In this document: positions 1 to 41,362 of the stretch, one piece after another
How positions within the stretch are numbered: the stretch's first letter is position 1
How the letters are laid out: each line of letters begins with the position of its first letter
Source of the DNA: a virus
Length of the DNA stretch: 41,362 nt
Direction: 5' to 3' (one strand)
IMG/VR virus record: IMGVR_UViG_3300027852_000080
Coordinates: 1-41,362 of that record
Program-made: the position numbers and the translations under genes
The notes under the pieces: generated by a model
Told to the model about the DNA's origin: nothing
Database searches by the model: none
The model's input: the letters and a program-made list of their open reading frames with translations, nothing else

Positions 1-69
1 CTGTATATATAGGAACCTTCCACAGTTCGGACCATTTTTGAAACTCATGTATGTGTAGTAGGCATACAC

Positions 70-142
70 CCCTGAAACCCTGAAAATGTGGCAAACGATA
101 AACCAACAAACCCACAAACCCCCGCGACCCTGAAACCCTGAA
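70..142. repeat. Short direct repeat, two copies
   Basis: The 15-mer CCCTGAAACCCTGAA occurs at 70-84 and again at 128-142. Each copy is itself a near-duplication of CCCTGAA. The 43 bases between the copies are mostly A and C. Such spaced repeats upstream of a transcription unit can be protein binding sites or origin iterons, but nothing here shows which, or that they are functional. Confidence 0.5.
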
Positions 143-194
143 GAAGTTAAAACGAAATCAGTTAAAAAAATCTCCGGAAAAAATCTCAAAATGC

Positions 195-228
195 TTGACA
201 TACAACCGTCAGACAGATAAGCTATTAT
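195..228 (+). promoter_or_regulatory. Possible sigma70-type promoter before 277
   Basis: A perfect TTGACA lies at 195-200. The best downstream -10-like hexamer is TATTAT at 223-228, but the 22-base spacer is too long for a classic promoter. A correctly spaced -10 (TAAGCT at 218-223) matches the consensus poorly. It is the only promoter-like sequence I found ahead of the first plus-strand gene. Confidence 0.35.
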
Positions 229-276
229 CTTGGTGAGAACCTCAGGGAGGGGGGATTACTGCTAAAGGAGATTAAT

Positions 277-735
277 ATGGATTCAAAAACGCAAACAACT
301 ATGTCCGACCACCCTATTGTCGAGGTGACGTGGGTGGTCGGACACCACACGGTACCTGGATGGGTGGAAGATTCGGCCCAACTGGTGCGGGACACGAAAG
401 CCAGAGTACGCGAATCACTCGGATACTTGGTGCGACGGGATAACGGCCAACTGGTCCTCGCGATGAACGTGATGCACCCTCCGAAAGGGACGCAATTCTC
501 GAACACGCTGTCGATAGCGGAGTCACTGATTCTCGACGTGACCCATTTGCAGAAAACCTTGAAAGCTAAGAAGGTTTCTGGCACAAGGAAACCCAACCAG
601 AAAACATCCGAACAAGAGCGCAAACAGCGTGAGGTAAACGCAGAAACCGTGGCAGGGTATCTCCGGGCGATGAAAGACCTAGACTCGGACACGCCACTTG
701 ACACCCCGAAGAAGGTGGGCGACACTGATGCGTGA
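277..735 (+). CDS. Hypothetical protein, 152 aa
   Basis: I do not recognise this protein. It starts at an ATG with a strong ribosome binding site (AAAGGAG) about six bases upstream. The first two thirds look like a compact mixed alpha/beta domain with valine-rich strands and a WVVGHH segment near residue 20. Residues from about 97 to 121 are strongly basic (Lys/Arg/Gln rich), followed by an acidic, polar tail. There is no signal peptide or membrane segment. It stands alone between the left non-coding region and a terminator hairpin, so it may be its own transcription unit. A DNA- or RNA-binding role would fit the basic segment but is only a guess. Confidence 0.75.
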   Translation: MDSKTQTTMSDHPIVEVTWVVGHHTVPGWVEDSAQLVRDTKARVRESLGYLVRRDNGQLVLAMNVMHPPKGTQFSNTLSIAESLILDVTHLQKTLKAKKVSGTRKPNQKTSEQERKQREVNAETVAGYLRAMKDLDSDTPLDTPKKVGDTDA

Positions 736-768
736 TTGGGCCTGTTGGGAGACTTGCCCCAGTCACTT

Positions 769-813
769 AAGTCGCTGGGTGCTTTACCTCCTTTTAGCAT
801 TCAGCGACTTTTT
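769..813 (+). terminator. Rho-independent terminator-like hairpin
   Basis: AAGTCGCTG at 769-777 pairs perfectly with CAGCGACTT at 802-810, with a smaller GCT/AGC pairing inside the loop, and a run of five T follows at 809-813. It lies directly after the gene ending at 735. The loop is long, so strength is uncertain. Confidence 0.6.
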
Positions 814-826
814 ACGTGGTACACTC
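797..826 (+). promoter_or_regulatory. Extended -10 promoter candidate before 833
   Basis: The sequence TGGTACACT (818-826 region, TACACT at 820-825) fits an extended -10 element (TGn plus a TATAAT-like hexamer). No good -35 is visible 17 bases upstream. It follows the terminator hairpin directly. A start of transcription 6-8 bases after the hexamer would fall on or next to the ATG at 833, which lacks a ribosome binding site. Confidence 0.4.
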
Positions 827-832
827 TAAGCC

Positions 833-1414
833 ATGAAATCACTTCAACTACAAGAACCGGTGGGTGAAACCCCTAAGTTCACCGTCAGCATGGACGCGGG
901 TGCTCCCCAACTCAGTTTGGTGGACTCGTCGGAGGCAGGTGTTGTCGCCCTCTCCTATGCGACGGGGGGCACTACAGACCTTGAGACCAGCATGTCGGTC
1001 ATCATCAAGCTGGCTAGAGCCATGGGTGATAATCTCAGCACGGACACGTTGAACGAAGCCGTGGCCTACCTGCACGCCCAGCGACCGGCCAGCATAGGGG
1101 AAGCCTTGAGCATGGCCCACGCCATTGGTCTCTGGTCGCACACGATGGAGGCGATGCAGTGGCTATCGCGGCAGGACACGCTGCGGTCGCGGGGTGAAGC
1201 GATAAAACAGCTAGAACAGATGAGCCGAATTACGGAGAGGGTGTCGCGGTGCCTGAGAGGGTTGCCTGGAAACGGTCCTGCTCCACCGCAGCAGCACCTT
1301 CACCTGCATGGCGCGGCGGCTCAGGTGGAGTTGGAGGCATACAGAACCCACCAAGGCGAGCACACGCCGCTGCCTGTCGCCCAGACTGACGAGGTAAAAC
1401 GATACGATGTCTAA
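833..1414 (+). CDS. Hypothetical protein, 193 aa, upstream of terminase
   Basis: I cannot assign a family. Residues about 55-125 look helical, with repeated Ala/Leu-rich helices; a proline-rich turn and a short His/Leu-rich stretch (HLHLHG) come near residue 157. There is no membrane segment. The ATG has no Shine-Dalgarno sequence, and the preceding -10-like TACACT is only seven bases away, so a leaderless message is possible; later ATG codons have no better site. Its stop overlaps the start of the next gene by eight bases, so it belongs to the terminase transcription unit. A role in DNA recognition for packaging is possible by position only. Confidence 0.7.
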   Translation: MKSLQLQEPVGETPKFTVSMDAGAPQLSLVDSSEAGVVALSYATGGTTDLETSMSVIIKLARAMGDNLSTDTLNEAVAYLHAQRPASIGEALSMAHAIGLWSHTMEAMQWLSRQDTLRSRGEAIKQLEQMSRITERVSRCLRGLPGNGPAPPQQHLHLHGAAAQVELEAYRTHQGEHTPLPVAQTDEVKRYDV

Positions 1415-1823
1415 GCCTGTGGATGTTAATAGTTCGTTGGATGAAGTGATCGAACATATTGCTGAGAAGTTTCCAAACTTCCACCCGATGGCGGGGTTGG
1501 CTGAGGTTGCGGCAACCGGTCGGTTGGTGACGGTAGACCCCGTGTTAGGCGTGATGGAGGAGCAGAAGTTCAAGCCTGAAGCGCGGTTTGAGGCTTTGAA
1601 GCAGTTGAACTTGAAGATGACCCCTGGGTTTAAGGCCCGTGAGTTCACCTCGAAAGACGAGTCCTCTAAGGAGGACCTGCTTGATATCGAAGACAAAGCT
1701 TTGGCCTCAGCCTTCATCAACATGTTAAAACAGCAGCAAGGGGCGGCTGAAGCGGCAGAAGACCCCATTGAAGCGGCTAACCGTGAGATGGCTCGACGGC
1801 AGGCGGCGAAAGACAAAGAATAA
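1407..1823 (+). CDS. Putative terminase small subunit
   Basis: This 138-residue acidic protein lies two genes before the large terminase, the usual place for the small subunit, which recognises phage DNA and feeds it to the motor. Residues 25-75 (HPMAGLAEVAATGRLV, then KPEARFEALKQL) resemble from memory a helical pattern seen in small phage proteins beside terminases, but I see no clear helix-turn-helix. The C-terminal third is a charged, alanine-rich helix that could drive oligomerisation. The start has GAGGT upstream and overlaps the previous gene by eight bases. An unrelated structural helper protein is the main alternative. Confidence 0.5.
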   Translation: MSKPVDVNSSLDEVIEHIAEKFPNFHPMAGLAEVAATGRLVTVDPVLGVMEEQKFKPEARFEALKQLNLKMTPGFKAREFTSKDESSKEDLLDIEDKALASAFINMLKQQQGAAEAAEDPIEAANREMARRQAAKDKE

Positions 1824-1839
1824 AAAAAAGGAGAGTAAT

Positions 1840-2175
1840 ATGGATAGACCACACAGGTTAAACAGCAGCACCATTAAACTGAAGCTGGACGCGGACGGAG
1901 AAGAGGTGACGATGTACATCACCATTGTTTACTCGGAAGACCAGAAGCCCGTTGAGGTTTTTGTTAATTGTAAGAACCCGATATTCGCGGAACATATGAA
2001 CGTGTTCACTATTTTAGTCTCGCGGCTACTGCAAGCCGGTACGCCCATGGGTGAGATACAGGGCGACCTGTCCGGCGTAAGCTCCCCCATAACGAGCCAC
2101 CACGCTAAAACGGGGGAATTCAAATCCCTGTACGCACGCATCGGTAAAATCTTAGAGGAGCACGCAACCGGGTGA
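1840..2175 (+). CDS. Free-standing TSCPD-like (RNR C-terminal-type) protein
   Basis: This 111-residue protein starts at the ATG after AAGGAG; the frame is open further upstream but without a matching site. It resembles the C-terminal TSCPD-type domain of B12-dependent (NrdJ) ribonucleotide reductase: a ITIVYSEDQKPVEVFV strand-turn-strand (residues 27-42), a helix, then SRLLQAGTPMGEIQGDLSGV (61-80), which parallels the family pattern of an ...ALQ-GVP-E-I... helix. The similarity is judged from memory. No reductase catalytic domain is attached, and none is seen elsewhere in the window. Its GTGA overlap with the large terminase gene suggests co-translation with packaging proteins. Known TSCPD domains are reductase appendages or small proteins of unclear role, so the function here is open. 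Confidence 0.55.
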   Translation: MDRPHRLNSSTIKLKLDADGEEVTMYITIVYSEDQKPVEVFVNCKNPIFAEHMNVFTILVSRLLQAGTPMGEIQGDLSGVSSPITSHHAKTGEFKSLYARIGKILEEHATG

Positions 2176-3932
2176 CTCGACCGACAGGGACGACACCCGT
2201 AGAGTACACTGGGCCACAGGAGCAGCTTCGTCGTAAGATGATGGCTCGGTTGGCCCGTCAGTCGTTCTTGCGATTTTGCCTGGCCATCTGCCCTTGGATG
2301 GTTATCGAAGAGTCCACCCTCCTGATAATCCACTACATGGAAAAACTGGCTTTTGGCCGGATTTCTAAGCTAATGATATTCCTCCCCCCTCGAACGGGGA
2401 AAACCCTACTGAGTTCGCTATACCAGGCGTGGTTTATGGGGGTGACAGGAGGCAACCAGAAGTTGATGGGCATTTCCTACGCGGCGACGTTAGCTCAGAT
2501 GATAGGAGGTGTGGTTCGGGATATTGTGGAGTCGGACGAGTACGCTGAGATATTCCCTGAGATACGGATCCGGGAGAGTTCTCGCGGTAAAGGATCGTGG
2601 GCGGCGTACAACACAGGAGAAGAGCGCCAACAAGACGGGTCATTTTTCGCGGGTGGCGCGGGTACCGGTATTGCGGGGCGAGGTTGGAACCTTGGCGCGA
2701 TAGACGACCCGTTGTCTGAGCAGGATGCAGATTCGACACTGGTTAAAGATGGACTTTACGAGTGGTGGGGTCAGGGCTTTTACTCACGAAGGCAACCCGG
2801 TGCCTCCCGCGTAATGATAATCAATACCCGATGGGCGATGGACGACCTGAGTGGGCGACTGCTAGAAGCTGAAAAAAACGACAGAGGAGAAGGGCTGTCT
2901 CGTCAAGGCAAGAAACACCTGGAACAGGTGCGGAAGAAAGTGGCGGCTAAAAAGATTGGCGGGGTGGCTGAGGAGGACAATGAGGGGTGGACCGTGGTAT
3001 CCATACCGGCGGAGTTGGATGACCGCACCAGCTTGATACTTAACCAGTTTACCGCGCAAGCGCAAGCCGTAAACCAGGAGCAGGAAGACTCTCGGGCGCG
3101 GAAAGAGGATCGCCCCCCAGAAAAAATTACTCGGATTGAGTACGAAGCGGGAGACTCCTACGCGCCTCGGCGATGGCCCCTGACAGAGTTGGCTAAACAG
3201 AAAAACGAGATGTCTGCGAGGGCGTGGAACGCCCTGTACCAGCAAAGCCCCTCAGTAGAGGAAGGCACTATCTTGAAACGTAAAGATTGGCGAAAGTGGC
3301 CGGAGTCGTCCCCTCCTGAGTGCGTTAAGGTCATCGCTTGCTATGATACGGCGTTTGAGGAGACGGAGACGGGGGATTTTTCGGCACGAACGACTTGGGG
3401 GATTTTCAAACCGGCTGGCGTGCCCCAATACAGCCTGATACTGATTGAGGCGTACAAGGACCGGCTGTCTCTGCCTGACCTGAAGGAAGAGGTGCGAAGC
3501 CACGCCCGTCATTACCAGCCAGACATAATCCTGATTGAGAAACGAGCGTCTGGAGCGTCACTGATCCAAGAGCTACGCCGAACCGGTTTGCCGGTAAAAC
3601 CTTGGCTGCCTCCGGCAAAACTGCTCCAGGGTCGAGGTTCCAAGGGTAAGATACCGAGGGCGCATTTGGCCTCGATACCGTTGGAGCAAGGGTTGGTGTG
3701 GTACATGCCTCGTAAATGGGCTGATGAGGTAATCGATGAGTGTACGGCGTTTCCGTTTGGGAAGACCGACGACTACGCCGATACCGTGACGATGGCATTA
3801 ATTTACGCTAGAATGCGATACTACCTACAAACGTGGTCAGACGGCGAGGACCGAGCAGAGCCGGACGACGAGGACGGACCGTCTCGTTCGAGGGCGACAA
3901 CCCGGAGGGAGATGGCTCGCCAGAGTCGCTGA
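2172..3932 (+). CDS. terL: Terminase large subunit
   Basis: This 586-residue protein is the ATP-driven motor and headful or site nuclease that packages DNA through the portal. Residues 72-78 read PPRTGKT, the Walker A loop in the variant form common in large terminases. GAIDDP around residues 175-180 is the Walker B region with two aspartates. The C-terminal RNase H-like nuclease shows Asp392 (ACYDTAF), Glu456 (LIEKRASG) and Asp533/534/537 (DDYAD). The start is a GTG overlapping the previous stop as GTGA; no ATG near it fits better. The final 35 residues are charged and probably disordered. The length is normal for the family. Confidence 0.95.
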   Translation: MTRPTGTTPVEYTGPQEQLRRKMMARLARQSFLRFCLAICPWMVIEESTLLIIHYMEKLAFGRISKLMIFLPPRTGKTLLSSLYQAWFMGVTGGNQKLMGISYAATLAQMIGGVVRDIVESDEYAEIFPEIRIRESSRGKGSWAAYNTGEERQQDGSFFAGGAGTGIAGRGWNLGAIDDPLSEQDADSTLVKDGLYEWWGQGFYSRRQPGASRVMIINTRWAMDDLSGRLLEAEKNDRGEGLSRQGKKHLEQVRKKVAAKKIGGVAEEDNEGWTVVSIPAELDDRTSLILNQFTAQAQAVNQEQEDSRARKEDRPPEKITRIEYEAGDSYAPRRWPLTELAKQKNEMSARAWNALYQQSPSVEEGTILKRKDWRKWPESSPPECVKVIACYDTAFEETETGDFSARTTWGIFKPAGVPQYSLILIEAYKDRLSLPDLKEEVRSHARHYQPDIILIEKRASGASLIQELRRTGLPVKPWLPPAKLLQGRGSKGKIPRAHLASIPLEQGLVWYMPRKWADEVIDECTAFPFGKTDDYADTVTMALIYARMRYYLQTWSDGEDRAEPDDEDGPSRSRATTRREMARQSR

Positions 3933-3971
3933 AGACCTTTAGTGCTTTTATCCCTAAGAGGTGATAAACTT

Positions 3972-4022
3972 ATGTATACCGTATTAACAAACACCAACCG
4001 CCCCGCGAGGCTGACGCTATGA
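3972..4022 (+). CDS. Possible 16-aa leader peptide before portal
   Basis: An ATG at 3972 with a plausible ribosome binding site (AAGAGGTGA, 3955-3963) opens a 16-codon frame whose TGA overlaps the portal ATG at 4019 as ATGA. The binding site sits in the loop of a small inverted repeat (TTTATC/GATAAA). The portal start itself has only a weak site (GCGAGG), so translation of this mini-frame could deliver ribosomes to it. It may equally be chance. Confidence 0.3.
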   Translation: MYTVLTNTNRPARLTL

Positions 4023-6487
4023 TGGATAGAGATGGATTGCTGGCGGAAGACCCAGAAGACTTAGACAGCGTTGAAGCGACTGCCGACGGCGCTCTCTTTC
4101 TCTACCAGGGGCACGAAGAGGAAGCACTGGAGGAGGCCATCGCTGAAGAACAGCTTGAAGCCGAAGCCCCCGTGGAGTTCTACGAGAACCTTGCAGAGAC
4201 GATGCTTGAAGAGGAGCTAACCTCCCTTGCCTCTGACTTACTGGAATCCATTGAATATGACATAGAGTCCCGTAAACAGTGGAGCGGGGTTATCGCAGAC
4301 GGTATCGCTAATTTGGGGTTAACCCCCGATGCTCCGGTTGAAGATTTTGAGAACGCCTGCACCGCGACGTACCCACTGGTATCGCAAGCAATGGTGCAGT
4401 TTAACGCTCGAACCATGGACGAGATATACCCTCCGAAGGGGCCAGTGAAGGCGCTGGTAGTGGGAGCCAAGACCGAGGAAAAACGCAAACAGGCTACCCG
4501 TGTAGCGGACTACATGAACTACCAAGTCACTGAAGAAAACAGGGATTGGTACTCCGAAGATGACCAGATGACCTGGTGGCTTGGGTTTGAGGGTTCTGCT
4601 TTCAAGTGCGTGCATCGAGACGAGGTTAAGGGGGTTAATACCTCGCGGTTTGTGAGAGCGGTGGATTTCATAGTTCCTTACAAAGCTACAGACTTGGCCA
4701 CGACACCCCGATTTGCTGAACGCCTGAAACACCAGGATGCCTTGACCATGAGGCAGCAGATGGAAGCGGGTGTTTACCGGCAGGTGGAATTGGGGCAACC
4801 GGCGAACGCAGAGTCGAGCGAAGTGGATGACGAGATTTCCGGAATGGAAGGTGCGGAGGAGTCGGTACCTGAGGAGGACTTGGAGTTCACCGTCTATAAA
4901 GCGCACGCGTACCTAAAGCTGGAAGGCGACGAACAGGATTTACCCTACCTCGTGTACCTCGAAGGAGAGACAGAGCAGGTGTTGGGGATTTACCGAGATT
5001 GGTCTGAGGGGGATGAGACCTACCAACGAGAAGAGTCCTACGTCCACTTTAAACTGGTTCCGGGGTTTGGGTTTTACGGATTGGGGTATCTCCACATGCT
5101 GGGCAATATCGGCGTAGCAGCAACCGAGTCTATGCGATACCTAATTAACGCGGGGTATTTCGCCTCAGCACAAGGGGGCTTTGCGTCCAGAGATGCGTTC
5201 CCTGACGGCGTGTCGGTTTCCATTAAACCGGGGGTCTACGAAGCAACAGATGCCACCGCCGAAGAATTGTCTAAGGCGTTTTTCACGCCAAATTTTAAAG
5301 ACCCTTCCGTTGCCTTGTTCCAGACATTGGAGCTTTTAGTCCAGTCAGGGAAGGAGTTCGCTTCTATCACTGAAGCGATGACAGGGCAGGCCGCTCCTAC
5401 GGGTCCGGTCGGCACCATGGTGGCTTTAATCGAACAGGGGTCGAAGGTTTACTCTGGCATACATAAGCGGGTCCACCAGGCCAAGCGCCGAGAATATAGT
5501 ATTTTGTTTCGACTAAACGGAGAGCACATCCCTGAGGATGGGTACCCGTATAGGGAAGACGACGAAGACGCGCAGGTGTATGCGGCGGATTTCAACGGGA
5601 AGGTGGGGATTTTCCCCGTATCAGATCCAAACATAATCTCAGCCCAGCAACGGGTAGCTCAAGCTAATGCGGCCTTGGAATTAGAGAAACAGGCCCCACA
5701 TTTATACGATACAAAAGAAGTGCATCGGCGGGTGCTGGAAGCCCTACGAATGCCTGAGATTGAAGGTATTTTGATAGACACGGATTCAGCAGAGCCGAGG
5801 GACCAAGTAACTGAAAATGTGATGATGATGATGGGTAAGCCTACCAAGGTTTATGAGTGGCAGGACCACGCGAGCCACATCGCCGTTTTGGATGCTTTTC
5901 TGATGAGTCCGCAGGTACAACAAGTGCCGTTAGAAACCCAACAGGTGTTGAAAGTCATATTTGATGCCCATAAGCTGGAGCACTTGGCCTTGATGTACAG
6001 GCAACAGGTGTCCGAGGCGATAGGAGGTTTGCCTCCGGTAGACATTTACGCGGATGAGTCAGAGAGTGGAAGTGCTCCTCTGGATCCGATGATGGAGCGC
6101 CAGATAACGGCGATGGCCGCACAGGTGGTGTCGCAGCAAGGCGCACAAAGGGCTATGGAGCCACCTAAGACCCCTGAGCAGGTCGAAGCTGAAACGGAGC
6201 AACTGGAGATGCGAGCCGAGCAGGAGCGGAAGGACGCAGAAGCTATGACCGCTGATGGGAGAGAGCAAGCTAAGTTCGAGTCGAGCGAGAAACGTAAAGA
6301 ACTGGAGCACCAGAATAAGTTGAGACGTGATGGGGAGATGCACGACCACGAACTATCAAAGAAAGCCGAGGAAAACGCGGTGGACATCGCTCACAAAAAA
6401 GACCAAGAAGCTTTGGACCTGAAACAGCGGATTAGGGAGTCCGTACAGGCTAAGCTAAAGCCCACTAGAAAGGAGACAAATGGATAA
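4019..6487 (+). CDS. Portal protein
   Basis: This 822-residue protein is the probable portal, the ring at one capsid vertex through which DNA enters and leaves and to which the tail adaptors bind. Evidence is its position directly after the large terminase, its size, and sequence features I associate with P22-like portals: the YPLVSQAMVQFNARTMDEIY helix near residue 125 followed by PPKGPVKALVVG, and an extended central alpha/beta core. The N-terminus is very acidic. Residues about 691-822 are a long, highly charged, probably coiled-coil tail, comparable in place to the P22 portal barrel. Two ATG codons begin the frame; either may be used. The stop overlaps the next gene. Confidence 0.85.
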   Translation: MMDRDGLLAEDPEDLDSVEATADGALFLYQGHEEEALEEAIAEEQLEAEAPVEFYENLAETMLEEELTSLASDLLESIEYDIESRKQWSGVIADGIANLGLTPDAPVEDFENACTATYPLVSQAMVQFNARTMDEIYPPKGPVKALVVGAKTEEKRKQATRVADYMNYQVTEENRDWYSEDDQMTWWLGFEGSAFKCVHRDEVKGVNTSRFVRAVDFIVPYKATDLATTPRFAERLKHQDALTMRQQMEAGVYRQVELGQPANAESSEVDDEISGMEGAEESVPEEDLEFTVYKAHAYLKLEGDEQDLPYLVYLEGETEQVLGIYRDWSEGDETYQREESYVHFKLVPGFGFYGLGYLHMLGNIGVAATESMRYLINAGYFASAQGGFASRDAFPDGVSVSIKPGVYEATDATAEELSKAFFTPNFKDPSVALFQTLELLVQSGKEFASITEAMTGQAAPTGPVGTMVALIEQGSKVYSGIHKRVHQAKRREYSILFRLNGEHIPEDGYPYREDDEDAQVYAADFNGKVGIFPVSDPNIISAQQRVAQANAALELEKQAPHLYDTKEVHRRVLEALRMPEIEGILIDTDSAEPRDQVTENVMMMMGKPTKVYEWQDHASHIAVLDAFLMSPQVQQVPLETQQVLKVIFDAHKLEHLALMYRQQVSEAIGGLPPVDIYADESESGSAPLDPMMERQITAMAAQVVSQQGAQRAMEPPKTPEQVEAETEQLEMRAEQERKDAEAMTADGREQAKFESSEKRKELEHQNKLRRDGEMHDHELSKKAEENAVDIAHKKDQEALDLKQRIRESVQAKLKPTRKETNG

Positions 6488-6908
6488 GATAGCCCCGACA
6501 CTGAAAGATAAAGACCGGAAGTTGCAGGATGTTGTTGTAATGATTGATGACGTAATGCACCCCGATGCGTATCACCTTGAAGATAAATACGACGAGGGAA
6601 CGCCCCCTAAGCCGGATACCATCCCGTGGCTTCACGACTTGTGCTTGGATAAACGCCTCAAGTTGTGGGTGTTCAGCACTACGCTGAAAGAAGAGGGAGG
6701 GCTGATGGTTCGCGCGGATATAATCCGAAAATGGTTAATAGGCCACGGTTTTCCGGCGAAAGACATAACGCAAGTGGGCTTCACCCAAGAACTGACAGGT
6801 AACGCCCTTTACTTGGGGAAAAACATGTACTGGGTGTGTAACCGAAATCACTTAGCCAGTCCAGGGGCTTTAGTGCACCTGACGAGGAGTAACCACCGTG
6901 CGAGCTAA
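6480..6908 (+). CDS. Degenerate HAD-like protein
   Basis: This 142-residue protein has the layout of small phage HAD-superfamily proteins: a first strand VVVMIDD (residues 18-24), a spacer with a proline-led helix, a second strand KLWVFSTTL (about 61-69) with the small hydroxyl residues of motif II, and a helix RKWLIGHGFP. The HAD nucleophile is the first Asp of DxD; here that place is Met, and the terminal acidic motif is replaced by YLGKNMYW. It is therefore probably catalytically dead, perhaps a structural or nucleotide-sensing protein. It has a good AAGGAG site and overlaps the portal stop by eight bases. The HAD call is by eye and moderate. Confidence 0.5.
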   Translation: MDKIAPTLKDKDRKLQDVVVMIDDVMHPDAYHLEDKYDEGTPPKPDTIPWLHDLCLDKRLKLWVFSTTLKEEGGLMVRADIIRKWLIGHGFPAKDITQVGFTQELTGNALYLGKNMYWVCNRNHLASPGALVHLTRSNHRAS

Positions 6909-7050
6909 TTTGCCTCGCGGGGAAACGTCTGAGTCGGGCAAGGGTAAAAAAGCCCCTTATCGAGGAGAGTCCTCGAAGGCAGAGGCGAAGCGCCGAACTC
7001 AGTTTCGACAAAAACAGAGAGCACGTAAACGGGGGGCCGATGGCCATTAA
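6898..7050 (+). CDS. Small Arg/Lys-rich protein, 50 aa
   Basis: This short gene starts with GTG at 6898 behind GAGGAG (6883-6889), overlaps the previous stop by 11 bases and overlaps the next gene by 11 bases. The product is strongly basic, with a polar glycine-rich first half and a KRRTQFRQKQRARKR run near the end. There is no membrane segment. Such short basic proteins in head gene clusters may bind DNA or the acidic scaffold, but I do not recognise it. The site, the overlaps and the continuous frame make it likely to be real. Confidence 0.6.
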   Translation: MRANLPRGETSESGKGKKAPYRGESSKAEAKRRTQFRQKQRARKRGADGH

Positions 7051-7264
7051 CAACGTAGAAGTCCGACGGGCGAGAGCTTTCCTTCGGAGAAGAGGAGTCC
7101 CCTCGCGGGTCATGCCTCCTCGGAAATTTGCGGAAGCTGCGGAGCAGACAGGTAAAACGTTCAGCCAGTTACTCCGTATGACTGCCCGACTGATGATGGG
7201 TGGGCAAGGACAAGGGCAAGCGAAAGAAGCGAGGCAGATTGCCACGCAGAGACAGTTATCATGA
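7040..7264 (+). CDS. Hypothetical small protein, 74 aa
   Basis: The ATG at 7040 follows a G-rich stretch and the stop overlaps the next start as ATGA. The product has a basic N-terminal half (EVRRARAFLRRRGVPSRV), a likely helical middle and a Gly/Gln-rich tail. Its order within a run of tightly coupled small genes between portal and co-chaperonin suggests a head assembly or DNA-binding accessory, but no family is recognised. Confidence 0.65.
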   Translation: MAINNVEVRRARAFLRRRGVPSRVMPPRKFAEAAEQTGKTFSQLLRMTARLMMGGQGQGQAKEARQIATQRQLS

Positions 7265-7473
7265 TTGAGGTATTAGACACCCTAAGGCACCAACTTGAGA
7301 AGGTCTTGAGGGCTAACGAGCGTAAGATGGTCTCCGAAACAGATTTATCGGGGGTGGGTCCAATCGCCAAAAAACAAGGACGCGTCCTTGGTGTGGAGGA
7401 TGCTATCCGAGAGCTGGATAAACTGAGAGACCGAATGCGCGATGGCGAAGAAATAGACGACGATTTAACTTAA
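7261..7473 (+). CDS. Hypothetical coiled-coil protein, 70 aa
   Basis: This 70-residue protein begins with an ATGA overlap. It is almost entirely charged and helical, with heptad-like leucines in the first 20 residues and again in ELDKLRDRMRD near the end, separated by a GVGPIAKKQGRVLGV loop. A helical-hairpin oligomeriser is a reasonable picture. Small proteins of this build are common near phage scaffold genes, but I cannot name the family. Confidence 0.65.
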   Translation: MIEVLDTLRHQLEKVLRANERKMVSETDLSGVGPIAKKQGRVLGVEDAIRELDKLRDRMRDGEEIDDDLT

Positions 7474-7489
7474 ATAAAGAGGAGAAGCA

Positions 7490-7978
7490 ATGACTGACAT
7501 ACAGTGGGAAGCGCATACAGCGACAACTGATTTTTCGGAAACTAACCCCGTGCAAGACATGCTGGCCGAACGAGGGCCGGACATGATCAAGGCGACAGAA
7601 GCCGCCGAAAAGCAGATAGGGGGTGCGGAATGCCCTGTGAAGGTGCAGACGTGGAACCTGTTGCTGATGCCTCTACAGGCACCAAAAGAAACGCGAAGCG
7701 GGATAATCTTGTCGGACACCACAGTAAATGCGATGGAGCATAACAATTACGTGGCTAAGATAATCAAGATGGGGCCGATGGCTTTTACCGTAGACCGGAT
7801 ACGGTGTGAGGATCGCGAAGTGGATGCAGACAACATCCCCAAAGTAGGGGATTGGGTTGTGGTCAGCCGATTATCGGGGCAACGGATCAACTACAAAGGG
7901 GTGCGAATGAACGTATGCACCGATGACTCTGTTATTTTGGTGGTGGAAAACCCAACCGCCTGCTACGTGATGGTTTAA
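7490..7978 (+). CDS. GroES-like co-chaperonin
   Basis: This 162-residue protein matches the GroES (Cpn10) layout: a strand WNLLLMPLQAPKET (about 55-68) equivalent to the N-terminal strand and the lead into the mobile loop, a hydrophobic SGIILSD segment like the GroES GIVL tripeptide that docks on GroEL, then IPKVGDWVVV and YKGVRMNVCTDDSVILVVE matching the late strands. It carries about 50 extra N-terminal residues. Phage co-chaperonins such as T4 gp31 replace GroES so that host GroEL can fold the capsid protein; the place upstream of scaffold and capsid genes suits that. The start has a clear GAGGAG site. The family call is by eye but the order of motifs is good. Confidence 0.75.
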   Translation: MTDIQWEAHTATTDFSETNPVQDMLAERGPDMIKATEAAEKQIGGAECPVKVQTWNLLLMPLQAPKETRSGIILSDTTVNAMEHNNYVAKIIKMGPMAFTVDRIRCEDREVDADNIPKVGDWVVVSRLSGQRINYKGVRMNVCTDDSVILVVENPTACYVMV

Positions 7979-7990
7979 GGAGAGGATGAG

Positions 7991-9013
7991 ATGAGTATTG
8001 ACACACCAGAAAGAGACGAGGGTTTTGGGAATTTGGAAGACTTAGGTGATGGCGACCTGGAATCACAAGAAGAATTTGAGGACTTACACCCCGCCGAAGA
8101 AATGGCAGACGAAGTAGGACTCCCTGTGGACGGGGGCAGCGATGACTTGGGCGCGGAGGAGTTTGAACTGGGGGAGGAGGAACCTGACCCAGAGGAAGGG
8201 GAGGAGGAACCTGACCCAGAGGAAGGGGAGGAGGAACCTGAAGAAGAACTTGAGATGGCGGACGATACCGCCCAGCAGATTGCACAGCAGACTATTGCTG
8301 ATTTGGAAAACCAGTTAAGGGAGGCTACCCAGACTAACCAAACCCTGATGAACGACCGAGTGTCTACCGAGTTAACTCAAGTTACGTCAGAAATCGACAG
8401 CCTCCAAAAAGACTTGGTAGCCGCTATAGAGGAAGGAGATGCTAAAACCCAAGCGGAAGTCCACGTCAAAGTGACCTCTGCAACCGCTCGAAAAGCACAA
8501 CTGGAGCAGTATAAACCGGACGCACCTTCCGCTCCAACCCCACAGAAAGCGCCAGCCCCTGGTGGGCATGTGGTCAGCCGGTATCCTAAAGCTAATGAGT
8601 ATCTTGCGATAAACACCTGGGTTGGATCGCCCACGCATGGTCCGCAAACACAAACCCTGCAAACCATAGACAGGGCGTTGATGGCTGAGGGTTTTCACCC
8701 CAGCACGGATGAGTATTACGTGGAACTGGCGAGTAGAATGGACCGGAGGTACCCTGGATTGATGAAACTTAAAACGGCGAAAAGCGCACCTGTGAAGGAG
8801 AAGAAAGCCAAGAAAGCCGCCACCAAACCGGTGTTGTCTGCGGACAGAGGGCGAGTATCCCGAAAAACCAAGAAACGCCAGAAAACCACGTTGATGGAGG
8901 AGGACCGGGAAGTGATGCTGAAATTCGGATTAGACCCCCGAAATCCAGAACACCGAACGTCGTTTCTGAAGAACAAACACGAACGCTTACGCAGCGAAAC
9001 ACAACGAGCTTGA
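7991..9013 (+). CDS. Putative scaffold protein
   Basis: This 340-residue protein lies three genes before the capsid gene. The first 90 residues are extremely acidic and include tandem copies of EEPDPEEGE. Residues about 95-175 are a coiled coil (QQTIADLENQLREATQTN and following). A proline-rich linker comes next, then a small folded part, and the last 80 residues are very basic (KEKKAKKAATK). A charged rod with a basic C-terminal capsid-binding end is the usual build of phage scaffolds, which shape the procapsid and then leave. An in-frame ATG after the acidic part (about 8253) could give a shorter form. The start has AGGAGAGG upstream. Confidence 0.65.
   Translation: MSIDTPERDEGFGNLEDLGDGDLESQEEFEDLHPAEEMADEVGLPVDGGSDDLGAEEFELGEEEPDPEEGEEEPDPEEGEEEPEEELEMADDTAQQIAQQTIADLENQLREATQTNQTLMNDRVSTELTQVTSEIDSLQKDLVAAIEEGDAKTQAEVHVKVTSATARKAQLEQYKPDAPSAPTPQKAPAPGGHVVSRYPKANEYLAINTWVGSPTHGPQTQTLQTIDRALMAEGFHPSTDEYYVELASRMDRRYPGLMKLKTAKSAPVKEKKAKKAATKPVLSADRGRVSRKTKKRQKTTLMEEDREVMLKFGLDPRNPEHRTSFLKNKHERLRSETQRA
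8174..8241 (+). repeat. 27-base tandem repeat in scaffold gene
   Basis: Two identical 27-base units lie at 8174-8200 and 8201-8227, with a partial third to 8241. The repeat keeps the frame and encodes nine acidic and proline residues (EEEPDPEEG) each time. It probably arises by slippage and changes only the length of the acidic tail. Confidence 0.9.
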
Positions 9014-9023
9014 GGACCACACT

Positions 9024-9644
9024 ATGCAACCTAATGAATTTGATGCTATGATGAAGACACAAGGAAATGCCCAGGAGCCGACACAAAGCGTGGCAGCTAC
9101 GACTCCTGTTGATAAAGCTAACGCGACATGCGCGCCGGAGGTAGCCGCCCAAGACGGGCCGATACACCCTGCCGTAGACAGCGTACAACATTCTTCTCCG
9201 GTACACGCCGAGGTTGGACGACCCGTAAGATGGGTGCAGCCTAACCTGTTGGATGCCCCCCCTCCAAGGCCGGGCTACGTGGATCGCTGGGTATGGGTTG
9301 GGTTTGACACTGAAGCCCAAAGCAACATATCTACGCGACAAAGGGAAGGGTGGAGTCCCCGCGATCCGAATACCGTCCCCCAAGGATTCACATCTTTGGC
9401 TGGCAAAGACGGACGTTCTGGGACCATAACGGTACAAGGAATGTGCTTGATGGAAATGCCTGAAGAAGTTAATGCTCAAAGAACAGCGTTCTACGAGCAG
9501 AAGCAAGGGGAAATCGAAACTGCGGTTCAAGCGGAACTCGATGGCACCCAAGCAGAAGGCGGACTAGCCATCCAGCGCATGTCCAAGACCTCAGTGGTAA
9601 CAGGTGGAGGTAGAAAACCAACAGTCCTACCAGACAGAGGTTAA
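9024..9644 (+). CDS. Hypothetical capsid-cluster protein, 206 aa
   Basis: This protein has a polar, probably disordered first 65 residues, then a conserved-looking core that includes RPGYVDRWVWVGFD (about 90-103), REGWSPRD and a later GMCLMEMPEEV segment, followed by a helix and a polar tail. I recall similar small proteins of unknown role next to capsid genes in other phages, but cannot name the family. Its position between the scaffold and decoration candidates makes a virion or assembly role likely. The start lies eleven bases after the previous stop, with a weak site (GAGGA). Confidence 0.65.
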   Translation: MQPNEFDAMMKTQGNAQEPTQSVAATTPVDKANATCAPEVAAQDGPIHPAVDSVQHSSPVHAEVGRPVRWVQPNLLDAPPPRPGYVDRWVWVGFDTEAQSNISTRQREGWSPRDPNTVPQGFTSLAGKDGRSGTITVQGMCLMEMPEEVNAQRTAFYEQKQGEIETAVQAELDGTQAEGGLAIQRMSKTSVVTGGGRKPTVLPDRG

Positions 9645-9679
9645 TATCTCCGAATAAAAACGTTAATCGGAGAAGTTAA

Positions 9680-10243
9680 ATGGCAAATCTTGATAACCCG
9701 AATGGGTTCTCTGTGGACAAGCACGTAGGAGGTGGGTGTAGCCGGTTGTCTGAGATGACAATCGACCCAGCTTATGCAGTAAAGCTCCACGTAGGAGACC
9801 CTGTTAAAAGTTCTGGAACGGGCCGGAACATTATAAAGGCGGGTGCGAGCGACGCTATCCGTGGTATTTTCCAAGGATGCAGCTACACGGCTGTCGATGG
9901 ATCAGTGGTATTCGCAAACGTATGGCCAGGCGCAAACCAAGCTAGAGTAGGCACCGAACCAGTGGCGAATATTTCCGCAGAAGACCCAGCACAAGAATTG
10001 TTGGTTCAGGTTAGTGGGGATTTCCAACCAGCAAATGTTGGCGATCTCGCAAATCTCACCGCAGGCACCGGCAATGACTTGACGGGCCGCAGTGGAGCGG
10101 AGATTGATTCAGCAACTTTAGGGTCAGGAGCTGCATATAAAATTGTGGGTCTTGCACCGATACCAGGCAACAGTTACGGCACGAATGCTCAGGTTCTCGC
10201 ACTAGCGGCGAAACATGAACTACGTGGCGGCACTATCGCATAA
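9680..10243 (+). CDS. Putative capsid decoration (cement) protein
   Basis: This 187-residue protein is directly upstream of the capsid gene and is rich in Gly, Ala, Val and Asn, with a beta-strand pattern and no membrane segment. Its start has GGAGAAG upstream. Small beta-rich proteins in this place commonly coat and stabilise the mature head. The DIRGIF-type turn (ASDAIRGIFQGCSYT, about 56-70) and the LLVQVSGDF strand fit such a fold, but the assignment depends mainly on position. Confidence 0.55.
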   Translation: MANLDNPNGFSVDKHVGGGCSRLSEMTIDPAYAVKLHVGDPVKSSGTGRNIIKAGASDAIRGIFQGCSYTAVDGSVVFANVWPGANQARVGTEPVANISAEDPAQELLVQVSGDFQPANVGDLANLTAGTGNDLTGRSGAEIDSATLGSGAAYKIVGLAPIPGNSYGTNAQVLALAAKHELRGGTIA

Positions 10244-10255
10244 CGGGAGAATATT

Positions 10256-11173
10256 ATGGGTACTATGAATAGGGCTTTATTCCCTAAACAGTTGCAAGAC
10301 GGGCTGAATACGATATTTGGGTTGGAGTACAAACGCTATCCAGAAGAATGGCGAGCGTGTTTCGACGTGGAAAACAGTAACAAAGCATACGAGGAAGACG
10401 TGCTGGTGGTCGGCTTGGGTCCAGCTCAAGTTAAACCCGAAGGCGGTCCAGTAGCGAAAGACGAAGGCGGAGAATCTTGGGTTTCCAGATACCGCAATGA
10501 GACAATCGCATTGGCTTTCGCGTTGACACAAGAAGCGGAAGAAGACAATCTTTACGGCCAATTGGGTGCCAAGTATAGTCGAGCATTGGCTCGGTCTATG
10601 CAGCACACTAAGGAAGTGAAGGGGGCCTCTATATATAATAACGGTTTCGATGCGGCCCACCCAGGCGGCGACGGTGTGCCTTTATTTTCTACCGCACATC
10701 CTTTGTGGAACGGCGGCGTATTGTCTAATATGTTACCAACACCAGCGGATTTATCGGAAACGGCGTTGGAAGATGCCATGATCCGTATTTCCCTGTTCAC
10801 CGATGATCGAGGTATCCCGACGATGCACCAGGCGCGTAAGCTGCTTGTCCATCCATCGAATACCTTTGAGGCTTCACGTATTTTGAAGTCTACGGGTCGG
10901 GTAGGAACGTCGGATAATGACAACAACGCGTTGAAGACTGAAGGGTACTTGGGTGGCGGTGTGGCAGTTAATCACCGTTTCACTGACCCAGATGCGTGGT
11001 TTGTGCGAACAGATTGTCCTGACGGTCTGAAACACAAGAAACGTATCGCGTTGAAACGCGGTATCGAAGGCGACTTCGAGACAGGCAACATGCGGTATAA
11101 AGCGCGTGAGCGGTACACGTTTGGCCATACTGACTACCGAGGAGCCTTTGGTTCTCAAGGTGGCGGCAGCTAA
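10256..11173 (+). CDS. Major capsid protein (Mu gpT-like type)
   Basis: This 305-residue protein is the best candidate for the main shell subunit. Residues 143-149 read LFSTAHP, followed by GGVLSN, a signature I associate with Mu gpT-like major head proteins, and the protein has the helix then beta-hinge then P-domain-like order of HK97-fold subunits: ETIALAFALTQEAEEDNLYG near 82-101 and the repeated mid-protein helix before residue 135. A strong terminator follows directly, as is usual for a highly expressed gene. The start has GGGAG upstream. No protease cleavage site or protease gene was recognised nearby. Confidence 0.85.
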   Translation: MGTMNRALFPKQLQDGLNTIFGLEYKRYPEEWRACFDVENSNKAYEEDVLVVGLGPAQVKPEGGPVAKDEGGESWVSRYRNETIALAFALTQEAEEDNLYGQLGAKYSRALARSMQHTKEVKGASIYNNGFDAAHPGGDGVPLFSTAHPLWNGGVLSNMLPTPADLSETALEDAMIRISLFTDDRGIPTMHQARKLLVHPSNTFEASRILKSTGRVGTSDNDNNALKTEGYLGGGVAVNHRFTDPDAWFVRTDCPDGLKHKKRIALKRGIEGDFETGNMRYKARERYTFGHTDYRGAFGSQGGGS

Positions 11174-11200
11174 ACACCGATAGCCCAACGTTGATGGGCG

Positions 11201-11240
11201 AAACCCCCTAAACCTTCACGGGTTTTGGGGGTTTCTTTTT
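11201..11240 (+). terminator. Rho-independent terminator after capsid gene
   Basis: AAACCCCCTAAACC pairs with GGGTTTTGGGGGTTT around the short loop TTCAC, and a T tract follows to 11240. A second small stem (GCCCA/TGGGC, 11183-11199) lies just before it. This is the strongest terminator in the window and marks the end of the capsid transcription unit. Confidence 0.85.
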
Positions 11241-11260
11241 ACGTGGAAGGGGAGTACACT
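11232..11260 (+). promoter_or_regulatory. Promoter candidate after capsid terminator
   Basis: TACACT at 11255-11260 is a fair -10 hexamer, but the sequence 17 bases upstream (TTTCTT) is a poor -35. The same TACACTC follows an identical TTTTTACGTGG at the terminator near 809. It would serve the fibre transcription unit that starts with the gene at 11307. Confidence 0.4.
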
Positions 11261-11306
11261 CGCAAACGACTGTAAATACCAGACTCAACACTTTCAGGGG
11301 ACATTT

Positions 11307-11459
11307 ATGCGCTCGAAACTCAAAGCCATTATCGAGGCTTCAAAACCTAAACAGAAAGAGGCTTCAAAACCTAAACAGAAAGAGGCTTCAAAGCCTAAAC
11401 AGAAAGAGGCTTCAAAGCCTAAACAGAAAGAGGCTTCAAAACCCACGAAAACTAAATAA
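11307..11459 (+). CDS. Lys-rich octapeptide-repeat protein, 50 aa
   Basis: This short gene starts with ATG behind AGGGGA and encodes a ten-residue lead (MRSKLKAIIE), four perfect copies of the octapeptide ASKPKQKE and a final ASKPTKTK. The product is very basic, has no hydrophobic core and is probably disordered, resembling histone H1-tail-like or Ala/Lys/Pro-rich DNA-coating peptides. It is the first gene after the capsid terminator and promoter candidate, so strong expression is possible. Packaged DNA condensation or binding to an acidic partner are possible roles; neither is shown. The good site and the in-frame repeats argue that it is translated. Confidence 0.65.
   Translation: MRSKLKAIIEASKPKQKEASKPKQKEASKPKQKEASKPKQKEASKPTKTK
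11337..11432 (+). repeat. 24-base tandem repeat, four copies
   Basis: Four 24-base units lie at 11337-11360, 11361-11384, 11385-11408 and 11409-11432, with a fifth partial unit beyond. They differ only in a wobble base of one Lys codon (AAA or AAG). Each encodes ASKPKQKE. The near identity suggests recent expansion by slippage or unequal exchange. Confidence 0.95.
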
Positions 11460-11506
11460 CCAACACTCAACTGCGGCGATACGCCGATTCCATAGGAGAA
11501 TTGCAT

Positions 11507-12232
11507 ATGAGTAATCCAGCACAAGGTAGATCATCCAGACACACAGTATCAAAAGCAGGTGAGGTCTTCGCAGGCAACCTGTCCCACTTCGGGCATAATT
11601 CAGGCCGGTCGGGAGCACCTTTAGATAACGCGGTATTGCGGTTCATCACAGTAGGCGTGCCCGTTAAAGGGGCGGCAACCCTGATGGCCGCAGCTTCAGT
11701 TACCGCAGCAACCGGCGCAACTATTAACAAAACAGCAGGCGTGGGTACGATGCACGGTGGGATACTACTGGGTCGGAAGATTCAAGTAACCTCTTCAGGC
11801 AACGACTCAGCGAACGTCATGACTATCTCAGGCGCTGATGGGTCTGGTCGGCCACAAAAAGAACAACTGACTTTAGCTAACGCAGGGGTTGTTACCTCCA
11901 ACAAGGGCTGGTCATACATCGTATCGGTGAAAGTGAGTGCGGATACGGCAGGCACTATCTCTATTGGCACCGTGGACATTTTTGAGCCACCATATCACCT
12001 GATAATGAAAAGCCAGATTAGCGAGGTTAAAGTGGGCGATACCGCTGTTGCAACCATCGCGGGGAAACTGACGGTTGGTGTAACCGCAGCCCAGACAGGC
12101 ACGAACGGTAGCCCTAAAGGGCTGATTGACTTGTCGGCAAGCAGTTTGTCTGATTTGGACGTGTTGACCATAGATATGATGGTCTTCCGTGGCGATAATG
12201 AAGAAGGTTTCGGTAACGCGGCTTGGGAGTAA
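11507..12232 (+). CDS. Probable virion structural protein, 241 aa
   Basis: The likely start is ATG at 11507, eight bases after AGGAG; the frame also opens at a TTG two codons earlier. The product begins with a polar 45-residue arm and then becomes a regular beta-sandwich-like sequence rich in Thr, Val, Ala and Gly (SVTAATGATINKTAGVG and similar). It has no membrane segment. Its place between the capsid gene and the fibre genes suggests a head fibre, decoration or tail appendage protein. I do not recognise a named family. Confidence 0.6.
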   Translation: MSNPAQGRSSRHTVSKAGEVFAGNLSHFGHNSGRSGAPLDNAVLRFITVGVPVKGAATLMAAASVTAATGATINKTAGVGTMHGGILLGRKIQVTSSGNDSANVMTISGADGSGRPQKEQLTLANAGVVTSNKGWSYIVSVKVSADTAGTISIGTVDIFEPPYHLIMKSQISEVKVGDTAVATIAGKLTVGVTAAQTGTNGSPKGLIDLSASSLSDLDVLTIDMMVFRGDNEEGFGNAAWE

Positions 12233-12238
12233 AGAGGG

Positions 12239-12553
12239 ATGAGACCTAAACGCATAATTCAATCTGGTGCTGGCGAAAGCAACCCCATCCCACTGGACTA
12301 CCGGCGGGGGGAGTTCGAGGTGTCCTTGATAGTTGACGTTTTATCCGGTGCGCCTACCTACACCGCACAAGTGACTGGGGATGACGTGCAGGCGGAGGGG
12401 TATGACCCCGCGACCGGCAACTGGTTAGACCATTCATACTTAGCGGCGCTAACCGCCTCAGACAGTGGTAACTTAGATTTTCCGGCGACGGCGGTGCGGT
12501 TAAGCGTTACCGGGGCAGGAGATGCCCGACTAACTCTGATCCACGGAGGGTAA
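12239..12553 (+). CDS. Small probable structural protein, 104 aa
   Basis: This protein starts seven bases after the previous stop; GGGAG inside the end of the previous gene gives a usable ribosome binding site. Residues 25-104 look like a single beta domain (EFEVSLIVDVLSGAPTYTAQ near 25-45, then AVRLSVTGAGDARLTLIHGG at the C-terminus). Similar small beta proteins lie between capsid and fibre genes in many phages and are usually virion parts. No family is recognised with confidence. Confidence 0.6.
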   Translation: MRPKRIIQSGAGESNPIPLDYRRGEFEVSLIVDVLSGAPTYTAQVTGDDVQAEGYDPATGNWLDHSYLAALTASDSGNLDFPATAVRLSVTGAGDARLTLIHGG

Positions 12554-12557
12554 ACCA

Positions 12558-15500
12558 GTGGCCCTCGGCGGGAAGTTTCTAGGGTCCTTAATCACCCAGG
12601 GGGTGAAGTTAGGCACTTCGGGCTTGGGTGGGCGAGGCTTCACTTCCAGCTACGCTCAAGTAGTCGTTAACACGATAGTCTCAATCTTTAACTTGGATAG
12701 GGCTGACGACACGCTGGACTACACAAGGCCAGCGATGGATGGTGTGCGTGAAGTTCCTTTGTTTGATGGGTTTCAAGGGTATACAGACGAGTACATCAAC
12801 ACCAGTGACGGGCCGAACTCCCCCCCTGACGGGATTAGAGGAACCACACCTTCCGCAATTGAAGGCTCTCATATTGCCCCGAATGGGAAGATGGAGGCTT
12901 GGACTATTCCAGCGGGTGCAGCGGATTCTTACCAAACAAACATATCCATCCCTACAGATAATTCAGTGTATCTAACGAAGCAGTACGTGAAACCAATTGT
13001 CAGCGGCTCACAGTTCAAGATAGGCGTAACAGGCGTACACACGGTAGATAGTGTGTCGATAACCTATGACTTTGATGCGGACACTGTTGTTTCGGGCAGC
13101 ACCGATAAATTCTTCGTTACAAAATTAACAGAAGGAGCTTTCGCTGGGTGGTATATTTTTTCCGCTGTATCCGCTAATAACGGTTCCGGCAATTTATTTA
13201 TAGATCGTATAGATGCACCACCAGCAGGCCAGTGTATTTATTGGCAAAGAAGAATTGAAAGGCTGACGGATGCTGATGAGTATCAAGTACCTAACATGTT
13301 ACATGAGTGGGATGAGTCTCTATCGTCTGAGGCATTTCAGCGCCGTAGAACTCGTGTTATTGAGTGTTGGGGCGACTCTTTAACGCCGATAATCTCTACC
13401 AGTGAAAACAACTGGACGACTGCCTTAACAAGAAAATACGGGCGAATAGAGCCTAATGGTGTGGGTGGAGAAACATCTACTCAAATAAAAACTAGGTTTA
13501 TAGCCGACACCGCCCAAAGTAAGCACGCTCATATCATATGGGCTGGTAACAATAATGTTACTGATGCCGCTACGGTTAAGGCCGATATAGCTGAAATGGT
13601 AGCTCTAATAGGCCATGATAAATTCATTATTGTCGGCGTTATTTTAGGGGATTACCCAGACAGATATATTGGCGGGGTGAATAGACCTGCTATTGATCAG
13701 TTAATTACTGACTTAGGAAATACCTATCCCGACAATTTCATAAATATGCACAGCATCCTCCATGCTGGGTACGACAGTGGAATACCTCAAGATGTCATTG
13801 ATCATGATAATGGAGTAACACCTTCATCATTGAGGACTGACGACGTACACCTAAACGAAGCAGGCCAAGTCTTTGTTAGTGATGCGATTAAAGCCTTCAT
13901 TGATGCGAACGGGTGGGTAGACTCAGAAGTAATACCTACTCAAGTCCTCACACAAGTCGAAGCAGGCGCAGAAAGGCGGCCTGGACAACGGCTTGAAAAG
14001 AATTTAATAACAAACAGTGAAAACCTTGATGATGGTAATTGGGCTGAATTTAGTTCCGCAGCAATCACGGGCGCAAAAACCTTTTCTTTCGCGTCAGGGA
14101 TAAACGGCTACATTCAAGGAATATTAGGCAATCAAGATTTAATCCCTATCGGCGAGAAAGGTTCGGTGCTGGCATTCTTGTCGTCTACGGTGGACGTGGA
14201 TTTGCGTGTTGTTTTCCGTGATAACTCTTCTTTATTTAACGTCTCGGTGGTCGTTAGTTTAGTTGGTGGAGCTGCTCCTAAAGAATTTTGGTTTGAACAG
14301 ACCAGTCCTTATGTATCGACAGGCAGGAAGATTCAGTATCAAGTAGTGTCTCCCAGCCAAGCAGGCGTTATAACCGTTGGCTCTACAGGTCTATACAACT
14401 TAACAAACAAAACCAGCAAACTCCCGCCTGTGCAGGTCTCAGTAGGCATTGAATCAGCACCTCACTATCACGGAGCTGGTGTTGACGGCCTTAAATACTT
14501 CCAAACAGCCAATGACGACGTAACGGTTGACGGTAGTGGCGTAGTCACCCGAACAGGCACACAAACCGCAATCCCTGACGCAGATATGACGGGTGTGTTT
14601 ATGGAGGGCGCAGGCGGAAATTTAGTCCGTAAGCCAATCGACGCTAGTTATGGCGACTGGAGCAAAGTAACAGGCTGCACGGTTGATTTGGAACCAGTTA
14701 ATGATATCTCGCGATACAAAGTGACGGCAGGATCAGGTGGGTTTGGCTGGATTTGCTTACGAAATAGTCTCAACTACGCATCTAGCACCCCGCTTTCCGT
14801 AACCTTTGTTGTTGAAAAAGGAAACTACAGATATATAGGCATGGTCTTGCCTAACTCGATGGGTAAGGTTGGCGAAAGCATATCGACGTTTGATTTTGAT
14901 ACGATGGCGTGGGTAACGGTGTATGAAAACGTTATTGCCAGACATAAAGATCTAGGGGGTGGAAAAGTAGCCATAAGCCTTTCTTACGACTACACGTCGG
15001 AAACTGTCACAAGTCAGGCTATGGAGATATCGCTTTGTGCAAACTCCACAGGAGACACGTCTAGCACCCCTGCTGGGACAGAATACTTCTATTTTTACTC
15101 AGCCATGAAAGAAGAGTCTATTGTACCCACATCCTTCACGCCTCTTGCCACAAGAGAGGCAGACAACAACTACTCATTCCCATTAGCGGGATTAACCGAC
15201 GGCACCGAAGCCAGAACGCACTACTTCGAGCTAACGCCGGAACACGACTTTGCTGATTTACCAGCGACCGATGTTTCGATAATTACGTTAAATGGATCAA
15301 CAACTACCGGACTCCTATACCACAAAGCCAATCACAAGTTAGCTTCTTATGACGGCACCAACTCAACAGAATCCGCATTAACGGTTACAGCCGGAACCAC
15401 AATAAAAGTAGCTGTTGAATTCTTGCTATCAGGCGATGTGAATATCTACATTAATGAAATACTGGATGGTACAGGCACATGGGATTTAGATAATGATGTA

Positions 15501-15584
15501 GCCACCCTCATGGAGCTGTGCAAAGGCTACGGATACGGGATGAGCATTAAGAGGGTGCGAATAACAGACGGGGCTTTCAGCTAG
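12558..15584 (+). CDS. Tail fibre or spike with SGNH esterase domain
   Basis: This 1008-residue protein starts with GTG behind GGAGGG. Residues about 265-450 carry all four SGNH hydrolase blocks: Gly-Asp-Ser at 272-274, Gly303/304 in NGVGGE, Asn331 in WAGNNN, and Asp428-x-x-His431 in DDVHLN. Such enzymes remove acyl groups from polysaccharides; in a fibre the target would be acetylated capsule or O-antigen. The N-terminal region probably attaches to the virion. The C-terminal half has two jelly-roll-like carbohydrate-binding segments (near 490-610 and 690-860) and a LamG-like end. Base composition looks lower in GC than in the packaging genes, as often seen for exchanged fibre genes. Confidence 0.85.
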   Translation: MALGGKFLGSLITQGVKLGTSGLGGRGFTSSYAQVVVNTIVSIFNLDRADDTLDYTRPAMDGVREVPLFDGFQGYTDEYINTSDGPNSPPDGIRGTTPSAIEGSHIAPNGKMEAWTIPAGAADSYQTNISIPTDNSVYLTKQYVKPIVSGSQFKIGVTGVHTVDSVSITYDFDADTVVSGSTDKFFVTKLTEGAFAGWYIFSAVSANNGSGNLFIDRIDAPPAGQCIYWQRRIERLTDADEYQVPNMLHEWDESLSSEAFQRRRTRVIECWGDSLTPIISTSENNWTTALTRKYGRIEPNGVGGETSTQIKTRFIADTAQSKHAHIIWAGNNNVTDAATVKADIAEMVALIGHDKFIIVGVILGDYPDRYIGGVNRPAIDQLITDLGNTYPDNFINMHSILHAGYDSGIPQDVIDHDNGVTPSSLRTDDVHLNEAGQVFVSDAIKAFIDANGWVDSEVIPTQVLTQVEAGAERRPGQRLEKNLITNSENLDDGNWAEFSSAAITGAKTFSFASGINGYIQGILGNQDLIPIGEKGSVLAFLSSTVDVDLRVVFRDNSSLFNVSVVVSLVGGAAPKEFWFEQTSPYVSTGRKIQYQVVSPSQAGVITVGSTGLYNLTNKTSKLPPVQVSVGIESAPHYHGAGVDGLKYFQTANDDVTVDGSGVVTRTGTQTAIPDADMTGVFMEGAGGNLVRKPIDASYGDWSKVTGCTVDLEPVNDISRYKVTAGSGGFGWICLRNSLNYASSTPLSVTFVVEKGNYRYIGMVLPNSMGKVGESISTFDFDTMAWVTVYENVIARHKDLGGGKVAISLSYDYTSETVTSQAMEISLCANSTGDTSSTPAGTEYFYFYSAMKEESIVPTSFTPLATREADNNYSFPLAGLTDGTEARTHYFELTPEHDFADLPATDVSIITLNGSTTTGLLYHKANHKLASYDGTNSTESALTVTAGTTIKVAVEFLLSGDVNIYINEILDGTGTWDLDNDVATLMELCKGYGYGMSIKRVRITDGAFS

Positions 15585-15670
15585 GCGGGAGCCAGAACAT
15601 CCCTAGCAACGCAGTAACCAGTAGCGGAATTGTCGTAACAAGTAATGGAGAAATTGTAACCAGTGGTTGA
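15551..15670 (+). other. Open out-of-frame segment between fibre genes
   Basis: After the fibre stop at 15584, the -1 frame is open from 15551 to a TGA at 15668-15670 and encodes 39 residues ending in repeated strand-like units (VTSSGIV, VTSNGEIV, VTSG). Its TGA overlaps the GTG start of the next gene, which would suit coupled translation. There is no ATG, GTG or TTG in the segment and no clear slippery heptamer before 15584. It may be a remnant of a lost small protein, a frameshift product or a sequence error. Confidence 0.4.
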
Positions 15671-17588
15671 TATATCGCAATTAGGGGTAGAGATAAAACA
15701 AGCCTACGAGGGCAACGTAACCTCGGAAGGCAAGTCTGCTTTGGCTAAAAATAAAGTAGCTGGCTTACAGGCAGGTTTCGACTCCTTGAACCTTCAAGAA
15801 CAGATGTCATGGTCGATGTCCTCCGGCATGATGGGACTACGCCAATATAGCGCCAATCAAGCGTTTAACCCTGAAGTACGGGCATTTCACGATCCTTATT
15901 CTGCGAATAACGCGCACGACCATTGGAACTTTAGGTCAATGCCTGGACTGTCTGAAATAGTCACATTTATTGGTGGTCGATACATTCAGTGGAGGCATCA
16001 AGATTACACGTTAAGAAAGTCAGTCATTCACGCCACAGCAACGACAAATGGCACAGAATACGTCCATGCGCCTGATGTGCCCACAAGCGTACTATCCAAG
16101 CCAACAGGCGTATCCGGCGCAACCTTAGACTTCGTAGGTGACACGCAAGCAAAGTACATGAAAGAGCAGTACACCACCAACAAAGCTGACGTTGAGATGG
16201 CTCTGTCATACTGTCAGGTGTGGTGGCAGGTTGTCGGCGGAGCTGTGCCAGACGAGGGGGACTCTCCACGTCACGCAGAACTAGCAGGGGACATGGAAAC
16301 GGCGTACAGGGAGATGGCGTTCAATCGAGCCTCTGGACAAAAAGATAGATTCGAGAACCGTTCCGTAGCTCCAGTTGAGGTGATTGGCATTGATGACGAC
16401 GGGCAGGCGGTTTATGGCATTGCCCACACTCAAATCATGGTCAAGAAAATTGGCAATATGGGCGATGTGGTTGCAGGGAACCTAAGTGCTCCACGTATTA
16501 ATGTGGCCGTTGCTGACTCTCATGGGCATGAACTAGATGCTCAGATGACCGACCAGCAGGCGCAAGACTTGGTTGATAGCACAATTGCATCGCTTGCATT
16601 AACCAGCTCTGACGGCGGACACCCCCACACTTACACGATCACATGGAACGGTAGCGACTTCGTAGGGGTTTGCTCAGAATCAGGGCATGTCCATGACACG
16701 TTAGTTGAAAATGACGTACTAAAAAACTTTCCGTTTGATGCGGATAAAGCGGCTAAAGGGACGCTGGACTCAACAAACCAGTTCGCGCTTGTTGATGACA
16801 GCCGATTGATCAATATGCGAGGCTCTAAAGATAGTGTTGTTACAAGCCGTCAAGCAAGATTCACCCTGCAAAAAGGTGCGCTTGACCGGATTATGGAAAC
16901 CTTGCCTGGCCTAGATGGTGAAGGCGCTTTCCTTGAAGAGCATAGCCCAACCTTTGTGCCTTCGTTAATCCTTGACAGAGACGGGGAAACGCTAAACGCA
17001 GCGTATTACAACCGCACGCATAAGTATCAAATTAATGATGCGGGTGGACGAACTAATGCGGATAGAGGCTTTAACGACCCGAATTTCTACACGGCCTCCA
17101 CCGCTAACCCTGACGTGTTTAATGGTCGAAGTTACGCATTGCCGCTTGAGATAGTAGCACTGGCTCCTTTAGATAACTGGAACCCTTACGGCATAGATGA
17201 AGTGGATCGTACTGTTTTACAGGCAGAAAAGGCGGGTGGTGCAGGCTCAGCCAGCGGGAATCCTTTTACTGGTAGATCGGACAAGGAGTTCCATTACCTG
17301 ACACCGTTTGGTCTATTCTCAGATTCTGGTAATGACGATCCGGCTGATACTGGAAAAACCGCATGGGTAGAAGATAGCGGTGGTACTGCTCGGAAAATGT
17401 ACGGTACCGGAATCTCCCAATTTACACCTGACGGCGTACAGCGTAGACGCTTCCCTGTTTACCCAGTGGCACAGGAATTCAGTTATGAGTCAGTGCAAAC
17501 GCTGAACTTAAAGGCGTTGCTGAAAGACGTATTAAAAGGGATTAGAGCAGGCACGGTGACGGATGCGGACATTGATGATGCTTTTTAA
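15663..17588 (+). CDS. Probable tail fibre or virion protein, 641 aa
   Basis: This large protein starts with GTG and has GGAG twelve bases upstream. It lies between fibre genes and has no membrane segment or catalytic motif that I recognise. Three pairs of histidines lie close together: HGH at 287-289, HPH at 320-322 and HVH at 342-344, in a region with a turn-rich beta pattern, which suggests metal binding as in some fibre tips. The first 120 residues contain Trp/Met-rich helices (LNLQEQMSWSMSSGMMGLRQ near 43-62). The C-terminal part ends in an acidic tail. A virion role is inferred from position and size. Confidence 0.65.
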   Translation: MVDISQLGVEIKQAYEGNVTSEGKSALAKNKVAGLQAGFDSLNLQEQMSWSMSSGMMGLRQYSANQAFNPEVRAFHDPYSANNAHDHWNFRSMPGLSEIVTFIGGRYIQWRHQDYTLRKSVIHATATTNGTEYVHAPDVPTSVLSKPTGVSGATLDFVGDTQAKYMKEQYTTNKADVEMALSYCQVWWQVVGGAVPDEGDSPRHAELAGDMETAYREMAFNRASGQKDRFENRSVAPVEVIGIDDDGQAVYGIAHTQIMVKKIGNMGDVVAGNLSAPRINVAVADSHGHELDAQMTDQQAQDLVDSTIASLALTSSDGGHPHTYTITWNGSDFVGVCSESGHVHDTLVENDVLKNFPFDADKAAKGTLDSTNQFALVDDSRLINMRGSKDSVVTSRQARFTLQKGALDRIMETLPGLDGEGAFLEEHSPTFVPSLILDRDGETLNAAYYNRTHKYQINDAGGRTNADRGFNDPNFYTASTANPDVFNGRSYALPLEIVALAPLDNWNPYGIDEVDRTVLQAEKAGGAGSASGNPFTGRSDKEFHYLTPFGLFSDSGNDDPADTGKTAWVEDSGGTARKMYGTGISQFTPDGVQRRRFPVYPVAQEFSYESVQTLNLKALLKDVLKGIRAGTVTDADIDDAF

Positions 17589-17664
17589 CCGAGGGCCATT
17601 AATCATTGCAGTGATTGTTGTATTGGTTGCGATATTGATAGATTTATACATGGGGAAAATATGA
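17575..17664 (+). CDS. Single-span membrane peptide, 29 aa
   Basis: This very small frame begins at one of two adjacent ATG codons inside the end of the previous gene and stops at a TGA that overlaps the next ATG as ATGA. The product is a short MMLFNR lead, one strongly hydrophobic span at residues 8-25 (PLIIAVIVVLVAIL and following) and a short polar tail. Overlap on both sides supports translation. It starts a set of four membrane or secreted products. Holin-like, toxin-like or exclusion roles are all open. Confidence 0.55.
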   Translation: MMLFNRGPLIIAVIVVLVAILIDLYMGKI

Positions 17665-17963
17665 GAAATTTTTTAAAGGTTGTATTTGATGGGGTTATTT
17701 CTATTTTTTCATGGGCCGTAGCTATCGGAGTTGTTTTATGCGTATGGGTCGCGTTAGGACTGGATGCTTCAGCCACTGAACAGCCGGAACTCAGTTCAGG
17801 CCAATGTGTTGACGACATCAAAAAGCGCGGCGCGTGTTGCGTGTCGATTCAGGGCGTTGTTCAGGTGATTACGCCTGATGGCGATGCGGTGAAAGTTGTT
17901 GTTATGCCTGAACACCTAAAGCCGGGTATGTGTAGAGAATTAAACTCATGGGAGGAAGCATGA
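17661..17963 (+). CDS. Secreted Cys-rich periplasmic protein, 100 aa
   Basis: Residues 1-38 form a signal sequence or anchor: a basic start, a hydrophobic core (ISIFSWAVAIGVVLCVWVAL) and an Ala-Ser-Ala site at 36-38 that fits signal peptidase I. The remaining 62 residues carry Cys49, Cys59, Cys60 and Cys91, enough for two disulfides, around a small beta-rich domain. It is made in the host, so it likely acts in the envelope. Superinfection exclusion or lysis control are plausible roles for such a protein among fibre genes, but no family is recognised. The next gene starts with an ATGA overlap. Confidence 0.7.
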   Translation: MRNFLKVVFDGVISIFSWAVAIGVVLCVWVALGLDASATEQPELSSGQCVDDIKKRGACCVSIQGVVQVITPDGDAVKVVVMPEHLKPGMCRELNSWEEA

Positions 17964-18088
17964 ATATCTACAAAGGTACGGAAAGACGAAGCGCGGAGCG
18001 GCTGAAGCAAGACCGCGACCAGTTCTATGTTGTCTCGGTGCTTGAGATTGTAATCTTCACCGTAGGATTGCTTTGGTTTTTACCGTGA
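17960..18088 (+). CDS. Small membrane protein, 42 aa
   Basis: The ATG at 17960 has an excellent GGAGG site (17951-17955) and overlaps the previous stop as ATGA. The first 20 residues are highly charged (GTERRSAERLKQDRD) and residues 22-42 form one transmembrane span ending at the C-terminus. This is the layout of a tail-anchored or N-in small membrane protein. It is not assignable to a family. Its stop overlaps the start of the following gene as GTGA. Confidence 0.65.
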   Translation: MNIYKGTERRSAERLKQDRDQFYVVSVLEIVIFTVGLLWFLP

Positions 18089-18360
18089 GCGGCGATAACA
18101 CACAGGCGGTAAGTAGGCTGACCGGATACCTTAACTTGATTAAGAGTGCGGGTATTTTACTGACAACGGTTATCGGGATAATGTACACGGTAGACAAGCG
18201 ATTATCGGCAGTAGAGGGTGAAATTAAAGCCAGTCAAGTGACAATTGAATTTATGCTTGAAACGGATCACCAGGTGTGGGCTAGATTGTGGCCGAACGAC
18301 TGGAAGCTAAAAGAGATGAGTTTGAAGAAAAGAGAATTTCAAGAGGCGGTGGGGGATTAG
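18085..18360 (+). CDS. Small membrane protein with charged tail, 91 aa
   Basis: The start is taken as the GTG at 18085, because it overlaps the previous TGA as GTGA; an upstream TTG at 18073 is possible. A short polar N-terminus leads to one span (residues 21-36, SAGILLTTVIGIMYTV), followed by a helical, charged region that could be a coiled coil. The layout recalls small holin-like or XhlA-type phage membrane proteins, though with the span at the other end. It closes the four-gene membrane set, before the next fibre gene. Confidence 0.6.
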   Translation: MSGDNTQAVSRLTGYLNLIKSAGILLTTVIGIMYTVDKRLSAVEGEIKASQVTIEFMLETDHQVWARLWPNDWKLKEMSLKKREFQEAVGD

Positions 18361-18386
18361 CCCGAGGATATAGAGGTATTTAGGAT

Positions 18387-18992
18387 ATGGCAGAGGAATC
18401 AAGATTAGCTGCAACGGCGGCTTGGACCGGAGATAGCGACGACCTGACTGAAGGTGAGACGCAGTTGTTGTTAACCGCCGGAGAGAGAGCGTTAATCGCT
18501 ACAGCCCTACAGGCAGGAGACGCGGGTATCGAAGGGGATTCAGCCTACGAGGTTGCGGTTTCCGAAGGGTTTATCGGGAACGAGTCGCAGTGGTTGGCTT
18601 CCTTGGAAGGGACGGATGGAGCTGATGGAGGAGTTCAAGAGGTTGTGGCAGATACAACACCACAATTAGGCGGAAATCTTGACGGCAACCAGAAAAAGAT
18701 TGAAAACTTTCTAGGCAGCTCTGTCGAGAAAACAGCCAACTATACAACGGTAAATTCAGATTCAGGTAGACCTATTTTCGTGAATAGTGCCAGTGCAGTG
18801 ACTATCACAATCCATGCCGCAGCACCTAAAGATTTTAATTTAATCATCTATCGAAAGGGTGCTGGTGCAGTCACGTTAGCATCAAGCGGCGGGAATGTTC
18901 GGGGCATATCAACAATCGCAGATCAATACGGCGCATTGTCTGCCTATGTAGAAAGCAATGCGGGTTCAGCGCCAGAGGTCTATGGCGCATGA
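18387..18992 (+). CDS. Tail fibre protein fragment-like, 201 aa
   Basis: The segment GDSAYEVAVSEGFIGNESQW near residues 50-70, followed by ASLEGTDGADG, is a well known short collagen-like fibre motif that trimerises. The rest is beta-rich, with a VITIHAAAPKDFNLIIYRKG-type stretch resembling a fibre head domain. It starts with ATG, 26 bases after the previous stop, behind a weak site (GGATATAGAGG). Its stop overlaps the next start as ATGA. It and the following LamG-like protein may form one two-chain fibre. Confidence 0.75.
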   Translation: MAEESRLAATAAWTGDSDDLTEGETQLLLTAGERALIATALQAGDAGIEGDSAYEVAVSEGFIGNESQWLASLEGTDGADGGVQEVVADTTPQLGGNLDGNQKKIENFLGSSVEKTANYTTVNSDSGRPIFVNSASAVTITIHAAAPKDFNLIIYRKGAGAVTLASSGGNVRGISTIADQYGALSAYVESNAGSAPEVYGA

Positions 18993-19759
18993 TTATTCTT
19001 CCAAGTATGAGGAAAGCAAGACATGCTCCTGCAAGCGTATGGACACCAGCAGACTTGTACGATGGGGTTACTGATGATGGCGCATTCTTAAACGCTAATA
19101 ATCTAGGGAGCATTTATCAGGATTTAAGCAGAGTCACGGCCCCAGCGGTTGATACTGTAGTGGGTAGCTTTGATGACTTATCTGGCAACGGTAATCACGG
19201 TACTACACAATCAACCGCAACACGACCAATATTAAGGTTAGAGGGAGGCAAGTATCACTTAGAAGGTGATGAGTTCGATCGACATTTATACTGTCCCAAT
19301 GGCGGCGCTAAACTAGGCTCAGATCACAGCACAACGATGTTCGCTAGAATAAGAACTTATGCCTCGCAAACAACATGGCGAGAAATATTAGGTTACGGGC
19401 TTCAATCAAGTAGGCAAATGCGTTACTTAGGACAAAGAGCAACGACCAATGTTATAGGGTACTTAGGTCATGGGTTTGATGTAGATAGTGCGGTTGATTC
19501 TGACGATGGGTTTACGACAATCGTTATGGAAATGCAAGAAGCGAATAACGGTACTATTACGTTGTATCAAGATGGTGCTCAGATAGCGCGTGATACAGGC
19601 ACCAAAACAGACGTTAATACCTCAGCAACCGACCTTTATTTTTTCCAAGGCCAGTTAGGAACAGAAAACGCCAAGGTCGATATCCAATGGGCCGGAATTT
19701 TGTATCGAGAAATATCGCCAACGGAAAGAGCGTCAATAAATAGCTATGACGGGGAATGA
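18989..19759 (+). CDS. LamG/concanavalin-like tail protein, 256 aa
   Basis: After a short basic start, the protein shows the order typical of phage LamG-like lectin domains: WTPADLYDG, a DDLSGNGNHGTT turn near residue 65, GGKYHLEG, then strands with GTITLYQDGAQIA and a final AGILYREISPTE. Such domains usually bind sugar on the cell surface. The ATGA overlap with the preceding fibre gene suggests they assemble together. It ends the fibre transcription unit; a promoter candidate lies directly downstream. Confidence 0.75.
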   Translation: MIILPSMRKARHAPASVWTPADLYDGVTDDGAFLNANNLGSIYQDLSRVTAPAVDTVVGSFDDLSGNGNHGTTQSTATRPILRLEGGKYHLEGDEFDRHLYCPNGGAKLGSDHSTTMFARIRTYASQTTWREILGYGLQSSRQMRYLGQRATTNVIGYLGHGFDVDSAVDSDDGFTTIVMEMQEANNGTITLYQDGAQIARDTGTKTDVNTSATDLYFFQGQLGTENAKVDIQWAGILYREISPTERASINSYDGE

Positions 19760-19765
19760 CCTGCG

Positions 19766-19794
19766 TGGAGATGTTGGTGGGGCTGTGATACACT
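19766..19794 (+). promoter_or_regulatory. Promoter candidate for lysis region
   Basis: TACACT at 19789-19794 is preceded by TGA, giving an extended -10 (TGATACACT), and TGGAGA at 19766-19771 matches four of six -35 bases with a 17-base spacer. It lies in the only sizeable gap before the lysis genes and would start transcription about 45 bases before the ATG at 19847. It is the best-formed promoter in the window. Confidence 0.55.
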
Positions 19795-19846
19795 GTAGCC
19801 AGTGAAGCCATAAATTCCCTGATGAGAGAGAGGAGACTTAGACCAG

Positions 19847-20146
19847 ATGGAGATAGCTAATTTCAAAGAATTACTTCCTTTGGGCGTTGAATTTATAAAG
19901 AAACCCAAAAAACTGAGTAACAAAGGTTCCTGGGAGACCGAGGTTCGGTTGGAAACCCCGCCCATGAGATACATGTCTATCGCTGAAAGCGTTAATTTCC
20001 TCAACCACGACGAAGGCACACAACCCGCAATGAAGGTGAGGTTCAAGAGTAAGCCGAGAGACGAAACAGGTGAGTGTAGCGTAATGGAGTTTCAGATGTT
20101 GACTGAGGGATCCGTTAGGGAGTTGATGGGGCACCTTTTCCCGTGA
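19847..20146 (+). CDS. Hypothetical protein, 99 aa
   Basis: This is a soluble mixed alpha/beta protein with a strand-turn-strand pattern in residues 30-85 (WETEVRLETPPMRYMSIAES near 29-48) and a basic patch near 68-72. It has GAGAGGAG upstream and is the first gene after the promoter candidate at 19766-19794. It overlaps the next start as GTGA. No family is recognised; co-transcription with lysis genes does not prove a role in lysis. Confidence 0.65.
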   Translation: MEIANFKELLPLGVEFIKKPKKLSNKGSWETEVRLETPPMRYMSIAESVNFLNHDEGTQPAMKVRFKSKPRDETGECSVMEFQMLTEGSVRELMGHLFP

Positions 20147-20793
20147 GAGTTGGAGCAGGCATGGCCTTGTCGTCCGCCCTTCGGTGGGTCGGCGGTTTAG
20201 CTGTGCAGACCCCGATAGACCTTTTAGCCTACCTAATAGTACCTTTAGCTGTTAAGACTTCCTACAATACGGGAAGGTCTTTTGACGGTTTCGAGGTGTG
20301 GGAACTTCCCTCTTGGGCCAAATGGTGGGATAACCCAGAGCCTTACGGGGCTTTAGGCGAGCCTTTCTGGTATAAAGAAAAAAACTGGAAAAGTAAAGAA
20401 CAGCAAATGCGCGGGTGGCTGTTGAGAAACAAGGCGTATGGATTTCGCCGCGCCTACGTGGACCCCAAATTAGTAAATCCCGAGTATCGTCTTTGGGGAG
20501 ACCAATACATTAATAAGTCCACTGGCCGGACAGGATGGCTTTTTGCGATAGCGGTTTGTGACGAGAAACTTTATTGGAATTTCGCAGCAGTGCTGCGGGT
20601 TGTACGGATACCAGACCTGAAAGCGACTTGGAGAGCACGAAAGTTAGTGACTACGATGCTTGGCTATCAACCTTACATGGGGTGGGGATTTAAGCGCGAA
20701 AGACCTTTGGGTAAGTGGGACACGGAAGTTTTGGCAGACCACTCAGCCTCGATACTGAGATTCACCACAAAACTAACAACACTGGACGGGTAG
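20143..20793 (+). CDS. Hypothetical protein, 216 aa, before endolysin
   Basis: The protein starts with GTG overlapping the previous stop. A hydrophobic stretch covers residues 7-37 (ALSSALRWVGGLAVQT then PIDLLAYLIVPLAV), which could be one membrane span or a monotopic helix, followed by a Trp- and Tyr-rich soluble region (EVWELPSWAKWWDNPEPYG and others). I recall similar proteins of unknown function next to endolysin genes in other phages. A membrane-associated accessory to lysis is possible by position only. Confidence 0.6.
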   Translation: MRVGAGMALSSALRWVGGLAVQTPIDLLAYLIVPLAVKTSYNTGRSFDGFEVWELPSWAKWWDNPEPYGALGEPFWYKEKNWKSKEQQMRGWLLRNKAYGFRRAYVDPKLVNPEYRLWGDQYINKSTGRTGWLFAIAVCDEKLYWNFAAVLRVVRIPDLKATWRARKLVTTMLGYQPYMGWGFKRERPLGKWDTEVLADHSASILRFTTKLTTLDG

Positions 20794-20800
20794 AAAAGCA

Positions 20801-21367
20801 ATGGGACGGAAAGCCAGATTATCGGACGACCAGCTTCAGGCGGTCGCAAATCAAATCAAGGTGCCGTTGAGTCACCTGAAAGCCGTTGCGGAGGTCGAGT
20901 CCCGAGGTTTCGGGTTTTTGCCGGATGGTAGGCCCAAGATTTTGTTTGAGGGCCATAAATTCCACAAATTCACTAAAGGGAAGTTTTCGAGGACCAACCC
21001 TGTTGTGTCTCACCGAGGATGGACGCGGAAATACTATAGGATGGACCAATACGCCAGATTAGAGGAAGCGGTAGCTTTAGACCGAGAAGCGGCGTTGATG
21101 TCCGCCTCTTGGGGGAAGTTCCAGGTGATGGGGTTTAACTGGAAGGTGTGCAAGTACCCGAGTTTACAAAAATTCATCAATGACATGTTTCGGTCTGAAC
21201 TAGGGCACTTACGAAGTTTTGTGGGGTTTATCACCACGAACAAACTGATCGGGCCACTCCGAGAAGGGGATTTTGACCGGTTTGCGTTGCGTTATAACGG
21301 TAAAGGGTACAAACTAAACAAATATGCGCGTAAAATGCGTGCTTTAGAACTCAAATTTAGGAGATAA
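20801..21367 (+). CDS. N-acetylmuramidase endolysin
   Basis: This 188-residue protein matches the phage N-acetylmuramidase family (PF11860 type), which cuts the glycan strands of peptidoglycan. The catalytic region is the AVAEVESRGFGF segment (residues 28-39) with Glu31/Glu33, followed by GRPKILFEGHKFHKFT (43-58), the family's most recognisable motif, and a SASWGKFQVMGFNW segment (about 100-113) seen in the same fold. It has no signal peptide or SAR-type anchor, so it needs a holin, and a candidate follows directly. Confidence 0.9.
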   Translation: MGRKARLSDDQLQAVANQIKVPLSHLKAVAEVESRGFGFLPDGRPKILFEGHKFHKFTKGKFSRTNPVVSHRGWTRKYYRMDQYARLEEAVALDREAALMSASWGKFQVMGFNWKVCKYPSLQKFINDMFRSELGHLRSFVGFITTNKLIGPLREGDFDRFALRYNGKGYKLNKYARKMRALELKFRR

Positions 21368-21371
21368 ACGA

Positions 21372-21755
21372 ATGGCTACTGTAATCCCAATCGAAGTGAA
21401 ACCAGGTAAATCTACAAGTGAAGCCCTCGGGTCCGTCTTGGCAGCAGTGATTTCGGCCTTAGCGATCCCCGCAGTCGCTTGGATCAAAACCCAGATTGGG
21501 GTGGACTTGGACCCAGTTCTATTTACGACCCTCGTGGTGGCCATTATCGCGTCAGTTACCGGCATCTCTATGAAGTACACCGGAGACCGAACGAGCGTTA
21601 AGACTGCGACAGCGAATGCTGCCGCCGATGTCCAGGTGGCTGCCTTGCAGAAAGAGGTCGCCCAATTAGAGTTGATGGCAGTTAAGGCGCAGGTTGCCGC
21701 TGACGCAAAAGCTCTGAAGGTCGTGGCTAAACCGAAAGCACGCACAAAAGCCTAA
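21372..21755 (+). CDS. Holin candidate
   Basis: This 127-residue protein has two hydrophobic helices, about residues 20-39 (LGSVLAAVISALAIPAVAWI) and 49-68 (LFTTLVVAIIASVTGISMKY), separated by a short turn, and a Lys/Ala-rich cytoplasmic-type C-terminal tail. This is the layout of two-span holins. It follows the endolysin by four bases, with a good AGGAG site. The long Ala/Lys-rich helix after the spans is unusual but seen in some holins. Position and topology are the only evidence. Confidence 0.65.
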   Translation: MATVIPIEVKPGKSTSEALGSVLAAVISALAIPAVAWIKTQIGVDLDPVLFTTLVVAIIASVTGISMKYTGDRTSVKTATANAAADVQVAALQKEVAQLELMAVKAQVAADAKALKVVAKPKARTKA

Positions 21756-21757
21756 AC

Positions 21758-21982
21758 GTGCTGGGACTCAAAACCCTCGTCAAAACTCTCGTGACTGCCG
21801 TTAGTCGGGTCCTGAAGTTTATCAACGATGCACGCTTGAAAAAAGCAGGGGCTGACGAGGAAAGGGTGAGGCAGGTTGAGCAGTTGAAACGCCGCAAACG
21901 AGTCGCGCAAGACGCGATTAACGAGACATTGACGGAAGCCCGAAAAGATGAACTGGACCAAAAATATACTCCTATGGATTAG
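21758..21982 (+). CDS. Possible inner-membrane spanin-like protein, 74 aa
   Basis: The gene starts with GTG two bases after the holin stop. The product has an amphipathic, moderately hydrophobic N-terminal helix (LGLKTLVKTLVTAVSRVLKF) and then a long charged, coiled-coil-like helix. The next gene, a lipoprotein, begins inside it in another frame, exactly the nesting seen for Rz/Rz1 spanin pairs. The problem is that the N-terminal helix is too charged to be a clear membrane span, so the inner-spanin role is tentative. Confidence 0.5.
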   Translation: MLGLKTLVKTLVTAVSRVLKFINDARLKKAGADEERVRQVEQLKRRKRVAQDAINETLTEARKDELDQKYTPMD

Positions 21983-22253
21983 TGTGACCTTTATTAGTGG
22001 GTGCGCTTCACTGTGCCCAGAACCCACGCCCGTCGTGGATCCCTTTTGTGAGGTTGCGCCGATACCACAAGGCGTGGTTTCTGAAAGGCTACTGCGCGGC
22101 GCAGAGACGCATTTGGCCCAACAAGAACCCGCCGGTGAGGGGTTTCGAGACACCGAGAAACTCCTGGAGTACGCCCATGTTAGAAATAGCTGGATGCGGT
22201 CGTACCAGAACCTATACACCCGTATGGGGTGTGAGGGGGGAGACCCGCAATGA
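21948..22253 (+). CDS. Outer-membrane spanin lipoprotein (Rz1-like)
   Basis: Residues 1-19 form a lipoprotein signal: NWTKNILLWISVTF followed by the lipobox ISGC with Cys19 as the predicted lipidated residue. The mature part begins Cys-rich and Pro-rich (EPTPVVDPFCEVAPIPQG), typical of o-spanins, which bridge to the inner-membrane partner and fuse the membranes in the last step of lysis. It overlaps the preceding gene by 35 bases in another frame, the classic Rz/Rz1 arrangement. At about 83 mature residues it is longer than lambda Rz1. The stop overlaps the next start as ATGA. Confidence 0.7.
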   Translation: MNWTKNILLWISVTFISGCASLCPEPTPVVDPFCEVAPIPQGVVSERLLRGAETHLAQQEPAGEGFRDTEKLLEYAHVRNSWMRSYQNLYTRMGCEGGDPQ

Positions 22254-22948
22254 CAGCCGACGTGTTGGCCGGTGTTTCTTTCCGCCCGGACTTAATCGAA
22301 ACGATAGACGAGGCTTTTGAGCGAGCACAAGTGGACCCTGCGTCCATCACCAGCAGACATCTTCAATCAGCCAGACGGTCCCTCAACTATATCCTTATAA
22401 GGATTTCCATGCGGTACCCCCAGTTGTGGCTGGTTGAAGACCTTACTTTCACACTGGAAGCCGGACAAAAAACCGTAGAGTTCTCAGAGGGCGTTATCGA
22501 CGTTATCAGTATCGTGAGTCGAGACGCTAACGGGTATGACACTCCGATGGGCTTCATGGGACGGGAGGACTACCTGAACATACCTGATAAAGACCAACAA
22601 GGTTCTCGTCCAGATCGAATTTGGGTTGACCGATCCAGCGTGGATGCGCCGGTTGGCCACTTATGGCAGGTGCCAGCTACAGCAGGTCAGTCGATAGTGG
22701 TGAACGTCATGAAGTACGCAGCAACCGCCAGTAGCTTCGACAAGCACCCCGAGGTGCCCTTGGCTTGGCAGGATGCTCTCGCAGACATGCTATCTGTCAA
22801 ATTAGCCCAGAAGTACAATGATAAGGCTTTGCCTATCTGCCTTGCCTCAGAGAAAAGGTCTGAGCGAGAAGCACGAATGGCCACTTCAGAAAGGTCAAAA
22901 ACCGTGATGGGCATCTCCCGACCTCGTGTTAGGGGGAGAAGAGGGTGA
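22250..22948 (+). CDS. Head-to-tail adaptor (P22 gp4-like) candidate
   Basis: This 232-residue protein has the helical start and beta core of P22 gp4-type adaptors, which bind below the portal and close the packaged head: ETIDEAFERAQVDPAS near residue 17, ARRSLNYILIRISMRYPQLW near 45-64, then VEDLTFTLEAGQKTVEFSEG and a C-terminal helical part with a basic tail. It is the first of a run of tail assembly genes. Similar adaptors occur in many podoviruses. The assignment is by order and pattern and is moderate. Confidence 0.65.
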   Translation: MTADVLAGVSFRPDLIETIDEAFERAQVDPASITSRHLQSARRSLNYILIRISMRYPQLWLVEDLTFTLEAGQKTVEFSEGVIDVISIVSRDANGYDTPMGFMGREDYLNIPDKDQQGSRPDRIWVDRSSVDAPVGHLWQVPATAGQSIVVNVMKYAATASSFDKHPEVPLAWQDALADMLSVKLAQKYNDKALPICLASEKRSEREARMATSERSKTVMGISRPRVRGRRG

Positions 22949-23367
22949 CGGATCGGTTCGCCCGTGGGAAACGGGCGTGGTTCCATGACCAACGCGATGG
23001 TCTGAGAAAGCCATACCGCGACATGGTGTCGGATGGGCAATACCCCGGCATGAAAGTCGCGAAAGACACCTATGACCCTAAGCACCCTCAAGAAACCCCC
23101 CTCACTGATGTATCGGACCCGCAAGGGCTGGAGCGTGGAACGGGGGATACTGACGCATTCGGGGTGTCCGTGGTTCTCCCGGTTCCTGAATTTGGGGTAG
23201 GACCCGCTATTCTTTCGATGTCCGAGGGCGCTACGGTAATCGCGGGGGTGGTGGCCGAGGGGGTTTCCCTTCTCGAAGCGCCCCAAGGGTTCCAGTTTTT
23301 GGTTGATGACCAAGGAGTTAAACTGGTAGACTCGAGCGGGATTTTCTTATATGGGCCGGAGGTCTAG
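22945..23367 (+). CDS. Hypothetical tail-module protein, 140 aa
   Basis: The gene starts with GTG overlapping the previous stop as GTGA. The first 60 residues (HDQRDGLRKPYRDMVSDGQY and then TYDPKHPQE) recall a zinc-ribbon-like small phage protein found beside adaptor genes, but here the usual cysteines are missing. The second half is valine- and glycine-rich and looks like beta strands. A virion role is likely from position; the family is not certain. Confidence 0.6.
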   Translation: MTDRFARGKRAWFHDQRDGLRKPYRDMVSDGQYPGMKVAKDTYDPKHPQETPLTDVSDPQGLERGTGDTDAFGVSVVLPVPEFGVGPAILSMSEGATVIAGVVAEGVSLLEAPQGFQFLVDDQGVKLVDSSGIFLYGPEV

Positions 23368-23370
23368 TGC

Positions 23371-24084
23371 ATGGTGACACAAACATTCCAATTTAGTTAT
23401 AGTTCGATGTCTGCCAGGTTGCAAAGCTACTTGGAAGACGGCGACGTGGATTTCCTATCCCAGATACCTAATATCATCCAGCTAGGGGAGCTACGTGTCC
23501 ACCGAGATTTAGACTTGGAGATGCGGGATGAGGAATTCGTAGTGCAGTTTGACTCAGCGGGGAGCGCAACTAAACCTGACCGGATGGCGACAGTACGAGA
23601 CGTTCTGTATGAAGGTGCTCTTTTGGAAGAGCGAGCAATCTCCGTATTGCGGGTTCTCCAAAGTCAAACTTCGAGTGGGATCCCACGATATTATGCAGAA
23701 ACATCAGAGACCAAAATATCCGTAGCACCCGTGCCTGCGGCGGGGATAGGAAGCCCGTTTCCTTCGGAAGTGAAACAGCCAAATGATTTCCTGTACCCCG
23801 CAGAATCCGCAGCGATATTAACGGTCAGGGGTGTCGTAGTTCCAGAGACCTTGAGTCTTGAAACGCAGACTACTTGGGTGAGCACTCATTTTGGAGACCT
23901 ACTGTTCGCCGCGTGCTTGGTGGAATGCGAACGGTTTAATAAAAACACCGAGATGGAGCAAACGCGAGACGTGGAGTACATAAACATACTAAGGCCGTCG
24001 GTAAAACAGATAAAACCACAACACCGGAAAGACTACGCTCGTGGGTTGTCCACCAGTTTGATGGCCACGCAGGAGAGCGCGTAA
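23371..24084 (+). CDS. Tail adaptor or tubular-type protein candidate
   Basis: This 237-residue protein opens with a helical segment (SARLQSYLEDGDVDFLSQIP near 13-33 and the IIQLGELRVHRDLDLEMRD helix), then strands with alternating hydrophobic residues, and ends with a second helical part with a basic RKDYARG. This order is typical of podovirus head-completion or gp7/gp11-like tail adaptor proteins. Its neighbours are an adaptor candidate and a gp10-like protein. The start follows the previous stop by only three bases. Family assignment is from pattern memory. Confidence 0.6.
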   Translation: MVTQTFQFSYSSMSARLQSYLEDGDVDFLSQIPNIIQLGELRVHRDLDLEMRDEEFVVQFDSAGSATKPDRMATVRDVLYEGALLEERAISVLRVLQSQTSSGIPRYYAETSETKISVAPVPAAGIGSPFPSEVKQPNDFLYPAESAAILTVRGVVVPETLSLETQTTWVSTHFGDLLFAACLVECERFNKNTEMEQTRDVEYINILRPSVKQIKPQHRKDYARGLSTSLMATQESA

Positions 24085-24090
24085 ACCCCT

Positions 24091-24492
24091 ATGCAGACTA
24101 ATACTTTTAAACGGGACAAATTGTGGGGCGTGCATGATTTCAGGATTGATGTATTCAAGATCGCCTTGTTCACTCAAGAGAAAACGTCGGATGAGGAATT
24201 CTACACCTCGGTAGGCGAGGTTTCTGCGGAGGGGTACACCGAGGGGGGTCTCGCCTTGACCACCTTAAAAAATGGAGAAGTGGAAGATGGAGTGGCAATA
24301 GTCTCTTTCGCTGACGTAGAGTGGCCGGATTCGACCATTACTGCGACCCACGCGATGGTGTACAACTCGTCGAAAGCGGACCGTGCTATTTGCGTGTTGG
24401 ACTTAGGTGGCGAGATAACATCCTCATCTGAGAAATTCACGATTAAGTTCCCCCCAGGGACACCCAACGAAGCCTTCCACAGAGAGACATAA
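24091..24492 (+). CDS. Virion structural protein, 133 aa
   Basis: This small beta-rich protein (KLWGVHDFRIDVFKIALFTQ near 10-29, a GYTEGGLALTTL turn in the middle and FTIKFP at the end) resembles a family of small phage structural proteins found between adaptor and fibre genes. Its ATG lies six bases after the previous stop and has no Shine-Dalgarno sequence; the context AACCCCTATGC is shared with the next gene, which suggests translation by re-initiation or coupling. Confidence 0.65.
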   Translation: MQTNTFKRDKLWGVHDFRIDVFKIALFTQEKTSDEEFYTSVGEVSAEGYTEGGLALTTLKNGEVEDGVAIVSFADVEWPDSTITATHAMVYNSSKADRAICVLDLGGEITSSSEKFTIKFPPGTPNEAFHRET

Positions 24493-24497
24493 CCCCT

Positions 24498-25466
24498 ATG
24501 CCTAGTACATATTCCACTTTACTCAGACTAGAACAGCAAGCCGACGATGAAAACGTAGACTCGTGGGGGGTGCGGCAGAACGCCAAGCACGCGCTACTGG
24601 AGAACGCTATCGCAGGCACCTTGGTTAAGAGTGTAACGGGTTCGGGGGATTTACTCCTAACCACTGCGAACGGGCTGGAAGACGAGTCCCGCTACGCGGT
24701 ACTCCACCTCACAGGGGACATCACGGCGGCTCGGAGAATCCTAATCCCTGCGACCGCAAAGGTGTACGTAGTTTACAATGACACTACAGGGAGTTTCCCC
24801 CTGACGATTAGCACGGGCGCGGGGGTAGACACAGCGGTAAAACAGGGGCACCTGAAAACGATAATATGCACTGGGGTGGATGTCCTGCCCAGCACGCCGG
24901 ATTTAGACCCAGATAGCGACTCCCTTGAAACAAGTGGAGGGCTGTTCACTCAGGGGGAGGTGTCTGCCAAAACCACGGTGGCGGGGAACGGTGTTTCCTT
25001 ACACTCAGAATCAGGAATTGCGAGTATCACTCTCAGGGGTAATATATCCGCAGCGTCAGACACCCCTTGGAACGAAGTGGGCGATGACATTTGCCAGCTA
25101 GAGATCGCAGGCGGAACGTCTACCACTAACGCGTCGGCATTGACGCTGTATGGTAAAGATGTCCCCGGCGTTCCTGGTTTCGCACGCATGATGGCTCCTG
25201 TGGCTACCCCTACAGCCCGAATGGATTTTGTTGGGTACGGCGGCGGGGTGTACACCGACGGTAGCCGTTTGTGGGATGACACCTACCACCCCGGTACGGT
25301 ATCCTTCCAAGAACTTATGTGGCCTGTTGGGTCCATATACTTCCACTCAGATGACGAGATAAGTCCGGCAGCCTTGATTGGCGTTGGGGTGTGGGATGCA
25401 GCCCCTACTGATATGGGTTTAGCCGTTGGCGGGTTTTCCGTATACGGATGGAGACGAGTTGCTTAA
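24498..25466 (+). CDS. Tail fibre or baseplate-type protein, 322 aa
   Basis: The N-terminal 40 residues (STLLRLEQQADDENVDSWG near 5-23, followed by a helix ending in ENAIAGTL) are a common attachment domain of phage fibre proteins. The middle is Gly/Thr/Ser-rich beta sequence. The C-terminal part has WPVGSIYFHSD and PAALIGVGVW, the pattern of a phage tail-collar or fibre tip. No Shine-Dalgarno sequence precedes the start, which is five bases after the previous stop. It is probably a tail appendage, next to the gp10-like protein. Confidence 0.7.
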   Translation: MPSTYSTLLRLEQQADDENVDSWGVRQNAKHALLENAIAGTLVKSVTGSGDLLLTTANGLEDESRYAVLHLTGDITAARRILIPATAKVYVVYNDTTGSFPLTISTGAGVDTAVKQGHLKTIICTGVDVLPSTPDLDPDSDSLETSGGLFTQGEVSAKTTVAGNGVSLHSESGIASITLRGNISAASDTPWNEVGDDICQLEIAGGTSTTNASALTLYGKDVPGVPGFARMMAPVATPTARMDFVGYGGGVYTDGSRLWDDTYHPGTVSFQELMWPVGSIYFHSDDEISPAALIGVGVWDAAPTDMGLAVGGFSVYGWRRVA

Positions 25467-27266
25467 ATGCCTACCCAGCCACTAAGTATCGACCAAGGAG
25501 TATTTACCGAGACAACGGACCGAGATGGGAAGGGCCGGTGGAAGGATGCCAATCGGGTTCGGTTCCACTATGACTACCCAGAGAAACTCGGGGGGTGGAG
25601 TGCTTTAGCTGAATCAGATGTTGTGCCGGGAGCCTGTCGAGAAACCAGGCAGTGGTTGTCCTTAGACGACACGATATATATCGCGTATGGGACAGACACC
25701 GGTTTGTATATCCAGAAACCCAATGACGCGGATAAATCCTTCCATGACATAACTCCCGCAGACGTTCGGGCGCTCACCCTCGGAACGTTGACTGACCCGT
25801 TCACCACCACGTCGGGCAGCAATGTGGTCACAGTAACGTGGGTGGGGCATGGACTGCTTGTGGGTGGAAGTGCGAAGTTCAAAGGGGCTTTAGAGTGCAA
25901 TGGTGTCCCTGGGTCTCTACTCAACCAAACCCACACAATTTTAACAGTACCAGATGTGAACTCCTTCACCCTCCAGGTGGCGGTGGAGGCTTCGGCTTCA
26001 GGAACCGGTGGCGGAGCGGTGTACCCCGTGTACGGTTTGGGGTATGGAACCGCTGCGTACAACAAAGGTGCTTGGGGTCGCGGGATTAACCCGTCACTGA
26101 CACCAAGACCCGTAGGTGCCGTGCCCGATAACGGAGGATGGTCTTTAGCGGTGTGGGGGGAGAATCTCATTGCGAACACCCCCGGCGGGAAGATCTACGT
26201 GTGGTCCCCCACCACAGATGGGGTCGGAGCACCGGCTACCCAGATACCTAATTCCCCCGAGAAAGTGGGGTTCGTTGTCGTAAGTTCGGAAGATGAGCAT
26301 TTAATCGCATTAGGCTGTGAGCCTTTCGGTAGCACAGACCACGATCCGCTGTTGGTTAGGTGGGCAGACCAAGGCAATTACGAAGACTGGCAACCTACTG
26401 CCGTAAACACAGCGGGTAGCATACCCCTACAGGAGGGGAATCGCATTATCTCTGGGAAAGTGGTGGGCGCAAATGTGATTATAGCCACCGACACCCACGG
26501 GTACAGAATGTTCCCAACAGGGCCGCCTTTGACGTACGGGATGACCGCGTTAGGTGCGTCTGAAATCGCGTCTCGAAATTCGTTACAGGATTATCGGGGT
26601 GTCGCTTACTGGATGGGGCTTCGTAATTTCTATATGTATGACGGGTCACTGAAGGTCTTTGACTGTGCTGTGTGGTCTCGCGTTTTCGAGAACTTGAACT
26701 ATTCGATGTCTCACAAGATATTCTCTGGGGTGAATCGAGCGTTCGACGAGGTGTGGTGGTTTTACCCGTCCGCTAACTCTTCGGAGGTAGACCGCTATGT
26801 ATTATTTGATGCGATAAAAGGCACTTGGTCCTTGGGGGAGATGGATCGCACGGCTTGGGATGGAGAAGATACGGCGTTCAACCGGCCCTACGCAGTGACC
26901 AAAGACGGCACCGTGTATATCCATGAGTTAGGAAATGACGCGGGAGGTGCCCCCATGGGCGAGTTCTTGGAAAGTTACGACTTAGACATCTCCACGCCTG
27001 GGCAAGATGAAGTTCTTCGGGTCAACGGGGTTGTCCCTGACTTTGAAAAACTGGAAGGGTCTGTCAGGATGACTTTCTCCGGTAAAAAACGGCCCCACGG
27101 GGGAACAACATCGAAGCCTCCTTTCACGGTGACGGCCAAAACCCAGAGGTACTCCACGAGATTGCGAGCACGACAAATAAGCTTACGGATTGAGGGTTTG
27201 GGCAGCAACGGATTCTGGCGCATGGGGCCTATCCAGATTGATGGGCACCGGGATGGGCGAAGGTAA
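25467..27266 (+). CDS. P22 gp10-like tail stabilisation protein
   Basis: This 599-residue protein has the repeated WxxG and YxxYG-type blades expected of a beta-propeller, for example GGWSLAVWGENLIANTPGGK (about 224-243), IALGCEPFG, and RGVAYWMGLRNFYMYDG near 373-389. P22 gp10 and relatives fasten the tail to the adaptor ring and seal the head. The N-terminal GRWKDANRVRFHYDYPEKLG motif is a recognisable sign of this family. A seeming insertion at about 110-200 contains GHGLLVGG and other repeats. The start lies directly after the preceding TAA, so re-initiation is likely. Confidence 0.8.
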   Translation: MPTQPLSIDQGVFTETTDRDGKGRWKDANRVRFHYDYPEKLGGWSALAESDVVPGACRETRQWLSLDDTIYIAYGTDTGLYIQKPNDADKSFHDITPADVRALTLGTLTDPFTTTSGSNVVTVTWVGHGLLVGGSAKFKGALECNGVPGSLLNQTHTILTVPDVNSFTLQVAVEASASGTGGGAVYPVYGLGYGTAAYNKGAWGRGINPSLTPRPVGAVPDNGGWSLAVWGENLIANTPGGKIYVWSPTTDGVGAPATQIPNSPEKVGFVVVSSEDEHLIALGCEPFGSTDHDPLLVRWADQGNYEDWQPTAVNTAGSIPLQEGNRIISGKVVGANVIIATDTHGYRMFPTGPPLTYGMTALGASEIASRNSLQDYRGVAYWMGLRNFYMYDGSLKVFDCAVWSRVFENLNYSMSHKIFSGVNRAFDEVWWFYPSANSSEVDRYVLFDAIKGTWSLGEMDRTAWDGEDTAFNRPYAVTKDGTVYIHELGNDAGGAPMGEFLESYDLDISTPGQDEVLRVNGVVPDFEKLEGSVRMTFSGKKRPHGGTTSKPPFTVTAKTQRYSTRLRARQISLRIEGLGSNGFWRMGPIQIDGHRDGRR

Positions 27267-27520
27267 TGTCTCGCGGAGAGCAACTGCCCAGGATAACGTC
27301 TGTCGAGCCAGTTGAGTTGTTGCGCCAGTTGAATTCTATGGTGGACCTACTTAACCGGCGACTAGCTTCGGCGGAGCAACCATCAGGTAAGGAGTTTTGG
27401 GATGTTGCAAACCTAACCAGATCCACTACAATGGATGCTAGTTCAGCCACAACCGACGAAGTGCGGGATTGCTTAGGCACCCTCATTTCGGACATGAAGA
27501 CAAGAGGAATTATCCGATGA
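27266..27520 (+). CDS. Hypothetical protein, 84 aa
   Basis: The gene begins inside the stop of the preceding gene (TAATG) with GAAGG upstream. The product is a small, soluble, mostly helical protein: an N-terminal helix (VELLRQLNSMVDLLNRRL, about 16-33), a polar linker and a short second helix. Its stop overlaps the acetyltransferase start as ATGA, so the two are co-translated. No family is recognised. Confidence 0.65.
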   Translation: MSRGEQLPRITSVEPVELLRQLNSMVDLLNRRLASAEQPSGKEFWDVANLTRSTTMDASSATTDEVRDCLGTLISDMKTRGIIR

Positions 27521-28017
27521 CGCACCCAGCGCCGACGAAGGACACCGCCGCCAGTATTCAAGAGGCTACGGCGTATGACGTGGCTAACATCGCAAAATTG
27601 CTAGAAGAATGGATCCCCTCCGCAGGTATCGCATACCCTGAGGTAGATAAAAATAGTCTATGCCAGTGGGTGCTAGACACAATCGTTAACGGGAAAGTAT
27701 TTTTAGCAGTGAAGGGGGGCCGGATTTTAGGTGTCCTCGGAGTGACAGTAGACGTATTTCCGTGGAATCCCTATAAGAAGGTGTTGAAAGATAGTTTCTT
27801 TTACGTGCCCAATGGCCAGAGAAAACTCGGTGTCGGCGACAGATTAATGAAGGAGGCTCAGGCCATGGCCGCTGATTTTCGAGTACCCTTGTTTATGAAT
27901 ATCGTTAGCGGGGCCTCCCCTGACAGGATAGACCGTTTTTACCAGATAAAGGGTGGGGTGTACTTAGGGGGCACCCTTGCTTTCGGGTTTGAGGAGCAGG
28001 AGGGTTCACATGGGTAG
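27517..28017 (+). CDS. GNAT-family acetyltransferase
   Basis: The start is the ATG at 27517, which overlaps the previous stop as ATGA. The 166 residues have the GNAT order: helix with an exposed DVANIAKLLEEW, strand KVFLAVKGGRILGVLGVTVD (60-79), and motif A QRKLGVGDRLMKEAQ (101-115) with the Q/R-x-x-G-x-G acetyl-CoA pyrophosphate loop. The C-terminal strands follow. Substrate is unknown. GNAT proteins occur among internal-protein genes in some podoviruses, so a role in modifying a virion or host protein is possible but unshown. The next gene starts inside its end. Confidence 0.75.
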   Translation: MTHPAPTKDTAASIQEATAYDVANIAKLLEEWIPSAGIAYPEVDKNSLCQWVLDTIVNGKVFLAVKGGRILGVLGVTVDVFPWNPYKKVLKDSFFYVPNGQRKLGVGDRLMKEAQAMAADFRVPLFMNIVSGASPDRIDRFYQIKGGVYLGGTLAFGFEEQEGSHG

Positions 28018-28987
28018 TTTATTTGGGTCTAAAAAGAGTCCGACGCAGACCACCACTAACTCAGTCCCCGCATACATATCGAACGCAGGTAAAGCCGCAG
28101 CGGGAATCGCGGGAGAGTTAGCCGACCAAGAATACTTAAAGTACCCAGGAACCAGAGTCGCGGGGACCTCCCCCATGACCGACTTGGCCTTCGAGCGAAC
28201 CTTAGATTCTTCAGGTGCGTACCAGGACAACATTAACCGAGCATCAGACGGCACTGGGGCTGCATACGGCATAGAAAACCAAGTGCTGGCATACACAGAC
28301 CCCAATCGCAGCTATGCGCCTGCCATGTGGGATACGGAACAAGCGAACAAGTACATGAACCCGTACATCGAAGGTGCGTTGGAGCCTGCGGCCCGTGAGA
28401 TGCGGGACGAGCACGATGTCACCGTCAACAAGGATAATGCCTCAGCAGCCTCCCAAGGAGCCATGCGGGGTAGCCGGTCCGCTGTCCTCGAAGGTATCCG
28501 AGGGGAGAACATGATTCAGGGGATGAATGACCTGTACGCTGGAGGGTATAAAGATGCCTATGCGTCTGCGTTAGACGCATTCAACTTAGATTCCAATAGA
28601 GCCTTAGAAACCGCGAAAGTTAACGAAGGCATCCGTTCAGGGGAGCTTGACCGAATGCGTGCGGTAAGTGGAGACTTACGAGACTTGGCGGGTACAGATT
28701 TGAGTATCGCAAACACAGGGAGCACTTTAAGTGGTGCCGACATCGGAAGGCTGTTTGCCGCAGGAAGTGTGGACCAAGAACAAAACCAACGAACGGCAGA
28801 CTTGGGGTACAGTGATTTCCTTGAAGAGAGGGATTGGTTGTCCCGAGGGCTGAATTACTACTCTCAGGTATTAGGTTCCGCACCCAATGAGGGAACTAAG
28901 ACGACATCAACTAAGGGGGGTGGGTCGAGCGCACTATCTCAAGTGGCGGGGTTGGCCTCCGCCGCGTCAAGTATATTCAAATTGTAA
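28010..28987 (+). CDS. Internal virion (DNA ejection) protein, 325 aa
   Basis: The likely start is the ATG at 28010, eight bases before the previous gene ends and behind GGAGGG; a longer upstream frame has no better site. The product has the Ala/Gly/Asp/Asn-rich helical make-up of DNA ejection proteins, including TEQANKYMNPYIEGALEPAA near 118-137 and a long GSRSAVLEGIRGEN helix. A Gly/Ser tail ends in a hydrophobic ALSQVAGLASAASSIFKL segment. It is followed by two more ejection-type genes and the giant protein. Confidence 0.75.
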   Translation: MGSLFGSKKSPTQTTTNSVPAYISNAGKAAAGIAGELADQEYLKYPGTRVAGTSPMTDLAFERTLDSSGAYQDNINRASDGTGAAYGIENQVLAYTDPNRSYAPAMWDTEQANKYMNPYIEGALEPAAREMRDEHDVTVNKDNASAASQGAMRGSRSAVLEGIRGENMIQGMNDLYAGGYKDAYASALDAFNLDSNRALETAKVNEGIRSGELDRMRAVSGDLRDLAGTDLSIANTGSTLSGADIGRLFAAGSVDQEQNQRTADLGYSDFLEERDWLSRGLNYYSQVLGSAPNEGTKTTSTKGGGSSALSQVAGLASAASSIFKL

Positions 28988-28999
28988 GAGGACATAGGC

Positions 29000-29473
29000 A
29001 TGACTGAGCAATCACCTTTTAGTGGGATGGACTTATCGAAGGCTCCGCCCCCTCAGGATGTAGGGATGCCGGGCCTTCCTCCTCAGCCGTCGCAGCAAGC
29101 GCAACCGCTTCCTTACCAACAGCAAGCCCCTATACCGGGGCCTTTCGCTAATTTGCAAGGGGCTGCACCCGTCAGGGGGCAGGTTCAACCAGCGCCTAAG
29201 ATAAACACCCAGAATGTGATGGACCAGATACGGCAACAAAGATCGCAACAGGTGCAAAACCCTGTCGTCAGTAATGGGATACCGGATACTTGGAATGCCC
29301 CTGACGAAAATACAGCAGCCCCTTTTAGTCCGCAACAGTTGGCCAGCATCAATCAAGCGTTCCACTCATTTAGGCAGGAACACGTACCGTACCAATCGTC
29401 ACAAGATTACTACGCCCAATTAATATACCCGCAACGACCCTACGCGGGACCCGATTTCCTCTACGCACGGTAA
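29000..29473 (+). CDS. Pro/Gln-rich internal protein candidate, 157 aa
   Basis: This soluble protein is disordered by composition: very rich in Pro and Gln over residues 15-75 (QPSQQAQPLPYQQQAPIPG), then a short basic helix with RQQRSQQVQ, and a final folded-looking part with FSPQQLASINQAFHSF. It lies between ejection protein genes with an AGAGGAC site. Low-complexity, unfoldable proteins suit passage through a narrow tail channel, so a virion-internal role is reasonable inference. Confidence 0.6.
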   Translation: MTEQSPFSGMDLSKAPPPQDVGMPGLPPQPSQQAQPLPYQQQAPIPGPFANLQGAAPVRGQVQPAPKINTQNVMDQIRQQRSQQVQNPVVSNGIPDTWNAPDENTAAPFSPQQLASINQAFHSFRQEHVPYQSSQDYYAQLIYPQRPYAGPDFLYAR

Positions 29474-29478
29474 CGCCC

Positions 29479-30945
29479 ATGGACCTACGAGCACCCTTTG
29501 ACACAAGAACACCACCGGAGGTGCAGACGCACCCTGCGTCCCTAGACACTCCAACGTTTGAAGTGCTACCTGGGTCCTTTCCCATAGGAGGGGTTCCGCC
29601 TGTAGCGCCAGTAGCCCCCCAACCCCCGGTACCGAGACCGGAGGAGGCTTCGGCTTTTGAGGCGGTGCCTGCGGAGGCGGTAGGTCCCGACATTACACCG
29701 GAAGACCGGGATAAAATGGCTAAGATAAAAAAAGCCACTGAGTCCCTGATTTCCGACACGGCTAAAAACAACCAGATTGCCTATGAGCCAGACGCGAACC
29801 CTGACGGATCCACCAACATGGACGCAGCATCGCGGAACATGGGCGCTGCACAACAAGTTATGGGTAAAACACTGGAACGACCAACCGCCGCCCTAGAACC
29901 CTACATGGCGGAAGAAGACCGGAAAGGTATTTTGGAAACCCTAAAAGATAAATTGGAAGCCGCTACAGACACACCACAATTCAACTGGTCGGAGATGGGC
30001 GAGGACGAAAAGTCGTCCCTTCTCCTTCGGCTGGGATTGAACATGATGTCCCTCGGGGGTCAGCAAGGAGCCGCGCAACAGGGGCTACTCGGGGTGTTGG
30101 GGGCCGCTGGGCAAGCCACCCTCGACGACTGGGACATGAAAGCCGAGAAAGAGCGCAGGTCCAAAGAGACGGCAGCGGCCGAAGACCTCAAAGCGGAGCG
30201 CGACATAGCTAAAGAGGGCCGAGTTGAAAACAAAGAAATTCGGAACATTAACCGAAGCCAAAAAGTGGCCGTTGCGGCCGAACGCCGGAAGGTGCTAGAC
30301 ACGATAGACACGGATAAACGTAAGCATTTTCTGAAGATGGAAGAAGCTGCGGAGAAACACGGGTACAACATTTCACTGGAAGGAGTTCGCCACGCCCATA
30401 AATTAAGCCAACAGGCCCAAGCTAAAAAGCTTGGAGGAGCTGCGGGTAGCCGTTTTGATAAAGAGACCTTGGCTCAATGGAACTTGGTGAGTCTTGAAAA
30501 CCCTGACTGGGACGACACCACGGTGGCTAAAGAAGTTAGTCGTCGTCACGATGTCCGGTATGGTTCGGGCGGAACTTCGGCAGAACAAAAAGCGATTTCC
30601 ACGGCGAACCGAGGGGTGGTGAAAGACGGTCTCGCTAAGATAAATGACATGAAATCCAACAGGAGCGGTCGGGAGTGGAGAGACTACATGCCTGGGGCAA
30701 CTGAAGACGAGAAAACGGCCAACGTGATGGATGGTGTCCGGCAAACTTATGTGGATAACGGGGTTTTCCCGACAGGGTATGCGTTCACACATAAAGCGGA
30801 AACTGCTGATATGGCCACGCTGTCTGCGATGATCTCCGAAGGGGATTCGCTGCCTAAAGAGCAGCAAGATGCTCTGAGGAGACGGGTGGCTGGGCTATCC
30901 TTGGCCCAGAAAAAAGAACTCCAAGCGGCCCGGAAAACTCAATAG
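29479..30945 (+). CDS. Internal virion (DNA ejection) protein, 488 aa
   Basis: The start is an ATG six bases after the previous stop with no strong ribosome binding site, so coupling is likely. Residues 1-75 are proline-rich and disordered. Residues about 80-165 are helical and acidic. A Gly/Leu/Ala-rich hydrophobic segment (LLLRLGLNMMSLGGQQGAAQ near 177-196) precedes a long charged coiled coil (about 215-310), a Lys/Arg/Glu-rich heptad-like stretch. The C-terminal region returns to a mixed helix. The order is typical of podovirus ejection proteins, which leave the head with the DNA. Family assignment is by composition and place. Confidence 0.65.
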   Translation: MDLRAPFDTRTPPEVQTHPASLDTPTFEVLPGSFPIGGVPPVAPVAPQPPVPRPEEASAFEAVPAEAVGPDITPEDRDKMAKIKKATESLISDTAKNNQIAYEPDANPDGSTNMDAASRNMGAAQQVMGKTLERPTAALEPYMAEEDRKGILETLKDKLEAATDTPQFNWSEMGEDEKSSLLLRLGLNMMSLGGQQGAAQQGLLGVLGAAGQATLDDWDMKAEKERRSKETAAAEDLKAERDIAKEGRVENKEIRNINRSQKVAVAAERRKVLDTIDTDKRKHFLKMEEAAEKHGYNISLEGVRHAHKLSQQAQAKKLGGAAGSRFDKETLAQWNLVSLENPDWDDTTVAKEVSRRHDVRYGSGGTSAEQKAISTANRGVVKDGLAKINDMKSNRSGREWRDYMPGATEDEKTANVMDGVRQTYVDNGVFPTGYAFTHKAETADMATLSAMISEGDSLPKEQQDALRRRVAGLSLAQKKELQAARKTQ

Positions 30946-33900
30946 ATGGGGGACAAGTCTTTTGCAGATGAAATCTGGGGTTCGCTACCCAGCGACGACT
31001 CCCCACCTGAAACGCAAACCTCTGGAGGGAGCAGTTTTGCCGATGAGATTTGGGGGACGTTGCCCGAAGCAGACCCACTCACGCCTACGGAATTAGAACC
31101 CCAACTCGAAGAAGAGCCTGACCCCGTTCTGGCGGGTTCGGATAACGAAACCTCTTTAGGGGGTCATTTCGCACGGGGGGTAGACCAGTTACAGGGGTTC
31201 GGGTATTCCGCACTCGAAGCGGCGGGAGAGGGACTTGAGTTAGAAGGTCTCACCGATTTCGGACGTGAGGGGCGTGAACGCAACATCGACGAAGCGGCGG
31301 AAAATCCCCCATCCCAATCCTTCTCAGACGCAAACTCCGCAGGAGACTACGCTACGTGGGCCAAAGAAACATTCGTGTCTCAGGCACCCCTAATGGCCCC
31401 ATCTTTAGCTGGTGCTGGAGCTGGAGCCGTAGTGGGCGCACCTCTTGGCCCGATTGGAGCCACAGTGGGCGGTGTCGTAGGGGCTTTAGTGCCGTCACTG
31501 GTGCTGGGCGCGGGAGAGGTCCAACAGAAAATCAAAGAGAAAGACCCTGAAGCCTCAGCCCCCTCCCTTGTTTTCGGCGCGGGAGCCACAATCGCGGCCC
31601 TAGACTCAGCATTTCCAGGGAAAATGGGGTCTTTTCTAGTCAAGAAGCTGGGGACAGACATCGCTGAGGAAGTGGTCAAAAAAGCACTCAGTAAACGACT
31701 CGCAACCGAAGTGCCCTTGAACATGACAATGGAAGGGACGACGGAAATCGTACAAAGCGCCATATCTGAAGCGGCTGCGTCCTCCGCCACAGGTGCCCCC
31801 ATCGACTGGGCGGAGTGGAAAGCCGGAGCGGTTGAGGAGTTCGCGGCAGGAGCCTTGATGGGTGGCAGCATCACTACGGCGGCAGAGGTGTACGCTGCGA
31901 AAAAAGGCGCGTCAACCCCTCCTGAAGGAGACACCCCACCCTCTGAAAGGGAGTCAAGGGTTTCTTCCGTTGTGGAGAACCACCCTGCGGTGAAAGAAAT
32001 CCAAGACCCCGCCCAACAGCAAGCGGTTGTTGAAGCGATTAAGGCCATGGCCTCCGAGGATGGAGTGCTTGCTCGGATAGACTCAGTGTTAGCTGAGGAA
32101 GGAGGGTCTGATGTTGCTCGGTCAGAGGTAGATGTTTACCTTTCAGAGTATATACGGGACGCTGTTTCCGAGGTGGCCCAAGACACGGCACCGCCTAAAG
32201 GTGAACCGGTGCCCGATACCACGTCTTTCGGCCTTAACGAAGAGTTTCCTGAAGCAGTGGCCGCCGCACAAAAAGAAAACCTCACTCCCGAGAACGCTGA
32301 ATCTTTAGCCGCCCAAATGGACGCGTTTGAATCTGGGCGCAAACCCGCAGTGTTAATCACTGAAGGGGAGCCGATGCCTGTGATTCCTGAAGGGGCTAAA
32401 GTCGAAGAGATTCCTGGCCGAGGGCAACTCATCTACCGAGATGAGCAGACCCTTGAAGCGGCAAAGAATAACAAAATGGGTGAAGCCCTTGGTTTAGGCA
32501 TTGATGAAAAACCGATGACTGACCAAGTGGTGACAGCCCGAAATTCTGAAGGGGTGGTGGTTACAGATACCGCCACAGACGGTCGTCCTGAAGTCGTTAA
32601 CGCCGCAGGAGTTTTAGCGGGGGAAGGCGGGACTGTAGAGCACCGGACGGTAGACGAAGCTTTGTCCGAGCGAACCCAAGGTGCCGAGGGGGGGAGTTTC
32701 CAATCCACCGTGATGGCTGATTTAGAAAGAGAAATAGTGAGAGGGCAGTACGCGCCAGTTTCGGATATTAGGGGAGAGGCTGCCCCTGAAACTGCACCGG
32801 TTACGGATAAAGCGACCTATGACGAAGTTCAACAGGAAATAGACGATCTGACAGACGCATTGGAGAGAAAATATGGGGATGGCTTTATTACGGAGAACTT
32901 GAACTACGACGTTGCCCAAGCTTTAGGCAAACCTCACCAACTGCCTGAGGGGTACGATACCTCAGATTTAGACCGGCTATCTTCGTTACAGGACAAACTA
33001 AATGGTATCGGCGACAAAGAACTCGCCGAATTCAAAAGACGTGTTGTTAAGGATTCGGGGTTGCCGGAACCCCTCGCGACAGCGGCGTTAAAGGTGATGG
33101 GTGTGAGGGATTCCTACCCTTTCGCGATGAAGAACCTGAGAGGTTTAGGAACCTCTGTCCCGCAAACTCTGACAGATCTATACAACTTTTTCGATTCCAG
33201 AAAAGCAAAATCCCCCGCAGGTACTTCGCTAGATAGGGTTTACGCTAAATTTTACTGGGGTGGGACTGGAGAAAACCCCGCGCTAATGGCTTCGTTCACT
33301 CACGATTCAGGAAAAAAAATCGCTGCCGACAGTGAAATCCTGACATCTGTCGAGAGAATAGCGAACGCCGTTTATTCGGCTCGGGGTGAAGAACCAATCG
33401 ACTTGTCTAAAACTACGTCTAAACCTAAAAAACTTGACAAGAGTTTAGACGTTAAAACCCCCATAGATATTGCAGCACACGAAGCGGCGACTAGCCCTAC
33501 AAACGCCAAACCGCAGCCTTCCGAAGCTCAAATAGAAGCGGGAAACTACAAAAAAGGTGACGTGAAGGCTTTTGGTCTCGACATCGCAGTGGAGAACCCT
33601 AAAGGATCTACCCGATCAGGGGTTGACACAAAAGGGAAGCCGTGGGAGACCACGATGCAGCACCACTATGGGTACGTTAAGCGGAGCAAAGGGGCTGACG
33701 GGGACGCAGTGGACGTTTTCATCGGGCCTAAAGAGCAGAGCAATAAAGCATTTATCGTTGACCAGAAAAACGAAAACGGCAAAGGGTTCGACGAGCATAA
33801 GGTTATCTTAGGTGCTGAGTCCCAGGTGGAAGCCGAGAAGATCTACGACTCCAACTATGCCCCAGACTGGAAAGGCCGTGGCGCGACCACCGAAGTTACT

Positions 33901-36900
33901 ACTGACCAACTGAAGGAGTGGGTGGCTAAGGGCGACCTCACCAAACCGGCAAAAGGCCAGTTGAATAAAACCAGAGAGCGAGTCTCCGCTGGGGATAAAG
34001 TGGTAGACCTTGACCCTTTTTTGAAAAAGAGCAAGCCCTCCGCGAAACCCGCACCTTCGGACAAACCGAAAACCGTAGGCCGTAAGCCAGCCGCACCTGG
34101 CCGCAGCACGGTGACTGACGTACATGAAAAAGTGAATGCGGTAAAGGGGATGCAAAAACTGCTAGACAACGGTGAAATAGTAATCGTGCAGTCCGCGAAA
34201 GACTTGCCAAAGAAACTCGCAGGGGATGCACAGGGGGTGTACGACCCAGAAACAGGAAAAACCTATCTAGTTGCTGATGCTCTGAAACCAAACCAGGTGC
34301 AGAGCGTGCTGTTGCACGAGATGACCCACCGAATGTTTATGCAAAACCCTGACGTGCAAGCCCAAATGGTGGGTGAGGTAGGGGAGTTCTCGGTGATCAT
34401 GAGCAAGATTGAACGGGGGGACCTGAAGGGGCCTTACAAGCGGGTGTTTGATGCCGCGATGTCCCGCATCCCAGAAAACACCCCGCAGGCGGACAGGGTG
34501 GAGGAATTCGCAGCCTACGTTGTCTCGGAGTTCAACAGCGGGGCAACACTTCCCGCCCACCTAGCTGCATGGGCCAAACGCGTTATGGCTAAAATAAAAG
34601 CAGGTTTAGCGGCGGTAGGTATGCCTTTGAAAGGGATTTCTCCTGCGGATTTAGACCTCGCGGTACGAAGAACAATTGCACAGAAAGAACCGGCGAACCC
34701 GCACCTCAAGCGAGAACGCGCTTTGTACTCCAAGGCTAAAGACGACCGAAGACGCCACTGGTACAAGAGACCCGCTGGGATGTCTGACATCGACCAGATT
34801 CGGGACAAAGCCCTGTGGACAAAAGCTAAACTGTTGGGCCGTAAGTGGCTGACCCCTGAAGGGAATTTGGACGCAAAAGTGTACCAATTAAATACACTGA
34901 GGCAGGGTGACAATGTTGCTGAGGATTTGGAGGCGAAATTCCTGTTAAAGGGTTTTGACAAAGCGGTGAGGGGTGCGTACAAACACACCCTGAAAAGTAA
35001 ACTGTCTGTTTTGGACAAAGCGACCCGTCGAAAATTATCGGATGCGCTGAAGGTGCCTGACATGGCAGACATGGACCCATCAATTCCAGATTCAGTCAAA
35101 GTCCACCTCCTCGCCATGAGGCAGCACGTAGATAAACTGTCGATGATGTACGTGGACTTAGTGAGAGAGGAGGCGGTGTTGGGGCTTCAGTCAGGAACCC
35201 CCGCACTGCGACGAGCGGTACTCGGCGCTCGATTAATTGCAGAAAACAGCGAAGCCGTGGACGCGCACAACTCCGAGGCAAAAGCCTCTGGCAAAGACCA
35301 ACCGCAGCGCCGGAAAACCCCGAAGGCGATCCACGAGAGAACAAAAAAGGAAGTCTCTGAGTTAATGGATAGCTCCGAGGACCCTCGAACCCTGTATAAA
35401 GAAGCGGCTGACATCGCCCGTAAGCTTGGCACCATCGATACCATCACGCACAATGCCGGAAGGTACGTGCTCCGATCATACCGGATGTACGAGGACGGGG
35501 GTCTGTGGTTGAAGAAGATGCCAGCTAAAGTGAAAAAAACAGCGGCTGATTTTGTTCGCAGCGAAATGCTGGAGCACAACGACAAAGCCGCTGGGTGGCC
35601 TGCGGAAAAACTAGAAAACGAGGTGCGTAAGGCCCTCGAAAACCTGATACCCGACAAAGCTCGAGGGGGCGACTCGGTTGCGTCTATGATTATGGCCCCG
35701 AAAATGGGCGTAGATATGCAGCACATCCTCACTCGGCGAAAAGACATCCCTGTAGAAATCAGGGAATATCTAGGTGAGTACCATGACGCAGCGTACAACT
35801 ACGCACACACCGTTGAAAAGGTGGCACACCTCGCCACCTCAAAACAGTTTTTCAATGAAGTGGAGAAAATGGGTGTCGGGGAATTCCTGTTCAAGGACGA
35901 AGACCGCCCTTCGGGAGCGACCACCTCTCTCGGGGGCGAGAAAAATCAGTCCATCGGTGCTCTTGCGGGGTATTACACCTTTCCTGAGGTAGCTGAGGCT
36001 TTCACGGAGCACATGAGACCGGTGGACCTTGACGGAATTTTAGGAGCCTTAGTCCAATTTAACTCACTGGCCAAAATCAATATGACGGTGTATAACCCGC
36101 CCACGTCGTCTCGAAACTTCATATCCGCTGGCGGTTTCGCCCTGATGAACGGCCACCTGCGCCCCAGTAAAATTAAGCACGCCGTTAAGATGGGTATGTC
36201 TATGCTGGGTGCTGGGGGGAAGGAAGCCAAAGATTACCGGAAAGAGTTATCAAGGTTGCGGGTGATTGGGGACGGCGTTCGAGCGGGGGAGGTCGCACAA
36301 ACGTTTAGAGACGCTAAGGTTTACTCTTTGGCTAATGACGAAATAGGGGAATCCACGGCAACGATTGCGTCTAACGCAGGCCGCACCTTAATCCGAAAAT
36401 TTAAAGGTGTTTTTGAAGGCATTTACTTGTTTGGGGACGACTTTTGGAAAGTTATCGGTTTCGAGGCAACGGTTTCGGACTTGATTAAATATAAAGGTTT
36501 AACTCGGGAAGAGGCTGCACCCATCGCAGCAAACCAAATTAGAAACACGTACCCAACATATTCAATGGTGGGCCGAGGCCCGAAAACGTTGGCCAGGTTT
36601 CCTGGGATGGGTATGTTCGTCAGTTTCCCGGCGGAGGTATTACGAACGTCGCCTAACATCGTCAGACAGGTGGGGCACGACTGGTCCAATGACATGAAGA
36701 TTCCCGCCGCCAAACGAGCCACAGGGATCTTCGTCATGACAGCGGGTCTCGCGGCAATGGTGACTATCGCTCGAAACCTGATGGGGTACGACGACGAGGA
36801 CGATGAGGCCGCTCGGGTTCTCGGTCCTGAATGGATGAAGAACTCCACCCTAATGTTCTTGCCCCGAGATGAGGAAGGCAACATGCGGTACTGGGACGTG

Positions 36901-38058
36901 TCGAACACGTATGCGTATAACTACTACACCCGCCCACTGATGGCTTTGCTCAGAGACCAACCTTTCGGCACCCGGTTGGCAGAAGCGTCTAAGTCGCTTG
37001 TCACTCCTTTTCTGGGAGAAGAGGCAGGCTTCAAGGTGCTTCGTGAGGTAGGCACCAACCGCAACGAGTGGGGGCAAAAAATTTACTATGAAACAGACCC
37101 AACACCGGGGTCCACGGTAGGGCCTGCGACCAAACACATCTTCGACGGAATGAAGCCTGGATTCCTGAAATCACAGGACCGGCTGGCAAAAGGTGCCGAA
37201 CAGTACATCTCTGGGTCAGGCAAGCAATATTCTCTGTCCGACGAAATCTGGTCGTTCTTCGGTTTCCGGATGACAACGGTAAATCCTAAAGTGGCGCTAT
37301 TCTATAAAGCGTATGCTCTGTCGGATGCCAAAAGGGATGCCACCCAGTTGATGAAACGGGTCGCAGCCAAAGATATGAACGATGTCCCTGAAGCGGATAT
37401 TCGCAGTGCATGGATTAACGCAAACGCCATTGTCTATAAGGCACACCAAGACTTACAGACAGCCATACGCGCTTCAGAGAAGCTGGGCTTGTCCAAAAAA
37501 GACAAAGATTGGGTTCTCTCGGATAAAACCATGAAAGGCGCGATGAAAGCCTCGGGCCTCAGTGCAGATGCGTATGAGATAATACGATCCAAGGGTATCA
37601 GTAAAGCGGACATGGCGGCACTGGATAGCGGGGAAATCCCGATATGGACTCCCTCAGACCGCTTCTTTGATGGGATGCTCAGTAAGATCCATTTGATTAT
37701 CTCCGATGAAGAGTTACAAAAGACCATCGAAGGCCGATTGAGTGGCCGGGAAGAGTACATGCAAGACCTGCAACAGGAATTCGAGGACTCAATCGAATCC
37801 AAGAGGCAGCAACAGTTGCTGGATGAAAACGGGCTGTCGGTACCCGACACAGAGGGTCTCGACTCTGGCGAGGACCTGTCTTCGGTATTGTCTGGAAATG
37901 ACCCAGAAAAAATAACCGCCTATTTATCTGAGAACCAAGTGCCAAAAGATGATATTATTCGAGCAACCAAGGAAATCTCGCCAGCGTGGGCAGACATGTT
38001 AGCGCAAGCCCCGCCGGATTCAGTGACACTACTGAAGCACGCTGGCGTTTTGAGTTAA
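30946..38058 (+). CDS. Giant ejected polyvalent protein, 2370 aa
   Basis: The N-terminus holds two copies of SFADEIWG (residues 5-12 and 30-37), then a Gly/Ala-rich hydrophobic region (about 146-191) that could insert into membranes. Residues about 857-1003 resemble the pyrophosphatase-like domain (InPase type) of phage polyvalent proteins, with HYGYVKRSKGADGDAVDVF at 907-925 and Asp918/920/923. Residues about 1090-1220 form a zincin-like peptidase with HEMTH at 1124-1128 and a Glu in EEFAA (1186-1190) as probable third ligand. The last 1000 residues, including a hydrophobic span near 1925-1948, resemble large polyvalent-protein-associated regions. It is probably ejected into the cell with the DNA. 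The start follows the previous TAG directly; no Shine-Dalgarno is seen. Confidence 0.85.
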   Translation: MGDKSFADEIWGSLPSDDSPPETQTSGGSSFADEIWGTLPEADPLTPTELEPQLEEEPDPVLAGSDNETSLGGHFARGVDQLQGFGYSALEAAGEGLELEGLTDFGREGRERNIDEAAENPPSQSFSDANSAGDYATWAKETFVSQAPLMAPSLAGAGAGAVVGAPLGPIGATVGGVVGALVPSLVLGAGEVQQKIKEKDPEASAPSLVFGAGATIAALDSAFPGKMGSFLVKKLGTDIAEEVVKKALSKRLATEVPLNMTMEGTTEIVQSAISEAAASSATGAPIDWAEWKAGAVEEFAAGALMGGSITTAAEVYAAKKGASTPPEGDTPPSERESRVSSVVENHPAVKEIQDPAQQQAVVEAIKAMASEDGVLARIDSVLAEEGGSDVARSEVDVYLSEYIRDAVSEVAQDTAPPKGEPVPDTTSFGLNEEFPEAVAAAQKENLTPENAESLAAQMDAFESGRKPAVLITEGEPMPVIPEGAKVEEIPGRGQLIYRDEQTLEAAKNNKMGEALGLGIDEKPMTDQVVTARNSEGVVVTDTATDGRPEVVNAAGVLAGEGGTVEHRTVDEALSERTQGAEGGSFQSTVMADLEREIVRGQYAPVSDIRGEAAPETAPVTDKATYDEVQQEIDDLTDALERKYGDGFITENLNYDVAQALGKPHQLPEGYDTSDLDRLSSLQDKLNGIGDKELAEFKRRVVKDSGLPEPLATAALKVMGVRDSYPFAMKNLRGLGTSVPQTLTDLYNFFDSRKAKSPAGTSLDRVYAKFYWGGTGENPALMASFTHDSGKKIAADSEILTSVERIANAVYSARGEEPIDLSKTTSKPKKLDKSLDVKTPIDIAAHEAATSPTNAKPQPSEAQIEAGNYKKGDVKAFGLDIAVENPKGSTRSGVDTKGKPWETTMQHHYGYVKRSKGADGDAVDVFIGPKEQSNKAFIVDQKNENGKGFDEHKVILGAESQVEAEKIYDSNYAPDWKGRGATTEVTTDQLKEWVAKGDLTKPAKGQLNKTRERVSAGDKVVDLDPFLKKSKPSAKPAPSDKPKTVGRKPAAPGRSTVTDVHEKVNAVKGMQKLLDNGEIVIVQSAKDLPKKLAGDAQGVYDPETGKTYLVADALKPNQVQSVLLHEMTHRMFMQNPDVQAQMVGEVGEFSVIMSKIERGDLKGPYKRVFDAAMSRIPENTPQADRVEEFAAYVVSEFNSGATLPAHLAAWAKRVMAKIKAGLAAVGMPLKGISPADLDLAVRRTIAQKEPANPHLKRERALYSKAKDDRRRHWYKRPAGMSDIDQIRDKALWTKAKLLGRKWLTPEGNLDAKVYQLNTLRQGDNVAEDLEAKFLLKGFDKAVRGAYKHTLKSKLSVLDKATRRKLSDALKVPDMADMDPSIPDSVKVHLLAMRQHVDKLSMMYVDLVREEAVLGLQSGTPALRRAVLGARLIAENSEAVDAHNSEAKASGKDQPQRRKTPKAIHERTKKEVSELMDSSEDPRTLYKEAADIARKLGTIDTITHNAGRYVLRSYRMYEDGGLWLKKMPAKVKKTAADFVRSEMLEHNDKAAGWPAEKLENEVRKALENLIPDKARGGDSVASMIMAPKMGVDMQHILTRRKDIPVEIREYLGEYHDAAYNYAHTVEKVAHLATSKQFFNEVEKMGVGEFLFKDEDRPSGATTSLGGEKNQSIGALAGYYTFPEVAEAFTEHMRPVDLDGILGALVQFNSLAKINMTVYNPPTSSRNFISAGGFALMNGHLRPSKIKHAVKMGMSMLGAGGKEAKDYRKELSRLRVIGDGVRAGEVAQTFRDAKVYSLANDEIGESTATIASNAGRTLIRKFKGVFEGIYLFGDDFWKVIGFEATVSDLIKYKGLTREEAAPIAANQIRNTYPTYSMVGRGPKTLARFPGMGMFVSFPAEVLRTSPNIVRQVGHDWSNDMKIPAAKRATGIFVMTAGLAAMVTIARNLMGYDDEDDEAARVLGPEWMKNSTLMFLPRDEEGNMRYWDVSNTYAYNYYTRPLMALLRDQPFGTRLAEASKSLVTPFLGEEAGFKVLREVGTNRNEWGQKIYYETDPTPGSTVGPATKHIFDGMKPGFLKSQDRLAKGAEQYISGSGKQYSLSDEIWSFFGFRMTTVNPKVALFYKAYALSDAKRDATQLMKRVAAKDMNDVPEADIRSAWINANAIVYKAHQDLQTAIRASEKLGLSKKDKDWVLSDKTMKGAMKASGLSADAYEIIRSKGISKADMAALDSGEIPIWTPSDRFFDGMLSKIHLIISDEELQKTIEGRLSGREEYMQDLQQEFEDSIESKRQQQLLDENGLSVPDTEGLDSGEDLSSVLSGNDPEKITAYLSENQVPKDDIIRATKEISPAWADMLAQAPPDSVTLLKHAGVLS

Positions 38059-38070
38059 GAGGAAAATACA

Positions 38071-38931
38071 ATGGTATACACACCAACTCAGTGGCAGAAT
38101 AATCGCACCCCTGCTCTCAATGAGGCTAACCTAAACAAACTGGAGCAGGCCGTAGCCGCCAATGACGTGGCCGTTACCGGTAAAGCGGCACTAAACCACC
38201 AACACACCACTTCGGACATCCCGGATTTGGATGCCTACGGGCAAGCGGTGGTGGATTCTAAAGATGCAGCAACGCTTCAGTCGGCGCAGGACTTTACCTA
38301 CAGCCAAGCAGTGGTGGATTCTAAAGATGCAGCAACGCTTCAGTCGGCGCAGGACTTTACCTACAGCCAAGCAGTGGTGGATTCTAAAGATGCAGCAACA
38401 CTTCAATCGGCGCAGGACTTTACCTACAGCCAAGCAGTGGTTGACTCTAAAGATGCTGCGGTTTTAGGTGTTGCTAATACTGGAGTAGCAAATGCAGCGA
38501 CAGCACAAGCCGCAGCCGATGCCGCCCAATCAACCGCAGATAACGCAAAAGAATTCGACGCAGGAACCAGGATGGTTTTCTATCAAGCCGCCCCCGTGGG
38601 ATGGGTTCAAGTTCCAATTCCCGATTGGTCTATGCTCATGGCGGGGACTAGCGGCGGCGGCTGGACTGGAGGTGATACGCAGCCATTCACTCACGAGCAC
38701 ACCACGGGGGATTTCGCGTTAACTGAAGCCCACAACGGGCCACACGATCACCCGTACACAGCAAACCCCGAAAGTGGTACCAACAGTAACGCCGGTGGTT
38801 CTGACTTACCCAGAAACTTCAATGCAGCAAGCACAACAGGCTCGTCAGGTTCAGGAGTCCCACATAACCACGGTGAAACTTCAACCATTACAGCACAATA
38901 CGCAACGGTGTTGATATGTCAGAAGTCGTAA
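38071..38931 (+). CDS. Tail fibre with tandem repeats, 286 aa
   Basis: The N-terminal 55 residues are an attachment-type domain (YTPTQWQNNRTPALNEANLN). Residues 58-120 are three near-identical 21-residue units and part of a fourth (QAVVDSKDAATLQSAQDFTY), probably a trimeric coiled or beta stalk. The C-terminal 120 residues carry the DAGTRMVFYQAAPVGWVQVP strand and His pairs (HEH, HDH, HNH) followed by YATVLICQKS, the well known fibre-tip type domain. It starts with ATG behind AGAGGA. Its end overlaps the next gene. Confidence 0.85.
   Translation: MVYTPTQWQNNRTPALNEANLNKLEQAVAANDVAVTGKAALNHQHTTSDIPDLDAYGQAVVDSKDAATLQSAQDFTYSQAVVDSKDAATLQSAQDFTYSQAVVDSKDAATLQSAQDFTYSQAVVDSKDAAVLGVANTGVANAATAQAAADAAQSTADNAKEFDAGTRMVFYQAAPVGWVQVPIPDWSMLMAGTSGGGWTGGDTQPFTHEHTTGDFALTEAHNGPHDHPYTANPESGTNSNAGGSDLPRNFNAASTTGSSGSGVPHNHGETSTITAQYATVLICQKS
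38242..38430 (+). repeat. 63-base tandem repeat, three copies plus partial
   Basis: Units of 63 bases lie at 38242-38304, 38305-38367 and 38368-38430, with a shorter fourth beginning at 38431. They differ at only a few bases (first Ala codon, a Leu-Gln codon pair). The frame is kept and each unit encodes 21 residues of the fibre shaft. Copy number can change the shaft length. Confidence 0.95.
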
Positions 38932-39215
38932 TGCCGGAAGGCACTTGCCCTTATGGGCATAAATGTATCACTTACATTGACGACAAGCCTAGTAGGTGTA
39001 ACCTGCTTGTTGATCTATGGAATCACAACGACCCAGCAAAGCCCTTCCAGGAATCTAAGTGCGCTCATGCATGGCAACCAATTTTGCTCGCTCAATCTTT
39101 AGCGAATCAAGGCAACCAAAACCACACAATGCAAGTGTGGCGTGAGGAAACCTTGAAGCGCCAAGATAAAGCCATTGAAAGAATAGGCAAAACAACCCAA
39201 CTGATAGAGGATTAA
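38916..39215 (+). CDS. Cys-rich hypothetical protein, 99 aa
   Basis: The start may be the ATG at 38916, inside the end of the fibre gene, or the ATG at 38931 overlapping its TAA; neither has a strong site. The product holds Cys11, Cys17, Cys28 and Cys49 in a CPYGHKC ... RCNL ... KCAHAW arrangement that may bind zinc, followed by a helical, polar second half. I recall small proteins of this pattern near fibre or lysis genes in other phages, without a known role. Confidence 0.65.
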   Translation: MSEVVMPEGTCPYGHKCITYIDDKPSRCNLLVDLWNHNDPAKPFQESKCAHAWQPILLAQSLANQGNQNHTMQVWREETLKRQDKAIERIGKTTQLIED

Positions 39216-39218
39216 ATT

Positions 39219-39512
39219 ATGGCTGAAGGCAAACGATCTCCCACGGCACACCGAACGCCTGCTCAAATACGTGCACACGGCAAAGGCTATCAGGCAACCC
39301 CTACCCAGAAGAAACGCAGAGCCAAGCGTAACGCCGCACGCGCAGCAGTGGTAAAGAAGAAAGGCGCGGCAGCCGTTCGGGGCAAAGACGTAGACCACAA
39401 AAAACCGCTATCTAAAGGCGGGACTAACGCCCCTGGCAACCTTCGAGTCACTTCAGTGAAGAAAAACCGGGGGCATGGAATGTCCAAAGGCGGTCGAAGT
39501 AAAGCTAAATAG
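39219..39512 (+). CDS. HNH-like nuclease, 97 aa
   Basis: The protein has a long, strongly basic N-terminal arm (QKKRRAKRNAARAAVVKKK, about 30-48) and then the phage HNH core: VDHKKPLSKGG at 58-68 with Asp59-His60, Asn74 in the APGNLRV segment and Asn83-Arg84. No cysteine pairs are present, so any zinc support is lost or not needed. HNH proteins nick DNA and often accompany terminases. The last eight bases overlap the end of the minus-strand helicase gene, so the two transcription units converge tail to tail. Confidence 0.7.
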   Translation: MAEGKRSPTAHRTPAQIRAHGKGYQATPTQKKRRAKRNAARAAVVKKKGAAAVRGKDVDHKKPLSKGGTNAPGNLRVTSVKKNRGHGMSKGGRSKAK

Positions 39513-40908
39513 CGGCCCCGCCATACCGCCTCACGCAATCCAGAAGCTCTTGTTCACTCTCAGCTTTGTGGTCTAGCATATCCACCACTAAGGTGTCCAC
39601 GGTATCTTTTGCCAGTATTCGGTGGATAACCACATCGTTTTGCTGGCCCCTACGAGGCAACCTGGCGTTCATCTGGTTGTATAGCTCCAAATCTGGCGTA
39701 ACACCAAACCAAACGATATGATGCCCCCCGTGCTGAAAGTTCAGCCCGTGCCCTATGGAAGCGGGGTGCCCTGCGAGGATCTTTATCTTACCCAAATCCC
39801 AACGCCCCTGCATCGCCACCATGTCTGCGTCAGACAACTTCCCGCTGAGGTGTTCCACTGCGGAGCCATACCGGTCGATAATTCGTTCTATGTCCGACTG
39901 GAAGGAGTAGGCTAGTAGTAAAGGTGCGTCACCCGTTCCATAAACAATCTCATCCAGAGCTTCCAGTTTCTCTTTATGCACTTCTTCCCACTCAGGGGAT
40001 TCTGGAGCTAGGTACATCGCCCCGTTTGCGAACTGTAAAGTCTTGCCGAACAAGACCCCTTTACTCAAAACCTCTAACACATGCCCTGAAGCCAACTCAT
40101 GCAGCATGTCTTTCTCCATGTCCGCGTACTCCTTCATTAACTTAGTGGACAATTGGACCGTCACATCGTTAAATTGTGTGGGGAATTTATCCGCCTCCAA
40201 AACACTGGTTATGTCAGACAACGCGTGGAAAATCTGTGTTTTGCCCACGGGTGTCGGATCATACTTTTCAAATTGTGTGTTCATGCGAGGAGCAAAGTAC
40301 GTCTGGTGATATACCCCTTTGTCCGTGCCCAATCGCGCCCCTCCGTCGATTAAAAGCATCTGGGAAAAAAGACCATCCAGCCCGTTAGGAGCGGGAGTCC
40401 CGGTCATCCCCATACGACGTTCGATGTAGGGGATTAAAGGCAGCATAGCGGAAACCCTCTTACTGGAGTAGTTTCGCAGTTTTGACATCTCGTCGAAAGC
40501 CACCATGTTGAAGGGCAGATAGTGCCCCTGGTTGAGGTACTTACTGATAAGGGTGTCGGCGATCCAGGCCATGTTTTCAAAATTAGTGATGTAAATATCT
40601 GCGCGGACCATCAATGCCCGTTCACGTTGCGCGGGAGTTCCTCGAACAATGGAAATCCTGAGATGTTTCAGGTGCTCCCATTTTTGGGCCTCTTGGAGAT
40701 ACACCAAAAGCACCACTCGAACAGGGGCGAAAATTAAAGCCCCGTAGACGTGCGCTGAAAATATCTGGTCTCGGATGGCCGTCAGTAAAGTCACCGTTTT
40801 GCCTTTACCCATGGGCCACCAAAGGTTCGAGTGCGCGTGGGTTTTTAGGTGCTGTACGCCGGTTTCTTGCTCCAGGGTCATCTCCGAGCGGGGCAGTGTG
40901 TTAGTCAT
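39505..40908 (-). CDS. SNF2-family helicase or translocase
   Basis: This 467-residue protein has the SNF2/DEAD helicase motifs in order: Walker A WPMGKGKT (residues 31-38), DEMS in VAFDEMSKLRN (139-142, in place of DEAH), MTGTPAPNG as motif III (168-176), and motif VI QMNARLPRRGQ (412-422) with two arginine finger candidates. Phage proteins of this type translocate on DNA and serve replication, recombination or packaging. It lies in a minus-strand operon with a nuclease. The start overlaps the end of the upstream gene by eight bases. The 467-residue length is short but complete. Confidence 0.9.
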   Translation of the reverse strand: MTNTLPRSEMTLEQETGVQHLKTHAHSNLWWPMGKGKTVTLLTAIRDQIFSAHVYGALIFAPVRVVLLVYLQEAQKWEHLKHLRISIVRGTPAQRERALMVRADIYITNFENMAWIADTLISKYLNQGHYLPFNMVAFDEMSKLRNYSSKRVSAMLPLIPYIERRMGMTGTPAPNGLDGLFSQMLLIDGGARLGTDKGVYHQTYFAPRMNTQFEKYDPTPVGKTQIFHALSDITSVLEADKFPTQFNDVTVQLSTKLMKEYADMEKDMLHELASGHVLEVLSKGVLFGKTLQFANGAMYLAPESPEWEEVHKEKLEALDEIVYGTGDAPLLLAYSFQSDIERIIDRYGSAVEHLSGKLSDADMVAMQGRWDLGKIKILAGHPASIGHGLNFQHGGHHIVWFGVTPDLELYNQMNARLPRRGQQNDVVIHRILAKDTVDTLVVDMLDHKAESEQELLDCVRRYGGAAI

Positions 40909-41299
40909 AGATGGGTAAACTCCTTGGATGGGTTGGAGAGTGATTTCTCCCCCCTAAATAGTGGTAGAGGTGAATTTTGATGGCATCGGGAACACTGTCT
41001 ACCACGTACACAACCGCTCCGTGCCGCCGCATCTCCTCGTGTTTCAGTTTTTGACTGTCGGTCGCTTTCTTGCCCAGTCGCTTGTACTCGATGTAGTAGG
41101 TGAACCCCGACACAATATGCAGCCTGTCTGGGTACGCGCGTTGGCCTCCCGCCCCGCCGCCGAATTTGACGCATACGAAGCCCAGTGTTTTGCGAGCGTA
41201 GCTACTGCCCTTGGACTCCGTTACTTTTTCCAAGGGGGTCTGGTCTGCTTTGAGTTTAATCTTCCGAGCACCCGGTAATTTTGGAGGTTTAAAAGTCAT
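40901..41299 (-). CDS. VRR-NUC domain nuclease
   Basis: This 132-residue protein starts at ATG 41299 (a TTG just upstream is in frame but has no better context) with AGGA about eight bases upstream. It has the VRR-NUC fold motifs: Glu24 in TPLEKV, PDR with Asp58, the E-x-K pair Glu71 and Lys73 in YYIEYKRLG, and Gln83 in DSQK. Family members cut branched or replication-fork DNA and often sit beside SNF2 helicases in phages, as here. Its end overlaps the helicase start, so the two form an operon. The start overlaps a stop in the next upstream frame as TGATG. Confidence 0.85.
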   Translation of the reverse strand: MTFKPPKLPGARKIKLKADQTPLEKVTESKGSSYARKTLGFVCVKFGGGAGGQRAYPDRLHIVSGFTYYIEYKRLGKKATDSQKLKHEEMRRHGAVVYVVDSVPDAIKIHLYHYLGGRNHSPTHPRSLPIYD

Positions 41300-41362
41300 C
41301 AATCTTTCCTGTATCGTTTACCGGACCAACCGGCTGCTCGTAGAGGCAAACCCTTCGTCCAT
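41299..41362 (-). CDS. Partial C-terminus of an upstream minus-strand gene
   Basis: On the minus strand, a frame open from the right edge ends at TGA (41301-41299) and overlaps the VRR-NUC start as TGATG. It encodes the last 20 residues visible (basic, beginning WTKGLPLRAAG and ending in KRYRKD). Overlap of this kind supports a real coupled gene. The identity cannot be told from this piece; a replication or recombination gene is likely given its neighbours. Confidence 0.5.
   Translation of the reverse strand, partial: WTKGLPLRAAGWSGKRYRKD

Follow-up and report, generated by a model that had tools for sequence, protein, structure and literature searches.

The gene at 1840-2175 (+) of the window, meaning the whole 41,362-nucleotide stretch of viral DNA that was analysed, almost certainly encodes a detached C-terminal (oligomerisation) domain of the class II ribonucleotide reductase (RNR) NrdJ that belongs to the TSCPD family (PF12637, PHROG 23565). 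As judged from its sequence, the protein is a divergent new member of that family having neither the catalytic barrel nor the cysteine tail of the full enzyme.

The open reading frame begins with ATG, encodes 111 residues and is preceded by an AAGGAG-type ribosome-binding site (1827-1834, +) placed shortly before the start codon. Its codon-usage score of 0.16 was the sole positive value among the six frames; the other five frames over the same interval scored from -0.05 to -0.58 and each contained stops. Given its own AAGGAG, its own start and this frame-specific score, 1840-2175 is a real gene. Both of the sequences that the initial annotation had picked out, PVEVFV and SRLLQAGTPMGEI, were present in the translation, and the overlap with the large terminase gene (terL) that it described was seen in the DNA, where the TGA stop (2173-2175) overlaps the terL GTG start (2172-2174) as GTGA. 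Inspection of the protein found no literal TSCPD motif and a single cysteine among the 111 residues with no CxxC, hence the cysteine forms neither a redox nor a zinc pair.

The family assignment, also made in the initial annotation, was upheld by a Pfam profile search, by tblastn matches to roseophage NrdJ proteins, by end-to-end alignment and by the predicted fold. The profile comparison which that annotation had named, against PF12637, gave a match at E 2.8e-9 and 37.6 bits over residues 23-108. As this score exceeds the curated gathering score of the family (22.8 bits), the TSCPD resemblance is not a product of chance. The match to PHROG 23565 (4.1e-4, 21.5 bits, residues 3-78) was weak and came from a library lacking curated cut-offs, and the PHROG of the RNR large subunit also matched weakly. 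In tblastn searches of phage records the protein matched only roseophage sequences, at about 30% identity and at the C-termini of full class II RNRs; weak matches to Lactobacillus phage P185, Aeromonas phage AhC3_1 and Salmonella phage Chi (E 0.03 to 9) were left out. No close relatives were found among the viral or genome contigs searched, the sole matches there being the C-termini of viral and bacterial class II NrdJ proteins (33-34% identity). At 27-36% identity, the NrdJ C-termini aligned collinearly with the entire window protein, from RPxxL to EEH. Therefore the protein corresponds to one NrdJ domain rather than to a chance motif.

Conserved residues were examined in a comparison of 33 sequences composed of 26 NrdJ proteins and seven free-standing TSCPD proteins, that of the window included. 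Residues P4, P37, E39, F41, and S61 were conserved in 31 to 33 of the 33 sequences and present in all seven free-standing proteins, with E39 and F41 found in every aligned sequence. The PxE[VI]F strand motif and the conserved serines of the two helices are represented in the window protein by P37, E39, F41, S61, and S96. A zinc/redox cysteine tail followed the TSCPD domain in 25 of the 26 NrdJ proteins (the other is cut by a contig end) and in none of the seven free-standing proteins. Profile searches with PF02867, the catalytic RNR barrel, found no match in the window protein or in the whole 41 kb window. Thus, the protein shares its family, by profile and by fold, with the NrdJ C-terminal region (IscU-like/TSCPD domain plus zinc finger, the 'CRD'), but differs in being a separate gene and in lacking the catalytic barrel and the six-cysteine zinc/redox tail.

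Sequence and profile searches of the PDB found no entry for the TSCPD domain. An AlphaFold2 model of the window protein built from a 15-row alignment had a pLDDT of 84 and a pTM of 0.77, and its structural matches included IscU (1q48, Z 6.2 over 98 residues), SufU (6jzv, Z 5.5), and SufE/CsdE, the IscU/SufU/SufE matches having Z values of 5-6 over nearly the whole chain. The C-terminal domains of NADH peroxidase-type flavoproteins scored similarly to IscU and SufU (Z <8), so that IscU is not singled out. The best matches among viral models were two proteins called 'ribonucleoside-diphosphate reductase', of 184 and 136 residues, and a full phage NrdJ. Class II RNR C-termini have been reported to contain an IscU-like domain (Martin et al. 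2022, PMC9669993), and the IscU/SufU-like fold predicted for the window protein agrees with that report. The likeness to IscU, SufU and SufE is in the predicted alpha+beta fold over nearly the whole protein; the window protein differs in that it lacks the Fe-S or persulfide cysteine set of those proteins, and the matches are at about 10% identity and Z 5-6.

Free-standing TSCPD genes were found in six other phage sources, where none adjoined terL and some lay no more than about 4 kb away. The L045 gene (122 residues) is ATGA-coupled behind a primase-helicase gene, with terL 3.4 kb away on the other strand. That of L050 (4708-5238, 176 residues) follows SbcC/SbcD-like genes. In L062 the gene (127 residues) comes after Cas4 exonuclease, RuvC, and SSB-like genes, and a candidate terL lies 3.7 kb further on. 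In ctSAF950 (MW202622, complete and circular) a protein of 156 residues is encoded beside the endolysin, about 21 kb from terL. In Rhodobacter phages, among them RcDormio and RcOceanus (both complete), the gene for a 113-residue protein is flanked by those of an AAA ATPase and a VRR-NUC nuclease, with an FtsK-gamma/GapR protein as a further operon neighbour, and EBPR podovirus 2 encodes one of 117 residues (gp11), 2.8 kb before terL. The RcDormio protein (gp62) scored just below the PF12637 cut-off. Profile searches for the catalytic domain PF02867 found no match in ctSAF950, RcDormio, RcOceanus, or EBPR podovirus 2, nor in the L045, L050, and L062 records, which may be partial. The members of PHROG 23565, a family that itself bears the name 'ribonucleotide reductase', RcDormio gp62, RcOceanus gp50, and EBPR podovirus 2 gp11 resemble the window protein in being small, free-standing TSCPD proteins with no catalytic RNR and no cysteine tail, but are of low identity to it and have other gene neighbours. 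In a tree made from short rows, some of which have long branches, the free-standing copies did not form one clade; there were six label changes, at least two of them forced by supported branches. As the copies are not monophyletic, the tree tentatively suggests that the domain has been set free more than once. The window protein itself is on a long branch (2.47) and its exact place is unsure. Since similar lone copies occur in several unrelated phages and at other loci, the TSCPD protein is a recurring phage accessory protein of putative role and probably not a part of the packaging machinery.

Two of these records had other features. The L050 protein has an N-terminal cysteine cluster, CKCDICKK...CPTC, and with it CxxC motifs that the other six free-standing proteins lack; a stretch related to this N-terminus occurs alone in Vibrio phage Va1. 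In L062 the probable terL is at 9143-10426, and its Walker A sequence, GGGIGWGK, runs into a putative intein-like sequence (CVRKDTEIYD...).

What might a lone TSCPD domain do? The C-terminal region of NrdJ drives formation of tetramers or hexamers when dATP or dGTP is present, and its six cysteines carry electrons (PMC5704485). NrdJb, a C-terminal subunit with a gene of its own, docks on NrdJa close to the cofactor/active-site cleft (PMC4520616). Because the region drives oligomerisation and docks beside that cleft, the lone domain would be likely to bind RNR. Because it lacks the cysteines, it should be incapable of reducing the active site and would not shuttle electrons. By analogy, we tentatively favor a scheme, which we hold at somewhat less than an even chance, in which the detached domain binds a class II RNR and alters its oligomerisation or allosteric control. 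The enzyme bound could be the host's own or be encoded in phage sequence that the record lacks, and this change in it would give a dNTP supply suited to phage replication. The bound protein may instead compete with the tail of NrdJ itself. Regulation of the host reductase had also been one of the two proposals in the initial annotation. The broader proposal, that several phage lineages independently detached the oligomerisation domain of the B12-dependent RNR as a trans-acting modulator of the host enzyme, is more doubtful.

A point against a link to RNR is that several of the TSCPD copies are found among DNA-handling genes, which fits equally well a recruited domain that has lost any RNR link and serves in replicating or recombining the phage DNA, for instance as an adaptor of an ATPase or nuclease. 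Because of the gene neighbours of the free-standing copies we consider this the main rival to RNR modulation, albeit an unlikely one. Those neighbours include the FtsK-gamma/GapR protein, AAA ATPase, and VRR-NUC nuclease of the Rhodobacter phages, the primase-helicase of L045, the SbcC/SbcD-like proteins of L050, and the Cas4-type exonuclease, RuvC, and SSB-like proteins of L062, and genes for an SNF2 helicase and a VRR-NUC-like nuclease are present in the window too, though at its far end. However, nucleotide-supply genes are also normally found in early modules, and thus context fails to separate the two readings; moreover, the TSCPD neighbours differ between phages and the ctSAF950 copy adjoins an endolysin gene. 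There is a slim chance that, as in the NrdJa/NrdJb pair of Pseudomonas, a class II RNR is split in this phage, with this gene encoding its C-terminal half and the catalytic subunit being encoded where the genome has not been sequenced. Split class II RNRs are known, including that of Thermus phage phiYS40 (PMC4520616, PMC3653736), and the window record is a linear contig that is probably incomplete. The Pseudomonas aeruginosa NrdJb is likewise the C-terminal part of a class II RNR made as a separate protein, but it is partnered by NrdJa and retains the redox cysteines, whereas the window protein lacks the cysteines and has no partner in the 41 kb window; also, a catalytic partner is missing from the complete phage genomes that carry a free-standing copy. 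Slimmer still is the chance that the gene is a functionless, decaying remnant of a lost nrdJ. Nothing but the domain remains and its tree branch is long, but the gene has kept a clean ribosome-binding site, its own start, and its coding signal, the family-wide conserved residues are retained, and the same truncation recurs across phages of several lineages.

The initial annotation had proposed that the protein acts in packaging, perhaps in place of a conventional terminase partner, and had asked whether its homologues always lie beside terL. They do not: the relatives were found at other loci, the kind of outcome which that annotation had named as refuting its proposal, although terL is present in several of those records without being adjacent. 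Among the phages examined the adjacency was seen only in this one. The window terL (2172-3932, +; 586 residues; phrog_38, 2.5e-74) has relatives in 22 viral contigs, several or many of them short, in which the TSCPD gene went undetected with both the Pfam profile and a profile of our own. The same two profiles detected none in the terL-related phages HTVC023P, HTVC027P, DSL-LC04, MinM2, and CRP-810. Two profiles were used since the Pfam profile alone missed the L045 copy at genome scale, which our own profile found. One of the 22 contigs (L002) is from a near-identical virus and starts inside terL. A terminase partner or small terminase (TerS) substitute translated with TerL would fit the GTGA overlap and the lack of any TerS recognised by profile within the window. 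Against such a role, an annotated TerS gene precedes terL by several kb in HTVC023P, DSL-LC04, and HTVC027P, and two small window genes, 833-1414 (+, 193 residues) and 1407-1823 (+, 138 residues), are possible TerS genes by position only. Database searches found no significant relative of either, and a single-sequence model of the 1407-1823 protein was poor (pLDDT 59). We therefore regard a packaging role as improbable given that the gene is absent beside related terL genes and its relatives are elsewhere. The TSCPD gene and terL are neighbours and not a conserved pair. The order of modules has probably placed the gene before terL by accident, the end of an early/middle block meeting the packaging genes, and the overlap probably gives translational coupling and no packaging function.

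A third upstream gene, 277-735, was rejected as a TerS candidate. The encoded protein of 152 residues has a weak relative (E 0.007) in HTVC023P-like contigs, a small conserved protein with the pattern YPxVxIxWxDxxGDSGW that is encoded several kb before terL and is not TerS. Elsewhere in the window, 7490-7978 encodes a GroES-like co-chaperonin (phrog_3188, 6.7e-9), and the HTVC023P/DSL-LC04 relatives have one too. An intergenic tandem array (11334-11443; 24-bp unit, 4.6 copies, 97% matches) lies downstream of the capsid gene and a 63-bp tandem repeat (38234-38456; 3.5 copies) is within a tail-fibre-like gene. The 2370-residue open reading frame at 30946-38058 is putatively a giant virion or ejection protein. 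The SNF2-type helicase gene overlaps that of the VRR-NUC-like nuclease (39505-41302, -) and the two run towards the other genes; the remaining replication genes probably lie past the window end.

A search of the literature by the word TSCPD, judged on title and abstract, found no phage-focused work, and the lone phage protein has so far figured only in annotation, under PF12637, PHROG 23565, or the name 'ribonucleotide reductase'. That name was given in the deposited records to the TSCPD proteins encoded at MW677510.1 37481-37822 (RcDormio gp62), MW677520.1 33306-33647 (RcOceanus gp50), and JF412295.1 3744-4097. A paper on Rhodobacter phages placed the 'ribonucleotide reductase' gene of RcC in nucleotide metabolism (PMC8601537), and that gene corresponds to a protein of 113 residues. 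As these phages lack the catalytic domain and proteins of 113-117 residues are not reductases on their own, the name is likely a misannotation that has been carried into a published survey. Hence, proteins of about 110 residues are among the phage 'ribonucleotide reductases' counted in gene lists and papers, which matters for the use of RNR as a marker in phage biology. The TSCPD domain has no settled function, and the lone phage copies are a minimal system for finding its binding partner.

Follow-up and report, generated by a model that had tools for sequence, protein, structure and literature searches.

A GroES-type co-chaperonin gene with a lengthened mobile loop is closely linked to one capsid type in diverse phages

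The question raised by this locus is whether an open reading frame (ORF) among the head genes of a virus encodes a co-chaperonin and, if so, whether that protein serves the folding of the capsid. The window (the whole stretch of 41,362 nucleotides analyzed here) carries at positions 7490 to 7978 an ORF of 162 amino acids (aa) with an ATG start; the ORF, its parts, and the head-cluster genes located below are all on the plus strand. A Shine-Dalgarno sequence, AGGAG, can be read at 7480 to 7484 (plus strand), 5 bases ahead of the ATG at 7490. PHROG 3188 ("co-chaperonin GroES") matched residues 52 to 153 with an E value of 6.7e-9, covering profile positions 5 to 95 of 96, and the GroES-like region as a whole spans about residues 49 to 153. 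The Pfam Cpn10 profile scored below its cutoff against the protein alone (E = 0.0087; 16.5 bits, with a cutoff of 21.1), so a single-sequence Pfam search would leave the protein unnamed. The best phage relatives found by tblastn were annotated co-chaperonins, namely, those of HTVC027P (1e-9), DSL-LC04 (3e-7), and CRP-902 (1e-6). Searches of the PDB with profiles of relatives gave the same family: a 12-relative profile reached co-chaperonins at 2.8e-22 (18 of 21 rows with E values up to 1), and a 40-row profile returned co-chaperonins in 18 of 18 rows with E values up to 0.1 (best, 1.2e-18), without any other beta-barrel family.

We modeled the protein with AlphaFold from a 40-row alignment (mean pLDDT, 84.7; pTM, 0.76), and the predicted structure has the GroES beta-barrel fold. 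When this model was searched against the PDB with Foldseek, the top 34 rows were all co-chaperonin chains or entries holding them (best E value, 1.2e-6). Comparisons with VIA gave a Z score of 9.9 for 8wuc_a (rmsd of 2.7 over 89), 8.3 for E. coli GroES 1aon_O (rmsd of 4.0 over 91), and 7.8 and 7.1 for the T4 gp31 structures 2cgt_O (rmsd of 1.8 over 71) and 1g31_A, respectively. An earlier note, made from the letters alone, had recognized a co-chaperonin here by the order of its elements, and the model reproduces that order: a first strand (residues 56 to 61), the tripeptide I72-I73-L74 within SGIILSD, and late barrel strands at residues 122 to 152 (positions 7853 to 7945). A relative, L031, was modeled as well (pLDDT, 81.5). 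Both models contain a helix in the arm that follows the tripeptide, and neither has a clear hairpin in the roof, where the pLDDT of the window model is only 65 in block 101 to 110. The PHROG match, the exclusive PDB profile matches, and the predicted fold confirm that the ORF encodes a Cpn10/GroES-type co-chaperonin.

Ahead of the barrel, the protein carries an N-terminal extension (residues 1 to 51; positions 7490 to 7642) with a net charge of −6 and helices predicted by the model at residues 20 to 27 and 29 to 43. The extra N-terminal region described in the earlier note is therefore present (about 50 residues before the barrel), but it is not common to the relatives. The start of the protein, MTDIQW, resembles that of several close relatives (pattern M[ST][DE][VI]x[FW], as in MTEVAF or MTDIAF), and the insert that follows it, with the two predicted helices, was found in no relative. 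Residues 1 to 51 had no other match in the two ORF sets searched, which argues against a shared domain, and we rejected a shared docking function for the extension on these grounds. The number of residues ahead of the first barrel strand ranged from 9 to 66 in 60 phage rows and from 9 to 11 in the 8 bacterial rows counted.

The mobile loop (residues 62 to 87; positions 7673 to 7750), delimited by the model and the alignment, includes a predicted helix at residues 76 to 84 and the hydrophobic tripeptide I72-I73-L74 (positions 7703 to 7711), which is the expected contact with GroEL. In the 40 aligned rows, the residue at position 72 was always hydrophobic (I in 33 rows, F in 5, and otherwise L or M), that at position 74 was L, I, Y, F, V, or M in 36 rows, and that at position 73 was freely variable. 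Of the 44 distinct co-chaperonins in the 80 loci, this alignment omits seven that were truncated or almost identical to others (L025, L040, L060, L068, L074, L089, and L092). The motif reads S70-G71-I72-I73-L74 in the window protein, and the pattern Gly-(Gly)-hydrophobic-x-hydrophobic is kept in most rows, with some exceptions. Retention of I-x-L and the preceding Gly is what would be expected of a GroEL contact, and the mobile loop proposed from the single sequence thus held up among the relatives.

Next to this conserved contact, the lengths of the surrounding segments differ from those of bacterial GroES. We counted the second arm of the loop from the first tripeptide residue to the Gly of the next strand (I72 to G95 in the window protein) and the roof segment from G95 to G120. 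For comparison, we used 37 bacterial proteins, which were the best Cpn10 matches and came mostly from one phylum (8 from provirus-bearing genomes and 29 from a 40-genome draw from one phylum). The C-terminal arm of the window protein (positions 7712 to 7753) is 4 residues longer than that of bacterial GroES (23 versus 19 steps). Of 60 phage proteins, 55 had an arm of 23 steps and the full range was 22 to 27, compared with 19 in 37/37 bacterial proteins, and the four-residue gap was also seen in all 7 PDB domains shown in the 40-row profile search. The arm before the tripeptide had 15 steps in both groups (46 of 60 phage rows and 36 of 37 bacterial rows). The roof segment (residues 96 to 119; positions 7775 to 7846) is likewise longer in the window protein (25 versus 18 steps); all 37 bacterial rows had 18 steps, and the phage proteins had 10 to 27, most commonly 24 (21/60). 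At the level of sequence, these lengths suggest that the geometry of the folding cage may be altered, as the earlier note had proposed, through a mobile loop longer by 4 residues and a roof most often longer by 5 or 6.

Some relatives depart from the common motif. WGF replaces GGI in five rows (L076, L080, L081, L082, and L086), and in L095 and L107 the first arm is much longer and the GGI signature is absent. Without GGI, the contact with GroEL in these proteins may differ or be lost; they may have a different GroEL partner, bind it differently, or not bind it at all. The WGF clade (L080, positions 5983 to 6501; L076, L081, L082, L086, and L089) also has a 64-residue N-terminal region and is still under purifying selection. 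The proteins of L095 (3531 to 3872) and L107 (3816 to 4163) are co-chaperonins encoded in the same place, with a first arm that is seven residues longer.

The gene resides in the head cluster, ahead of the capsid gene. Upstream lies a gene for a portal-like protein of 822 aa (4019 to 6487), identified by its position, which is that of the annotated portal in DSL-LC04 and Pag-Yong1; it had no Pfam or PHROG match, and the sole hit of a search with it was a fragment identical in sequence to the window. Directly 5' of the GroES gene is, by position, a gene for a small acidic protein of 70 aa (7261 to 7473). Several relatives also have a gene of about 60 to 70 aa directly ahead of GroES, and its product is a possible partner of the co-chaperonin. 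Three genes separate GroES from the capsid gene: one for an acidic protein of 340 aa with a pI of 4.6 (7991 to 9013), a probable scaffold judging from position and composition (weak match to PHROG 28737); one for a head-cluster protein of 206 aa (9024 to 9644; PHROG 36003; E = 3.4e-11); and one for a protein of 187 aa immediately 5' of the capsid gene (9680 to 10243). The last, by implication a decoration gene in the earlier note, had no Pfam or PHROG match that would confirm this role. The major capsid protein (10256 to 11173) has 305 aa and a mass of 33.5 kDa (Pfam Phage_capsid_4, 4.9e-11; PHROG 371, 3e-12).

Other features of the window include three tandem repeats. The probable scaffold gene contains 2.6 copies of a 27-base unit (8171 to 8241), giving a repeated acidic stretch; just 3' of the capsid gene are 4.6 copies of a 24-base unit (11334 to 11443), one frame of which reads EASKPKQK; and 3.5 copies of a 63-base unit (38234 to 38456) lie within a 286-aa frame (38071 to 38931). 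A protein of 2370 aa (30946 to 38058) matches virion structural, DarB-like, and endolysin PHROGs and is probably an ejected virion protein.

To follow the gene across relatives, we used the window capsid protein as bait and kept 80 viral contig loci of 594 confirmed. A GroES profile match was present in 49/80 kept loci and in all 48 of those with at least 2,600 bases 5' of the capsid match, always on the same strand and ending 2.17 to 2.52 kb upstream of that match. Two of the loci with no GroES match fell just short of the length limit (2,555 and 2,464 upstream bases). Bacterial genome contigs contributed 10 loci, with GroES in 8/8 of those with enough upstream sequence (L105 and L108 were too short) and the gene end 1.8 to 2.7 kb upstream of the capsid match. 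Among phage records with this capsid protein, 18 of 21 had GroES, 13 by annotated regions and 5 (MinM2, Pra-JY27, GB2A, RLK, and KcrB) by tblastn and capsid coordinates. The order of co-chaperonin, genes of about 280 to 350, 150 to 185, and 180 to 220 residues, and then capsid is shared by the window and ten named relatives (HTVC027P, CRP-901, CRP-902, DSL-LC04, 023Pt_psg01, HTVC023P, Pag-Yong1, Caulobacter phage RW, ct2G2228, and ct2os315). The linkage spans phages of very different hosts with podo-, sipho-, and myovirus labels. The co-chaperonin gene is thus shown to be tied, in a near-strict linkage, to one capsid type.

The exceptions are the records with the most diverged capsids (E values of about 1e-20 or weaker to the window capsid). 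No GroES match was found across the whole of MW202601 or BK063670, both of which keep the portal-to-capsid order; MW202604 has its capsid match at the coordinates of MW202601, and the whole-record search covered the other two. The BK063670 capsid protein led to the more distant MT836833, in which there was no GroES match in the 10,582 of 10,829 bases scanned. An association of GroES absence with archaeal hosts was considered and set aside, as a host is recorded for BK063670 alone (Methanomicrobiales), there is none for MW202601, and MT836833 comes from human feces.

A phage-borne GroEL was not found: there was no Cpn60/GroEL in the window or in the 21 related records, some of which may be fragments. 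All 8 provirus-bearing genomes had a Cpn60 match (over the cutoff in 7), and 7/8 had a second Cpn10 gene besides that of the phage. The window protein should therefore form its ring on the GroEL of the host. In a tree, the phage (n = 60) and bacterial (n = 37) co-chaperonins were split by one branch (support, 100/99). The window protein grouped on a long branch with L038, L102, L073, and L104 (97/97); the inner order of the tree is unsure, since only 104 columns were used, loop columns among them. Close pairs of relatives (22 of 23; the remaining pair was saturated) gave dN/dS values of 0.08 to 0.31, which indicate purifying selection on these proteins, including those of the WGF group.

Our preferred reading, which we consider likely, is that the gene supplies a virus-specific GroES, a rebuilt lid that caps host GroEL so that a head protein of the phage can fold inside; the likeliest client is the product of the major capsid gene a short distance downstream. 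We infer a heptamer, GroEL binding, the capsid protein as client, and a changed cage geometry. Seven copies would form a ring whose mobile loops grip GroEL, with I72-x-L74 as the contact, and the closed cage would fold the client. The 4 additional residues after the tripeptide and the larger roof segment would give a cage of different height or ceiling, or one that is gripped differently. With its extra length, the loop could lift the lid or hold it less tightly, alter the residence time of the client, or keep host GroES from competing. The major capsid protein is the simplest client, as its gene and the GroES gene have remained linked over large divergence. Against this, a 33.5-kDa protein should fit an ordinary cage, and the portal and scaffold genes are equally close, so linkage within the cluster is no proof of a capsid client.

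The small size of the capsid protein fits a co-chaperonin that partners host GroEL without being reserved for the capsid protein, either taking over the whole chaperonin late or adding to the supply of lids, its head-cluster site then serving timing only. It is also in line with the ability of gp31 to substitute for GroES with E. coli clients (PMC6318259). We nevertheless regard this as unlikely given the fixed place of the gene, its near-perfect tie to one capsid type across diverse hosts and virus morphology labels, and its absence from none but the records with the most diverged capsids. Still less probable is that the GroES fold has been reused in the virion (for the head lining, a vertex, or decoration) after loss of GroEL binding. 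The position of the gene, the changed loops in the WGF rows, L095, and L107, and the private N-terminal insert would suit such a role, whereas most rows keep the expected GroEL contact. The present evidence nearly excludes another GroES-like barrel, such as the one at the N terminus of MDR dehydrogenases, and a resemblance due to chance: MDR dehydrogenases did appear in the VIA comparison (Z scores of 4.2 to 5.7), but all rank under co-chaperonins, the profile searches reached co-chaperonins only, and the mobile loop is present.

Under the preferred reading of a virus-specific lid, its constant change beside one capsid type suggests that folding of the capsid protein requires a custom-made cage. 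A wider interpretation, which we offer tentatively and judge almost as probable as its opposite, is that one capsid lineage in very different hosts depends on its own lid and inherits the two as a unit. The loop would have been lengthened after, not before, the GroEL contact, by a route other than that of gp31, and together with the larger roof this would mean that phages have adapted the cage to a client on two or more occasions. In the few diverged members that lack the gene, among them one with a methanogen host, the capsid would fold in the absence of such a lid. Almost all genomes examined pair this small capsid protein with a lid of its own, and the loop of the lid is consistently altered; this raises the question of whether a lid can change the folding repertoire of GroEL by means other than volume. 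As related phages have been isolated on Caulobacter, Alcaligenes, Roseobacter, and Pelagibacter, this question is testable.

Phage GroES proteins as a kind are already known. The HTVC023P-type phages have 13 core genes, a co-chaperonin GroES gene among them (PMC9599517), and the map of CRP-901 labels a co-chaperonin GroES (PMC10149686). The proteins of HTVC023P-type pelagiphages (HTVC027P gp55 and HTVC023P gp36), CRP-901/902, and DSL-LC04 belong to the same family as the window protein (PHROG 3188), are encoded in the same place before the same capsid type, and have the same loop extension of 4 residues, but they are only about 20 to 27% identical to it, and their N-terminal regions are unlike. 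The open-license literature searched yielded no strict capsid-GroES linkage beyond the pelagiphage core-gene statement, no description of a lengthened arm, and no virion proteomics of relatives. The loop variant and the strict linkage to a capsid therefore appear to be undescribed in the literature searched.

T4 gp31 is the textbook phage-made lid, and the explanation given for it is that the capsid protein of T4 exceeds the capacity of the normal cage. The window protein resembles gp31 in its predicted fold and in having a lengthened mobile loop, but the arm involved differs: in the same alignment (a rough one for gp31, anchored by motifs), gp31 has 19 steps before the tripeptide, compared with 15 in bacteria, and 20 after it, whereas the window protein is extended after the tripeptide. 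The roof also differs, with 11 steps in gp31, 18 in bacterial GroES, and 25 here, so the roof-loop loss of the gp31 type is not seen. Gene 31 of T4 sits among nonhead genes, unlike the window gene in its head cluster. The literature describes gp31 as a phage lid that works with host GroEL for the capsid protein; it is 14% identical to GroES, has no roof loops, carries flexible loops of 22 residues rather than 16, and encloses a cage enlarged by 8%, and the T4 capsid protein gp23 has a mass of about 56 kDa (PMC6318259). With a capsid protein of only 33.5 kDa, the size rationale of gp31, on which the earlier note had drawn, does not carry over to the window, and an enlarged cage for a big client is unsupported by protein mass. 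Bacterial GroES (Cpn10; PF00166) shares with the window protein the barrel, the mobile loop, and a GGI-type motif, but it lies on the other side of the tree, has a shorter loop and roof, and lacks the N-terminal extension.

Follow-up and report, generated by a model that had tools for sequence, protein, structure and literature searches.

How a phage chooses the proteins that it packs into its particle and injects has been worked out for only a few phages, T4 and P1 among them. The question is raised by a 41,362-base IMG/VR virus record (linear, possibly fragmentary; its whole length is called the window below), in which a giant gene comes last in a run of virion genes. As the preliminary description had it, the gene is one 7.1-kb frame, open throughout; it begins with an ATG directly after the stop codon of an upstream 488-aa gene and codes, without an internal stop, for 2370 residues. 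Residues 1–592 are identical in a second record of the same virus (L002). What kind of protein is this, and which part of it might bring it into the particle? The genes and protein segments that bear on the answer are given below in window coordinates.

27977–28987, plus strand: neighbouring DNA ejection protein (phrog_4287, E = 1.9e-14)
30946–38058, plus strand: giant polyvalent/ejection protein, 2370 aa, single open frame with PHROG virion structural and DarB-like matches
30958–30990, plus strand: candidate tag, copy 1, aa 5–15, SFADEIWGSLP (duplicated motif, 0/5000 shuffles)
31033–31065, plus strand: candidate tag, copy 2, aa 30–40, SFADEIWGTLP (10/11 residues equal; 3/9 degenerate codons equal)
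31117–31887, plus strand: N-terminal region, aa 58–314 (phrog_6958 virion structural protein, E = 1.4e-26)
31450–31521, plus strand: single hydrophobic Gly/Ala-rich segment, aa 169–192 (hydropathy)
33523–33924, plus strand: InPase domain, aa 860–993 (PF18823, E = 1.7e-51; invariant E883, R890, Y908, D918, D923, D949, E950 and K952)
34108–34545, plus strand: predicted zincin-type metallopeptidase, about aa 1055–1200 (alignment, model, weak library matches)
34315–34329, plus strand: HEMTH, aa 1124–1128, the sole HExxH in the protein
34504–34506, plus strand: E1187, downstream glutamate, invariant in the alignment
34786–37665, plus strand: C-terminal all-helical virion/ejection module, aa 1281–2240 (family, AF2, BFVD, homologue detected by MS/MS)
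39505–40908, minus strand: convergent helicase (phrog_62, E = 4.7e-100)

The run that the giant gene closes comprises a terminase, a capsid protein with a Pfam Phage_capsid_4 match, an SU10-adaptor-like protein (E = 7.4e-13), a phrog_3287 virion protein and, three genes upstream of the giant ORF, the phrog_4287 DNA ejection protein, which bears out the earlier placement of the gene at the end of an ejection gene run. The order of giant gene and convergent helicase is also found in pelagiphage HTVC027P and phage 023Pt_psg01. An N-terminal membrane segment was considered as a general trait of the family and dropped, since the hydropathy threshold was passed by only 7 of 88 members. A search of the window for RNA elements and tRNAs returned none. 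Elsewhere in the window, a GNAT-type acetyltransferase-like gene (27469–28017) lies inside the ejection gene run, a GroES-like co-chaperonin match (7490–7978, phrog_3188, E = 6.7e-9) lies among the head genes, and tandem repeats were found within ORF 7991–9013 (8171–8241, 27 bp × 2.6) and in the stretch that separates the ORF at 11501 from the capsid gene (11334–11443, 24 bp × 4.6). The gene next downstream of the giant one (38071–38931) carries a 63-bp tandem repeat (3.5 copies, 95% DNA identity) and, with its histidine-rich C-terminus, resembles a short tail fibre.

An InPase-like segment had been placed at residues 857–1003, and the Pfam search fully agreed: PF18823 matched with 174 bits (curated cut-off 26.8) over profile positions 1–134 of 135, with D918, D923, D949 and E950 present. 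When nine polyvalent InPases (48–56% identical to that of the giant protein) were aligned, E883, R890, Y908, D918, G919, D923, D949, E950 and K952 were invariant, and position 920 was D or E. The portal of Pseudomonas phage Pa193 (9b41) has an InPase domain too, with the corresponding motifs kept; it is C-terminal and falls in a stretch for which cryo-EM shows no density. Among the sampled lineages, InPase was seen in three, i.e., the window, L013/L111 and L019. The stretch before the domain (33490–33580, aa ~849–870, AATSPTNAKPQPSEAQIEAGNYKKG) is kept in the InPase proteins of L093–L096, whose architectures are otherwise different, as if InPase and linker moved as a unit. The roles proposed for InPase by Iyer et al. 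2017 (PMC5512222) are clearing of PPi and hydrolysis of nucleotide-like signals; the present sequence data favour neither.

The segment downstream of InPase is predicted to be of zincin type, without a named family. In an alignment of the giant protein and nine relatives, H1124, E1125, H1128 and E1187 are invariant in all 10 sequences, most of the nine relatives having HExxxH in place of HExxH. The AlphaFold2 model of the segment (pLDDT 80.7) shows a helix, three strands, the active-site helix and the glutamate helix, so that HExxH, a downstream glutamate and the helix-strands-helix-helix order of zincins are found together. No significant zincin match was obtained with profile or fold searches: Pfam DUF6782, a "putative metallopeptidase", fell below the cut-off (E = 0.025 with the whole protein, E = 0.0021 with the segment alone), and the top PDB matches of Foldseek, which include the zincins ArdC, selecase, lethal factor and PPEP-1, all had E ≥ 0.095, the best being E = 0.095. 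The zincin-type label is thus given because of the conserved ligands and the family context, and not because of a significant library match. Accordingly, the zincin that the preliminary description had put at residues 1090–1220 is upheld by motif, ligands and model but not by the libraries; of the two domains, InPase (PF18823) alone gave a significant profile match. A second, degenerate zincin at aa 564–623 was rejected as a self-inflated iterative match (pairwise, 42 residues at E = 9e-5 without composition correction). In the family described below, HExx(x)H was present in 40 of 45 long members (≥1750 aa) and in 0 of 43 short ones, counts that are not dereplicated; this distribution suggests that the protease accompanies payload. 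As its role, Iyer et al. favour self-processing (PMC5512222).

The linking of the two domains with a podovirus ejection role had been put forward as the strongest candidate for a poorly described system, but it is not new. InPase and zincin are also paired in L013/L111 and in L096, so the pairing is not unique to the giant protein, and Iyer et al. 2017 (PMC5512222) had already proposed InPase and metallopeptidase domains, as well as packaging, for phage polyvalent proteins. The earlier reading is therefore plausible but already published as a proposal. We found no post-2017 anti-defence paper on InPase or zincin domains in the open-licence literature.

Long helical regions had been described on both sides of the enzymes, correctly so for the C-terminal half: the AF2 model of aa 1281–2240 is all-helical, with pLDDT 83.8 and pTM 0.84. 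A structure search with this model found no solved structure resembling it, and no Pfam match was found for the module, a point of difference from the polyvalent proteins of Iyer et al. 2017. In the viral structure library BFVD, 69 models matched at E ≤ 0.001, the best being from Cellulophaga phi19:3. Many of these are named "large polyvalent protein associated domain", and one LPD38; other names refer to ADP-ribosyltransferase, zeta toxin, RelA/SpoT and transglycosylase domains. An assignment of the module to LPD38 (PF18857) was rejected, as neither the giant protein nor 36 module sequences gave a profile match, the controls of the 36-sequence search giving none either; the modelled module is linked to LPD38 at the level of fold only, through Foldseek and the one protein of that name.

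A sequence scan of IMG/VR confirmed relatives of the module in 539 stretches, 80 of which were kept, and bacterial genomes contributed 33 further loci, including Pseudothauera, Azoarcus, Azomonas, Halopseudomonas, Pseudomonas, Marinomonas and Myroides. The lengths of complete members lie between about 1260 and 4027 aa. The module is constant among them, also in short members that lack payload, while most of the upstream sequence varies. In Cellulophaga phi18:3 (Baltivirus), gp123 (phrog_22602) shares the module (28% identity over about 720 aa), and its annotation as a virion protein is based on MS/MS. No InPase, HExxH or significant doubled tag was found in gp123, and its presence in particles thus speaks for the C-terminal module only. 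In the Pseudoalteromonas phage vB_PunP_Y3, the "ADP-ribosyltransferase" gene (L003; OR779980.1, 10495–12495), reported as a stand-alone auxiliary metabolic gene (PMC11654794), is the 3' part of a giant polyvalent gene, split off by an exact 1001-bp tandem repeat, which may be a genuine duplication or else an error of assembly.

Taken together, domains of disparate type (InPase, zincin, helical module) are joined in one chain, and the gene lies among late virion genes. The phage polyvalent proteins of Iyer et al. (PMC5512222) likewise string together many unrelated effector domains in a single chain that is encoded by a late gene and presumably injected; they include members with InPase (PF18823) and zincin MPTase domains, neither a methylase nor a helicase being required for membership. 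By this architecture, by its late virion gene block and by the BFVD matches to proteins named for the large polyvalent protein associated domain, the giant protein can be classed, as had been suggested, as a new member of the phage polyvalent proteins, and it is probably packed in the particle and delivered at infection. The delivery of the enzymes by the virion, also part of the preliminary description, gains some support from the detection of gp123 in phi18:3 particles, with the limit that gp123 is without the enzymes.

Two features went unmentioned in the preliminary description, namely, the shared C-terminal module and a doubled motif at the N-terminus of the giant protein, whose self-similarity was not reached by any shuffled sequence. 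Relatives have doubled motifs of other spellings at their extreme N-termini: DLFDEFGID twice, NRFSKY/NRFAKY, FDPTGAMLD/FNPAGAMLD, LPSGFVLE/LPEGFVLE, NFFDQFD twice, FIPPSDAVE/FVPPSDALE and ISFEDTI three times. Longer doubled forms, of about 30 residues, are present in some relatives. At z > 4, doubling was scored in 17 of 48 members with dereplicated N-termini; in the loci of the first sample, the figures were 5 of 421 for other ORFs (≥200 aa) and 4 of 426 for windows internal to the same proteins (Fisher p ~1e-14). The controls were dereplicated solely by identical N-termini, with their z computed only at raw score ≥28. In the bacterial-genome sample, scored after the doubled pattern was already known, new doubled motifs were seen in L101, L102, L103 and L108, and in 0 of the short members. 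When all copies were pooled, 196 of 294 residues agreed between copies, and the codon was the same at 110 of 191 identical residues versus 93.5 expected from codon usage. Since codons differ between copies, most copies did not arise by recent duplication of DNA, and the peptide itself seems to be a non-random and maintained feature.

The spelling is private to the lineage. DNA encoding FADEIWG was found by the IMG/VR scan in the same virus (L002) and otherwise only as chance matches away from N-termini, and the window has no convincing copy of the tag outside the giant protein. SLSDEIWSFFG at aa 2096 was considered as a third copy and discarded as weak and lying within a conserved stretch of the module; additional tag-like copies inside the protein are present in L010, L031 and L072. 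In L054, the upstream neighbour of the giant gene (L054:3224-6016) has a duplicated N-terminal tag of its own (EEEYILNGKIYKASDL.../QKNYSLGGKNYDKKTL...), spelled similarly to that of the giant protein; two proteins of one phage may thus share a tag. An earlier description of a doubled N-terminal motif was not found in the open-licence literature, though it may exist elsewhere, and the accessible passages of Iyer et al. 2017 (PMC5512222) do not mention one. The doubled, lineage-private N-terminal tag looks new.

What such a peptide may do is suggested by P1 DarB, the sole polyvalent protein we found whose N-terminal packaging signal has been put to the test, in which the first 30 residues suffice for packaging, residues 6–10 are needed and nine residues are too few, and for which the authors found no consensus packaging signal among Dar proteins (PMC9024508). 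Like the capsid-targeting sequence (CTS) of T4, the DarB signal is short, lies at the N-terminus of a protein that is packaged in the head and injected, and has no consensus between proteins; the T4 CTS is removed by the prohead protease. The tag of the giant protein fits a DarB-type signal in position and length, and by analogy with DarB we propose the doubled motif as a putative capsid-targeting tag. Inspection of the DarB N-terminus revealed no obvious doubling, in which it differs from the giant protein, and DarB was dropped as an example of a doubled tag.

We consider it moderately likely that the features of the giant protein belong to one scheme, whose tag function, ejection, self-processing by the zincin, and InPase activity and target we infer. 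The polyvalent protein would ride inside the head and be delivered with the DNA. The doubled peptide would dock it to a putative partner in the forming head, two copies raising avidity, and co-evolution of tag and partner would account for the lineage-specific spelling. The C-terminal helical module would be the virion/ejection chassis common to the family, and payloads would be swappable between tag and chassis, here InPase and then zincin. During or after delivery the zincin would cut the chain and release InPase, which would clear pyrophosphate or hydrolyse a nucleotide-like signal and so promote the expression of early phage genes or weaken defence.

The same protein might instead be packaged via its C-terminal helical module, the doubled peptide serving elsewhere, e.g., in threading the chain into the portal first or in binding a chaperone or an ejection protein. 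This we hold to be unlikely, yet to be taken seriously: the module is the constant part, present even in short members that lack payload, and encapsidation of the N4 vRNAP depends on its C-terminal region (PMC5512222). About two thirds of members, moreover, have no significant doubling, and since these are presumably packaged too, the doubled form cannot be essential. The sufficiency of the DarB N-terminus speaks against this explanation, as do the InPase proteins of L097 and L098, in which the doubled motif is present and the module was undetected, both being cut at the 3' contig end.

That the doubled motif is a neutral, functionless local duplication seems improbable. Phage genes duplicate easily, as the tandem repeat of the next gene illustrates, and in L063 the tag copies are near-identical in codons (14/15). 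However, the repeat of the next gene, with its high DNA identity, is the opposite of the codon-drifted copies in the window, where only 3 of 9 identical degenerate residues share a codon; control ORFs and internal windows show doubling far less often, and in the family it recurs at the very start of the protein, spelled in many unrelated ways. We give equally little credence to the idea that InPase and zincin are no longer enzymes and are kept as folded packing or binding domains. The location of InPase at the C-terminus of the Pa193 portal, without ordered density, and the poor scores of the zincin against known families would be in line with it, but residues of catalytic type are invariant in divergent members and in the Pa193 portal.

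Extending the tag-targeted scheme, many phage polyvalent and ejection proteins may be addressed to the virion by short N-terminal peptides in two or three copies, those of each lineage matched to its own head partner, and duplication would make tags without a consensus detectable in sequence; we put this forward tentatively, at somewhat less than even confidence. The near-perfect co-occurrence of zincin and payload lends support to the idea of chains that may be cut into working parts. If the scheme is true, a doubled motif readable from sequence would predict injected effectors and their targeting tags in phages that have not been cultured, and it might also provide tags with which reporter proteins could be packed into phage particles.
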